Origin: Actinomycetales bacterium
GTDB lineage: Bacteria > Actinomycetota > Actinomycetes > S36-B12
Assembly (NCBI GenBank): GCA_016125355.1
Contig: WGLX01000043.1
Coordinates: forward strand, 1-39,672
Length of the DNA: 39,672 bases
Direction: 5' to 3'
Below, in pieces: positions 1 through 39,672 of this stretch (the first letter of the stretch is position 1; every line of letters starts with the position of its first letter). Under the pieces are notes generated by a model. The model did not search any database. It was not told the origin of the DNA and saw nothing but the letters and a program-made list of their open reading frames with translations. The position numbers and the translations under genes are program-made.

Positions 1-191
1 AGACGGCACCCGAGGAGACCGCTCCCGAGGAGACCGCTCCCGAGGAGACGGCACCCGAGGAGACCGCTCCCGAGGAGACGGCACCCGAGGAGACCGCTCC
101 CGAGGAGACGGCACCCGAGGAGACCGCTCCCGAGGAGGCGGCACCGCAGGACACCGACGCCAACGAGACACCCTCCGCTCCCCCGGCCTAG
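1..191 (+). CDS. C-terminal end of a TAPEE-repeat protein (partial)
   Basis: The reading frame is open from the window edge and stops at TAG 189-191. It encodes nine consecutive TAPEE pentapeptides (bases 3-137), then a divergent AAPQD unit and a Pro/Ala/Thr-rich tail ending SAPPA. No start codon or folded domain is visible, so the function cannot be named. Proline- and glutamate-rich repeats of this kind usually form extended acidic linkers or tails, for example on cell-surface, ribosome-associated or DNA-binding proteins; that is inference. The gene converges on pxpC with a 40-nt gap in which I see no strong terminator. Confidence 0.75.
   Translation, partial: TAPEETAPEETAPEETAPEETAPEETAPEETAPEETAPEETAPEEAAPQDTDANETPSAPPA
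3..137 (+). repeat. 15-bp tandem repeat, nine copies
   Basis: Nine in-frame 15-bp units encode TAPEE. Two codon variants occur: A = ACGGCACCCGAGGAG and B = ACCGCTCCCGAGGAG. Their order is A B B A B A B A B, so the underlying unit is a 30-bp AB dimer from which one A copy is missing. The near-perfect identity suggests recent expansion, and copy number probably varies between strains. Confidence 0.9.
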
Positions 192-231
192 CCCTCCAGC
201 GCGCGCCGTTGCCGCTGCGGAGACGCAGACC

Positions 232-1140
232 TCACGCCAGGGTGTCGACGTGCGCCATGCTGGACCGCAGCCGCGCCTGCCTGCGAGCGTGGGCGGCCGC
301 GGCCTCCTCGACCGTGACGACGCGGAAGGCCACCTCGTCCCCCGGAGACACCGCGCTCAGCCGATCACGATCGACCGTCGTCACGACGCCGATCACCGGG
401 TAGCCCCCTGTGATGCCGCCGTCGGGTCCCAAGATGATCGGCTCTCCCGACGGGGTCAGCTGGATCGCCCCGGGGAGCGTGGGGTTGCTCGCGATGGTCC
501 CCGCCCCCACGAGGGAGCCGGGCATCAATCGCACTCCCGATCGGGAGGTCGCCTGCACCGTCCAGCCGACGCCGGTGAACGCATCGATGCGCGGGTCTCC
601 GACGTCCACGATGCGGATCGGCCCTGACTCGCGGGGCAGCGCACGGTGGAAGGCCCCGATCCGGGTGTCCCAGTCCGGATGCTGATCGCCGACGAGGACG
701 TAGCCGGTCGCGAGGACGGCACCACCCAGCCGGGAGAAGGTATCCGTGGCCGCGGACCCCAGCACGGTCGAAGGGGCCCATCCGGACACCGCGACGTAGG
801 ACGGCCCTGGGCCACGCCACGACACCGACCAGCGGCTGCCGGCAGCCGCCATGACGGTCGCGCCGCCCGCCATCGGCTGGCCGTCGACGGCTACGTCCGC
901 CGGACCGACCACGGCCACCGCCACATCCCGGACGACCTCGAGCTCCAGGGTTCCCTCCAAGAGTTCGACAGCTGGGATCCGAGGGTCCGGTACCCCCGAG
1001 ATCAGGGCCGTCGCCACCAGGTAGCGCTCCGTGTGGAGGGCACCCGAGCGCGGCACACCCACCGCACCCAACCCGGCCCGTCCCCCGTCTTGGACGGTGC
1101 TCAGGCCGGGCGATCGAACGACCGCCAGTGGGCTCGTCAC
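232..1140 (-). CDS. pxpC: 5-oxoprolinase subunit PxpC (KipA-like carboxyltransferase domain)
   Basis: The 302-residue protein matches the KipA/allophanate hydrolase subunit 2 family. The N-terminal signature GLSTVQDGGRAGLGAVGVPRSGA and the glycine-rich GEPIILGPDGGITGGYP stretch are characteristic, and length is normal for the family. With PxpA and PxpB it forms the ATP-dependent 5-oxoprolinase that converts pyroglutamate to glutamate in the cytosol. The GTG start (1138-1140) overlaps the TGA of the upstream pxpAB gene as GTGA, so the two are translationally coupled. Related carboxyltransferase domains also occur in urea amidolyase, but the adjacent PxpA domain favours 5-oxoprolinase. Confidence 0.9.
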   Translation of the reverse strand: MTSPLAVVRSPGLSTVQDGGRAGLGAVGVPRSGALHTERYLVATALISGVPDPRIPAVELLEGTLELEVVRDVAVAVVGPADVAVDGQPMAGGATVMAAAGSRWSVSWRGPGPSYVAVSGWAPSTVLGSAATDTFSRLGGAVLATGYVLVGDQHPDWDTRIGAFHRALPRESGPIRIVDVGDPRIDAFTGVGWTVQATSRSGVRLMPGSLVGAGTIASNPTLPGAIQLTPSGEPIILGPDGGITGGYPVIGVVTTVDRDRLSAVSPGDEVAFRVVTVEEAAAAHARRQARLRSSMAHVDTLA

Positions 1141-2588
1141 CCGTCAGCCCGCTCGAAGCGGACGATGTCCCCCGCGCGCAGCCGGCTCGGGGACCCGACA
1201 GCCTCGGGGTCGAACAACGGTTCCGGGCAGGTGCCGATGAGCTGCCAGCCACCCGGCATCGCGGCGGGGTACACGGCGCTCATGCCGGCAGCCACGGCCA
1301 CGCTGCCCGCGGGGACCCGGGTCCGTGGACTTGCCCGCCGCGGCAGCTCGTCCCACGGCAACTCGAGGTCGCCCTCGGGCTGGAGATAGCCGAACCCCGG
1401 CGCGAACCCCATCATCGCGACCTGCCAGTGCTGGCGCTGATGCGCGCTGGTGAGTTGGGCGGCCGAGCAGTCGAGCATTCGCGCAGCATCGGCGAGGTCG
1501 GCGCCGTCATAGGCCACCCGGAGGGTCACGAGCCGTCGCACCCCAGGCGCATCGCGGTCGCCGGCAGGGCCCGTGGCCACGAGCTCGCGCACCCGCTCGA
1601 GCAGGGCGGCGTCGGGCGTGTCGCCACCGACGAGGACGGATGCCATCCCGAGCCGGACCTCCCTGCCCGGAAGCGCGTCGGCGAGGTGGGCGGCCAGGCC
1701 CATCCGGACAGCAAGGTCCACAACGTCGACCACCACGGCGCTGTCACCGAACCACGACACCCGGAAGGCTGCTTCCTGGGGCGGGGCTCCAATGGTCGTC
1801 GGACACCTGACCACGACGCCGTTCGCCGTCAGCTCCTCGCGCACCTGCTTCGCGATCTCGACGGCACCCGGTGTGTCGCCGTGCAGGCATACGGTGGCGC
1901 CGACGATCTCGAGCACGGTGCCATCGATCGCCTCCACCCGTCCCTCGAGGACCATGCGGGCCGCCCGACGGGCCACGGCCTGCGCATCATGGATGACGGC
2001 CCCGGGCTCCGACCGCGGCACCAGCGTGCCCTCGCGCGTGTAGGCGCGATCGGCGAACACCTCGGCGATGAAGGCGTGGCCGCGCCGCACGGAGACCTCG
2101 GCGAGGCGCGACCCCGCCGGACCCACGATGGCGACCTGGGTCTCCTCACCGGTGCCCGGTCCGGACGCGGCTTCCAGCGTGCGCGTCATGGCATCCGCGA
2201 CGCCCGCGAGGAATGCTTCTGCCACGAGCGGATCGGCAGCCGCATCCGCATAGAGCGCGCCATGCGCCTTCACATGCGTCAGTGGCACGCCATGCCGCTT
2301 GCATTCGCGGGCCACCGCGCGCACCTGATCAGCCACGAACCGGCGGATCCCGTCGTGCCCATGGTCGTCCATGCGGGAGATCCGACCGAATGCCGGCCGA
2401 TCGGGATACGAGGGATGGGCGCCCACGGCCACGCCATGACGGACGGCCAGCGCGACGGTCGCAGCGAGCACCTCGCCGCCACCGGCATGCCCGCCGGCGG
2501 CCACGTTCGCCGACGTGACGAGGGCGAACAGGGCAGCGTCGTCACCGCACTCCTCGCCGACGTCCGCGTTCAGGTCGATCGTGACCAT
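1137..2588 (-). CDS. pxpAB: Fused 5-oxoprolinase subunits PxpA-PxpB
   Basis: The 483-residue protein joins two subunits that are usually separate. Residues about 1-260 are PxpA (LamB/YcsF family): it opens MVTIDLNADVGEECG, then SANVAAGGHAGG, GAHPSYPDRPAFGR and HVKAHGALY. Residues about 265-483 are PxpB (KipI/allophanate hydrolase subunit 1), with MMGFAPGFGYL, TRVPAGSVAVA and PGGWQLIGTCP. The frame crosses the junction without interruption. Together with the coupled pxpC, this should be a complete 5-oxoproline-hydrolysing enzyme made from two polypeptides. The ATG lies 6 nt after a TACACT hexamer on the same strand, consistent with a leaderless transcript. The promoter region is shared with the divergent gene at 2648. 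Confidence 0.9.
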   Translation of the reverse strand: MVTIDLNADVGEECGDDAALFALVTSANVAAGGHAGGGEVLAATVALAVRHGVAVGAHPSYPDRPAFGRISRMDDHGHDGIRRFVADQVRAVARECKRHGVPLTHVKAHGALYADAAADPLVAEAFLAGVADAMTRTLEAASGPGTGEETQVAIVGPAGSRLAEVSVRRGHAFIAEVFADRAYTREGTLVPRSEPGAVIHDAQAVARRAARMVLEGRVEAIDGTVLEIVGATVCLHGDTPGAVEIAKQVREELTANGVVVRCPTTIGAPPQEAAFRVSWFGDSAVVVDVVDLAVRMGLAAHLADALPGREVRLGMASVLVGGDTPDAALLERVRELVATGPAGDRDAPGVRRLVTLRVAYDGADLADAARMLDCSAAQLTSAHQRQHWQVAMMGFAPGFGYLQPEGDLELPWDELPRRASPRTRVPAGSVAVAAGMSAVYPAAMPGGWQLIGTCPEPLFDPEAVGSPSRLRAGDIVRFERADG

Positions 2589-2594
2589 GGCTCG

Positions 2595-2600
2595 AGTGTA
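2595..2600 (-). promoter_or_regulatory. -10 hexamer TACACT of pxpAB (leaderless)
   Basis: TACACT on the minus strand ends 6 nt before the ATG at 2588, so transcription is expected to begin at or next to the start codon. No Shine-Dalgarno sequence precedes that ATG. Inferred from spacing and actinobacterial -10 consensus. Confidence 0.5.
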
Positions 2601-2617
2601 GGAACTGCGGTCCGCGC

Positions 2618-2623
2618 TAGGGT
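2618..2623 (+). promoter_or_regulatory. -10 hexamer TAGGGT of the UPF0303 gene
   Basis: TAGGGT lies 24 nt before the ATG at 2648, giving a short leader that still carries a GGGAGGA ribosome-binding site (2638-2644). It is back to back with the pxpAB promoter. Confidence 0.45.
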
Positions 2624-2647
2624 CCGTGGACAGGCTTGGGAGGAATC

Positions 2648-3133
2648 ATGACCACGACAACCGGTGGCTACACGTCCGAGGCACTTGCCGCTGAGCAGGC
2701 CGAGGTGGAGCTCCCGCGGTTCGGGCTGGCCGAGGCCGTGGCGCTCGGCCTGCTCGCCACGGACCGGGCCATCTCCCAGGAGCTCGCGGTGGTGATCCAG
2801 GTGGTCCACACCGGCCGGGTCGCGTACCGCGCGGCGCTGCCGGGTTCCCTTCCGGATTCGGACGAGTGGATCGAGAGGAAGCGGCGCACGGTGGAGCGCT
2901 TCCACCGCTCGACGCTGGCAACCCGCGTTCGCTACGAGGAGCGCGGCACGGACTTCAACGAGTCCACCGGGTTGAGCGAACTCGAGTATGCGGCCCACGG
3001 CGGCGGCATGCCGATCGTCGCGGCCGGGGTCGGGATCGTCGGCGGCTGCTATGTGTCCGGGCTCCCCCAGGTCGAGGACCATCAGTTCGTCGTCGGCTGC
3101 CTGCGCGAACTGAAGACGGGGATGCGCGCCTAG
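2648..3133 (+). CDS. UPF0303/heme-degrading-domain protein
   Basis: The 161-residue protein resembles the UPF0303 family, related to the HbpS/GlcG fold (PF03928). Visible family features are the segment VIQVVHTGRVAYRAALPGS, the DSDEWIERKRRTVERFHRS block, AAHGGGMPI and a C-terminal hydrophobic GVGIVGGCYVSG strand with QVEDHQFVV. Relatives bind or degrade heme or act as accessory sensors, but the substrate here is unknown. The ATG at 2648 is preferred over the in-frame TTG at 2636 because GGGAGGA lies 4 nt upstream of it. Its TAG shares bases with the stop of the convergent gene (CTAG at 3130-3133). Confidence 0.75.
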   Translation: MTTTTGGYTSEALAAEQAEVELPRFGLAEAVALGLLATDRAISQELAVVIQVVHTGRVAYRAALPGSLPDSDEWIERKRRTVERFHRSTLATRVRYEERGTDFNESTGLSELEYAAHGGGMPIVAAGVGIVGGCYVSGLPQVEDHQFVVGCLRELKTGMRA

Positions 3134-4035
3134 GGCGCTGACGCCCACGCCCCCGTCGTCGCCTCTGCCACCACGTCGAGCGCTCGCTCCAGTACGCCCG
3201 CGCCGGCGTCCCGCAGACGCACGGCGGGCACGACCAGCCCACGCACCCCCGCGAGACCGAGCAGACGGACCCAGGTGTCCTGCTCGTCGGGGACCGCCGT
3301 GTCAGACAGGCGGATGAGCATCGGCAAGGTTGTCGTAGGCAGCACGTCGGCCACGGACGGCAGGGCCGGCAGCACCAGCCACGTGTAGGCAGAACGACCG
3401 CCCAGTCCCGCGGCGATGCCCAGGGCGCGCGCCATGCCGTGCACTGACGTATCCACGTCCGCCCCATCCGCACGACGCAGCGCCCAGGAGGGTTCGACGA
3501 TGGCCAGCAGGGAGTGCCCGGACAAATCCGTCATGGCTCTACCGGCAGCCGCCAGGGCTTGCGTGGTGCCCGCCTCCTGGGGATCGATGACCAGGCGCAT
3601 CCGCCCCCCATCGAGGTGACTTGCGGCGAGCACGTCGGCATCGAAGCCGGTCCACCCGCTGTCCGCCGGCGTCGACGCTCCCGCCAGGGCTCCCGCGGAC
3701 ATGGTGCCAATGGCGAGCCGATCCTCCAGTGCCTCGAGGATCAGCAGGTCGTCCAGCACATCGGACGTGGCGATGATGCCGTCGACGCCGCTCCTGGCCA
3801 GGGCACTCGCAAGGTCCCAGAGCAGGTCGCCTCGGTCGACCAGCGTCTCGTGGTCACCGGGGCCGCCGAGCCATCCTCGGGCTGCGTCGTCCGACTCGAT
3901 CAGCAGGAGGCGGCCGCCATGCCCGGCGATCGGCCGACGCCGCCGCGCGGCGTGGCGATTCCGCACGAGTTCGGGAAGGCGGACCCTGGTCTCCCGCAGA
4001 GAGAGGAGCCGCTCGTCAAATTCCGTGCGATCCAT
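3130..4035 (-). CDS. Cgl0159-family (beta/alpha)8 aldolase-like protein
   Basis: This 301-residue protein resembles the actinobacterial Cgl0159 family, a TIM-barrel group distantly related to class I aldolases and often found near inositol or sugar catabolism genes. Family features are LLLIESDDAARGWLG, the RSGVDGIIATSDVLDDLLILEALED block, a GYDVDG-like WTGFDADVLA, GLGGRSAYTWLVLP, TTLPMLI and LAGVRGLVVPA. The enzymatic reaction is not established. No inositol genes are nearby here. The ATG is preceded at 6 nt by GACACT, a weak -10-like hexamer, suggesting a leaderless message. The gene ends tail to tail with the UPF0303 gene, sharing stop-codon bases. Confidence 0.7.
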   Translation of the reverse strand: MDRTEFDERLLSLRETRVRLPELVRNRHAARRRRPIAGHGGRLLLIESDDAARGWLGGPGDHETLVDRGDLLWDLASALARSGVDGIIATSDVLDDLLILEALEDRLAIGTMSAGALAGASTPADSGWTGFDADVLAASHLDGGRMRLVIDPQEAGTTQALAAAGRAMTDLSGHSLLAIVEPSWALRRADGADVDTSVHGMARALGIAAGLGGRSAYTWLVLPALPSVADVLPTTTLPMLIRLSDTAVPDEQDTWVRLLGLAGVRGLVVPAVRLRDAGAGVLERALDVVAEATTGAWASAP

Positions 4036-4041
4036 GTGGCA

Positions 4042-4047
4042 AGTGTC
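4042..4047 (-). promoter_or_regulatory. Possible -10 hexamer GACACT (leaderless start at 4035)
   Basis: GACACT on the minus strand is 6 nt before the ATG at 4035, the same spacing as several stronger hexamers in this window. It lacks the first T of TAnnnT, so support is weak. Confidence 0.3.
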
Positions 4048-4179
4048 ACTCCGAAGAGTGCCCCGATGCAGGCCGAAGGACCGGGGCCTCTCTGACCAAA
4101 GTCACCCATTCCCGGCCGGAGGACTCAAAAGCCCGTGTGCGCGCAGACATTTCGCGAAACATGCGGTTGAGTATCGGTG

Positions 4180-4198
4180 ACGGCCAAAGGTTGGCCGT
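4180..4198. promoter_or_regulatory. 8-bp inverted repeat in the leader of the gene at 4216
   Basis: ACGGCCAA (4180-4187), AGG, then TTGGCCGT (4191-4198) is a perfect inverted repeat just upstream of the GGAGG ribosome-binding site at 4203-4207. It could be a repressor operator or an RNA hairpin near the 5' end of the transcript. A smaller perfect palindrome, TTTCGCGAAA, lies at 4150-4159. Confidence 0.45.
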
Positions 4199-4215
4199 AT
4201 TTGGAGGCCCTCTAC

Positions 4216-4656
4216 ATGTCCAGTAACTCGGGCGCCGGCTCGGCCAAGTGGATCAGCATCGTCGTGATGGTTGTCGGTGCGATCATGGTGATCGCCGGTG
4301 CAGTGACTTACGGAACCGTTAGCAGCACGCTCGCCAACGAGAAGATCGTCGTGGCGGAGGATGCATCCTGCATGGCTGGTCAGGACGTCACCGGTCCCTT
4401 CCAGGCCTACTGCCAGGCAGACATCATCGCTCACCACGCGAATGAGGCGACCGGCGGCAAGACCTACGCCGAGCTCGATCGTGAGGACCCGCTGCGCGCG
4501 ACGGCAATGAACGCATCATTCCTGCGCGCGTCGCTGTTCACCTCGGTCGTCGCCTTCGGCGTCGCTGCCATGGCCGTCGGCGTCGGCATCGTGTTCATCC
4601 TCGTGGGCGTCGCCCTGCTGAATCTCGCGGGACGCACCACCAAGGCGAGTGCGTAG
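4216..4656 (+). CDS. Two-helix membrane protein, function unknown
   Basis: The 146-residue product has one transmembrane helix near the N terminus (about residues 12-33) and a second, longer hydrophobic segment near the C terminus (about 103-137). Between them lies a polar, presumably extracytoplasmic loop with two cysteines (DASCMAG and AYCQAD) that could form a disulfide. Relatives in Actinomycetota are often labelled aromatic ring-opening dioxygenase LigA, but I see no metal-binding or catalytic motif to support that name. The ATG at 4216 was chosen over the upstream ATG at 4177 because GGAGG (4203-4207) sits 8 nt before it. A strong stem-loop follows at 4672. Confidence 0.65.
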   Translation: MSSNSGAGSAKWISIVVMVVGAIMVIAGAVTYGTVSSTLANEKIVVAEDASCMAGQDVTGPFQAYCQADIIAHHANEATGGKTYAELDREDPLRATAMNASFLRASLFTSVVAFGVAAMAVGVGIVFILVGVALLNLAGRTTKASA

Positions 4657-4671
4657 CTGCTCCGTCATACG

Positions 4672-4706
4672 TCAGGGCCCGCCTCCATGAAGGAGGCGGG
4701 CCCTGA
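4672..4706. terminator. Bidirectional stem-loop terminator
   Basis: A perfect 15-bp stem (4672-4686 with 4692-4706) encloses the 5-nt loop ATGAA. It lies between the convergent genes ending at 4656 and 4723. No T-tract follows on the plus strand, as is common for actinobacterial terminators. Confidence 0.8.
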
Positions 4707-4722
4707 GTATGTACGTCGTTGG

Positions 4723-4995
4723 TCAGGCGGCCTGAAGCACCTTGCTCGGATCCGCGAGCTCGCGGGACAGCCGCATGGAGACGGCGGAGGACACACGGGA
4801 GTAGGCGCGGATGCGAGCCACCTCCGGCTCGGCTTCGTCGACCATGACATCGATCAGGACCTCGTCGAAACCGAGGTCGCGCGCCGCGTGCGCAAGGAGC
4901 AGCAGGGTCACCGGATCGGCGTCGATCCCTCGGGTTGCCACCTCTGCATCGAGCACTGACATGTTCATGTTGGTCACCTGGGCCTTGGCGGTCAT
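4723..4995 (-). CDS. Small soluble protein, function unknown
   Basis: The 90-residue product is acidic and mostly helical in appearance (LDAEVATRGIDADPVTLLLLAHAARDLG, then VMVDEAEPEVARIRAYSR). It has no signal peptide, transmembrane helix or cysteine pair, and I do not recognise a family. The ATG at 4995 is preferred over the in-frame upstream ATG at 5037 because GGAGAGG immediately precedes it. It is divergent from the LysR regulator at 5102, and the intervening region carries a palindrome at 5057-5071. That arrangement is typical of a LysR target gene, so this gene may be controlled by that regulator. Confidence 0.55.
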   Translation of the reverse strand: MTAKAQVTNMNMSVLDAEVATRGIDADPVTLLLLAHAARDLGFDEVLIDVMVDEAEPEVARIRAYSRVSSAVSMRLSRELADPSKVLQAA

Positions 4996-5016
4996 GGCCT
5001 CTCCTTTCCATGCATG

Positions 5017-5022
5017 ATGGTA
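5017..5022 (-). promoter_or_regulatory. -10 hexamer TACCAT of the gene at 4723-4995
   Basis: TACCAT on the minus strand would give a leader of roughly 15 nt carrying the GGAGAGG site. It is inferred from the TAnnnT consensus only. Confidence 0.35.
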
Positions 5023-5056
5023 GGGACTCTCTGTCATAAAGAAAAGCGATGCAAAT

Positions 5057-5071
5057 TGATGTTTAACATCA
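5057..5071. promoter_or_regulatory. Candidate LysR operator
   Basis: TGATGTT-T-AACATCA is a perfect 7-bp inverted repeat around one central base, in a locally AT-rich divergent intergenic region. It sits about 18 nt upstream of the -10 of the LysR gene, in its -35 zone, so binding could autoregulate lysR and control the divergent 90-residue gene. Palindromes with ATG/CAT edges are typical LysR binding sites. Confidence 0.6.
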
Positions 5072-5089
5072 TGAGCTCTTATCTTTTGC

Positions 5090-5095
5090 TAGGGT
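5090..5095 (+). promoter_or_regulatory. -10 hexamer TAGGGT of the LysR gene (leaderless)
   Basis: TAGGGT is followed by 6 nt (CGAGCC) and then the ATG at 5102, with no ribosome-binding site. This is the same geometry as the pxpAB start, which even has the same CGAGCC spacer. Confidence 0.55.
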
Positions 5096-5101
5096 CGAGC
5101 C

Positions 5102-6031
5102 ATGTCGCTCGAGGACGTCGACCTGCGTCACCTTCGTGCCCTCCGCGAGGTGGCCATCGAAGGGTCGTTCCTCGGCGCCGCCGATGTGCTCGGCTACTCC
5201 CAGGCGGCCATCAGCCAGCAGATCGCCAGTCTCGAGCGCGCTCTCGGCCAGGCAGTCTTCGACCGCCCCGGCGGCCCTCGGCCCGCCACGCTCACGCCGG
5301 CCGGGCGGATCCTCCTGGGGCACGCGGAGGTCATCTTCAGTCAGCTCGAGCTCGCTGAGGAGGACCTCAACGACCTCGCCTCCGGAACCTCGGGGCGCCT
5401 ACGCATCGGCACGTACGAGAGCGTCTCCGTCCAACTGCTGCCCAAGCTGATCCGCGCCCTGCTTGAGGAGGCGCCGGACATCGCCGTGAGCCTCGTCGAG
5501 CACGATTTCAACGATGAGCTCGCGGACCTGCTGATGCAGGCAGACATCGACGTGACCTTCCTGGCCGGTCCGCACCACGACAGCAGGCTGCGCATGATCG
5601 ACGTGGGCGTCGACCCCTTCGTCCTACTCGTGTCCCCGGGCTCCGAACTGGCCGAGCAGTACCCCGGGAAGACGGTGCCCACGGTGGCCCTGAGCGGCGT
5701 CGCCCTAGTGGGCCAGCATCCGTCGGGAACGGCCACCGACCCCATTGATTCGGGACTTCGCGCTCAGGGCATCAGGGCCCGCTACGCGTTCCGTACCAAT
5801 GACAACGGCGCCATGCAGGCGATGGTCCGCGTCGGCCTCGGGCCCGCGGTCATGCCACTTCTCGCCGTCGACACGTCCGACCGGGACGTGATCATCAAGA
5901 AGCTCGATCCCCCGCTCGATCCACGGACCATCATCGTCGCCGTGCCCGCGGACGCGACGCTCTCGCCTGCGACGGAGCGCTTCGTGCGCATCGCGCGCCG
6001 GGAGGCCCGACAGCGGCTCCGGCTGACCTGA
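5102..6031 (+). CDS. LysR-family transcriptional regulator
   Basis: The 309-residue protein has a LysR helix-turn-helix at residues about 4-63 (LRHLRALREVAIEGSFLGAA ending QQIASLERALGQAVFDRPGG), then a linker helix and a type 2 periplasmic-binding-like effector domain (about 90-300). Within the effector domain GRLRIGTYESVSVQLLPKLI begins the first lobe and MVRVGLGPAVMPLLAVD is the usual second-lobe segment. The inducer is unknown. The gene is divergent from the 90-residue gene at 4723-4995 and likely controls it and itself through the palindrome at 5057-5071. It appears leaderless. Its TGA lies inside a palindrome shared with the convergent gene. Confidence 0.9.
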   Translation: MSLEDVDLRHLRALREVAIEGSFLGAADVLGYSQAAISQQIASLERALGQAVFDRPGGPRPATLTPAGRILLGHAEVIFSQLELAEEDLNDLASGTSGRLRIGTYESVSVQLLPKLIRALLEEAPDIAVSLVEHDFNDELADLLMQADIDVTFLAGPHHDSRLRMIDVGVDPFVLLVSPGSELAEQYPGKTVPTVALSGVALVGQHPSGTATDPIDSGLRAQGIRARYAFRTNDNGAMQAMVRVGLGPAVMPLLAVDTSDRDVIIKKLDPPLDPRTIIVAVPADATLSPATERFVRIARREARQRLRLT

Positions 6032-6044
6032 GGCGGCGCCTCAG
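6028..6044. terminator. Short bidirectional terminator containing both stop codons
   Basis: CTGAGGC-GGC-GCCTCAG is a perfect 7-bp inverted repeat. The TGA of the LysR gene (6029-6031) and the TGA of the convergent gene (6041-6043) occupy mirror-image places in its two arms. Confidence 0.55.
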
Positions 6045-6727
6045 CAGTGCCAGCGGCCGCCCGCCCAGTGCGATGCACCGGACAGCGTGCCGCGGTAGTT
6101 CATGATCGTATGGAAGGCGGCGTCCTGCCAATAGCGCGGCCAGGTGTTCATCGGCTTGCCCCGGAGCCGGCTCAGGACCTTCTTCGCAGCGGATGCGCCC
6201 ATGAGCTTCTTGTGCTCTTTCAGCATCATCCACGTCGCGCCCTTCGCCAGGGCGCGGGAGACCTGGTAGGCGCCGAAGTAGCGGTGACTCGGGTTCACGA
6301 CGTCGTAGTGCGCCTCGCTCTCGCGCTTGACGATGCACAGGCGCTTCGTCTCCGACGACGCGTTGTAGTACCTGCCGCGATAGAGGCTCTTCTCGACGCC
6401 GCGCATGTCCCGCGTCGCCTTGGAGGACGTGGTGAACCTCGTGAAGGCGGCCTGCTGGACGGCGAGGGCCTGACGCGCGGCCGCGCGACTCGGTCGACGC
6501 TGCACGGTCGCCGCGGACACGGTGACCGCAGCATCACGCCAGGAGGCAGGGTCCTCGGCGCGCATCAGCCGGGCTGGGGAGACGGGCTCCGCGTGGCTGG
6601 CCTGCGCCGGATCCGGCGCCGCGCTGGCCGAGGTGACCGTGGCCGACCCTGCGGAGGTGGCGACGAGCAAGGCGACGGCCAGGAGGCCGCCGAGTCGAGC
6701 GCGTCGCTCGGTCGTGCTAGCGGACAT
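6041..6727 (-). CDS. Secreted transglycosylase/lysozyme-like protein
   Basis: The 228-residue protein starts with a signal peptide (MSASTTERRARLGG, a hydrophobic core LLAVALLVATSAG, then SASAAPD). A variable Ala-rich region follows. The C-terminal ~90 residues resemble a lysozyme-like transglycosylase fold: LCIVKRESEAHYDVVNPSHRYFGAYQ, where the Glu of RES is the likely catalytic acid, and a terminal AFHTIMNYRGTLSG...WAGGRWHC. Two cysteines (LCIV and WHC) could close the domain. It is expected to cleave peptidoglycan glycan strands outside the membrane. The ATG at 6725-6727 has GAGGA just upstream; longer in-frame extensions lack a signal peptide at the N terminus. The long structured leader suggests RNA-level control. 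Confidence 0.7.
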   Translation of the reverse strand: MSASTTERRARLGGLLAVALLVATSAGSATVTSASAAPDPAQASHAEPVSPARLMRAEDPASWRDAAVTVSAATVQRRPSRAAARQALAVQQAAFTRFTTSSKATRDMRGVEKSLYRGRYYNASSETKRLCIVKRESEAHYDVVNPSHRYFGAYQVSRALAKGATWMMLKEHKKLMGASAAKKVLSRLRGKPMNTWPRYWQDAAFHTIMNYRGTLSGASHWAGGRWHC

Positions 6728-6743
6728 ACATCCTCTTGCTCCG

Positions 6744-6769
6744 GCGTGCGATCCCGCGGGATCGCACGC
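6744..6769. repeat. Perfect 26-bp palindrome
   Basis: Two 13-base arms (GCGTGCGATCCCG and its complement) meet with no spacer. In RNA this would be an 11-bp hairpin with a 4-nt loop directly upstream of the ribosome-binding site of the gene starting at 6727. As DNA it could bind a dimeric regulator. Confidence 0.8.
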
Positions 6770-6959
6770 GTGGACGCGATGCAGCTCCGCGCTCGACGAG
6801 GACTCATGTCCGCCTCGCCGTGCTCGCCAGTCGTGCGACGACCAGGCCGAATCCCACGGCCCGGCGATGCTGGTCGCACGGCTCCCCGGAGCGGCACCTC
6901 CGGGGACATCGCGAAGGGGTACTTCGCCGGACAGTCCTGTGACTGCCATCCGGCGGAAA

Positions 6960-6965
6960 AGTCTA
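6960..6965 (-). promoter_or_regulatory. Possible -10 hexamer TAGACT of the transglycosylase-like gene
   Basis: TAGACT on the minus strand would start transcription near 6953, at the foot of the first leader hairpin, giving a leader of about 225 nt. No convincing -35 was found. Confidence 0.35.
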
Positions 6966-6966
6966 T

Positions 6967-7153
6967 GAATCGCAATGCCCTTCGGCCAGTCGGTTGACGA
7001 GATACGGGGACTCACCGTCGACCAAGGGGTACGAAATGCCCGTTTTGGGCGTGACGTCGGTCACAGGGATAGGGGCTCGGACCCCCCGAGGGTGTGTGAC
7101 ATGAGTAACGCCCGCATGCAAGCGCTTACGGCATGTCGCGTCGACGCGGCCGA
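6967..7153. other. Intergenic stretch with weak inverted repeats
   Basis: No gene is supported here. It holds GTGAC-GTCG-GTCAC (7051-7064), GCCC-GTTTT-GGGC (around 7038-7050) and CTCGG-ACCCC-CCGAG (7076-7090). The last could be a weak terminator for the leftward gene at 7154-7417. With the leader next to it, the gene-free region spans 6728-7153. Confidence 0.4.
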
Positions 7154-7417
7154 CTACCGGGCGATGAGAACGACCACGATGATCGTGATGCCCACGATGG
7201 CGCCGACCGCGATCCACGGTGCCGACCGGCGCATCGCGTGGAACCGCGGCTTCCCGGACCCATCGGAGATCTCGCCTTCGGCGCGGAGGCGATCGTTGGC
7301 CGCGGCGATCCGACGCAGGCGCGCGGCTCGCTCCTCCGCCGTCGGCTCCCTCACGCCGCCGGAGACGAACTCCTCATCGAACTCGACGCTGTCGAACGGG
7401 TCCGGTTCCGTCGACAC
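7154..7417 (-). CDS. Small C-terminal-anchored membrane protein
   Basis: The 87-residue product is soluble and charged for its first ~60 residues (DPFDSVEFDEEFVSGG, then EERAARLRRIAAANDRLRAEG) and ends with one transmembrane helix (APWIAVGAIVGITIIVVVLIAR), so the N terminus is probably cytoplasmic. No known domain is recognised. I chose the GTG at 7415-7417 because GAGGAGG lies 5 nt upstream; an in-frame ATG at 7450 is possible. TAAGGT at 7462-7467 is a good -10 for this strand. Confidence 0.6.
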   Translation of the reverse strand: MSTEPDPFDSVEFDEEFVSGGVREPTAEERAARLRRIAAANDRLRAEGEISDGSGKPRFHAMRRSAPWIAVGAIVGITIIVVVLIAR

Positions 7418-7461
7418 ACCCGCCTCCTCACCCCTGTGCTCGCACCCCATGACCTTGATCC

Positions 7462-7467
7462 ACCTTA
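7462..7467 (-). promoter_or_regulatory. -10 hexamer TAAGGT of the gene at 7154-7417
   Basis: TAAGGT on the minus strand places transcription start near 7455, giving a ~38-nt leader with the GAGGAGG site before the chosen GTG start. Confidence 0.4.
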
Positions 7468-7495
7468 CGTGTCCCCGCCTACGTGAGCAGGGGGC

Positions 7496-7501
7496 TACCC
7501 T
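7496..7501 (+). promoter_or_regulatory. -10 hexamer TACCCT of the SDR gene
   Basis: TACCCT is 8 nt before the ATG at 7510, and no ribosome-binding site is present, which suggests a leaderless message. Confidence 0.45.
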
Positions 7502-7509
7502 CACCGGTT

Positions 7510-8277
7510 ATGGCCACGACGCGAGCACTCGAGGGCAGGACGGCGATCGTCACCGGAGCATCACGCGGGATCGGAAGGGCCATCGCACTGCTGTTCGCCG
7601 ACGCCGGGGCCGATGTGGTGCTCGTGGCAAGGACGCAGTCGACGCTGGATGACGTGTTCGAGCAGGTCAGCCGCAGCGGGGGCCGGGCCGTGGCCGTCGC
7701 GGCCGACCTGGGCCTTCCCGAGACACCGGCCGATGTCGCGGCGCGAGCGCTGTCGGAGTTCGGGCGCATCGACGTGCTCGTCAACAATGCGGGCGGCAAC
7801 TCGTTCATGGTGCCCCTCGCCGACATGCGCTTCTCAGGATGGGAGAAGACCATGCGGCTCAACCTGGACTCCACGGTACGGATGATCCAGGCGGTCCTGC
7901 CGACGATGACGGAGCAGGCGAGCGGCTCCATCATCAACGTGTCCTCCGTGACCGGGCTCCGGGGGTCGCCCCTGATGTCCCACTACGGGGCGGCCAAGGC
8001 AGCAGTGATCTCGCTGACCCAGAGCCTCGCCATCGAGCTCGGCACGACCGGCGTGCGCGCCAACGCGCTCGTCCCCGGCTGGATCGCCACCGACCTCACC
8101 GACTTCCTCCGGGACGACGAGGGACTGGAGCACAGCCTGCTCGATCGGGTGCCCATGAAGCGGTGGGGCCGTCCGCAGGAGATCGCCGAGGGCGCCCTGT
8201 TCCTCGCCGGTGATGCGTCGTCCTTCATGACCGGGCAGTCGCTCATCCTCGACGGCGGCCTGAGCGTCAACCCCTAG
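7510..8277 (+). CDS. Short-chain dehydrogenase/reductase (classical SDR)
   Basis: The 255-residue protein has the cofactor motif TGASRGIG near the N terminus, NNAGG, the catalytic Ser in NVSSVTG, the YxxxK pair in HYGAAKAA and a C-terminal MTGQSLILDGG. The sequence VARTQ after the second strand, with Arg, fits NADP(H) preference. It catalyses oxidation or reduction of an unidentified hydroxy or keto compound; FabG-like and sugar or steroid dehydrogenase roles cannot be told apart. The ATG at 7510 aligns the TGxxxGxG motif at the usual distance. It appears to be transcribed alone, divergent from the small membrane protein at 7154-7417. Confidence 0.85.
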   Translation: MATTRALEGRTAIVTGASRGIGRAIALLFADAGADVVLVARTQSTLDDVFEQVSRSGGRAVAVAADLGLPETPADVAARALSEFGRIDVLVNNAGGNSFMVPLADMRFSGWEKTMRLNLDSTVRMIQAVLPTMTEQASGSIINVSSVTGLRGSPLMSHYGAAKAAVISLTQSLAIELGTTGVRANALVPGWIATDLTDFLRDDEGLEHSLLDRVPMKRWGRPQEIAEGALFLAGDASSFMTGQSLILDGGLSVNP

Positions 8278-8308
8278 CGCCGCTCCGTGCCGCGGCGGAT
8301 TCTCCCGC

Positions 8309-8314
8309 TAGCAT
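8309..8314 (+). promoter_or_regulatory. -10 hexamer TAGCAT of the 40-residue gene
   Basis: TAGCAT precedes the GTG at 8339 by 24 nt and is followed by the GAGGAGG site at 8328-8334. Confidence 0.4.
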
Positions 8315-8338
8315 GACCGCCACATCCGAGGAGGACAC

Positions 8339-8461
8339 GTGGGCCCGTTCATCACCATCGCCGTGATCGCACTTCTCGCCATCGGGGCCATCGCCCTCGG
8401 AGTGAAGTTCTTCAACACCTCCGTGAGCGAGGACGAGGACGCCAAGGGCTGGGACGACTAG
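8339..8461 (+). CDS. 40-residue single-helix membrane microprotein
   Basis: A GTG start is preceded at 4 nt by a near-perfect ribosome-binding site, GAGGAGG (8328-8334), and upstream of that by TAGCAT. The product begins MGPFITIAVIALLAIGAIALG, one transmembrane helix from residue 3 to about 21, followed by a short tail KFFNTSVSEDEDAKGWDD that is strongly acidic. No family is recognised. The promoter, ribosome-binding site and codon use support a real gene. Single-helix microproteins with acidic tails often modulate a larger membrane partner; that is inference. Confidence 0.65.
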   Translation: MGPFITIAVIALLAIGAIALGVKFFNTSVSEDEDAKGWDD

Positions 8462-8485
8462 CCCCGACCCGCGTTCCGACCGCTG

Positions 8486-9367
8486 CTAGGCGCCGGTCTT
8501 GCAGGCCTTGATCAGGTTGCGGATCCCCTCGATGTCACCGGGGCTGAGCGTGTTGTTCTGATCGACGAGGTAGTACATGACGTTGTCCTTGCTCGTCCCG
8601 TGACCGAGCCCGAGCGCATGACCGATCTCATGCAGGTACAGCGCACTCTGCTTCTTGGCGTTGATCTTCTTCACGTAGTCGATGCTGAGCACGACGCTGC
8701 CCTCGGTGATCTCCTTCGAGTCCCGCCACACCTTCGTCGGCGAGGCGAAGCCGACGGTCCGCGTGTCGAGCAGGGTCGAGTCCGAATCCTTGAGGAATGC
8801 CAGGTAGAGGTGCCGCTCGGAGGGATGCACGTCGCTGGTGACGACATAGTTCGTGTCGTCGTAGATGACCGGCACCTCCCCCACGTACTGGAAGGTGAGC
8901 CCGGAGACCTCCCCCCACTTCTGCAGGTCCGAGGTGAGCTGGTCCACCGCGATCTTGGCGTCTGCGGCCGACAGTCTCGAGGTATCCGTGCTCCAGGTGA
9001 TGGGCGTGTCGCAGGCGGCCCACCCGCTGTTGATCAGGTCCGGATCAGCCCCGACGAAGATCGAGGCGACCTGCGACTCGGCGTAGGCGACCACCCCGAC
9101 GATGGACAGGAACACCGCGGAGACGACGACGGTGGCCAACTGCCACAGCGGCTTGCCCTTGCGACGGTCGACCCCGCTGCGACGATCCGCCGTGCGCCGA
9201 TCGGCCATGCCGGGTGGCAACGCGTGCTGGGCGACCCGCCGGTCCGTCTTGCGCCGGTCACCACCCTTGCGGCGATCCGGCGGGTGGGTCTTCTGGAAGT
9301 ACAGGATGCTGGCCATGCCGAGGGCGAACGCGAGCAGCGTGATGAGCACCCACAGCCACCAGGACAT
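8486..9367 (-). CDS. Membrane-anchored metzincin (matrixin-like) metalloprotease
   Basis: The 293-residue protein carries the metzincin zinc motif HEIGHALGLGH (about residues 246-256; three His ligands and the catalytic Glu), followed by NVMYYL with the Met-turn methionine, as in M10 matrixins. The N terminus has one transmembrane helix (residues 3-24), then a basic loop rich in repeated DRR/DRRK units (residues about 31-72), then a second helix (about 74-97), leaving the protease domain outside the cell. There is no recognisable propeptide cysteine switch. The substrate is unknown. The two-helix anchor with a long Arg-rich cytoplasmic loop is unusual for a matrixin and may bind nucleic acid, acidic lipid or a regulator. 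Confidence 0.8.
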   Translation of the reverse strand: MSWWLWVLITLLAFALGMASILYFQKTHPPDRRKGGDRRKTDRRVAQHALPPGMADRRTADRRSGVDRRKGKPLWQLATVVVSAVFLSIVGVVAYAESQVASIFVGADPDLINSGWAACDTPITWSTDTSRLSAADAKIAVDQLTSDLQKWGEVSGLTFQYVGEVPVIYDDTNYVVTSDVHPSERHLYLAFLKDSDSTLLDTRTVGFASPTKVWRDSKEITEGSVVLSIDYVKKINAKKQSALYLHEIGHALGLGHGTSKDNVMYYLVDQNNTLSPGDIEGIRNLIKACKTGA

Positions 9368-9448
9368 CCCTCACCCCCAAACCCCCGTCGCGCTTCGATT
9401 ATGGCGCCTCACCCCTTCCGATCGGGGCGCGCCGACCGGTCATTTCGG

Positions 9449-9889
9449 TCAAGAATCGGAGACGTCCGCCGGGTCCGGTGCGATCTCGGCCAGCACCGTG
9501 GGGGCTGCCTGGAACATGTAGGTGACGATGCGCCCCAGGTGTGCCGGCACGAGCGGGCGACCGTCCACGCTCGCCGAGATCCACACGTGCCCGTCGAGGG
9601 CGGAGAAGATGAGGAAGGCGGAACCGGCGTTCTCCTCATTCAGGTACTCGAGCAGTTCCTGAGTGATCCGGTACGTGCCCTCGAGTCGAAGTTCGAGGCT
9701 GATGACGAAGTCGCTGAGGACGCCGACGAACAGGTGCCCGAGGTCCGTCGCCGCCGCCAGGGTGCCGTTCTCGACCGGGTGCAGCTCGAAGCCGAACAGC
9801 GCGGGGAAGAGCTGGCGCACGACGTCCTGCAGCGCTTCGTCATCGGGGATGCTCAGGGCACTGTGCACGTCGAGCTCGAGCTCATCCAT
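9449..9889 (-). CDS. YbjN-like (type III secretion chaperone-fold) protein
   Basis: The 146-residue soluble protein looks like members of the YbjN/T3SS-chaperone-like fold: an N-terminal helix, LFPALFGFELHPVENGTLAA, two central strands around FVISLELRLEGTYRI, and VTYMFQAAPTVLAEI at the C terminus. The assignment is by general pattern, not a signature motif. It is the last gene of the acetyl-CoA synthetase/2-oxoacid dehydrogenase operon, 18 nt after the acyl carrier protein gene, which suggests that it assists that complex or the carrier protein. YbjN proteins are known mostly as small regulatory or stability factors. Confidence 0.5.
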   Translation of the reverse strand: MDELELDVHSALSIPDDEALQDVVRQLFPALFGFELHPVENGTLAAATDLGHLFVGVLSDFVISLELRLEGTYRITQELLEYLNEENAGSAFLIFSALDGHVWISASVDGRPLVPAHLGRIVTYMFQAAPTVLAEIAPDPADVSDS

Positions 9890-9907
9890 GGTGGCGACCC
9901 TACGCGT

Positions 9908-10162
9908 TCACGCGGATGGTGTCCCTGCGGCAGCGACGTACTCGGCCATACCCCGGAGGCTGCGCACCTGCGGGTAGTCCGTCTCGGGGATCTGCACTCC
10001 GGTCTCCTCGGCGATGCGCTCCACGAGCGTCTGGAAGTCGAGGGAGTCGAGATCCAGCTCCCGTCGCATATCCCTGTCCTCGTCGAGACTGCCGACATCG
10101 ACGTCCGGTGCGATCTGGGCGATCACACGGAGGACGAGATCGTGGCTGTCCTGTGCGTTCAT
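9908..10162 (-). CDS. Acyl carrier protein
   Basis: The 84-residue acidic helical protein has the phosphopantetheine attachment motif LDLDSLDFQTLVERI; Ser40 is the expected attachment site. A family ACP is normally 75-90 residues. It holds acyl groups as thioesters and needs a phosphopantetheinyl transferase, not seen here. Its ATG overlaps the E2 stop codon (ATGA), placing it firmly inside the 2-oxoacid dehydrogenase operon and not with fatty acid synthase genes. It is therefore probably a specialised carrier that accepts or passes the acyl group made by E2 or by the acetyl-CoA synthetase. Confidence 0.9.
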   Translation of the reverse strand: MNAQDSHDLVLRVIAQIAPDVDVGSLDEDRDMRRELDLDSLDFQTLVERIAEETGVQIPETDYPQVRSLRGMAEYVAAAGTPSA

Positions 10163-11346
10163 GGCCTTCCTCCCACGAGGTTCTCGGGTTCGTCCAACAG
10201 CTCGGCGATGCGGGCAAGGAACAGCCCTCCGCGGTGGCCGTCACTCACGCGGTGGTCGGCGGCCAGCGTTGCCGTCGTGACCGGGTGCACGCCCAGGAGA
10301 CCCTCGAGGGCGACGGGCCGCTCCGCGATCCGACCGAACCCGACCAGGGCGACCTGGGGCGGGTAGATGACGCCATGCACGGACTGCGCTCCCTGCTCGC
10401 CGAGGTTGGTGACCGTGAGGGTGCCGTCCGACATCTCGGATGACCGCAGGCGCCCGCCGCGTGCACGGGCCACGAGGTCCTTCATGGCCGTCATCAGTGC
10501 ATCCAGGTCGAGTCGGTCCGCATCGACGAGCGCGGGTGCCATGAGGCCGCCGCCGCGCAGAGCGACGGCGACGCCGAGGTTGACGCGGTCGGCGGGGCGG
10601 TAGGCCCCGTCCACGACGTGACCGTTCATCTCGGGGAACTCGGCGGCGGCCACCGCCACCGCCTTGAGCAACAGCGCTGCCGGGACCACCCGTGCGTCCA
10701 CCGGCAGGCCGGCATTCCTGCTGGTGAGCCACCCCAAGGAGGTGTGCAGATCGATGTCCAGGGTCAGGTAGTAGTGCGGGATCTCCTTCTTGGACCGTGC
10801 CATGAGGGCCGCGATGGCCTCTCTCATCGCCCGGGCATGGGAGCTCGCCTCCGGCGCGGGACTGCTGACCGGCGCGGGACTGCTGACCGGCGCGACCGTG
10901 GCGCTCTCCTCCCGGCCTGCGGCGGCTCGCTCGACGTCCGCGACGGAGATCACGCCGCCATGGCCCGACACCGAGGAGAGGTCCACGCCGAGTTCGACCG
11001 CCCGCCGGCGGGCGAAGGGGGATGCAGCGATATGGGCCTCGTGAGGCTCGGGCACGGGTGCAGAGGCGGCCACGGGGACAGGTGCTGGTGGGGCCGTCGA
11101 TCCCGCAGCCCCCTCATCCGAGAGGAGCGCCAGCGGCTGGCCGACGGGGACCGTCGTGCCAGGCTCGACGAGGAGCCTTTCCACCCGGCCGTCCTGGAAC
11201 ACCTCCACATCGATCGCCGACTTGGACGTGTCGACAACGGCCACCACGTCGCCGCGGTGTACGACGTCGCCCGGCCGCACGAGCCATTCCAGGAGTGTTC
11301 CCTCGGTCATGTCGGCCCCCAGTGAGGGCATGCGGAACTCACCCAT
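10159..11346 (-). CDS. pdhC: Dihydrolipoamide acyltransferase (E2) of a 2-oxoacid dehydrogenase
   Basis: The 395-residue protein has the E2 domain order. A lipoyl domain spans residues 1-80 ([21 protein letters not shown]; lipoyl Lys42 in DTSKSAID). A peripheral subunit-binding domain follows (about 114-150: [21 protein letters not shown]). The catalytic domain ends with [10 protein letters not shown], giving the active-site His and Asp. A short SPAPVS-repeat linker joins the last two. It transfers the acyl group from E1 to CoA. The ATG overlaps the E1 beta stop by 8 nt; this start gives the conserved MPSLGADM near the N terminus, whereas upstream in-frame extension would overlap E1 beta widely. 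Confidence 0.9.
10851..10886. repeat. 18-bp tandem repeat in the E2 linker
   Basis: Two exact copies of CCGGCGCGGGACTGCTGA (10851-10868 and 10869-10886) are followed by a half copy. They encode the repeated SPAPVS of the flexible linker between the subunit-binding and catalytic domains, so copy number can change without a frameshift. Confidence 0.75.
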
Positions 11347-12340
11347 CGCCCAGCACCGCCTTCCGGGCCGCCGCCGCGATGCGCTCGGCACTGGGCAGGG
11401 CCGCCGCCTCGAGGTGACGGGGATACGGGATCGGCACCTCGACAGCCGCCACCCGGCCCACCGGGGCGTCGAGGTCGTAGAAGCAGCGCTCGGCGATGCG
11501 CGCGGCGACCTCCGCGGACATCCCCACGCTCCGCCAGCCCTCATCGACCACGATCGCGCGATGCGTCCTGCTCACCGACGCGCCGACGGTGTCGTCGTCG
11601 ATCGGGCGGAGGGACCGCAGGTCGATCACCTCGGCGGAGATGCCGCTGCCCGCAAGATCATCTGCCGCGTCCAGGCAGCGCCCCAGACAGCCACCGGAGG
11701 TCACGAGCGTCACGTCGGTGCCGGCACGCCGCACTGCGGCGCCCTCCAGGGGAACGGCGGTGGGGGGATCGGGCAGCGTGCCCTTCTCGTTGTAGAGCGA
11801 CCCATGTTCGAAGATCACGACGGGGTCGGGGTCCGCGAGTGCGGGCTCGAGCATGCCGTAGGCATCCTCGATGGTTGCCGGGGCGAGTACCCGAAGACCC
11901 GGGATGTGCGCGTAGTAGCCCTCGAGGGAGTGCGAATGCTGGGCGGCCAGTTGCCGTCCGCCGCCCGTCGTCATACGGATGACGAGCGGGACGTTGAACT
12001 GGCCGCCGCTCATGTGGAGCAAGGTGGCGGCCGTGTTCAGGATCTGGTCCAGCGCCAGCAGGGAGAAGTTGACCGTCATGATCTCGACGATCGGACGCAT
12101 CCCGCCGAGCGCCGCACCGATGCCCGCGCCGACGAAGCCGGACTCCGAGAGCGGGGTGTCACGGACCCGGTCCTCGCCGAACTCCTCCAGCAGCCCGAGG
12201 CTGACGCCGAAGCCGCCGCCGTAGCGGCCCACGTCCTCACCCATGAGGAACACGCGGTCATCGCGCCGCATGGCCTCCCTCATCGCCTCGCGGATCGCCT
12301 CACGGTAGGTGGTGGGCCTCACGGACGTGGGCGCAGTCAC
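11339..12340 (-). CDS. pdhB: 2-oxoacid dehydrogenase E1 component, beta subunit
   Basis: The 333-residue protein matches E1 beta of pyruvate/acetoin-type dehydrogenases. Visible are [69 protein letters not shown], the [18 protein letters not shown] segment and [16 protein letters not shown]. With E1 alpha it forms the TPP-dependent heterotetramer that decarboxylates the 2-oxoacid and acylates lipoyl-E2. The substrate could be pyruvate or acetoin; branched-chain acids are less likely from the HSQ-type sequence, but this is inference. GTG start overlaps the E1 alpha stop (GTGA). Confidence 0.9.
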
Positions 12341-13302
12341 GTCGGCACCCCCTCACTCATGACGAACCGGGTCAGGTGGTCGACGTCCTCCCAGGCCGCC
12401 GCCTCCGCGGCCGCCACCGACGCGTCCACCTCCTCGGTCACCTCGGTGTCGATGTCCCGTAGGTCCTCGTCGGTCGCCTCGCCGCGGTCCAGCAGCCGAT
12501 CGGCCGCGATACGGAGCGGATCACGGGTTCGCCACAGCTCGATCTCCGCCTTGTCGCGATAGCGATCGGGGTCGTACATCGAGTGTGCGCGGAAGCGGTA
12601 GGTACGCGCCTCCAGGAACACCGGTCCGCCGGAATCGCGTACCAGGGCGACGGCACGCTGCGCGGCGTGCGAGACCGCCTCCACGTCCATCCCGTCGCAC
12701 GACCAGGCCGGGACCTCGTAGGCCGCGGCCTTGAGCGCGAGGTCGGTCTCCGATTCGGACCGCGCCAGCGCGGTGCCCATGGCATAGAGGTTGTTCTCGC
12801 ACACGAAGAGCACCGGCAACTGCCACAGGGCCGCAAGGTTGATCGACTCGTGGAACTCCCCCTCGGCCATCGCCCCCTCGCCGAAGAAGCAGGCCGTGAC
12901 CCGCTCGCGTCCTTGGAGGTGATCGGCAAGGCCGAGCCCGACCGCAAGGGGCAGCCCGCCGCCCACGATGCCGTTGCCTCCGTAGAAGCGGTGCTCGGCG
13001 CTGAACAGGTGCATCGATCCACCGCGGCCGCGGCTGACCCCCTCAACGCGTCCGAACATCTCCGACATCACAGCGGCCATGTCCATGCCCCGGGCGAGGG
13101 CGTGTCCATGATCGCGGTAGGTGGTGACCATCGCGTCGTCCTGGACCAGCTGCCCGATGACGCCGACGGCCACCGCCTCCTCACCGATGTACAGGTGCAC
13201 GAAGCCACGGATGCGCTCCGCCGAATAGAGTTCCGCGCAGCGCTCCTCGAAGCGTCGGATGCGCAGCATCTCTCGGTACTGGGCGAGCAGTGCCCCGGTC
13301 AT
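12337..13302 (-). CDS. pdhA: 2-oxoacid dehydrogenase E1 component, alpha subunit
   Basis: The 321-residue protein has [19 protein letters not shown] at the N terminus, [10 protein letters not shown] and the TPP motif running from GEG (141-143) through [17 protein letters not shown] to NN (170-171), followed by [17 protein letters not shown]. The motif carries Glu where most E1 alpha and other TPP enzymes have Asp (GDG). The rest of the Mg/TPP site appears intact and similar GEG versions exist, so I expect activity. ATG overlaps the upstream acetyl-CoA synthetase stop (ATGA). Pyruvate or acetoin is the likely substrate. Confidence 0.9.
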
Positions 13303-15041
13303 GGCGTGCTGCCGAGGGTCGAGAGGTCGCCTTCCAGCAGGCCCAGTTCCCGGGCCTTGAGGACCCGCCTCATGATCTTCCCGCTCTGCGTCAGCGGGAG
13401 GTGCGCGGCGAACTCGATGCTCCGCGGGGCCACCGCGGCACCGAGCCGACGGCGCCCCAGGGCGATGAGATCACGCCGCAGGTCCTCCGAGGGCGCGAAG
13501 CCGCCCTTCAGCTCGACGAACGCCTTGACGAGCTCGCCGACCGTCGGATCCGGCACGCCGATGACGCCAGCCTCGGCAACCGCGGGATGCTCCATGAGCA
13601 CGCTCTCGACCTCGAAAGGCCCGATGAGGTGGCCGGCGCTCTTGATGACATCGTCGCCTCGGCCCACGAACCAGACGTACCCGTCCTCGTCCCGGCGAGC
13701 GAGGTCGCCCGAGAGGTACCACCCGTCGGCGAAGCACGACGCGTAGCGATCCGGGGCGCCGAGGTAGGCGCGCATCAGGGACGGCCAGGGGGTGCGGATC
13801 GCGATCTCACCCTCGTCGCCGAACCCGGCGACCGGGACAAGACGGCCCTCGGCGTCGCGGAGCCGCTCCCCGCCGGCGTCGCGCTGCATGAGGGCGATCT
13901 CGATACCCGCCACCGGCCGGCCCATGGAACCGGGGCGGATCTGAAGCCCCGGCACGTTGGCGATCATGATCGCCCCGGTCTCGGTCTGCCACCAGGTGTC
14001 GTGGATGTCCAGGCCGAGCTCGCGCTGACCCCAGAGGACCACCTCGGGATTGAGGGGCTCTCCGACGCTGCACACGTGCCGCACCCCACCGAGGTCGCTC
14101 CCCTCGTGGGCTGCGGGGCCTGCCTTCATGAGCATGCGCAACGCGGTGGGCGCGGTGTACCAGACCGACACGTGCTCGTCCTCGAGGATGCCGTACCAGC
14201 GCACCGCATCGAACTCGGCCTCGTCCACGATGCACGTGACGCCGCACGTCAGCGGCGCCACCAGCCCGTAGGACGTGCCCGTCACCCAGCCGGGATCGGC
14301 CGTGCACCAGTAGATGTCCCCGCGCTGGAGATCGAGCACGGACCGCCCCGTCGCGCTGTGGGCGACGCAGGCCGCGTGCACGTGAACGGCCCCCTTGGGC
14401 ATCCCTGTCGTCCCGCTGGTGAAGTGGACGAACGCGATGTCCTCCGGATCGGTTCGCGGGATCTCGTAGTCCTTGCTGGAGCGCTCCATCAGGGCTGCGA
14501 GGTCGTGCACACCCGGTGCGTCGAGGGTGTCCGCGCCGGCGCCGATGACCAGGACATGCTCGAGGTCGGGGAGCTGGTCACGTACGGGTGCCACCTTCTG
14601 CCGGTAGGCGCTCGCCGTCGTCACGAGCACCCGGCCGTGGCCGGCGGCCATCCGCTGCCGCACGGGCTCCGGGCCGAACGCAGAGAACAGCGGCGAGACG
14701 CCGCAGCACGCCTTCAACGCGCCGAGCATGGCGACGTACAGGTCGGGGTTGCGACCGCTCAGCGTGAACACGAGCGACCCCGCGGGAACGGCGAGATCGG
14801 CCAAGAGGTTGGCGAACCTGCTCGTGCGCTCACTGAGCTGCCGGTACGTGATGTCCTCGGGTGGGCCGTCCTCGCCCAGGAACCGGAAGGCCAGCGTGTC
14901 GCCGTCCCCGTGGACCACGTGCCGGTCGACCGCCTCGTAGGCGATGTTCAGGCCTCCGGCGGGCAGGCCGTCGAGACGGTCACGCGCTTCCTGCCAATGA
15001 CGTTCACGGCTCTGGCGGTCGTCTCGTTCCACTGCGCTCAT
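13299..15041 (-). CDS. acsA: Acetyl-CoA synthetase-like AMP-forming acyl-CoA ligase
   Basis: The 580-residue protein belongs to the ANL adenylating superfamily, in the AcsA type. Motifs are [16 protein letters not shown] (phosphate-binding loop), DTWWQTETG (acid and adenine site), [14 protein letters not shown] with [20 protein letters not shown] (hinge) and the C-terminal catalytic lysine in [12 protein letters not shown]. It activates acetate or a short-chain acid to the acyl-AMP, then the CoA thioester (or possibly the ACP thioester, given the ACP in the operon). It is the first gene of the acs-pdhABC-acp operon; a GGGGAG site precedes its ATG. No E3 follows, so dihydrolipoamide dehydrogenase must be encoded elsewhere. 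Confidence 0.85.
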
Positions 15042-15078
15042 GGCATCTCCCCAGCCACTACGAACCAGTGCACCACAG

Positions 15079-15104
15079 GCTGGGCCGCTGTTGCGCGGCC
15101 AGCG
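15079..15104 (-). terminator. Possible stem-loop between the GT2 operon and acsA
   Basis: GGCCGC (15083-15088) pairs with GCGGCC (15095-15100) around TGTTGC and can be extended outward by CTG/CAG with one bulged G. It lies just downstream of the leftward gene ending at 15121, so it could be its terminator or an attenuator before acsA. Confidence 0.35.
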
Positions 15105-15120
15105 TCGCCAGCGGCGCCGC

Positions 15121-15330
15121 CTACGGGGAGGGCGGCAGGATCCCGCGCGCCTCCTTGCGCCGGTTGCGGCCGCGGAACACGTCCGTCATGTAGACGCGCG
15201 GCAGCATCTTGGCGATCGCCAGCGTCACGTACATGAGGGTGTTGATCGCCACGAAGGTGGCGAGGACCTGGAAGAACTCGGACTGGAGGAACGTCTCGGG
15301 AAGGAGGATTCCGGCCGGTACCGCGATCAT
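15121..15330 (-). CDS. Small single-helix membrane protein coupled to the glycosyltransferase
   Basis: The 69-residue product has one hydrophobic segment ([25 protein letters not shown], about residues 19-43) and a basic C-terminal tail ([11 protein letters not shown]). No family is recognised. Its ATG overlaps the stop codon of the glycosyltransferase gene (ATGA), so the two are co-translated and probably work together. Small partner subunits are known for several processive membrane glycosyltransferases, which makes an accessory role plausible. Confidence 0.6.
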
Positions 15331-16754
15331 CGGGCCCCCTCCTCGGCAGGACTTCGGCGTACGTGCCCCCACCGCGCGCGGCGACCGAGGGTGATCTCCC
15401 CCAGCCCGACGACGAAGACCGCGCTGAGGAACATGTCGTACACGAGCTCGGGAAACAGCAGCGCGGCGAGGACACGCGGCCATGGCCCGGCCTTCCAGAC
15501 CGTGACGACCCGTTCGAGGACGAACACCGATCCGATCGCCAGCCAGAAGGGGAACCAGACCCAGGTGTCCACGGCGAGCACCATCAGCAGCATCATGAGC
15601 ATGAACGCGTAGAGGGCGATCGTGCCGTAGCCGATGCCGATCTGCTGACCCCAGTAGCGGGCCGTCGCAGGGGTCAGGCCATACGCACCGATGTTCTCGA
15701 CCGCACCCCGCTGCCACCTCATCCGCTGCTTCCACAGGGCCCGCCACGTGGGCATCAGCTCGGTCACGACCGTGCACTGCGGCGGAGAGACCATGATCGC
15801 GCCCAGTGACTTCAGGGCGATCGTGAGCTCGTTGTCCTCGGTCAGGGCCTGTGTGTCGTAGACATCGCCCGGACGGCCCGGGATGTGGACGCCCCGCGCC
15901 TGCGCGACGGCAGCCAGGGCCGCGGGGCGGAACATCGATGAGGTGCCGGTCAGGACGAAGACGCGGCCTCGGCGTCGCCTGATGGTCCGCGAGTACCGGA
16001 TGTACTCATTGCGCTGGAACTGCCCGAGCAGGCCGTGTCCCTGCTCGCCGTAGAAGATGCCGCCGACCGCCATCAACGCCCGGTCCGACTCGAAGCGCTC
16101 GACAGCAGCAGCAATGAACCCCTGGTCCAAGGTCGTATCGGCATCCATCACCATGACGACGTCGTTGTCCCCCAGCCCCGGCAGCAGGTGGGTCAGCACC
16201 TGGTTCAGGGCACCCGCCTTCTTCTCGTGGTTGTCCCGCGTCTGGAAGACCTCCACGCCGAAGGCGTGCGCGACCTGGACAGTCCCGTCCGTGCAGTTGT
16301 CGGCCACCACGACCACGCGGTCCGGCGGCCGTGACTGCGCGAGCAGCGCAGGCAGCGTCTCCGGCAGGATCACCTCCTCGTCGTGGGCAGGGATTAGGAC
16401 GGTCACCGTCACCGGACCCGCGTAGTAGCGGGTGCATTCCATCTGGACGACCGGCGACAGCGGCGTCTCGCGGACGTCGCTGGAGCGGCGCAGGCGGCGG
16501 CTGGCCACCCGCTCCGTGACCGCAACGGCCGCGGCCGCGAGGAGGGCGATGGCCGCTGCCGCCCAGAAGATCCGAGGCGACGGGCGCACCTGGGCGTAGA
16601 GGATGTCCCAGCCGAGGAAGACCGCCTCGCGTGCCGGGGGGAACGGGTCGATCGGCTGGTCGGCGCCGACCGTGATCCACAGGAGGACGGCGGCACCGAT
16701 CGATGCCAGCGCGATGACCACGCCGATGATCCGGGCCAGCCAGCGGGTCTCCAC
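15327..16754 (-). CDS. Membrane family 2 glycosyltransferase (processive type)
   Basis: The 475-residue protein has two N-terminal transmembrane helices (about 8-30 and 62-80) and a GT2 catalytic domain: VLIPAHDEEVILPETL, MDADTTLD with the DxD metal site, EDNELTIALKSLG with the catalytic TED, and QRMRWQRG, the QxxRW acceptor motif. Three further helices follow. This layout is that of cellulose, hyaluronan, PNAG or related polymer synthases that build and export a polysaccharide. The sugar cannot be deduced. It starts at GTG (16752-16754) with AGGAAGGGA upstream, and is coupled to the 69-residue protein. Confidence 0.85.
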   Translation of the reverse strand: METRWLARIIGVVIALASIGAAVLLWITVGADQPIDPFPPAREAVFLGWDILYAQVRPSPRIFWAAAAIALLAAAAVAVTERVASRRLRRSSDVRETPLSPVVQMECTRYYAGPVTVTVLIPAHDEEVILPETLPALLAQSRPPDRVVVVADNCTDGTVQVAHAFGVEVFQTRDNHEKKAGALNQVLTHLLPGLGDNDVVMVMDADTTLDQGFIAAAVERFESDRALMAVGGIFYGEQGHGLLGQFQRNEYIRYSRTIRRRRGRVFVLTGTSSMFRPAALAAVAQARGVHIPGRPGDVYDTQALTEDNELTIALKSLGAIMVSPPQCTVVTELMPTWRALWKQRMRWQRGAVENIGAYGLTPATARYWGQQIGIGYGTIALYAFMLMMLLMVLAVDTWVWFPFWLAIGSVFVLERVVTVWKAGPWPRVLAALLFPELVYDMFLSAVFVVGLGEITLGRRARWGHVRRSPAEEGAR

Positions 16755-16783
16755 GGTCCCTTCCTACTAGAACCCCGGCGCTC

Positions 16784-17182
16784 TCAGGCGGTACGACGCA
16801 GCCACCAGAGTCCGACGATGGGCAGGACCAGGGGGATGAACCCGTAGCCGCTGCCGAAGCCGGACCACACAGACGCGGCAGGGAAGTCAGATGGGACGAG
16901 GAGGCTCAGCAGGCCGACGGACACCACGCCGACGAGCTCGATGGTGATCGCCACGGTGGCCACGCGACGTGATGTCCGGTCGCCGCGAGCGAGCGCGACG
17001 GTCGCCACGATGTAGATCACCGCGGCGACCGCGGACAGCACATAGGCGATCGGCGCCTCATCGAACTTCGCGGCGATCTGGTAGACCGACCGAGAGGTGG
17101 CGGCGAGGGCGAAGATCGCGTAGACCACGACCAGTACCCTCCCGAAGCCGCGCCCCGTCGGCCGAGGCTCGCGTTCAGCCAT
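16784..17182 (-). CDS. Four-helix integral membrane protein, function unknown
   Basis: The 132-residue product has about four transmembrane helices (RVLVVVYAIFALAATSRSVYQI, YVLSAVAAVIYIVATVALA, VATVAITIELVGVVSVGLLSLL and IPLVLPIVGLWWL). The GRGFGRVLVVVYAIFALAATSRS opening resembles small conserved membrane proteins of Actinomycetota, but no function is known to me. Its start overlaps the stop of the upstream membrane gene by 8 nt, so the two are translated as a unit. Confidence 0.65.
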   Translation of the reverse strand: MAEREPRPTGRGFGRVLVVVYAIFALAATSRSVYQIAAKFDEAPIAYVLSAVAAVIYIVATVALARGDRTSRRVATVAITIELVGVVSVGLLSLLVPSDFPAASVWSGFGSGYGFIPLVLPIVGLWWLRRTA

Positions 17183-17540
17183 TCGGGCCCGCCCACACCT
17201 GCTGGACGCGCACGATCATCACAGGAACCACGAGCAGGACGACCAGCAGCACTCCCGCGGCAGCTCGCGACTTCTCGTCACGGACCCACCACGAGGCGAG
17301 GGGGACCAGGGCCACCAGGCCGAGGAGGTACAGGACGAACTCGACGCGGGCGAAGTCCCGGTCGGATCCGAACATCTGCACGATCCCGCCGACGAGGAAC
17401 ACCAGCAGCAGGAGCTCGAGGAATCCCAGGGCGAACCACAGGGGGGGACCCGGAGGACGGTTGACGAGCAGCTGCACGAGTGCCCAGGCCGCGAGCAGCA
17501 GGGACACCGCGATAACGAGCGTGGCGTAGGGACCGGTCAC
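17175..17540 (-). CDS. Four-helix integral membrane protein, function unknown
   Basis: The 121-residue product has about four transmembrane helices: YATLVIAVSLLLAAWALVQLL, LWFALGFLELLLLVFLVGGIVQM, FVLYLLGLVALVPLASWWV and AAAGVLLVVLLVVPVMIVRV. I selected the GTG at 17538-17540 since upstream in-frame sequence is Arg-rich and unlikely to be coding. It is coupled to the gene at 16784-17182 by an 8-nt overlap; the two may form one membrane complex. Confidence 0.6.
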   Translation of the reverse strand: MTGPYATLVIAVSLLLAAWALVQLLVNRPPGPPLWFALGFLELLLLVFLVGGIVQMFGSDRDFARVEFVLYLLGLVALVPLASWWVRDEKSRAAAGVLLVVLLVVPVMIVRVQQVWAGPNG

Positions 17541-17580
17541 GCCGGCATCCTGCCATCCGGCCCCACGGCACCGACGACGG

Positions 17581-18312
17581 CTACGAGATGCTCCAGGAGA
17601 TGTTGAGGGTGACGCTGATCTGCGTGGTCCCGGCCTCGATCGGCGTCGGGACCTTGTTGGCCGTCGCCGCCGCATCCTCGGAGTAGGCGATGGGAGGGGG
17701 CCCGACCGTCGAGGTCGATTCCGAGACCGTCATGACCTCGCCGAGGGTGAACCCGAGCAGTTGCGCGTACTGCGCGGCCTGGGCCTGGGCGATCTGCACC
17801 GCCTGGGCCCGCGCCGCCTGCGCGGCCTTGGTCGGATCGACGACGAAGGTGCTGAACGAGTCCACGCGGACGGCGTTCCCGCCCGCGGCGACCACGGAGT
17901 CGAGAGTCGATCCCGCCGTGGTGAGGTCCCGCAGCGTGACGTCGATCGTCTGGGACGCGCGGTAGCCGACGAGTTGCTGCCCCGCGTCGGTGTAGTTGTA
18001 CTGCGGGGAGACGGAGACACCTTGAGTGGCGACGTCCGCATCGGCCACGCCTGCCGCGGTGAGCGCGTCGAGCACGGCGGTCGTCGCGACGGCCGCGTCC
18101 GACTGGGCCTTCTGCGCGGACGAGGGATCGGTGACCTCGACCGTCAGGCTCGCATGCGCGGCGTCAGGCTTGGCGTCCGCCTGGCCGGTCGCTGACACGC
18201 TGACCGTGCGCGCGGCGTCGGGCGACTGGTTCACCACCGTGCTGGGCGAGCAGGCGCTGAGCAGTGCGACCATCACGACCGCGAGGCCGGCGGCGGCGAT
18301 CCGGGCCCTCAT
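17581..18312 (-). CDS. SIMPL-domain (DUF541) lipoprotein
   Basis: The 243-residue protein has a lipoprotein signal peptide with the lipobox LLSAC (Cys at about residue 21). A SIMPL/DUF541 domain follows: TVSVSATGQADAKPDAAHAS, ALTAAGVADADVATQGVSVSPQYNY, GYRASQTIDVTLRDL and the terminal TQISVTLNISW. SIMPL proteins are periplasmic or surface oligomers of poorly known function (BP26 and OMP28 are examples). Its ATG overlaps the stop of the DsbA-like gene (ATGA), so the two are probably functional partners in the cell envelope. Confidence 0.85.
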   Translation of the reverse strand: MRARIAAAGLAVVMVALLSACSPSTVVNQSPDAARTVSVSATGQADAKPDAAHASLTVEVTDPSSAQKAQSDAAVATTAVLDALTAAGVADADVATQGVSVSPQYNYTDAGQQLVGYRASQTIDVTLRDLTTAGSTLDSVVAAGGNAVRVDSFSTFVVDPTKAAQAARAQAVQIAQAQAAQYAQLLGFTLGEVMTVSESTSTVGPPPIAYSEDAAATANKVPTPIEAGTTQISVTLNISWSIS

Positions 18313-19253
18313 GACTGACCACCCAGGGCGAGCAGCTCGGCGTCGGTGAATGGGTTCTCGACGGTGCGGCCGTTGAGCACGACCGTGGGCGTACCGCCCA
18401 CACCGCGGCTGAAGCCCGTCAGCGTCGTGGCAGCGACGAACGGCACATGCGTCTCGTCCTTGATGCAGGCGCCGACCGTGTCCGACGCACCCGCCTGCTG
18501 CGCGAGATCCACGAGCTGCTTCGTCGGGAACTGGCCCGGTGGTTCGCTCGGGTCCGCTGTCTGGAACAGCAGGCGGCTGAAGGCCGCGAACGTCTCAGGT
18601 CCGTCCGCCTCCAGCACGCAGGCTGCCGCATTGGCCGCGCGCGCTGAGGCGCCGGCCGGGGAGAGGCTCTGGCTCGTCTCGCCCAGGAAGGCCAGGTCGT
18701 ACTGCTTGACGAGGAGGTCCGAGCCCGGCTGCAGAGCGCGGTCCACGAGCGCCGAGCCGATCTGGGATTCCCATCGCTGGCAGAACGGGCACTGGAAGTC
18801 GACGTAGACCTCCACCACGTTCGCCGCCGCGGGGTCGCCGAGCAGCATCGCACCGCCGGTGTCCGCGCCGGTCGGGATCACCGTGCCCTGCGGCAGGTCG
18901 GGCGCGGCAGGGAGCTGAGCCACCCCGGCTGTCTGCGGCTGCGCAGGCGCGGACTCCTGCGGCAGGGACTCCTGGGGCTGCGCGGCTTGCGGCTGTGCCG
19001 CCGGCTGCTGGCCGAGCGCAGAGACCTGCGCCGAGAGGTCGTCGAGCTGGGACCGAGTCGTGGACAGGGCCACCCCCAGCGTGGCCGTCAGCAGGACGAG
19101 CACGGCGAGACAGGCGATGACGAGGTAGCGCACCAGCCGGACCTGTGAGCGCAGGCTGGCCATGCCCGGGTTCGCCGTGGCCGTCGGCGGGGGTGCGGCC
19201 TGCGGGTAGCCGACCACGGTCGTGGGCTGCGCTTGCTGCGGTCCCTCAGTCAT
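18309..19253 (-). CDS. Membrane-anchored DsbA-like thiol:disulfide oxidoreductase
   Basis: The 314-residue protein has a cytoplasmic Pro-rich N terminus, one transmembrane helix (about residues 41-65), a Gln/Pro/Ala linker (about 80-110) and a thioredoxin-fold domain with active site CPFC (155-158) in VYVDFQCPFCQRWES. A GGTPTVVLNG segment supplies the cis-proline loop, and an inserted helical domain with two further cysteines (AACVLEAD, GACIKDE) is as in DsbA. It would catalyse or reshuffle disulfides outside the membrane. The ATG lies 6 nt after TAGTGT with no ribosome-binding site. The DsbB-like gene at 39130 could re-oxidise it. Confidence 0.85.
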   Translation of the reverse strand: MTEGPQQAQPTTVVGYPQAAPPPTATANPGMASLRSQVRLVRYLVIACLAVLVLLTATLGVALSTTRSQLDDLSAQVSALGQQPAAQPQAAQPQESLPQESAPAQPQTAGVAQLPAAPDLPQGTVIPTGADTGGAMLLGDPAAANVVEVYVDFQCPFCQRWESQIGSALVDRALQPGSDLLVKQYDLAFLGETSQSLSPAGASARAANAAACVLEADGPETFAAFSRLLFQTADPSEPPGQFPTKQLVDLAQQAGASDTVGACIKDETHVPFVAATTLTGFSRGVGGTPTVVLNGRTVENPFTDAELLALGGQS

Positions 19254-19259
19254 GGACTC

Positions 19260-19265
19260 ACACTA
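19260..19265 (-). promoter_or_regulatory. -10 hexamer TAGTGT of the DsbA-like gene (leaderless)
   Basis: TAGTGT on the minus strand is followed by 6 nt (GAGTCC) and the ATG at 19253, consistent with leaderless transcription of the DsbA-SIMPL pair. Confidence 0.5.
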
Positions 19266-19300
19266 CGCACCGTCGGCCCGGGAAGGCGCGAGCGGTGGGG

Positions 19301-20626
19301 CTACTGCGGACCGCCGGCTGGCGCGGGCTCCGTCGGGGTCGTCGCGGGCACGGAGGTTACGCCCAGACGCCGATCGGCGGCCACCCGGATGACGAGGCCG
19401 ATGATCGCGCCGAAGATGGCGAACGGCGCGATCGCAGCACCGCTGCCGCCGATGAGCAGGGCGCCGAGGAGGGCCGACGTGCCCGGAGCCTTGATCATGG
19501 CCGCGGACGCCGCCGCGATGGCGGCCGCGGCGAGCGGTGACACGGACACCGAGGTGAGGGCGAGTGCGGCGAGGACCGCGACGCCCACCCCGAGGTAGGT
19601 CGCCGGGAAGATCGGGCCGCCCCGGTAGCCGCCTCCCAGCGCAACGGCGTAGGCCACCGCCTTCGTGACCACGATGACCACCACGAGGCCGACCGATGTC
19701 TCCGCGACGAGATCTCCCATGGCGGCCTGGCCACTGAACAGGATCATGTGCGGATCGAGGCCGACGATCACCTCGGCGATGAAGAGCATGACGATGGTCA
19801 CCAGCGCGGCCGCGTACAGCACGAGAAGCGGGCGCCGCTCACGTACCCGGTCGATCGCCACGGCGGCTTCGCGCACGATGACGATGACCAGGGCGATGAC
19901 GATCGACACCACCACGGCGACGAGCAGGTCGACGGGCTGGATGGTGTCGTACGCCGGAACGCCGGGCACCGACAGGGGATGGAGCCCGAAGCCCGGAAGC
20001 TTGCCGATGCCGACCTGCGTCAGGTAGCCCGCGCCGAGAGCGGTGAGGACCGCAGGGATCAGCATGGCGGGGATCAGGCCGAAGGCGGCGAACTCCAGGA
20101 TGAGGAAGCCGGTGACGAACGGGTTGCCGAAGATCGACCCGATCGCGGCGACACCGCCCAGGACCATGGCGGCCTGCCGCGTCCGGACATCTGCTCCCCG
20201 GGTGAGGAGTGCGCCCACCGTCGTGCCCGCCACGATGAGCGGGGCCTCGGGTCCCAGCACGAAGCCGAAGCACAGCGTCCCGAGCGCGGCGAGCAGCACG
20301 GACGGCACGATGCGCAGCGGATCGTCGAAGTGGAATCCGGTGAGCGGCCCCTCCCCCGTCGCACCGGTCAGCCGGCGGGCGAGGGCGACGACGGTGGCAC
20401 CGGCCAGCAGGACGATCGACGCCCACCACCACGGCGCCCGGTCGAGCCCCAGGGCGGCGGGGATGTCCTCGTAGAGCCATCCCTCGCCCACGTGAATGAC
20501 CTCGACGAACACGGTGCCGGCCGCCGCGGCCACGATGCCCACGAGCAGTGCCAGGCCCAGGACCCGACCCATGCCCGAAGGCGCGGCGGCATCGTCCGGG
20601 TCGCTCGCCTCAGCAGCAGTGCTCAT
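19301..20626 (-). CDS. ClC-family chloride channel/transporter
   Basis: The 441-residue protein has around ten hydrophobic segments and ClC hallmarks: FVLGPEAPLIVAGTTVG, in which the Glu corresponds to the gating glutamate of GxEGP, and GGYRGGPIFPATYLGVG (the GxFxP region). The canonical GSGIP serine loop is not obvious; the equivalent region reads GATGEGPLTGF, so ion selectivity could differ from standard chloride transporters. No CBS domains are attached. It is probably an anion channel or H+/anion antiporter. The start is ATG 20624-20626, with GAGGAGGAG upstream, and the gene is divergent from the GGDEF gene. Confidence 0.85.
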   Translation of the reverse strand: MSTAAEASDPDDAAAPSGMGRVLGLALLVGIVAAAAGTVFVEVIHVGEGWLYEDIPAALGLDRAPWWWASIVLLAGATVVALARRLTGATGEGPLTGFHFDDPLRIVPSVLLAALGTLCFGFVLGPEAPLIVAGTTVGALLTRGADVRTRQAAMVLGGVAAIGSIFGNPFVTGFLILEFAAFGLIPAMLIPAVLTALGAGYLTQVGIGKLPGFGLHPLSVPGVPAYDTIQPVDLLVAVVVSIVIALVIVIVREAAVAIDRVRERRPLLVLYAAALVTIVMLFIAEVIVGLDPHMILFSGQAAMGDLVAETSVGLVVVIVVTKAVAYAVALGGGYRGGPIFPATYLGVGVAVLAALALTSVSVSPLAAAAIAAASAAMIKAPGTSALLGALLIGGSGAAIAPFAIFGAIIGLVIRVAADRRLGVTSVPATTPTEPAPAGGPQ

Positions 20627-20644
20627 CGGCTCCTCCTCGCCGGA

Positions 20645-20650
20645 ACGCTA
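20645..20650 (-). promoter_or_regulatory. -10 hexamer TAGCGT of the ClC gene
   Basis: TAGCGT on the minus strand gives a short leader of about 12 nt containing the GAGGAGGAG ribosome-binding site. Confidence 0.4.
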
Positions 20651-20683
20651 CCGCTCGATCCCGCGTCGAAGGGGGCGACAGCA

Positions 20684-20689
20684 TAGGGT
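20684..20689 (+). promoter_or_regulatory. -10 hexamer TAGGGT of the GGDEF gene
   Basis: TAGGGT lies 36 nt before the GTG at 20726, and the leader contains GGGGGG-rich sequence in place of a clear ribosome-binding site. Confidence 0.4.
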
Positions 20690-20725
20690 GTCGGTGCGTA
20701 CGTTCGGGGGGATTGGGGCGGCTGG

Positions 20726-21733
20726 GTGGACGAGGGGCTTCAGGCACGACGTCGAGAGGTGCTTCTCGACTGGTGCCATCGCGAGATCCCGATCGCCGCG
20801 TTCATCTTCGTCGTCATCATCGCCGTCTTCGACCTGCTCACGGTCGCGTCAGGCACGGAGCTGTCCCTCGGCTACGTGCTGTCCGACGGCATCCAAGGCG
20901 GTGTCTATGCCGCCGTCGCGCTGGTGGTGTGGCGGCGCGTTCTGCCACCCGGTGCCGCTCCGTGGCTGTGGTCGCTGGCGGTGGTCGTGAGCACCTGGGC
21001 CCTCACCTACCAGTACCGCGTCGATCCCGCTGCCGCGGGCGTCGGCGTCCTGGTCATCCTCGCCTCCGCCGCAGGCTCCCTGACCCTGTTCTGGCGGCCC
21101 TTTCTCGTGGCCACCGTGGTCATGGCGGGGCTGGCGATCACCACGTTCTTCACGACGCTTCAGGCGCGGGCCGACAGCTGGTCGATCGTCTACCTGACGG
21201 CCCTCGGCGCGTCCGCCGGCCTGATGGCCGCGCGCCGCGCCTCATCCCTCAGCGCCGCGCGCGCCTCCCTCGCCGTCGAGGAGATGGCGACCACGGACGC
21301 GCTCACCGGCCTGCTGAACCGACATGGATTCCGTGAGTCCGCTCCCCTGCTCGTCGCCGTCGCCGAGCGCAGTGACCGGCCGCTCCACGCCGTCTTCGTC
21401 GACGTCGGCGGCCTGAAGCAGGTCAACGACCAGCATGGACACCATGCGGGGGACGTCGTGCTGCAGCGCACTGCGGACGCGGTGCGCAGGGCCAGTCGGG
21501 CCGGCGACCTCGTGATCCGATGGGGTGGCGACGAGATCGTGATCGTCGGGCTGGGGGACCGACCCGACATCGAGGACCTGGAGCGCCGGATCCGTCAGGG
21601 GCTCGACCTCGCCGGGCTCGAGGGCATCTGGCCGGGGGCCCTGCACATCGGCGCCTCGGGACAGGCCGGCACCGAGCTCGACGCGCTCATCAAGCGGGCG
21701 GACGAGGACCTGTACCGCCGCCGGGAGGCGTGA
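20726..21733 (+). CDS. Membrane GGDEF-domain protein (diguanylate cyclase-like)
   Basis: The 335-residue protein has about five or six transmembrane helices over residues 20-165, then a GGDEF domain (about 185-335). It includes TTDALTGLLNRHGF, FVDVGGLKQVNDQHGHHAGD, the active-site RWGGDEIV and a terminal KRADEDLYRRRE. The signature is GGDEI, not GGDEF; Ile at the fifth place is tolerated in some active cyclases. An RxxD inhibitory site (RAGD) lies the normal five residues before it. It probably makes c-di-GMP in response to a membrane or small-molecule signal. The start is GTG. Confidence 0.8.
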   Translation: MDEGLQARRREVLLDWCHREIPIAAFIFVVIIAVFDLLTVASGTELSLGYVLSDGIQGGVYAAVALVVWRRVLPPGAAPWLWSLAVVVSTWALTYQYRVDPAAAGVGVLVILASAAGSLTLFWRPFLVATVVMAGLAITTFFTTLQARADSWSIVYLTALGASAGLMAARRASSLSAARASLAVEEMATTDALTGLLNRHGFRESAPLLVAVAERSDRPLHAVFVDVGGLKQVNDQHGHHAGDVVLQRTADAVRRASRAGDLVIRWGGDEIVIVGLGDRPDIEDLERRIRQGLDLAGLEGIWPGALHIGASGQAGTELDALIKRADEDLYRRREA

Positions 21734-21853
21734 CCCCGATACCCCGGAGCGGCCTGTTCCGGCTCGCGAGCGGGACCGGTGCGCGAGTACGGTGGGAGAG
21801 GCCGTGGATCCGCGGGAACCCGTCCCGGGGACGAGTCACCAGGAAGGGTCGTC

Positions 21854-22741
21854 ATGAACGCCGAGATGCTCCAGAAGATGGCGAGCGGGAAGGGCTTCAT
21901 CGCAGCCCTCGACCAGAGCGGTGGGAGCACGCCCAAGGCGCTGCGCCTCTACGGCATCGAGGAGTCCGAGTACTCCGGCGACGAGCAGATGTTCGACCTG
22001 ATCCACCAGATGCGCACCCGCATCATCACCAGCCCGTCGTTCAACGGCGACCGCATCATCGGCGCGATCCTGTTCGAGATGACGATGGATCGGCAGGTCG
22101 AGGGGATGGGGACGGCGGAATACCTGTGGACCCAGAAGAACGTCGTGCCCTTCCTCAAGGTCGACAAGGGCCTCGCCGAGGAGGCTGACGGCGTCCAGGT
22201 CATGAAGCCGATGCCCGGACTCGACGAGCTGCTCGCGCGTGCGCTGGACCACGGTGTCTTCGGCACCAAGATGCGCTCGGTCATCAAGCTGGCGAACCCC
22301 ATGGGCATCGCCGCCGTGGTCGACCAGCAGTTCGAGATCGGCCGGCAGATCCTCGCAGCGGGACTCGTCCCCATCATCGAGCCCGAGGTCGACATCCACA
22401 GTCCGGAGAAGCAGGACGCGGAGATCCTGCTGAAGGCGGCGTTCGACGAGGCACTCGACTCTCTCGAGGACGGCCAGCAGATCATGCTGAAGCTGACCCT
22501 GCCGAGCACCGACGACTTCTACGCCGATCTCGTGGCGGACCCCCGGGTGCTGCGCGTCGTCGCGCTGTCCGGCGGCTACTCGCGCGCCGAGGCCGATGCG
22601 CTGCTGCGTCGCAACCACGGCGTGGTCGCCTCCTTCTCGCGGGCACTCACCGAGGGCCTCAGCGCTCAGCAGAGCGAGCCGGAGTTCGACGCGACGCTCG
22701 ACGCCACCATCCAGAGCATCTACGAGGCCTCTCTCACCTGA
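21854..22741 (+). CDS. fda: Fructose-bisphosphate aldolase, class I
   Basis: The 295-residue protein is the short bacterial class I aldolase type, as in Staphylococcus (about 296 residues). It opens MLQKMASGKGFIAALDQSGGSTPKAL, then FNGDRIIGAILFEMTMD, VPFLKVDKGLAEE, PIIEPEVDIHSPEK and QQIMLKLTLPS, where the Lys is the expected Schiff-base residue. The sequence VVALSGGYSRAEAD binds phosphate. It splits fructose 1,6-bisphosphate into glyceraldehyde 3-phosphate and dihydroxyacetone phosphate. AGGAAGGG precedes the ATG, and TACGGT at 21788-21793 could be its -10. It converges on the glucosamine kinase/SIS operon across a large inverted repeat. Confidence 0.9.
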   Translation: MNAEMLQKMASGKGFIAALDQSGGSTPKALRLYGIEESEYSGDEQMFDLIHQMRTRIITSPSFNGDRIIGAILFEMTMDRQVEGMGTAEYLWTQKNVVPFLKVDKGLAEEADGVQVMKPMPGLDELLARALDHGVFGTKMRSVIKLANPMGIAAVVDQQFEIGRQILAAGLVPIIEPEVDIHSPEKQDAEILLKAAFDEALDSLEDGQQIMLKLTLPSTDDFYADLVADPRVLRVVALSGGYSRAEADALLRRNHGVVASFSRALTEGLSAQQSEPEFDATLDATIQSIYEASLT

Positions 22742-22753
22742 TCCCCCTAACCT

Positions 22754-22845
22754 CCGAGTTGAACCGCTTCCCGGTTCAAATTCTTCACAAAGCGGACATT
22801 GCGACCGCGAAGTGACGATTTGAACCGGGAAGCGGTTCAACTCGG
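22754..22845. terminator. Nested 28-bp inverted repeat between convergent genes
   Basis: Two perfectly complementary 28-nt arms (22754-22781 and 22818-22845) flank a 36-nt spacer that can itself fold (TCAC/GTGA and GCGG/CCGC). The stem extends outward by CCT against GGG with one T-G pair. Each arm also contains its own palindrome, TTGAACCG-N5-CGGTTCAA (22759-22779 and 22820-22840), which looks like a dimeric repressor operator. The right arm includes the TGA of the SIS gene (22837-22839). It may be a bidirectional terminator, but is far longer than needed for one. Confidence 0.75.
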
Positions 22846-23814
22846 GGGGGTGGGTGCGGACTTGAGCCAGGCGTCAGCCGCCAGGAGGCTGGGCACCAGC
22901 ACCTCGGCCAGCAGACGCACGCCGTCGTCGGCCGAGTGGCGGAAGTCCACCACGACCTCGGCCCCCGGCACACCCGGTCCCACGCAGCCCATCCGGCTGC
23001 CCCGCTCCGCCACCCAGCGCAGAAGCTCCGGCTCCCATCGCGACCCGGTGAACAGCAGCATGCGGTAGTCCGTCGTCTTGGTCAGGTAGACATCGACGTG
23101 GCTCCAGTCGCCGGTCTCGCAGCCGGTGGCCATCAGCCGCGGACCCTCCCGCAGCATGAGGGCGCCCTGCTGGGCACTGCTCAACCGCCGCGCGGGGGCC
23201 ACGAGGTGCGTGCCGTCGGGGCCGAGCGCAAGCTCCGCCAGCGGCGGCAGCCACTCGCCACGTCGTTCCAGGAGGTCGGCGCACGCGGTCGCCGCTCGGT
23301 CCAGTAGTCCCGGTGCGAGCTCCTGGTCGAGAAGGGCATCCTCCAGCAGCAGGTGCATCGCCAGCGTGTGCTGGAAGGACCGGCAGGCGACACCCCCTGC
23401 CTCCTCCCCCGCCTCCATGTGCACGGTGACGTCCGCGAGCTGCGTCACGGCCGACCCGGCGACGTTCGTCAGCGCGACGGTCGGCAGGCGCCCGGCATAC
23501 CGCTCCAACGCGGACAGGGTCTCGGTGGACCCGCCGCCGGCCGACACCGCGACGACGATCCCCTCCCCGGACGGCGGCTCGGGCAGCAGATCACTGCTTG
23601 CCAGTTCGGCGACCGCCCGGATACCGCGCGCTCGAAGCCGCGCGGCGGCCACGAGATTCGCATAGTGCGAGGAGCCCATGCCGAGGAGCACGATCGACGC
23701 CGAGGGGCTGACCGGGACCCCGGCCCACGGCTCGCGCTCCCGCGCACGAGCACCCAGCCCAGCGAGCGACTCGGGCGTGCGCTCCAGGTCCGCCAGGAAG
23801 AGCTCCGGGTTCAC
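22837..23814 (-). CDS. SIS-domain sugar-phosphate isomerase/deaminase-like protein
   Basis: The 325-residue protein has two SIS domains, like the isomerase half of GlmS and related AgaS/FrlB-type enzymes: VLLGMGSSHYANLVAAARLRARG, VVAVSAGGGSTETL, PTVALTNVAGSAVTQLADVTVHMEAGEEAG and the second-domain APARRLSSAQQGALMLREGPRLMATGCETGDWSHVDVYL. It has no glutaminase domain, so it most likely converts an amino-sugar phosphate, such as glucosamine 6-phosphate to fructose 6-phosphate and ammonia. The GTG start overlaps the kinase stop codon (GTGA). The kinase neighbour supports that role. Confidence 0.8.
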   Translation of the reverse strand: MNPELFLADLERTPESLAGLGARAREREPWAGVPVSPSASIVLLGMGSSHYANLVAAARLRARGIRAVAELASSDLLPEPPSGEGIVVAVSAGGGSTETLSALERYAGRLPTVALTNVAGSAVTQLADVTVHMEAGEEAGGVACRSFQHTLAMHLLLEDALLDQELAPGLLDRAATACADLLERRGEWLPPLAELALGPDGTHLVAPARRLSSAQQGALMLREGPRLMATGCETGDWSHVDVYLTKTTDYRMLLFTGSRWEPELLRWVAERGSRMGCVGPGVPGAEVVVDFRHSADDGVRLLAEVLVPSLLAADAWLKSAPTPPS

Positions 23815-25031
23815 AACGACTCCTTCGACAGCAAGGCAGGCAGCGCCGCGTCGGGGACGTAGCGCCAGTGGGTCAGGTACTGGGCGGCGTAGATGTACTC
23901 ACGGCACTCCTGGTCCACCATGAATGGCACGAGGAGCGCGTCGTCGAGCAGGTCGCGCAGCGATGCTGACTCCAGGATCCGCACGTACTCGGTGAGGAAG
24001 ACTCGCTGGGCTCGCGGGATCCACGCGAGGACCCGGCTCCGGCCGTCCTCCGTCAGGTCCGCGGTGCGATGGATGACCACCCGCGCCGCGTGATCGAGGG
24101 AGGCCAGCATGCCGGCCACGTCGCGAGCCGCAGGAGCGGGTGCGCTCCTGACGTCAAGCGGCTGGAGCGGATTCCCATCGAAGTCGATGACGTAGTAGCG
24201 GTGGCCCGGGCCGCGCAGCACCTGCCCCACGTGCAGGTCACCGTGGATCGGGATGAGGGACGTGCCTGTCGCCTCACCGAGGGGCGCCAGTCGCGCTCGC
24301 ACGCGAGTGTCGGTGTCCGGGTCGAGCTCCGCGCCGTCCGCATCGGCCAGGGCGGACTCGAGCCAGCCGCGGACGTCGTCCGACGACGCGCGCACGACCC
24401 CAGCCTGCGCGAACGCCACGTGCATGCGGGCCACCAGCTCGCCGAGCGCCCGCACCGGGTCGACGACGTCCGCGGACTCCCCGCGCGCCATGGCCCGCAC
24501 ATCCTCGACCAGCCACTCCCAACCGTCCTGGGCCGAGGGTAGGAACTCGGTCACCAGCGCCAGCAGGCTTCCGTCGTCCGCGACGATCCGGTCCACGACG
24601 GCGGGCGTGCCCGTGAACCCCGCGGCGGCGAGCAGGTCCTGCCGCTGCAGGGCGACCGTGTCGTCGGCGGACGGATGCAGGTACCACTTCACGACGCGGT
24701 CATCGCCCACGACGACGAGCTCGTTGGTCTGGTCCACCGGGACGGCGCGCTCCTCGCCAGATGATCCGCCGGGGACGAGCGCGGCTGCGGCACCGTCACC
24801 GGGTCCCGCGCGGCGCACCCGCTCCTCCGTCACCACGGCGGGAACCCCGTACCTCACGCCGCGCGCATCCTCCACGAGCAGGTGTCGCAGCGAGCCATGC
24901 GGTCCCTCCCCCAGATCGCGCACCTCCACGACGCCAAGCGGTCGCACGACACGGGAGGCCTCCCCGGCCCGCAGGGTCGGCAGCAGCGCCTCAGCCGGAG
25001 CATTGGCGAGGAGGCGGTCGAGCTGCGTCAC
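23811..25031 (-). CDS. Glucosamine kinase-like (maltokinase-type) protein
   Basis: The 406-residue protein has an N-terminal cap domain (to about 110) and an aminoglycoside-phosphotransferase-like kinase domain, as in mycobacterial maltokinase. Key features are NELVVVGDDRVVKWYL with the ATP-binding Lys, LALVTEFLPSAQDGWEWL, the catalytic loop IPIHGDLHVGQVL and the metal-binding VIDFDGNPLQP. The DFDGNP form and the C-terminal QECREYIYAAQYL fit the glucosamine kinases characterised from Streptacidiphilus-type Actinomycetota better than true maltokinases, which have DFEGEP. That choice is inference. GTG starts and GTGA overlaps join it to the GT1 gene upstream and the SIS gene downstream. Confidence 0.75.
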   Translation of the reverse strand: MTQLDRLLANAPAEALLPTLRAGEASRVVRPLGVVEVRDLGEGPHGSLRHLLVEDARGVRYGVPAVVTEERVRRAGPGDGAAAALVPGGSSGEERAVPVDQTNELVVVGDDRVVKWYLHPSADDTVALQRQDLLAAAGFTGTPAVVDRIVADDGSLLALVTEFLPSAQDGWEWLVEDVRAMARGESADVVDPVRALGELVARMHVAFAQAGVVRASSDDVRGWLESALADADGAELDPDTDTRVRARLAPLGEATGTSLIPIHGDLHVGQVLRGPGHRYYVIDFDGNPLQPLDVRSAPAPAARDVAGMLASLDHAARVVIHRTADLTEDGRSRVLAWIPRAQRVFLTEYVRILESASLRDLLDDALLVPFMVDQECREYIYAAQYLTHWRYVPDAALPALLSKESL

Positions 25032-26341
25032 GCGTCCCCGACGTGCGTGCGGCCAACGGCCTCGATGACGTCGGCACCGCGACGCATCCCCTCGCGGGAC
25101 CGGATGTCGGCTCCCATCCGCGCCAGCCGGTCGCGCAGGTCGCTATCGCCGAGAAGGCGGTCGATCGGTCCCAGCATCTCCTCGTCCGTGAAGGCATACG
25201 TCGACAGGCGGGCGCCCAGACCGAGCTCGTCGATGCGCTGCGCATTGTCGTACTGGTCCCAGAAGAGCGGCAGCACGATCATCGGCTTGCCGAAGTGCAG
25301 GGCCTCCGTCGTCGTGTTGTTGCCGCCATGCGTGATGACGAGGTCGACCTGCGGGATCACCTTCGTCTGCGGCAGGAACTCGGCACCCACCATGTTCTCC
25401 GCGAGCGTCAGCTCGCTGGCCTGCGGACCCATGCTCACGATGTAGCGATGCGGGGTGCGGCCCAGCACGTCGATGAGCCGCCGCATCAGCTCGACGTCGG
25501 CACTGCCGAGGCTGCCGAGGGACAGGTAGATGAGCGCGCTGTCCTCGGGTCGATCCCGCAGCTCCTCGGGCAGCTGGTAGTCGTCATCGGTCTCGCGGAC
25601 GCTCGAGTCCATCCGATGCCAGGTGGGTCCGAGCGGTCGTCGGTCGGTGTAGTCGACCTCCGCCGGGAACACGTACAAGTTGGCGGCCTGCGACTCGTGG
25701 ATGAACTCGAGGTCTGGGAGCGGAGGTGCCCCCTGCTCCACGACCCAGGTGTTGAACGCCTCCCACATGGGCCGATGGGTGCGGTCGTACTCCGCGATGA
25801 ACGCGGGCCACTCACTGCGGTCGTCGCTCGGAAGTCCCGAGTACGGCGGCGGCACATCGGCGCCCTTCACCTCGAGCGGATTGCACGACACGATGCGGAC
25901 GAAGGGTGCGTCCGCGGTCATGAGGGCCGGGAAGCACACGACGTTGTCCTCGACGATCACGTCGGGCTGCACGCGCGCGATGATGTCGCGCAGCTGGGGC
26001 TCGCAGTAGACGGCGCCGTCGATGAGCGCCTGCCACGTCGGCTTCATGAAGGTGTCCAGCTGCTCGACGGTGGGCTTGCGGAACTCGGGGGCCGTCTCGC
26101 GTATGAAGTCCTTCCAGAACTGGCCAGCGTCCTGCTCGTCAGCATCGTCGGCAGGCGGAGCGAGGTCGACCAGGTCCTCCTCGAACCCGAGGGGCGCGAG
26201 CTTCCCCTTCCAGGACGCCTCCGCCGCGAAGACGACCCGGTGACCCCGGTCGAGCAGGACCTTGCCGATGCCGACGCACTGATTCGTAGGGCCGTAGGCC
26301 GACTCCGGCATGAACAGAATCGTGAGGGGTCGCTCGGTCAT
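25028..26341 (-). CDS. GT1-family (UGT/MGT-like) glycosyltransferase
   Basis: The 437-residue protein has a GT-B fold. The N-terminal acceptor domain begins [34 protein letters not shown] with [14 protein letters not shown] later. The C-terminal donor domain has [58 protein letters not shown], the UGT signature. It transfers a sugar from a nucleotide donor to a small acceptor such as a lipid, polyketide or amino sugar. The ATG at 26341 has GGAGAAG upstream; the frame remains open far upstream but that part lies antisense to the FAD gene. GTGA overlap with the kinase places it first in the three-gene operon. Confidence 0.85.
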   Translation of the reverse strand: [437 protein letters not shown]

Positions 26342-26378
26342 CGCTTCTCCGGGGAGGGGGATGGGGGTCCTGCACGGC

Positions 26379-26384
26379 AGCCTA
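26379..26384 (-). promoter_or_regulatory. -10 hexamer TAGGCT of the GT1-kinase-SIS operon
   Basis: TAGGCT on the minus strand gives a leader of about 30 nt ending with the GGAGAAG site before the ATG at 26341. Confidence 0.4.
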
Positions 26385-26432
26385 GGACCCGGCCGGGTGG
26401 CACGAAGGCCCCCGGGGAGGGCCATCGGCAGA

Positions 26433-26438
26433 TAGCAT
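26433..26438 (+). promoter_or_regulatory. -10 hexamer TAGCAT of the FAD oxidoreductase operon
   Basis: TAGCAT precedes the AAGGAG site and the ATG at 26471, and is divergent from the GT1 operon promoter. Confidence 0.4.
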
Positions 26439-26470
26439 GACGTCCACATATCTGACGACCAAGGAGTGCC

Positions 26471-27919
26471 ATGCCGACTGTCGAGGGCCCCTTCCCCGCC
26501 GCTGACGTGACGGAATGGGCGCAGACGGCCGACGTCGTGGTCATCGGACTCGGCATCGCCGGCGCCTGCGCGGCCCTCGAGGCGCAGCGGGCCGGCGCCG
26601 ACGTGCTCGTCCTCGAGCGGGCGGGAGCCGGCGGTGGCGCGAGCGCGCTCAGCCAGGGGCAGTTCTACCTCGGTGGGGGCACCGACGTGCAGACGGCATG
26701 CGGCTACGAGGACTCCCCCGAGAACATGTATGCGTTCCTCCGCTCCGTGACGACGACCGACGAGGACGCCAAGCTCCGGGTCTTCTGCGAGAGCAGCGTC
26801 GAGCAGTTCGACTGGCTCGAGTCCCTCGGCGTCCCGTTCAATCGCGAGGCCTACACGCACAAGGCCGTCTACACCCGAACGGGCGAGGGGCTGCTCACGA
26901 CGGGCAACGAGAAGGTCTGGCCGTTCCGGGACCAGGCGGCTCCGGCACCCCGCGGCCATCAGGTCTCCGGGGACGGGGACGTCAGCGGGGGCAACGTCGC
27001 CATGCGGGCGGTCCTGGGGGCCATCGAGGCCGAGCAGGTCCCGGTCATCTACGAGGCCAACGTGATCGGTCTCGTCCAGGATGCCGAGGGACGGGTGGTC
27101 GGCGTGAAGATGCGCCGGGACGGCCGCGACTCGTTCGTGCAGGCACGCAAGGGCGTCGTGCTCGCGGCCGGCAGCTTCAACCTCAACGCGGACATCACCG
27201 CCGAGCACATGCCGCTGTTCTCCGAGTACGGCAAGCCCCTCGGCGAGCCGACGAACGACGGCGCGGGGCTGCTGCTCGGCCGCACCGTCGGGGTGGCCGA
27301 GCGGGGCATGGCCGGCCTCGTCGCAACCGCGTCGATCTACCCGCCCGAGGACCTCATCAAGGGCATCGTCGTGAATGCGGAAGGCCGTCGCTTCATGCCC
27401 GAGGACGCGTATCACGGCCGCATGGCACACACCATCGCCCGCCAGCCCGGGGCGAGGGCCTTCCTCATCGTCGACGAGGAGATCTTCGGCTACCCCAAGC
27501 ACGGCTCGCACACCTTCCTGGACGCCTACGAGACCGTCGACGAGATGGAGGCGGCCCTCAGCGTGCCCGCCGGCTCGCTGGTGTCCACCCTCGATCGCTA
27601 CAACGCCGACGTCGCCGCAGGCGAGGATGCCGAGTTCCACAAGCACCCGGACTGGCTCAAGGAGCTGAAGGCGCCGTATGCGGTGTTCGACATCTCCATC
27701 CCGCGTTCCGACTACCACTGGATGTCCCTCGGCGGTCTGGTCACCGACGAGGACGGTCGTGCCCTGCATCCCGACGGCACCACGGTGCCGGGCCTCTATG
27801 CGGCCGGGGCGTGCACCAACCACCTGGCGCAGGACGGTGACGAGTACGCAAGCGGGATGAGCCTGGCGGCGGGCAGCATCTTCGGGCGCCGGGCCGGCGC
27901 GCATGCGGCTGCGTCGTGA
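26471..27919 (+). CDS. FAD-dependent oxidoreductase (fumarate reductase/ketosteroid dehydrogenase family)
   Basis: The 482-residue protein has the FAD dinucleotide motif DVVVIGLGIAGACAALEAQRAG ending in LVLERAG, then the GGASALSQGQFYLGGG loop that follows in FRD/SDH-type flavoproteins. A second FAD-contact segment is KGVVLAAGSFNLN, and the C-terminal GLYAAGACTNHLAQDG...YASGMSLAAGSIFGRRAG closes the site. This is the fold of soluble fumarate reductases, 3-ketosteroid Delta1-dehydrogenases and tricarballylate dehydrogenases; the substrate is unknown. AAGGAG precedes the ATG. The stop codon overlaps the GTG of the HAD phosphatase (GTGA). Confidence 0.85.
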   Translation: MPTVEGPFPAADVTEWAQTADVVVIGLGIAGACAALEAQRAGADVLVLERAGAGGGASALSQGQFYLGGGTDVQTACGYEDSPENMYAFLRSVTTTDEDAKLRVFCESSVEQFDWLESLGVPFNREAYTHKAVYTRTGEGLLTTGNEKVWPFRDQAAPAPRGHQVSGDGDVSGGNVAMRAVLGAIEAEQVPVIYEANVIGLVQDAEGRVVGVKMRRDGRDSFVQARKGVVLAAGSFNLNADITAEHMPLFSEYGKPLGEPTNDGAGLLLGRTVGVAERGMAGLVATASIYPPEDLIKGIVVNAEGRRFMPEDAYHGRMAHTIARQPGARAFLIVDEEIFGYPKHGSHTFLDAYETVDEMEAALSVPAGSLVSTLDRYNADVAAGEDAEFHKHPDWLKELKAPYAVFDISIPRSDYHWMSLGGLVTDEDGRALHPDGTTVPGLYAAGACTNHLAQDGDEYASGMSLAAGSIFGRRAGAHAAAS

Positions 27920-28710
27920 GCCTTCCCGACGGGCTGCGACCCCGCATCATCGCGGTCGACCTCGACGGCACCCTGGTCCCGCCGAGCGGCGATGTGCCGG
28001 AGGGCGTGGCACAGGCGATCGAGCGCGTTCAGACCCATGGCGCAATCGTCGTCGCCGCGACGGGACGTTCCCTGTCCACCACGGCGTACGTCGCGCGCGA
28101 TGCCGGCATGCACGAGTTCGCGGTGGTGAGCAATGGGGCGATGATCGTCACGGTCGACCCGGAGTCCGTCATCGAGGCCGACACCTTCGACGCGGGCGAA
28201 CTCCTCGCCGAGCTCACGGAGCTCTTCCCTGACGCCACCTTCGCGGTGGAGCGTGACGACGGCGTGTTCCTCAGCACGCGTCACTTCGTGGACCGTGGCG
28301 TCAGCCTGGACGTGCGCGAGGTCCCCTATGCCGAGCTGACCCGTGACCCGGTCGTCCGGGTGATCGTCCGCAGCGAGGACCACCTCGACCGGGACCTCGG
28401 CGCCCTCGTCGCCCACCTCGACATGCACTCGATCGCCTTCGGGGTCACTGACGTGGCGTGGCTGGACCTCGGCATCAAGGGCGTCACCAAGGCCACCGGG
28501 CTGCAGAAGCTGTGCGCACGGCTCGGCGTCGGTGCCGACGACGTGCTGGCCATCGGGGATGCCATGAACGACATCGAGATGCTGCGGTGGGCCGGCTACT
28601 CCGTGGCCATGCCGCACGCCCGGCCGGACATCAAGGCCATTGCCGATCACGTCACCGACGGCGGCCCCGGCGTGGGCGTCATCTCGGTGCTGGACCGTCT
28701 CTACCGCTGA
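27916..28710 (+). CDS. HAD-superfamily (Cof-type, IIB) phosphatase
   Basis: The 264-residue protein has all HAD-IIB motifs: IIAVDLDGTLVPPSG (nucleophile and acid Asp), ATGRSL, the Lys in LGIKGVTKATGLQKL and VLAIGDAMNDIEML. The cap region lies between residues 85 and 185. It hydrolyses a phosphorylated metabolite, commonly a sugar phosphate or cofactor. The GTG start overlaps the FAD gene stop codon, so the pair form an operon. Its TGA (28708-28710) lies in the left arm of the nested inverted repeat. Confidence 0.9.
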   Translation: MSLPDGLRPRIIAVDLDGTLVPPSGDVPEGVAQAIERVQTHGAIVVAATGRSLSTTAYVARDAGMHEFAVVSNGAMIVTVDPESVIEADTFDAGELLAELTELFPDATFAVERDDGVFLSTRHFVDRGVSLDVREVPYAELTRDPVVRVIVRSEDHLDRDLGALVAHLDMHSIAFGVTDVAWLDLGIKGVTKATGLQKLCARLGVGADDVLAIGDAMNDIEMLRWAGYSVAMPHARPDIKAIADHVTDGGPGVGVISVLDRLYR

Positions 28711-28771
28711 ATCCCACGCTCCGCGTCACATACGAGGCCGCGTTGTGACGCCTTCCGTGGGATTCAGCGGT
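28703..28771. terminator. Nested inverted repeat between convergent genes
   Basis: Two 16-nt arms (28703-28718 ACCGCTGAATCCCACG and its complement at 28756-28771) flank a 37-nt spacer. The spacer has a second perfect 8-bp inverted repeat, GCGTCACA (28723-28730) with TGTGACGC (28744-28751), and a 13-nt loop. TGA stop codons of both flanking genes (28708-28710 plus; 28764-28766 minus) lie at mirrored places in the arms, so the two genes end with the same sequence. It should act as a bidirectional terminator. Confidence 0.75.
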
Positions 28772-29555
28772 GCTCGACGGACTTGCCGCCGTCGCGGCCA
28801 CCGCCGATGAGGATGTTCTGCCCGGTCACCCAGCCCGATGCGGGCGAGGCGAAGTACAGGACGGCGGCGGCCATGTCCTCCGGCGTGCCCATCCGGCCCA
28901 GTGGCACGGTGCGCGCCAGTGCCTCGAGGTCCGCCTCGGAGAACTGCAGGACCCGGTAGAACGAGTCCGTCGGCACCATGCCCGGTGAGATCGCGTTGAC
29001 GCGGATGCCCTGCGACGCGAGCTCGGCCGCCATGGTCTGCGTCAGGTTGAGCAGTGCCGCCTTCGAGGCGGCATACGCCGCGGTGTTCGGAGCCGCCCTC
29101 ATGCCGGCACCTGACGACACATTGACGATCGCTCCCCCGCGCGTCATCCGCAGGGCCGCCTCCCGCGACCCGGCAGCCGCGGCGACCATGTTGAGCTCGA
29201 ACATGTCCCGGAGCTCGTCGTCGGTGACCTGCGTCATCGGCTTCACATGCGCATCGTCGGTGCCGCCCGCGTTGTTGACCCAGATGTCGAGGTGCCCGAA
29301 CTCCGCAATGGTCGCCTCTGCGATGCGCTTAGGCATGCCCGCTTCCTTGAGGTCACCCGACACCTCGAGGGCCCTCCGCCCGCGCGCCCGCACCTGCTCG
29401 GCCACCTCGTGCACGTCCTCGGCGCGCCGGCTCGTCACGACCACGTCGGCGCCGGCCTCCGCGAGCGCGATGGCGATGCCGCGGCCGATGCCTCGGCCGG
29501 AGCCCGTCACGACGGCGACACGGTCATCGACACGGAAGAGATCAAGGATCGACAT
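28764..29555 (-). CDS. Short-chain dehydrogenase/reductase (classical SDR)
   Basis: The 263-residue protein has VVTGSGRGIGRGIA, the TSRRAE loop, VNNAGGTDD, NVSSGAGM with the catalytic Ser, AYAASKAAL with Tyr and Lys, and the C-terminal GWVTGQNILIGGG. The Arg residues after the second strand suggest NADP(H). The substrate is unknown. It resembles glucose/3-oxoacyl reductase-type SDRs. The ATG is 6 nt after CATACT, a possible leaderless start, although it may also be co-transcribed with the zinc-ribbon gene 12 nt upstream. Confidence 0.85.
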   Translation of the reverse strand: MSILDLFRVDDRVAVVTGSGRGIGRGIAIALAEAGADVVVTSRRAEDVHEVAEQVRARGRRALEVSGDLKEAGMPKRIAEATIAEFGHLDIWVNNAGGTDDAHVKPMTQVTDDELRDMFELNMVAAAAGSREAALRMTRGGAIVNVSSGAGMRAAPNTAAYAASKAALLNLTQTMAAELASQGIRVNAISPGMVPTDSFYRVLQFSEADLEALARTVPLGRMGTPEDMAAAVLYFASPASGWVTGQNILIGGGRDGGKSVEHR

Positions 29556-29561
29556 CCGTCG

Positions 29562-29567
29562 AGTATG
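29562..29567 (-). promoter_or_regulatory. Possible -10 hexamer CATACT of the SDR gene
   Basis: CATACT on the minus strand is 6 nt before the ATG at 29555. It sits in the 12-nt gap to the upstream gene and could be an internal promoter. Confidence 0.35.
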
Positions 29568-30044
29568 TCAGTAGACGATGCCGTACACCGCGGACCCGCA
29601 GGCCTGGCAGCAATCCTCGTAGACGACGTACTCGGGTGCGAAGAGACCGCCGCAGTACCGGCACAGCACCAACGACGCTCGCGCCGCATCAAAGGCCGCA
29701 TCAACGGCGTCCGCGAGACGCACGAGGAAGGCATCGACCTCGCCGGCCGCCGCCTCGCGAGGAGGCGTCTGCAGCTCGACGACCACGTGGTCGACCGACC
29801 ATTCCAGCGTGGCGAGACCGTGCCACTCCCCCACGGCCCGGCCCACGACGACCACGGGGTCGACATCATCGCTGACGAGCAACGCCACGGACGGGCCGGC
29901 GCGACCGACCAGCAGGGTGCCGGGACGCTCCATCTCGCGCTCCTCGACCCGCCTCGCCACCGACCACGGTCCCCCGATGCCGCGGGTCAGCTCACTCGGG
30001 CCCAGTCGGAGGCGCTGCGCAAGCTGCGCGACGTCGTCGCTCAC
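29568..30044 (-). CDS. Zinc-ribbon protein, function unknown
   Basis: The 158-residue product ends with a likely zinc ribbon: LCRYCGGLFAPEYVVYEDCCQACGSAVYG, giving CxxC and CxxC pairs 16 residues apart. The N-terminal part (ARRVEEREMERPGTLLVGRAGPSVALLVSDD) has no recognised fold. The GTG start overlaps the TGA of the SpoIIAA-like gene upstream (GTGA), so the two are co-translated. The zinc ribbon suggests a nucleic acid or protein contact; that is inference. Confidence 0.55.
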   Translation of the reverse strand: MSDDVAQLAQRLRLGPSELTRGIGGPWSVARRVEEREMERPGTLLVGRAGPSVALLVSDDVDPVVVVGRAVGEWHGLATLEWSVDHVVVELQTPPREAAAGEVDAFLVRLADAVDAAFDAARASLVLCRYCGGLFAPEYVVYEDCCQACGSAVYGIVY

Positions 30045-30415
30045 TCAGCCTCGAGCCAGGCGATCGCATCGGTCTTCCGCGAAACAGGAAACGTGCGGAT
30101 CCGACTCGGCACCATCCAGGCGAAGGCGCCCACGGTGGCGTGCACCCAGTCCTTGTCGCTCACGACCGCGATCCGCTCCCACCTGCTCCAGTCGCGGGTG
30201 CCGACGAGAGCGTCCTCCCACATGGCCGCACCGGTGTAGCCGTCGAACCCCTCGCCGAGCAGGTACAGCAGTCGCACTCGACCGTGCTCCTTGACGGCGG
30301 CCTCGATGGCGGGCTCGAGGACCTCGCGATAGTCGCTTGCCTGGACCGTGCCCGTGGCCTCGAAGCCGACGATCCCGGAGGGGAGATCAGTGATCATGGT
30401 GATCATGTGCTTCAC
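30041..30415 (-). CDS. SpoIIAA-like (STAS/SEC14-type) domain protein
   Basis: The 124-residue protein is nearly all one SpoIIAA-like domain (PF11964 type): MITDLPSGIVGFEATGTVQASDYREVLEPAIEAAV, RLLYLLGEGFDGYTGAAMWEDA, WSRWERIAVVSDKDWVHATVGAFAWMVPSRIRTF. Such proteins may bind lipids or act in regulatory switching; no partner is known here. The GTG at 30413-30415 is chosen because GGAAAGGA precedes it. It is followed directly by the zinc-ribbon gene. Confidence 0.75.
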   Translation of the reverse strand: MKHMITMITDLPSGIVGFEATGTVQASDYREVLEPAIEAAVKEHGRVRLLYLLGEGFDGYTGAAMWEDALVGTRDWSRWERIAVVSDKDWVHATVGAFAWMVPSRIRTFPVSRKTDAIAWLEAE

Positions 30416-30492
30416 GTCCTTTCCACACCACGACGTACCTGATCAGCGTGCCACCCCCAGCGGCTCCAAGCCTGCTGAGGCCGAAGGCCGGG

Positions 30493-32067
30493 TCAGCCGG
30501 TCCGCGTGAGCACCCCCTGGCCGTACTCGTTCAGCTGTTCGATCGTGACCGTGCCGGCCTTGCGATCAAACCGCACGGCGGAGGGGCCCAAGGCGTTCTC
30601 GCCGGTCGGCTGGTAGGAGAAGAGGTCCCCTCCCCAGGCGGTGAGCGGGAAGGCGGTGCGACGACCCGCCGGGCCGAGGACGAGCGCCAGGCCGTCGCGA
30701 CGCCGGATGACGTCCGCCGTCCCGACGTAGTCGTTGCGGTAGCCCCCCGTGTACGCGGAGAGCGGGGCAGCCGGACGCGCGCCGACAGGCGGCTGCTTCC
30801 CTGCGAGCACGCTCTGGTCCGTGAACTGCGGGCTGAGGACGGACTCGTAGCCAGTGAGCCAGTCGCGCTGGACCCGACCGGTCGTGGCGATGTCCATGAA
30901 GCTCGCGGCGATCGCCTCCACCTGGCCCGTCGGCGTGCCGTTGCCGAGGACCGCGATGCCGAGGTCCGCAGCGGGCAGGAGGTTCACCACCGTGCCGGCG
31001 CCCAGGAAGAACGCCCCGCTATGGCTCCAGACCACATGCCCGGTGCTGTCCACGCCGGTCCCGATCCCGTAGCCGTAGAAGCCCGAGCGCGCATCCGGCT
31101 GGGTGGCCGGACCGCTCACGCTGTGCGGCTGCCGCATGATCTGAAGGATGTCGGCAGGAATGAGCTCCTGTCCGTCGAGCGTGCCGTTGCCCAGCTGCAG
31201 CATGAGCCACCGCGCCATGTCGTTCGCCGTCGAGCTGAGCCCGCCGGCGGGCGACTGGGCCTGCGGGTTGCGTGTCTCCCCCGGCCGCCAGACGCCATCC
31301 ACCTGCTGATTGGTCAGGGCCTTGTTCTGCCTCGCGAGGTAGTCGCCGAAGCGGAAGCTGGAGCGGGTCATGCCGGCCGGCTGGAAGAGCAGGGTGTCGG
31401 CCAGATCCGCCCACGTCGTGCCGGCCGCCGTGGCCACGGCCTCACCGGCCGCCGTGAGGCCGAAGTTCGTGTACGCGTAGGTATCCCGGAACGACCGCAG
31501 GGGCAGGTAGCGCAGCCGCTTGAGGATCTCCGCACGGCCGAAGCCGATGTCCTCGAGGTCGTCACCGGCATGGCCGGGCAGGCCACTGCGATGCGCGTAC
31601 ATGTCGCCGATAGTCACGTGGCTGCTGACGTAGGGGCTCTCGAGGGCGAACCAGGGCAGGTAGTCGGTGATCGGATCGTTCCAGGAGGCGATCCCCTTGG
31701 CGATCGCTCGCGAGACGACGGTCGCGCCGACCGGCTTCGAGACGCTGGCCATCTGGAACACCGTGTCGGCGTCCACCGGCAGCCCGGATCCCGCGTACCG
31801 CTCCCCGAAGCCCTGGGTCATCACGACCTGGCCATCGTGGACGACCGCCACCGCGATTCCGGGCACTCCCGTGCGCGCCCGGACATCCGCCACGATTCCC
31901 GGTAGAGCCGCGACCGCTGCATCGATGTTGGCCTGGGTGACCGGGGTGAAGGACCAGGCCGACGGGTTGCCCATCGCCGGAGGCGGGTCGTCCGCCATGG
32001 CCGGGATGGGCGCCATCATCAGGGAGGCCATGGCGGCAGCGCCGATGATCGTGGTGGAACGCCTCAT
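30493..32067 (-). CDS. Secreted serine hydrolase (beta-lactamase/DD-peptidase family)
   Basis: The 524-residue protein has a signal peptide (MRRSTTIIGAAAMASLMMAP...AMA) and a class C beta-lactamase/S12 domain. The nucleophile is Ser108 in ASVSK (SxxK), the YxN motif is YTNFG, and the third motif is HSGAFF (HxG). A C-terminal beta domain (about 430-524: YTGGYRNDYVGTADVIRRRDG) follows, as in Pab87/EstB-like serine hydrolases. It may be a D-aminopeptidase, esterase or DD-carboxypeptidase outside the membrane. GAGGAG precedes the ATG, and TAGTGT at 32095-32100 fits a -10. Confidence 0.85.
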   Translation of the reverse strand: MRRSTTIIGAAAMASLMMAPIPAMADDPPPAMGNPSAWSFTPVTQANIDAAVAALPGIVADVRARTGVPGIAVAVVHDGQVVMTQGFGERYAGSGLPVDADTVFQMASVSKPVGATVVSRAIAKGIASWNDPITDYLPWFALESPYVSSHVTIGDMYAHRSGLPGHAGDDLEDIGFGRAEILKRLRYLPLRSFRDTYAYTNFGLTAAGEAVATAAGTTWADLADTLLFQPAGMTRSSFRFGDYLARQNKALTNQQVDGVWRPGETRNPQAQSPAGGLSSTANDMARWLMLQLGNGTLDGQELIPADILQIMRQPHSVSGPATQPDARSGFYGYGIGTGVDSTGHVVWSHSGAFFLGAGTVVNLLPAADLGIAVLGNGTPTGQVEAIAASFMDIATTGRVQRDWLTGYESVLSPQFTDQSVLAGKQPPVGARPAAPLSAYTGGYRNDYVGTADVIRRRDGLALVLGPAGRRTAFPLTAWGGDLFSYQPTGENALGPSAVRFDRKAGTVTIEQLNEYGQGVLTRTG

Positions 32068-32094
32068 GCAGAACTCCTCGGGGTCGGTCGTTCG

Positions 32095-32100
32095 ACACTA
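32095..32100 (-). promoter_or_regulatory. -10 hexamer TAGTGT of the serine hydrolase
   Basis: TAGTGT on the minus strand gives a leader of about 20 nt with a GAGGAG ribosome-binding site before the ATG at 32067. Confidence 0.4.
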
Positions 32101-32130
32101 TCCCGACGAGGGCCGGCGATCCCGGACCTC

Positions 32131-32982
32131 CTACCCGCTCGTGGCGAGGCCCGAGCGTGCGGACTCGGGGGCCAGCAATCCCAGCACCCCGCCCATGACG
32201 TCGGCGAGCGGCTCGTCCAGGCGCACGTCTGCCGCGGCATCGCAGCGGGTTGGACCGAGGTTGACGATGGCGACGGGGATGCCCCGCTCACCAGCGCGAA
32301 CGACGAACCGGCGCCCGGAGAACACGTGCAACGACGAGCCCAGCACCACCAGGGACCGGGCGGCGTCGACCAGCCGCTCCGCGTCCTGCACGCGCGGTCG
32401 CGGCACGTTGTCGCCGAAGTACACGACATCCGGCTTCAGGGGACCGCCGCAGAGTCGGCAGTCCACCATGACGAAGGACGCCACCGCGTCGGCCGGCAGA
32501 TCCGCGTCACCATCCGCCTGGTGGGCCAGAACGACCGACCGCCACTCGACATTCGCCGACCGGAGCCTGGCATCCACCTCGGCCCGTTGCGTCAGGTCGC
32601 CGCACTCCAGGCAGACCACCCGGTCCAGTCGACCGTGCAGGTCGATGACCCGCTGGGAGCCGGCCGCCTGGTGCAGGCCGTCGACGTTCTGGGTGACGAC
32701 CCCGCTCACGAGGCCCGCGCGCTCGAGTGCGGCGAGGGCCAGGTGCGAGGCGTTCGGCCGGGCGTCGGAGATCGTCCGCCAGCCGACGTGGCTGCGCGCC
32801 CAGTAGCGCTGACGGGCCTGCGGATCCCGGAGGAACTCCTGGTGGGTCATGGGCGCACTTCGACGCTGGGCACCCGTCGCGCCCCGGTAGTCGGGGATGC
32901 CGGAGTCCGTCGAGATCCCCGCTCCGGTGAGGACCGCCACGGCACCCCGGGCGAACAGGTCGGTCAGGGCCCGGACGGTCAC
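32131..32982 (-). CDS. NAD-dependent protein deacylase, class II sirtuin
   Basis: The 283-residue protein has VAVLTGAGISTDSGIPDYRG for NAD binding, TQNVDGLHQAAGS, the catalytic His in DLHGRLD and a zinc site CLECGD...CRLCGG whose two CxxC pairs are separated by about 46 residues. That long spacing and KPDVVYFGDNVPRP are typical of class II (SIRT4-like) sirtuins, which remove acyl groups from lysine. Substrates are unknown. I prefer the GTG at 32980-32982, which is 6 nt after CATGAT and leaves room for the divergent promoter; an in-frame ATG at 33025-33027 is the alternative. Confidence 0.85.
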   Translation of the reverse strand: MTVRALTDLFARGAVAVLTGAGISTDSGIPDYRGATGAQRRSAPMTHQEFLRDPQARQRYWARSHVGWRTISDARPNASHLALAALERAGLVSGVVTQNVDGLHQAAGSQRVIDLHGRLDRVVCLECGDLTQRAEVDARLRSANVEWRSVVLAHQADGDADLPADAVASFVMVDCRLCGGPLKPDVVYFGDNVPRPRVQDAERLVDAARSLVVLGSSLHVFSGRRFVVRAGERGIPVAIVNLGPTRCDAAADVRLDEPLADVMGGVLGLLAPESARSGLATSG

Positions 32983-32988
32983 CGGACC

Positions 32989-32994
32989 ATCATG
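32989..32994 (-). promoter_or_regulatory. Possible -10 hexamer CATGAT of the sirtuin gene
   Basis: CATGAT on the minus strand ends 6 nt before the GTG at 32982. It fits only the A2/T6 part of TAnnnT and so is tentative. Confidence 0.3.
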
Positions 32995-33043
32995 AGGGTT
33001 CCCCCGATCGGGCGCACACCGAGCCATGGCGCCGGGCGCATGC

Positions 33044-33049
33044 CACTCT
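33044..33049 (+). promoter_or_regulatory. Possible -10 hexamer CACTCT of the alcohol dehydrogenase (leaderless)
   Basis: CACTCT ends 6 nt before the ATG at 33056. A TGGAG sequence overlaps the spacer but would be too close to act as a ribosome-binding site. Confidence 0.3.
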
Positions 33050-33055
33050 GGAGTC

Positions 33056-34057
33056 ATGCGTGCCTGGATCGTCAACCAGCCGGGGCCCATCGGGACCGAA
33101 CCCCTCGCCCGGGTCGAGCGCGATGCACCCGCGCCCGACGCTGGCCAGGTACGGGTCAAGGTCACCACCTGCGGCGTCTGCCGAACGGATCTCCACCTCG
33201 CCGAGGGAGACCTCACGCCGCGCCGACACGGCGTGGTTCCCGGCCATGAGGTCGTGGGCATCGTCGACCAGGTCGGCCCCGGCGTGACGCGGTTCCAACG
33301 GGGGCAGCGGGTCGGCGTCGCCTGGCTGGGCGGCACCGATGGCACCTGCCGCTACTGCCGGTCCGGGCGGGAGAACCTCTGCCTAGCGCCCACGTTCACG
33401 GGCTGGGACGTCGACGGCGGCTACGCGGACTACTGCGTGGCGGATGCCGCATTCGCCTACGAGCTCCCGGACGGGCTCGACGACGACCAAGCCGCCCCCC
33501 TCCTCTGCGCAGGCATCATCGGGTACCGGGCCCTGAAGCTCGCCGACGTCCCCGCGGGTGGCCGGCTGGGCATCTACGGCTTTGGCGGATCGGCCCACCT
33601 CACCGCGCAGATCGCGCTGGCGCAAGGACTCGAGGTGCACGTCCTCACCCGGGGTGAGGACAACAGGAGGCTAGCCCTCGAACTCGGCTGCGCATCGGCG
33701 GGAGGCAGCCACGACGAGCCCCCCGCACTCCTCGATGGCGCGATCCTGTTCGCCCCCGCCGGCGACCTGGTCCCCGTCGCCCTGCGCTCGCTCGACCGGG
33801 GCGGCACGCTGGCGACCGCCGGGATCTGGCTCTCCGACATCCCCGCCCTCGTCTACGAGGACGAGCTCTTCTACGAGCGGCGCCTGCGCAGCGTCACGGC
33901 CAACACGCGCCAGGACGGCGAGGAGCTCATGCGCCTCGCACCCCGGTTGGGTGTCCGGGCCACCACCGTGCCCTACGCCATGGATGACGCCGATCGGGCG
34001 CTGGCCGACCTGGCCGCAGGCGCCTTCAGCGGGGCAGCGGTCCTGCACGCCTCGTGA
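33056..34057 (+). CDS. Zinc-binding alcohol dehydrogenase (MDR family)
   Basis: The 333-residue protein has TTCGVCRTDLHLAEGD with the catalytic zinc Cys, VVPGHEVVGIVDQVG, a structural zinc lobe (CRYCRSGRENLC) and the cofactor site GIYGFGGSAHLTAQIALAQG. It is of the AdhA/AdhP type of medium-chain dehydrogenases and should oxidise primary alcohols or reduce aldehydes using NAD(P). The ATG at 33056 (MRAWIVNQPG) fits the family start; upstream in-frame extension would run into the divergent sirtuin. It is convergent with the aldo/keto reductase. Confidence 0.9.
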   Translation: MRAWIVNQPGPIGTEPLARVERDAPAPDAGQVRVKVTTCGVCRTDLHLAEGDLTPRRHGVVPGHEVVGIVDQVGPGVTRFQRGQRVGVAWLGGTDGTCRYCRSGRENLCLAPTFTGWDVDGGYADYCVADAAFAYELPDGLDDDQAAPLLCAGIIGYRALKLADVPAGGRLGIYGFGGSAHLTAQIALAQGLEVHVLTRGEDNRRLALELGCASAGGSHDEPPALLDGAILFAPAGDLVPVALRSLDRGGTLATAGIWLSDIPALVYEDELFYERRLRSVTANTRQDGEELMRLAPRLGVRATTVPYAMDDADRALADLAAGAFSGAAVLHAS

Positions 34058-34063
34058 GGCGCG

Positions 34064-35044
34064 CTACCAGGCGTACGCCTCAGGTGCGGTGCCGCCCGGT
34101 CCCGGGAAGATCTCGTCGAGTCGGCCCAGCGCCGCCTCGTCGAGGCTGACCTCGAGCGCCCTGAGGGCGCTGTCGAACTGGCCCATGGTGCGCGGCCCGA
34201 CGATCGGCGCCGTCACCGCGGGCTGGTGCAGCAGCCACGCCAGCGCGACGTCGCCGGGCGCTTCGCCGCGCTCGTCGCAGAAGGCCTCCCACTGCTCGAT
34301 AGCGCCCCGGTGCTGCTCGAGGGTGTCCGCCGCGCGTCCGCTGCCACTGCGCTGCACGTCCCCCGCGGCCTGCTTCTTGAGGATCCCGCCCAGCAGCCCG
34401 CCGTGCAGCGGCGACCACGGGATCACTCCGATGCCGTAGGCCTGGGCCGCCGGCAGCACCTCGAGCTCGACGGTCCGCTCCACGAGGTTGTAGATGGACT
34501 GCTCGCTCACCAGCCCGAGCACGCCACGACGGTTGGCAGCCTCCTGCCCCTGGGCAAGGTGCCAGCCGGCGAAGTTCGAGGAGCCGACGTAGAGGATCTT
34601 GCCCTGCATCTTCAGGTACTCCATCGCCTCCCAGATCTCATCCCAAGGAGTCGCCCGGTCGATGTGGTGCATCTGGTACAGGTCGATGTAGTCCGTCTGC
34701 ATGCGACGAAGAGACGCATCGCACGCGCGCCGGATGTTCAGGGCCGAGAGCTTGCCGTCGTTGGGCCAGTCCCCCATGTCCCCGTAGAGCTTGGTGGCAA
34801 GGACGGTCCGCTCACGGCGTCCGCCGCCTTGGGCGAACCACTCCCCGAGGATCGTCTCGGTGAGGCCCTTGTTCTCCCCCCAGCCGTACACGTTGGCGGT
34901 GTCGAAGAAGTTGATCCCGCGATCGTGGGCGTGGTCCATGATCGCGTAGGAGTCCTCGCGTCCCGTGACGGGACCGAAGTTCATCGTCCCGAGGCAGATC
35001 CGACTCACGGTGAGTCCGGTGCGGCCGAGGTGGGTGTACTCCAT
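34064..35044 (-). CDS. Aldo/keto reductase
   Basis: The 326-residue protein is an AKR TIM barrel: LGRTGLTVSRICLGTMNFG, the catalytic FDTANVYGWG (Asp and Tyr), VLATK (Lys), YQMHHIDRATPWDEIWEAM (His), YVGSSNFAGW and the NADPH-binding APIVGPRTMGQFDSAL. It reduces an unidentified aldehyde or ketone. It resembles the YajO/Gcy-like and AKR11-type groups in Actinomycetota. GGGAGGA precedes the ATG at 35044, and TAGGGT at 35072-35077 fits a -10, although that hexamer touches the stop codon of the upstream GGDEF gene. Confidence 0.9.
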   Translation of the reverse strand: MEYTHLGRTGLTVSRICLGTMNFGPVTGREDSYAIMDHAHDRGINFFDTANVYGWGENKGLTETILGEWFAQGGGRRERTVLATKLYGDMGDWPNDGKLSALNIRRACDASLRRMQTDYIDLYQMHHIDRATPWDEIWEAMEYLKMQGKILYVGSSNFAGWHLAQGQEAANRRGVLGLVSEQSIYNLVERTVELEVLPAAQAYGIGVIPWSPLHGGLLGGILKKQAAGDVQRSGSGRAADTLEQHRGAIEQWEAFCDERGEAPGDVALAWLLHQPAVTAPIVGPRTMGQFDSALRALEVSLDEAALGRLDEIFPGPGGTAPEAYAW

Positions 35045-35071
35045 GGGTCCTCCCGTCGGTTCGGTACACCG

Positions 35072-35077
35072 ACCCTA
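35072..35077 (-). promoter_or_regulatory. -10 hexamer TAGGGT of the aldo/keto reductase
   Basis: TAGGGT on the minus strand lies 27 nt before the ATG and overlaps the stop codon of the GGDEF gene at 35075. Confidence 0.4.
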
Positions 35078-36070
35078 TCCCCGCCTCCTGCGCTCCTTCT
35101 GCTCGTACATCAACCGATCTGCCGCCTGGAGCGACTCCTCCAGGGGAGAGCCCGGATGCCATTCGACCCATCCCACAGACGCCGTGAGGGGCAAGTGCTC
35201 CACGATGCGGTGCAGCACCGCCTCCGCCTGCAGGGGCTCGGTCCGGCGAAGCACGACGACGAACTCGTCGCCTCCGACCCGCGCCACGATGTCGCTGGGG
35301 CGCAGGTGCGCGCGCAGGACAGCGCCGGTCTCGGCGAGGATGCGATCGCCCGCGGCGTGCCCCTCGGTGTCGTTCAGGACCTTGAGGCCGTCGAGGTCGA
35401 TCGCCGCGACGATGTTGACGTGCATGTTGTGGCTGCCCTGCGTCTCGGTCGCGAGGCGGAGACCCGCCCGGTTGAGCAGGCCGGTCAAGGGATCGATGAC
35501 CGCGGCGTGATTGAGGTTCGATACGAGTGCATTCACGAAGTACGCCGAGAGGATGGTGACCAGCATCAGGGTCACAAACAGGCCCGCCCGGTCCCGATCC
35601 ACGGGGGTGCTGAGTATCGCTCCTCCTGACGCCACGACCAGCACCAGCAGATGGCCCGCCATCTGGCTGCGCGGGAACCAGGTCGCGGCGTAGAGGGCCG
35701 GCAGCAGGAGGAAGAAGAGCAAGGCCGCCGATCGCACGGGACTCGCGGCGGTGGCGGCTCCGAGACAGAGGAACACCGTGGTGACGTCGAGATTCACGTG
35801 GAGGTACCAACCCGGCACCCGGTCCTTGGCGACGACGAGAACCATGGACAGCAGGACCCACACAGCGCTCATCGACAGTCGCAGCGTCTGCCAGGTCCCT
35901 CCGGCGGCCAGGGTGACCGCCGCCAGCCCCACCGCTGCCGCCAAGGCGAGGTTCACCGCCGCCATGGACCAGACCGGGCCGGCCATTCCGGCGAAACCGC
36001 GGCCGAGGAAGGAGGCCGCGTGCGGGTCCACCTCTGGCGCCAGGGCGCGCCTCAGGGGGTTACCGGGCAC
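35075..36070 (-). CDS. Membrane diguanylate cyclase (GGDEF)
   Basis: The 331-residue protein has about six transmembrane helices from residue 35 to 185, then a GGDEF domain with VIDPLTGLLNRAGL, AAIDLDGLKVLNDTEGHAAGD, the exact ARVGGDEFVVVL active site and a closing AADRLMYEQK. An RxxD inhibitory site (RPSD) lies five residues before GGDEF. All catalytic features are present, so it should produce c-di-GMP. I chose the GTG at 36068-36070, since AGGGAGG lies 5 nt upstream and TACTCT (36099-36104) could be its -10; a TTG at 36109 would start upstream. Confidence 0.85.
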   Translation of the reverse strand: MPGNPLRRALAPEVDPHAASFLGRGFAGMAGPVWSMAAVNLALAAAVGLAAVTLAAGGTWQTLRLSMSAVWVLLSMVLVVAKDRVPGWYLHVNLDVTTVFLCLGAATAASPVRSAALLFFLLLPALYAATWFPRSQMAGHLLVLVVASGGAILSTPVDRDRAGLFVTLMLVTILSAYFVNALVSNLNHAAVIDPLTGLLNRAGLRLATETQGSHNMHVNIVAAIDLDGLKVLNDTEGHAAGDRILAETGAVLRAHLRPSDIVARVGGDEFVVVLRRTEPLQAEAVLHRIVEHLPLTASVGWVEWHPGSPLEESLQAADRLMYEQKERRRRG

Positions 36071-36098
36071 CGGGACCTCCCTCGAAACAGTGTCCGAC

Positions 36099-36104
36099 AG
36101 AGTA
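36099..36104 (-). promoter_or_regulatory. -10 hexamer TACTCT of the GGDEF gene
   Basis: TACTCT on the minus strand starts a short leader bearing AGGGAGG before the GTG at 36070, which supports that start over the upstream TTG. Confidence 0.4.
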
Positions 36105-36118
36105 CCCAAGATCCGCCG

Positions 36119-36790
36119 CTAGGCGGGTGAGGCGAGCAGCCAGCGCAGGTGCTCGTGGTCTCCGAGCAGCTCCAGTCGACGCCACAGGGCGCTGCCCGGG
36201 ACGGCCTGGCTGGGGTGGCAGTCCACCGCCCTGCGTTGGGCCGTCCGGTCCACCGGGAGCACGATGTCGATCTCGCCGTCGCTGTGGCCCGCGAAGGGGA
36301 TGTCGAACTCCTCGCGCAGGGTCGCGGCGACTCTGGTGGGAAGGGTCCACGCGAGCACGGGCAGGGCGACGCCCTCCCCCACCCGGAGTGCCACCGCGGT
36401 GGCGCATCGGTGATCCCCGTGCCCGGTGACCCCATCCGGGTCGAAGACGAGCAGGCCATCAGGGTTCGCCTCCGTCACCGCGGAATGCACCTCTCCCTCG
36501 AGACGTCCGTGCTCCACGCGGTCCAGGCCACCATCGGGGTAGTCACGGAGGCGGACCGAGGTGATGCCCAGTTCCGCCGCAGCTGCGGCCAGTTCGGCCT
36601 CCCGGATCTCCCCCAATTCTCCTGAGACCCCGTGAAGGGTGGACGCCTCGCCGCGGGTGAGGCACAGCACGGACACCTCGGCCCCGGATCTCGCGAAGGC
36701 ATCGAGGACCGCCCCGAGGGCGAAGGACTCGTCGTCGGGGTGTGCCACCACGGCAAGGACAGCAGACCAGGGCGGAAGCGAGGAGCTCAG
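36119..36790 (-). CDS. PIG-L/LmbE-family deacetylase with an apparent CTG start
   Basis: The protein is a LmbE-like zinc deacetylase: AVLAVVAHPDDESFALG with the HPDD zinc and catalytic residues, LCLTRGEAST, GVTGHGDHRCATAVAL with the third zinc His, and a C-terminal RRAVDCHPSQAV. Such enzymes remove N-acetyl groups from sugars (MshB/Mca in mycothiol use) or from other conjugates. At 223 residues it is shorter than MshB. No ATG or GTG lies at a sensible place; the only upstream start is CTG at 36788-36790, which overlaps the TGA of the 47-residue gene as CTGA and has AAGGGG five nt upstream. Confidence 0.75.
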   Translation of the reverse strand: MSSSLPPWSAVLAVVAHPDDESFALGAVLDAFARSGAEVSVLCLTRGEASTLHGVSGELGEIREAELAAAAAELGITSVRLRDYPDGGLDRVEHGRLEGEVHSAVTEANPDGLLVFDPDGVTGHGDHRCATAVALRVGEGVALPVLAWTLPTRVAATLREEFDIPFAGHSDGEIDIVLPVDRTAQRRAVDCHPSQAVPGSALWRRLELLGDHEHLRWLLASPA

Positions 36791-36930
36791 TGGTGCCCCT
36801 TGGTCACCATCGTGATCAACTTGACGTTCAGCACGACGAACCGCCAGAGCTGCACGAGCACGTTCGTGCGCGCCCGGAGCTCCGACGCGCTCGGCACCGG
36901 AGCGTCCGGGAAGGTCGACAGATTGGTCAT
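36787..36930 (-). CDS. 47-residue protein between the SQR-like and PIG-L genes
   Basis: An ATG (36928-36930) follows GGAG and the SQR-like stop by 9 nt. The peptide begins MTNLSTFPDAPVPSASEL, contains one short hydrophobic/aromatic stretch LVQLWRFVVLNVKLITMV and ends with TKGHH. The stretch is too short for certain membrane spanning but could be an amphipathic membrane helix. No family is recognised. The position between two tightly packed genes and good ribosome-binding site support expression; it may be a subunit or anchor for the upstream flavoprotein. Confidence 0.65.
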   Translation of the reverse strand: MTNLSTFPDAPVPSASELRARTNVLVQLWRFVVLNVKLITMVTKGHH

Positions 36931-36939
36931 GGTGATCTC

Positions 36940-38397
36940 CTACTCCGGGATCAGGTACCAGAAGGGCCGCGCCTTGGCCTTGTAGAGGAACAGGTAGTGG
37001 AGCAGGACCTTCATCCAGTGCGCGCTCAGCCCGATCTCGCCGTAGGTCTCCTTGGTGTCCCGACCTGAAGCGCCGTACTTGTCCTTGTCGGGGATGATCG
37101 GGAACACCGTCATCGCCGCCGCCGTGCCCTTGCGCCATCCCTTGCCCGCGGCGGCGATGCAGGCAGCGCCCATCTCCGCCATCGATGCGGTGTGCACCTT
37201 GCCCTGAGCTCCATGCTTGATGCGCTCCGCGATGGTCTGCGCGACCGCGCGACCGATGACTCCCGAGGGCATTCCCGTGCGGGGAGGAGCCGGGGCGATC
37301 ACCGTGCCGTTGGGCGACGTGCGCGGCTGTGACATCGCGTGTGGCGGCGCGAACGCGATGCCGGCCGCCCACACGTTGTCGTACTTCACCGACTGATACG
37401 TCTTGGGCCAGTCACTGGCCTTCCATTCCTCGTACGGCTTCGGCGTGTAGTCGGCGTCCACCTTCATGAACCCGTTGGGCGCGAACACCTCCGCGGTGAT
37501 GTCGTTGCCGTCCCGGTCGAAGGCGGCGAGGTCGACTCCGCGGAACGGCGGCAGCAGCATGGCGAAGTCGAAGGCCTGCTCGCCCTGGGTCCCGTCCACC
37601 TGCTCGTAGGCGACCTTGCCCTCATCGACACGCTCGACCGCCGCGGACATGATGGCCTTGACGCCACGCTCGCGGAAGATCGACTCGGTGAAAGCCTGAC
37701 TGGAGACGACCTGGCCCTTGTGCCCGAAGTTCATGCCGTCCATGCCGAAATCCCCGAGCGAGGACTCGTTCGTGATGTAGATGACGTCGGCGTTGTCGCG
37801 CACGCCCTCGCGCCGGAGCTCGTGCTCGACGTTGAACGTGTACTCGAAGGCGGCGCCCTGGCACGTGCAGGTGCCGTTGCCCATGCCGATCAGCAGTGTC
37901 TGCCGCTCACCGCGCTTCAGCCTGCCGATGACCTCCTGCAGCGCTCTGTTCGCCTCCTCGGCATGTCCGGCCGTGCACACGGACCAGCTGTTGCCCTCCG
38001 GGCCCAACCCCGGTGTCGCGGCGAAGTTGAGCTTCGGGCCGGTCGCGTTGATGAGGTAGTCGTACTCGATCCGGCCGACCTCACCTTGCCGAGCGGGATC
38101 GGTGTAGCGGACGGTGACATGTGGCCTGGGAAGGTCGGCGCTGCCCTCGGGATGCAGTTCGGTGGCGAGCGCCTGATGGAACTCCACGCCCTTGCGCCGA
38201 TAGACAGGCGCCAGCGGGAAGGTCACCTGCGCGGTGTCCATCTGCCCGACGCCGACCCAGATGTTGGACGGGATCCAGTTCCATGTCGAGTTCGGCGCGA
38301 TGACGACGACGTCATGCTCCCGGCCGATCATCCGTCGCAGGTGCAAGGCCGCGGTGTGGCCGGCGACGCCGGCGCCCATGATGACGGTGCGAGACAC
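36940..38397 (-). CDS. sqr: Sulfide:quinone oxidoreductase-like flavoprotein
   Basis: The 485-residue protein is a two-dinucleotide-binding-domain flavoprotein. Features are MSRTVIMGAGVAGHTAALHL (FAD), GREHDVVVIAPNSTWNWIPSNIWVGVG, YLINATGPKLNF and an unusual GTCTCQGAAFEYTFN with two close cysteines that could be redox active, plus VCTAGHAEEANR with another. SQR proteins oxidise sulfide to polysulfide and pass electrons to quinone; their catalytic cysteines differ by type and I cannot assign the type. A C-terminal KVLLHYLFLYKAKARPFWYLIPE is probably a membrane contact. The GTG at 38395-38397 fits the family start. A CsoR/CstR-like palindrome overlaps its promoter. Confidence 0.75.
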   Translation of the reverse strand: MSRTVIMGAGVAGHTAALHLRRMIGREHDVVVIAPNSTWNWIPSNIWVGVGQMDTAQVTFPLAPVYRRKGVEFHQALATELHPEGSADLPRPHVTVRYTDPARQGEVGRIEYDYLINATGPKLNFAATPGLGPEGNSWSVCTAGHAEEANRALQEVIGRLKRGERQTLLIGMGNGTCTCQGAAFEYTFNVEHELRREGVRDNADVIYITNESSLGDFGMDGMNFGHKGQVVSSQAFTESIFRERGVKAIMSAAVERVDEGKVAYEQVDGTQGEQAFDFAMLLPPFRGVDLAAFDRDGNDITAEVFAPNGFMKVDADYTPKPYEEWKASDWPKTYQSVKYDNVWAAGIAFAPPHAMSQPRTSPNGTVIAPAPPRTGMPSGVIGRAVAQTIAERIKHGAQGKVHTASMAEMGAACIAAAGKGWRKGTAAAMTVFPIIPDKDKYGASGRDTKETYGEIGLSAHWMKVLLHYLFLYKAKARPFWYLIPE

Positions 38398-38399
38398 TG

Positions 38400-38415
38400 A
38401 TACCCCCGGAGGTAT
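38400..38415. promoter_or_regulatory. CsoR/CstR-like operator upstream of sqr
   Basis: ATACC-CCCGGA-GGTAT is a 5-bp inverted repeat around a G/C centre, resembling operators of the CsoR family (copper, or persulfide in CstR). It lies 3-18 nt before the GTG of the SQR-like gene and overlaps its presumed -10 region. CstR-type repressors control sqr/cst genes in other bacteria, so persulfide-responsive control is plausible; no csoR/cstR gene is in the window. Confidence 0.5.
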
Positions 38416-38497
38416 ATGGTTCCGGTCACCGTACCCCACCCGCACGGTGCGCGTGACGGACGAAAGTCCCGAGTCGATATCGAGCCCGGATCGGCGC

Positions 38498-38503
38498 TAG
38501 CCT
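38498..38503 (+). promoter_or_regulatory. -10 hexamer TAGCCT of the 45-residue gene (leaderless)
   Basis: TAGCCT is followed by 6 nt (GCCCGC) and the GTG at 38510, with no ribosome-binding site. Confidence 0.5.
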
Positions 38504-38509
38504 GCCCGC

Positions 38510-38647
38510 GTGAACAGGGAACTCGACCATCACGACCGCGCTCGGCACAACCGGCGCTACATCGTGTTCGCCATCGCGATGGCCGTCGTCGTGCTCGCGT
38601 TCTCCGCCATCTCCATCGCGGTCGTCATCAACACGTCCGGCCGCTGA
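38510..38647 (+). CDS. 45-residue single-helix membrane microprotein
   Basis: The reading frame starts at GTG 6 nt after TAGCCT. The product has a charged His/Arg-rich head (MNRELDHHDRARHNRR) and one transmembrane helix (YIVFAIAMAVVVLAFSAISIAVVI), then a short polar end NTSGR. No family is recognised. The exact leaderless geometry supports a real gene. The TGA lies in a palindrome (38639-38653). Confidence 0.6.
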   Translation: MNRELDHHDRARHNRRYIVFAIAMAVVVLAFSAISIAVVINTSGR

Positions 38648-38653
38648 GCGGCC
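38639..38653. terminator. Short stem-loop centred on a stop codon
   Basis: GGCCGC-TGA-GCGGCC has the microprotein's TGA as the loop of a 6-bp inverted repeat. It lies between convergent genes and may be a bidirectional terminator. Confidence 0.45.
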
Positions 38654-38680
38654 CCCCTGGCTCCCAGCCCGGCAACCCCG

Positions 38681-38869
38681 TCAGCTCGCTTCGCCCACCA
38701 CGGCACCGGGCCCCGGGAAGTACAGCGACTCGTGACCGGTGTCCGACCACCGCACGAGGTAGGGCGGTCCGCCGTCCGGGCCGTGCACCTCAAGGATCTC
38801 CCCATCCCGCTCGGGGTCACTGACGTGGGTTCCGTGGACCACGATGCGGTCCCCGACCTTCGCCTGCAT
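38681..38869 (-). CDS. DUF1918 protein
   Basis: The 62-residue protein matches the DUF1918 family, widespread in Actinomycetota: MQAKVGDRIVVHGTHVSDPERDGEILEVHGPDGGPPYLVRWSDTGHESLYFPGPGA. It is a small SH3-like barrel of unknown function. The ATG at 38867-38869 follows GGGAGG. TAATCT at 38903-38908 (minus strand) is a likely -10. Confidence 0.9.
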   Translation of the reverse strand: MQAKVGDRIVVHGTHVSDPERDGEILEVHGPDGGPPYLVRWSDTGHESLYFPGPGAVVGEAS

Positions 38870-38902
38870 GGCGGCCTCCCTCGCTCGCCGATCGACAGCC
38901 TC

Positions 38903-38908
38903 AGATTA
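38903..38908 (-). promoter_or_regulatory. -10 hexamer TAATCT of the DUF1918 gene
   Basis: TAATCT on the minus strand starts a leader of about 27 nt with GGGAGG before the ATG at 38869. Confidence 0.4.
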
Positions 38909-38957
38909 CGACGGCCATGGCAGCGAGTCATCCGCACGCGATCCGCATGCAGAGCGC

Positions 38958-38963
38958 TAGCGT
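38958..38963 (+). promoter_or_regulatory. -10 hexamer TAGCGT of the 50-residue/DsbB pair (leaderless)
   Basis: TAGCGT is followed by 6 nt (CCACGC) and the ATG at 38970, the same geometry as other leaderless starts in the window. Confidence 0.5.
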
Positions 38964-38969
38964 CCACGC

Positions 38970-39122
38970 ATGATGCTGTCGATGTTCGTCCTCTGGATCG
39001 CCGTGTTCGTCGGCGCCTTCCTCCGGCAGCGATGGACTATCCCGCTCACGCTGGTCACCCTGGCGTGGACGGCGGTGCTGCTGAAGCTGCACATGTCCTC
39101 CGACATCCCGCTCAACTTCTAG
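38970..39122 (+). CDS. 50-residue membrane microprotein upstream of dsbB
   Basis: The product has two hydrophobic segments (MFVLWIAVFVGAFL and LTLVTLAWTAVLLKLHM) separated by RQRWTIP, so it is probably a helical hairpin. It starts at ATG 6 nt after TAGCGT and stops 7 nt before the GTG of the DsbB-like gene, so the two form an operon. No family is recognised; a small partner of the DsbB-like protein is plausible. Confidence 0.6.
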   Translation: MMLSMFVLWIAVFVGAFLRQRWTIPLTLVTLAWTAVLLKLHMSSDIPLNF

Positions 39123-39129
39123 GACCCTC

Positions 39130-39672
39130 GTGAGTGCCGAACAGCGCGAGACGCGCATCGCCCGCATCATCAACGTCCTGGCGCTCTTCGCGCTGATCGG
39201 CGTGCTGGCCGGATCCCTCCACCTGCAGTTCGGCGTCGGAGAACAGCCCTGTCCGCTCTGCCTCATCCAGCGTTCCGCCATGATCGGCCTCGCGATCGGG
39301 CCGCTGCTGAACCTGCTCTGGGGCATGCGTCCCGCCCACTACGCGTTGAGCATCCTGGCCGCCGTCGTGGGTGGTGCCGCCAGCACGCGACAGATCCTCC
39401 TGCACATCGCCGATCCGAGGGATCCCGGCTACGGCCCCGCCTTCGCGGGCTGGCACCTGTACACCTGGGCCTTCGTGACGTTCGCCATCGCGATCGTGGG
39501 CTGCGCGGTGATGCTCCTGTGGGCAGCACCGTTCGCCGCGAACGACGGTGGCATCCTCCGCGAACGCCGCTGGCTGCGCATGCTGGCCTTGACCGCCATC
39601 GTGTGGGTCCTCCTCGACCTTCTGGTCATCGCCATCTCGGTGGTCCCCGAGTGCGGGCTGGGGACGTGCCCC
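39130..39672 (+). CDS. dsbB: DsbB-like disulfide bond formation protein (partial)
   Basis: The frame is open from GTG 39130 to the window end (181 codons). The protein has an N-terminal helix, then EQPCPLCLIQRSAMIG with the CxxC quinone-proximal active site, then further helices (YALSILAAVVGGAAS, LYTWAFVTFAIAIVGCAVML, LALTAIVWVLLDLLVIAI) and PECGLGTCP, a second cysteine pair in a late loop. DsbB re-oxidises DsbA using quinone in the membrane. A DsbA-like protein is at 18309. It follows the 50-residue gene by 7 nt. Confidence 0.85.
   Translation, partial: MSAEQRETRIARIINVLALFALIGVLAGSLHLQFGVGEQPCPLCLIQRSAMIGLAIGPLLNLLWGMRPAHYALSILAAVVGGAASTRQILLHIADPRDPGYGPAFAGWHLYTWAFVTFAIAIVGCAVMLLWAAPFAANDGGILRERRWLRMLALTAIVWVLLDLLVIAISVVPECGLGTCP

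Follow-up and report, generated by a model that had tools for sequence, protein, structure and literature searches.

Bidirectional (I-shaped) terminators of actinobacteria are formed by a hairpin between convergent genes and lack a U-tract. Among dispersed palindromes, REPINs are thought to be maintained or occasionally copied by RAYTs. Three papers describe the REPIN-RAYT system: REPINs are hairpin-forming palindromes whose spacer varies greatly and whose partner nuclease gene is inherited vertically (PMC8049555), RAYT genes are flanked by the repeats, which lie near the 3′ ends of convergent ORFs (PMC3733652), and enzyme and repeat co-evolve (PMC8266576). CGTC-tagged REPs appear in passages of Di Nocera 2013 (PMC3733652) as palindromic sequences of 20–40 bp that contain CGTC and for which those passages give no known transposase; in some genomes they lie mostly <20 bp from both ends of convergent ORFs. 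The AbiEi antitoxin, part of the AbiE type IV toxin–antitoxin system, autoregulates by binding inverted repeats, according to the abstract of PMC7319586. No paper tying DUF559/AbiEi proteins to gene-end palindromic repeats was found in open-access PMC among the matches listed.

The hairpin considered here lies at 28703–28771 of a 39,672 nt stretch of DNA, hereafter the window, from an Actinomycetales bacterium whose genome (G000) comprises 3.34 Mb in 45 contigs. Sequence comparisons suggest that it is probably one dispersed copy of a REPIN-like element whose partner in trans is an AbiEi/DUF559-type protein encoded between two copies. The features of the locus are as follows.

22754..22845, no strand: sister palindrome copy with 28 bp arms and a 36 nt spacer, from the inverted-repeat scan; sister arms flank an AbiEi/DUF559-type gene (G000:C36:37584-38516, 101 bits)
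27916..28710, plus strand: HAD-family hydrolase gene, stop in the left arm (PF08282, E 2.4e-41)
28708..28766, no strand: focal element, 59 nt (55 nt core 28710–28764); pattern match with 0 mismatches, model R1 66.7 bits
28710..28717, plus strand: left box A, AATCCCAC; seven positions conserved in 19/19 copies, one in 18/19
28718..28722, plus strand: left linker N5, semi-conserved; C at two positions in 16/19, without covariation with the right linker
28723..28729, plus strand: left box B, GCGTCAC; GCGTC in 19/19, the next A in 16/19, C in 17/19
28730..28744, plus strand: central N15, variable except for A/T-rich ends (comparison of 19 copies)
28745..28751, plus strand: right box B′, GTGACGC; 19/19
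28752..28756, plus strand: right linker N5, variable (comparison of 19 copies)
28757..28764, plus strand: right box A′, GTGGGATT; 19/19, last base 17/19
28764..29555, minus strand: short-chain dehydrogenase (SDR) gene, stop in the right arm (PF13561, E 4.5e-59)

The hairpin is imperfect and intergenic to the convergent HAD-hydrolase and SDR genes. Its outer arms (28703–28718 and 28756–28771) pair perfectly over 16 bp around a 37 nt spacer, and its inner arms, GCGTCACA and TGTGACGC (28723–28730 and 28744–28751), pair over 8 bp with 13 nt between them. The preliminary description had reported these stems, and both coordinates and shuffles bear them out; the longest perfect inverted repeat is 16 bp here versus 12–13 bp in three dinucleotide-block shuffles of the window. 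A repeat of 16 bp is thus not given by chance. The mirrored stop codons also stand: the TGA of the HAD gene occupies 28708–28710 and the SDR stop reads TCA on the plus strand at 28764–28766, so both coding sequences end within the hairpin arms. What had been taken for a two-tier build, however, is a single hairpin, in which four unpaired bases per side join the outer and inner stems as a 4 × 4 internal loop.

As RNA, the focal hairpin has a free energy of −56.8 kcal/mol (z −8.3), which none of 200 shuffles equalled; the opposite strand folds alike (−57.8 kcal/mol), giving a single hairpin on either strand. A T-run after the hairpin is absent from both strands, as read from the sequence, and a terminator scan limited to loops of 3–8 nt found nothing at the element. 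Membership of a known RNA family was rejected, since none reached gathering score within the window; the same kind of scan over ten element loci gave one true tRNA and three weak microRNA-family matches. The position between convergent genes without a U-tract is shared with I-shaped terminators, but the focal family differs from these in that its boxes are conserved in sequence and a nuclease-like gene is linked to it. Elsewhere in the window, at 4672–4706, a 15 bp perfect hairpin with a 5 nt loop, whose arms start with TCA and end with TGA, looks like an ordinary bidirectional terminator.

BLAST of the focal element against its own genome returned 13 strand matches. Aligned copies share four boxes at fixed spacing, the conserved unit being 55 bp, and the pattern AATCCCAC-N5-GCGTCAC-N15-GTGACGC-N5-GTGGGATT occurs at ≤3 mismatches in 19 places (no mismatch in 12, one in six, two in one, three in none); a reversed-pattern control gave 0 matches. 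Half-sites (≤2 mismatches) number 44, with 38 of them in the 19 places, against four in the control. A covariance model finds at least 33 places, with E-values up to 8e-4. The class that had been suggested does therefore have further members in this genome; most of its pattern and model matches adjoin gene ends, and many are bordered by convergent genes. Among the 19 copies the loop varies in its middle, which is rich in G and C, while the whole N15, A/T-rich ends included, has a mean identity between copies of 0.42 versus 0.26 in shuffles. Near-identical recent copies were not found in the focal subfamily, where the best loop pair (0.8 over 15 nt) was matched by shuffles. The linkers of this subfamily show no covariation and pair no better than chance, so that constraint on an RNA hairpin is not supported in it. 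The 55 bp pattern (≤3 mismatches) has no match in 13 congeners; the focal 59-base palindrome is species-specific. Three further G000 elements (L226 701–758, L227 703–760 and L229 705–762) form a possible third subfamily, with TTTCCATACG and TTTCCAGATG, for which no gene of its own was identified.

Placement was scored with ORF ends from a simple gene caller, an end up to 100 nt away being called adjoining. Of the 19 copies, twelve have convergent ORF ends on both sides, five adjoin one ORF end and two none, so that 17/19 adjoin at least one; positions drawn at random from the window and the G000 loci had both ends in 9/2,819 cases and one or both in 328/2,819. One of the single-ORF copies has the 3′ end of a tRNA-Gln gene 8–9 nt off its other side. 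The 14 further places in G000 divide into six with both ends, five with one and three with none. In other genomes, 77 of 87 elements were scored, among them those that flank units: 22 have both ends, 51 one and four none. These counts use the G000 codon model and leave out ten elements of genus g3 and G033. The sequences alone show a strict palindrome family placed beside gene 3′ ends.

Some elements are paired about 1 kb apart. Six of the 12 inner regions that were read encode homologous proteins of about 305 aa, of AbiEi/DUF559 type, and the rest hold other genes or no clear one. Integron-like gene cassettes, considered because of such pairs, were rejected. Among the six proteins, Pfam finds AbiEi_4 in four (two just under the curated cut-off), DUF559 in one and nothing in that of L050, none matching both families; ten further homologs include four with both (DUF559 just under cut-off in two). 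Across these 16 linked proteins Pfam detects no HUH family, only AbiEi or DUF559-type families or, in three proteins, nothing. The N-terminal part is related to AbiEi, with PF13338 in several proteins and PADLOC AbiEi models matching 6/6. NCBIfam gave no family for six proteins, and L050 has no sequence match in the PDB. A motif D...GExDGxxK recurs in 50 homolog rows, one gene having been entered twice (as L259 and L319): D in 49/50, E in 49/50, D in 49/49 and K in 40/43. It resembles that of PD-(D/E)XK nucleases. DUF559 is a family which we take to be Vsr-like.

A profile of the six proteins (A6), run on 85 genomes of the family, detected homologs in 48 of them at a threshold of E 1e-20. A high-score cut of 180 bits was set at a gap in the scores, the next being 152.7. 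Twenty of the 85 genomes reach it, all within the at least 28 element carriers and none among the remaining 57; when the six query genomes are set aside, the gene is present in 14/22 carriers versus 0/57, although the genomes are related and these counts not independent. With homologs in as many as 48 genomes, the link to the focal element family is confined to the high-scoring clade. Eight of the 28 carriers have no gene above 180 bits, including G013, G027 and G065, which are ≥90 % complete. The 20 high-scoring loci have full elements on both sides in 17 cases, one side partial in two (L261, at a contig end, and L269) and an element on one side in one (L267); without the six query loci the figures are 11, two and one (n=14). 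At ten lower-scoring loci the R2 model has no match (0/10). In G000 itself, the partner gene lies between two copies of the focal element (C5:17943 and 18972), and a second gene (C19:102348) has a subfamily-2 element on either side. Each end of a gene unit in the focal family is a complete palindrome. Where a high-scoring locus has a flanking hairpin, the upstream one ends about 54–143 nt short of where the profile match begins, the reference point used in place of start codons. In G005, three elements of different types (L176 706–2594) enclose a RebB ‘killing trait’ gene together with an AbiEi/DUF559-type gene.

Relatives of the linked protein were absent from phage records, and none was confirmed in viral_contigs. 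Phage origin was rejected, as none of the six pattern hits in viral_contigs has a symmetric 55-mer and no viral protein relative is confirmed. A tblastn search for plasmid relatives gave five hits in five records from three organisms, all typed as non-mobilizable and 0.29–11.9 Mb in size, which may be plasmids or chromosomes.

The likeness to REPIN-RAYT systems lies in a gene flanked by a dispersed palindrome (fully in 17/20 loci, and in 26/55 by a strict test), in a diverse spacer between conserved inverted arms, in a vertically inherited gene, and in element copies beside gene 3′ ends. However, the linked protein is of AbiEi/DUF559 type whereas RAYTs are HUH tyrosine transposases, the focal family has no unpaired GTAG or CGTC tag, and its element is 58–59 bp long with two boxes per arm and 19 copies in the focal subfamily. 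Given the other kind of protein and the missing tags, the focal system is not a member of REPIN-RAYT. The focal elements share with CGTC-tagged REPs a palindromic form, the presence of CGTC and a position adjoining convergent ORF ends. Membership was nevertheless rejected; CGTC here lies inside the paired stem, the unit of 58–59 bp differs in length and a nuclease-like gene is linked. The AbiE system has in common with the linked proteins a related N-terminal part, but these carry in addition a C-terminal DUF559-type part.

Similar architecture with other boxes extends across the genus and family. Covariance-model matches were found in 14/14 genus genomes searched, and those read carry other box A sequences; in the family, elements occur in at least 28/85 genomes and 4/14 genera. 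Element counts are lower bounds, with up to 150 candidates scored per genome in the genus and G000 and up to 65 in the family, and only a subset of the hits in the genus and family scans was read. The matches read are 58–59 nt long, save three of 49, 50 and 57 nt. Box A is GAATCCCAC or GACTGCTACG in G000, depending on subfamily, GAGACCTGC and GACACCAGC in G002/G010, GACTCCATA in G006/G011/G013 and GAGTTCGACTC in G017, with others in further genomes. In alignment A3, which drops the three shorter hits and L194 (a second copy of a G012 contig end), the CGTC columns are paired within the stem; covariation counts from A3 are biased towards structure, most rows having been found with the structure model. 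A pattern scan of genome_contigs returned 26 single hits, where a rough estimate expects about 21, and none has the box spacing of the family. One of these hits, L073, has GTGGGA behind it at a spacing unlike that of the family. Two identical 58 bp elements 2.4 kb apart flank an OmpA-domain gene in G017 (L231 697–3174). At L187 in G003, two elements 870 bp apart (704–761 and 1574–1631) agree almost throughout, even in the loop, which most copies do not, and are perhaps a local duplication.

Box agreement was assessed for those dispersed copies whose genome also has a unit (92 of 102); unit-flanking elements were left out, G002 and G010 were pooled, as was genus g3, and shared ancestry is still contained in the result. 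The mean best arm identity to the unit of the same genome is 0.851, against a shuffled mean of 0.682 and a maximum of 0.721 in 2,000 shuffles. For 72/92 copies no unit scores higher than that of their own genome (shuffled maximum 26), while 20/92 are closer to the unit of another genome. These exceptions include the copy of G004, where the gene-flanking element is unlike the dispersed one, six copies of G005, where the gene is flanked by elements of two different types, and the three G000 copies of the possible third subfamily. The sequences show linkage of gene and element, and agreement in box A between the gene-flanking and most of the dispersed copies. The preliminary description had ascribed the agreement of the two gene ends to their co-evolution; across the genome the agreement is instead one of element boxes, and of elements around the nuclease-like gene.

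Matches of flanking genes show that the gene unit has kept its locus in ten g1 genomes, of which G002 and G004 are supported by one flank only, and likewise in three g10 genomes. At the g1 unit locus G003 carries a lone element, and the unit locus of G017 is the site of a single element in G005. G008 carries an element at the position orthologous to the focal one, with flanks 67 % and 85 % identical and a box that is G008's own. An element site behind sahH is common to seven genomes, with G085 supported on one side; the hairpins of G001, G002, G003 and G012 there are similar in layout but have a different box A, and G004, G007, G008 and G013 carry strong hairpins of seemingly unrelated sequence, as judged by eye. 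At the uprt/pntB junction, an element is present in G000 (72 nt between stops) and absent from five congeners (34, 9, 13, 13 and 13 nt), in which the same neighbour was recognised by eye. The flank matches and this presence/absence show that positions are shared across species and that the traced sites are largely inherited in place, with box A changing and some gain or loss. The list of dispersed-copy histories drops L158, L170, L176, L180, L193, L194, L230, L236, L241 and one L226 row, mostly in units. The gene unit is mostly syntenic within clades, which makes active mobility conjectural.

The 28 bp element at 22754–22845 belongs to a sister family; as a query it gives 98 strand matches in G000. 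Inverted ends of this family, about 80 bp long, enclose an AbiEi_4/DUF559-type gene at G000:C36:37429-38623 (L280), and a look-alike of its palindrome, recognised by eye, flanks the gene in G003 (L311). The preliminary description had likened the focal hairpin to this element for layout and nearly equal spacer. The element exists and is kindred, through a sister family with its own AbiEi/DUF559-type gene, but near-equal spacers are not what relates the copies; the focal copies conserve a 55 bp unit with its four boxes. Elsewhere in G000, sister-family arms are paired at shorter distances of 0.2–1 kb.

In the mechanism proposed here, the protein would bind the boxes, box A being set by its variable, AbiEi-type DNA-binding part and box B shared; such recognition by the linked protein is a well-supported reading of the sequences. 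The DUF559-type (PD-(D/E)XK-like) nuclease part would act on the element as a duplex, a cruciform or a single-stranded hairpin, and the element would thereby be maintained or occasionally copied, as is thought for RAYTs on REPINs; nuclease-dependent upkeep or copying is moderately supported. Copies would survive at sites where they do no harm or bring a benefit, directly behind stop codons between convergent genes. The hairpin, perhaps with bound protein, would there act as a bidirectional terminator or insulator, a role that we infer from position.

A non-mobile regulon would account for part of these observations. The AbiEi/DUF559 protein would then be a DNA-binding roadblock or nicking factor at gene ends, serving termination or supercoil relief, with the elements as its binding sites and the upstream element as its operator. 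Sites inherited in place with changed boxes, as behind sahH and at the focal site, agree with this, and a variable loop within conserved boxes argues against simple copying; the upstream hairpin, about 54–143 nt before the profile match, and the binding of inverted repeats by an autoregulating AbiEi antitoxin (PMC7319586) would suit an operator. A regulon alone, however, leaves unexplained why a full element stands on each side of the gene at loci that differ between clades, why nuclease-type residues are conserved and why a whole element is present or absent at uprt/pntB, and we consider it unlikely. An origin as a classical transposon with internal-deletion derivatives (MITEs), the element being terminal repeats and the AbiEi/DUF559 protein a transposase, draws on the sister family, with its about 80 bp inverted ends around a DUF559-type gene and shorter paired arms elsewhere in G000. 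Each end of the focal-family unit is nevertheless a complete palindrome, loops differ between copies and gene units keep their locus across genera, which makes such an origin quite improbable.

Plain bidirectional intrinsic terminators, as the preliminary description proposed, alike through the spread of a good terminator and with the nuclease-like genes incidental, would explain a strong hairpin at gene ends and the unrelated-looking strong hairpins at the sahH site of G004, G007, G008 and G013 (by eye). Yet the boxes are conserved in sequence beyond pairing, the focal-subfamily linkers pair at chance level, no T-run follows, and neither gene linkage nor box agreement would be expected, so that this account is highly improbable. 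If the REPIN-like reading with an AbiEi/DUF559-type partner holds, it would provide the first testable function for these uncharacterised proteins and would mean that REPIN-like repeat systems arose also with an unrelated nuclease. Many natural protein–site pairs would then be on offer for studying DNA choice by AbiEi/DUF559 proteins.

A broader proposition, on which we are evenly divided, is that AbiEi/DUF559 proteins could be general site-keeping enzymes in Actinomycetota, each paralog being encoded between two copies of its own palindrome and keeping a private, co-evolving set at gene 3′ ends that serves the host in termination or insulation, as a counterpart of REPIN-RAYT with an independent origin in another nuclease. 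Its generality was examined at 55 AbiEi/DUF559 loci (21 high-scoring and 34 others, five of these named records) versus 89 control genes. The same palindromic 11-mer, with one mismatch, occurs on both sides of 26/55 loci (9/21 high-scoring and 17/34 others) versus 0/89 controls; the covariance model finds elements on both sides at most of the 21, so the 11-mer test is strict. Many distant paralogs, in Arthrobacter and Tsukamurella too, have a flanking palindrome of their own. Other settings of the strict test gave 10/55 versus 0/89, 20/55 versus 0/89 and 37/55 versus 3/89. An earlier 10-mer test, positive for 43/55 genes and 20/91 controls, was dropped as too lax. The Nonomuraea locus (L321) has no flanking palindrome, Tsukamurella L324 has GC-rich repeats only, and one fetched stretch (L312) contains no gene of the AbiEi/DUF559 family.

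In the families from named strains, both strands of each palindrome were counted, so that sites are about half as many as matching places. Tsukamurella tyrosinosolvens NCTC13231 has a DUF559-annotated gene (WP_170181047.1) flanked by 65 nt hairpins, with 20 matching places in eight records of that species. Of seven annotated Tsukamurella copies, six have convergent genes around them, with the annotated ends ≥200 nt away in one case, and the seventh follows the end of a co-directional gene. Arthrobacter sp. StoSoilB13 has two such genes; the palindromes around them measure 57 and 64 nt and match 13 and 43 places across two records from this strain. Neither the Arthrobacter nor the Tsukamurella palindromes occur in other organisms within a 72,556-record collection. 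The 43 places of the second DUF559-type gene of StoSoilB13 (L323) are the most of the three named families.
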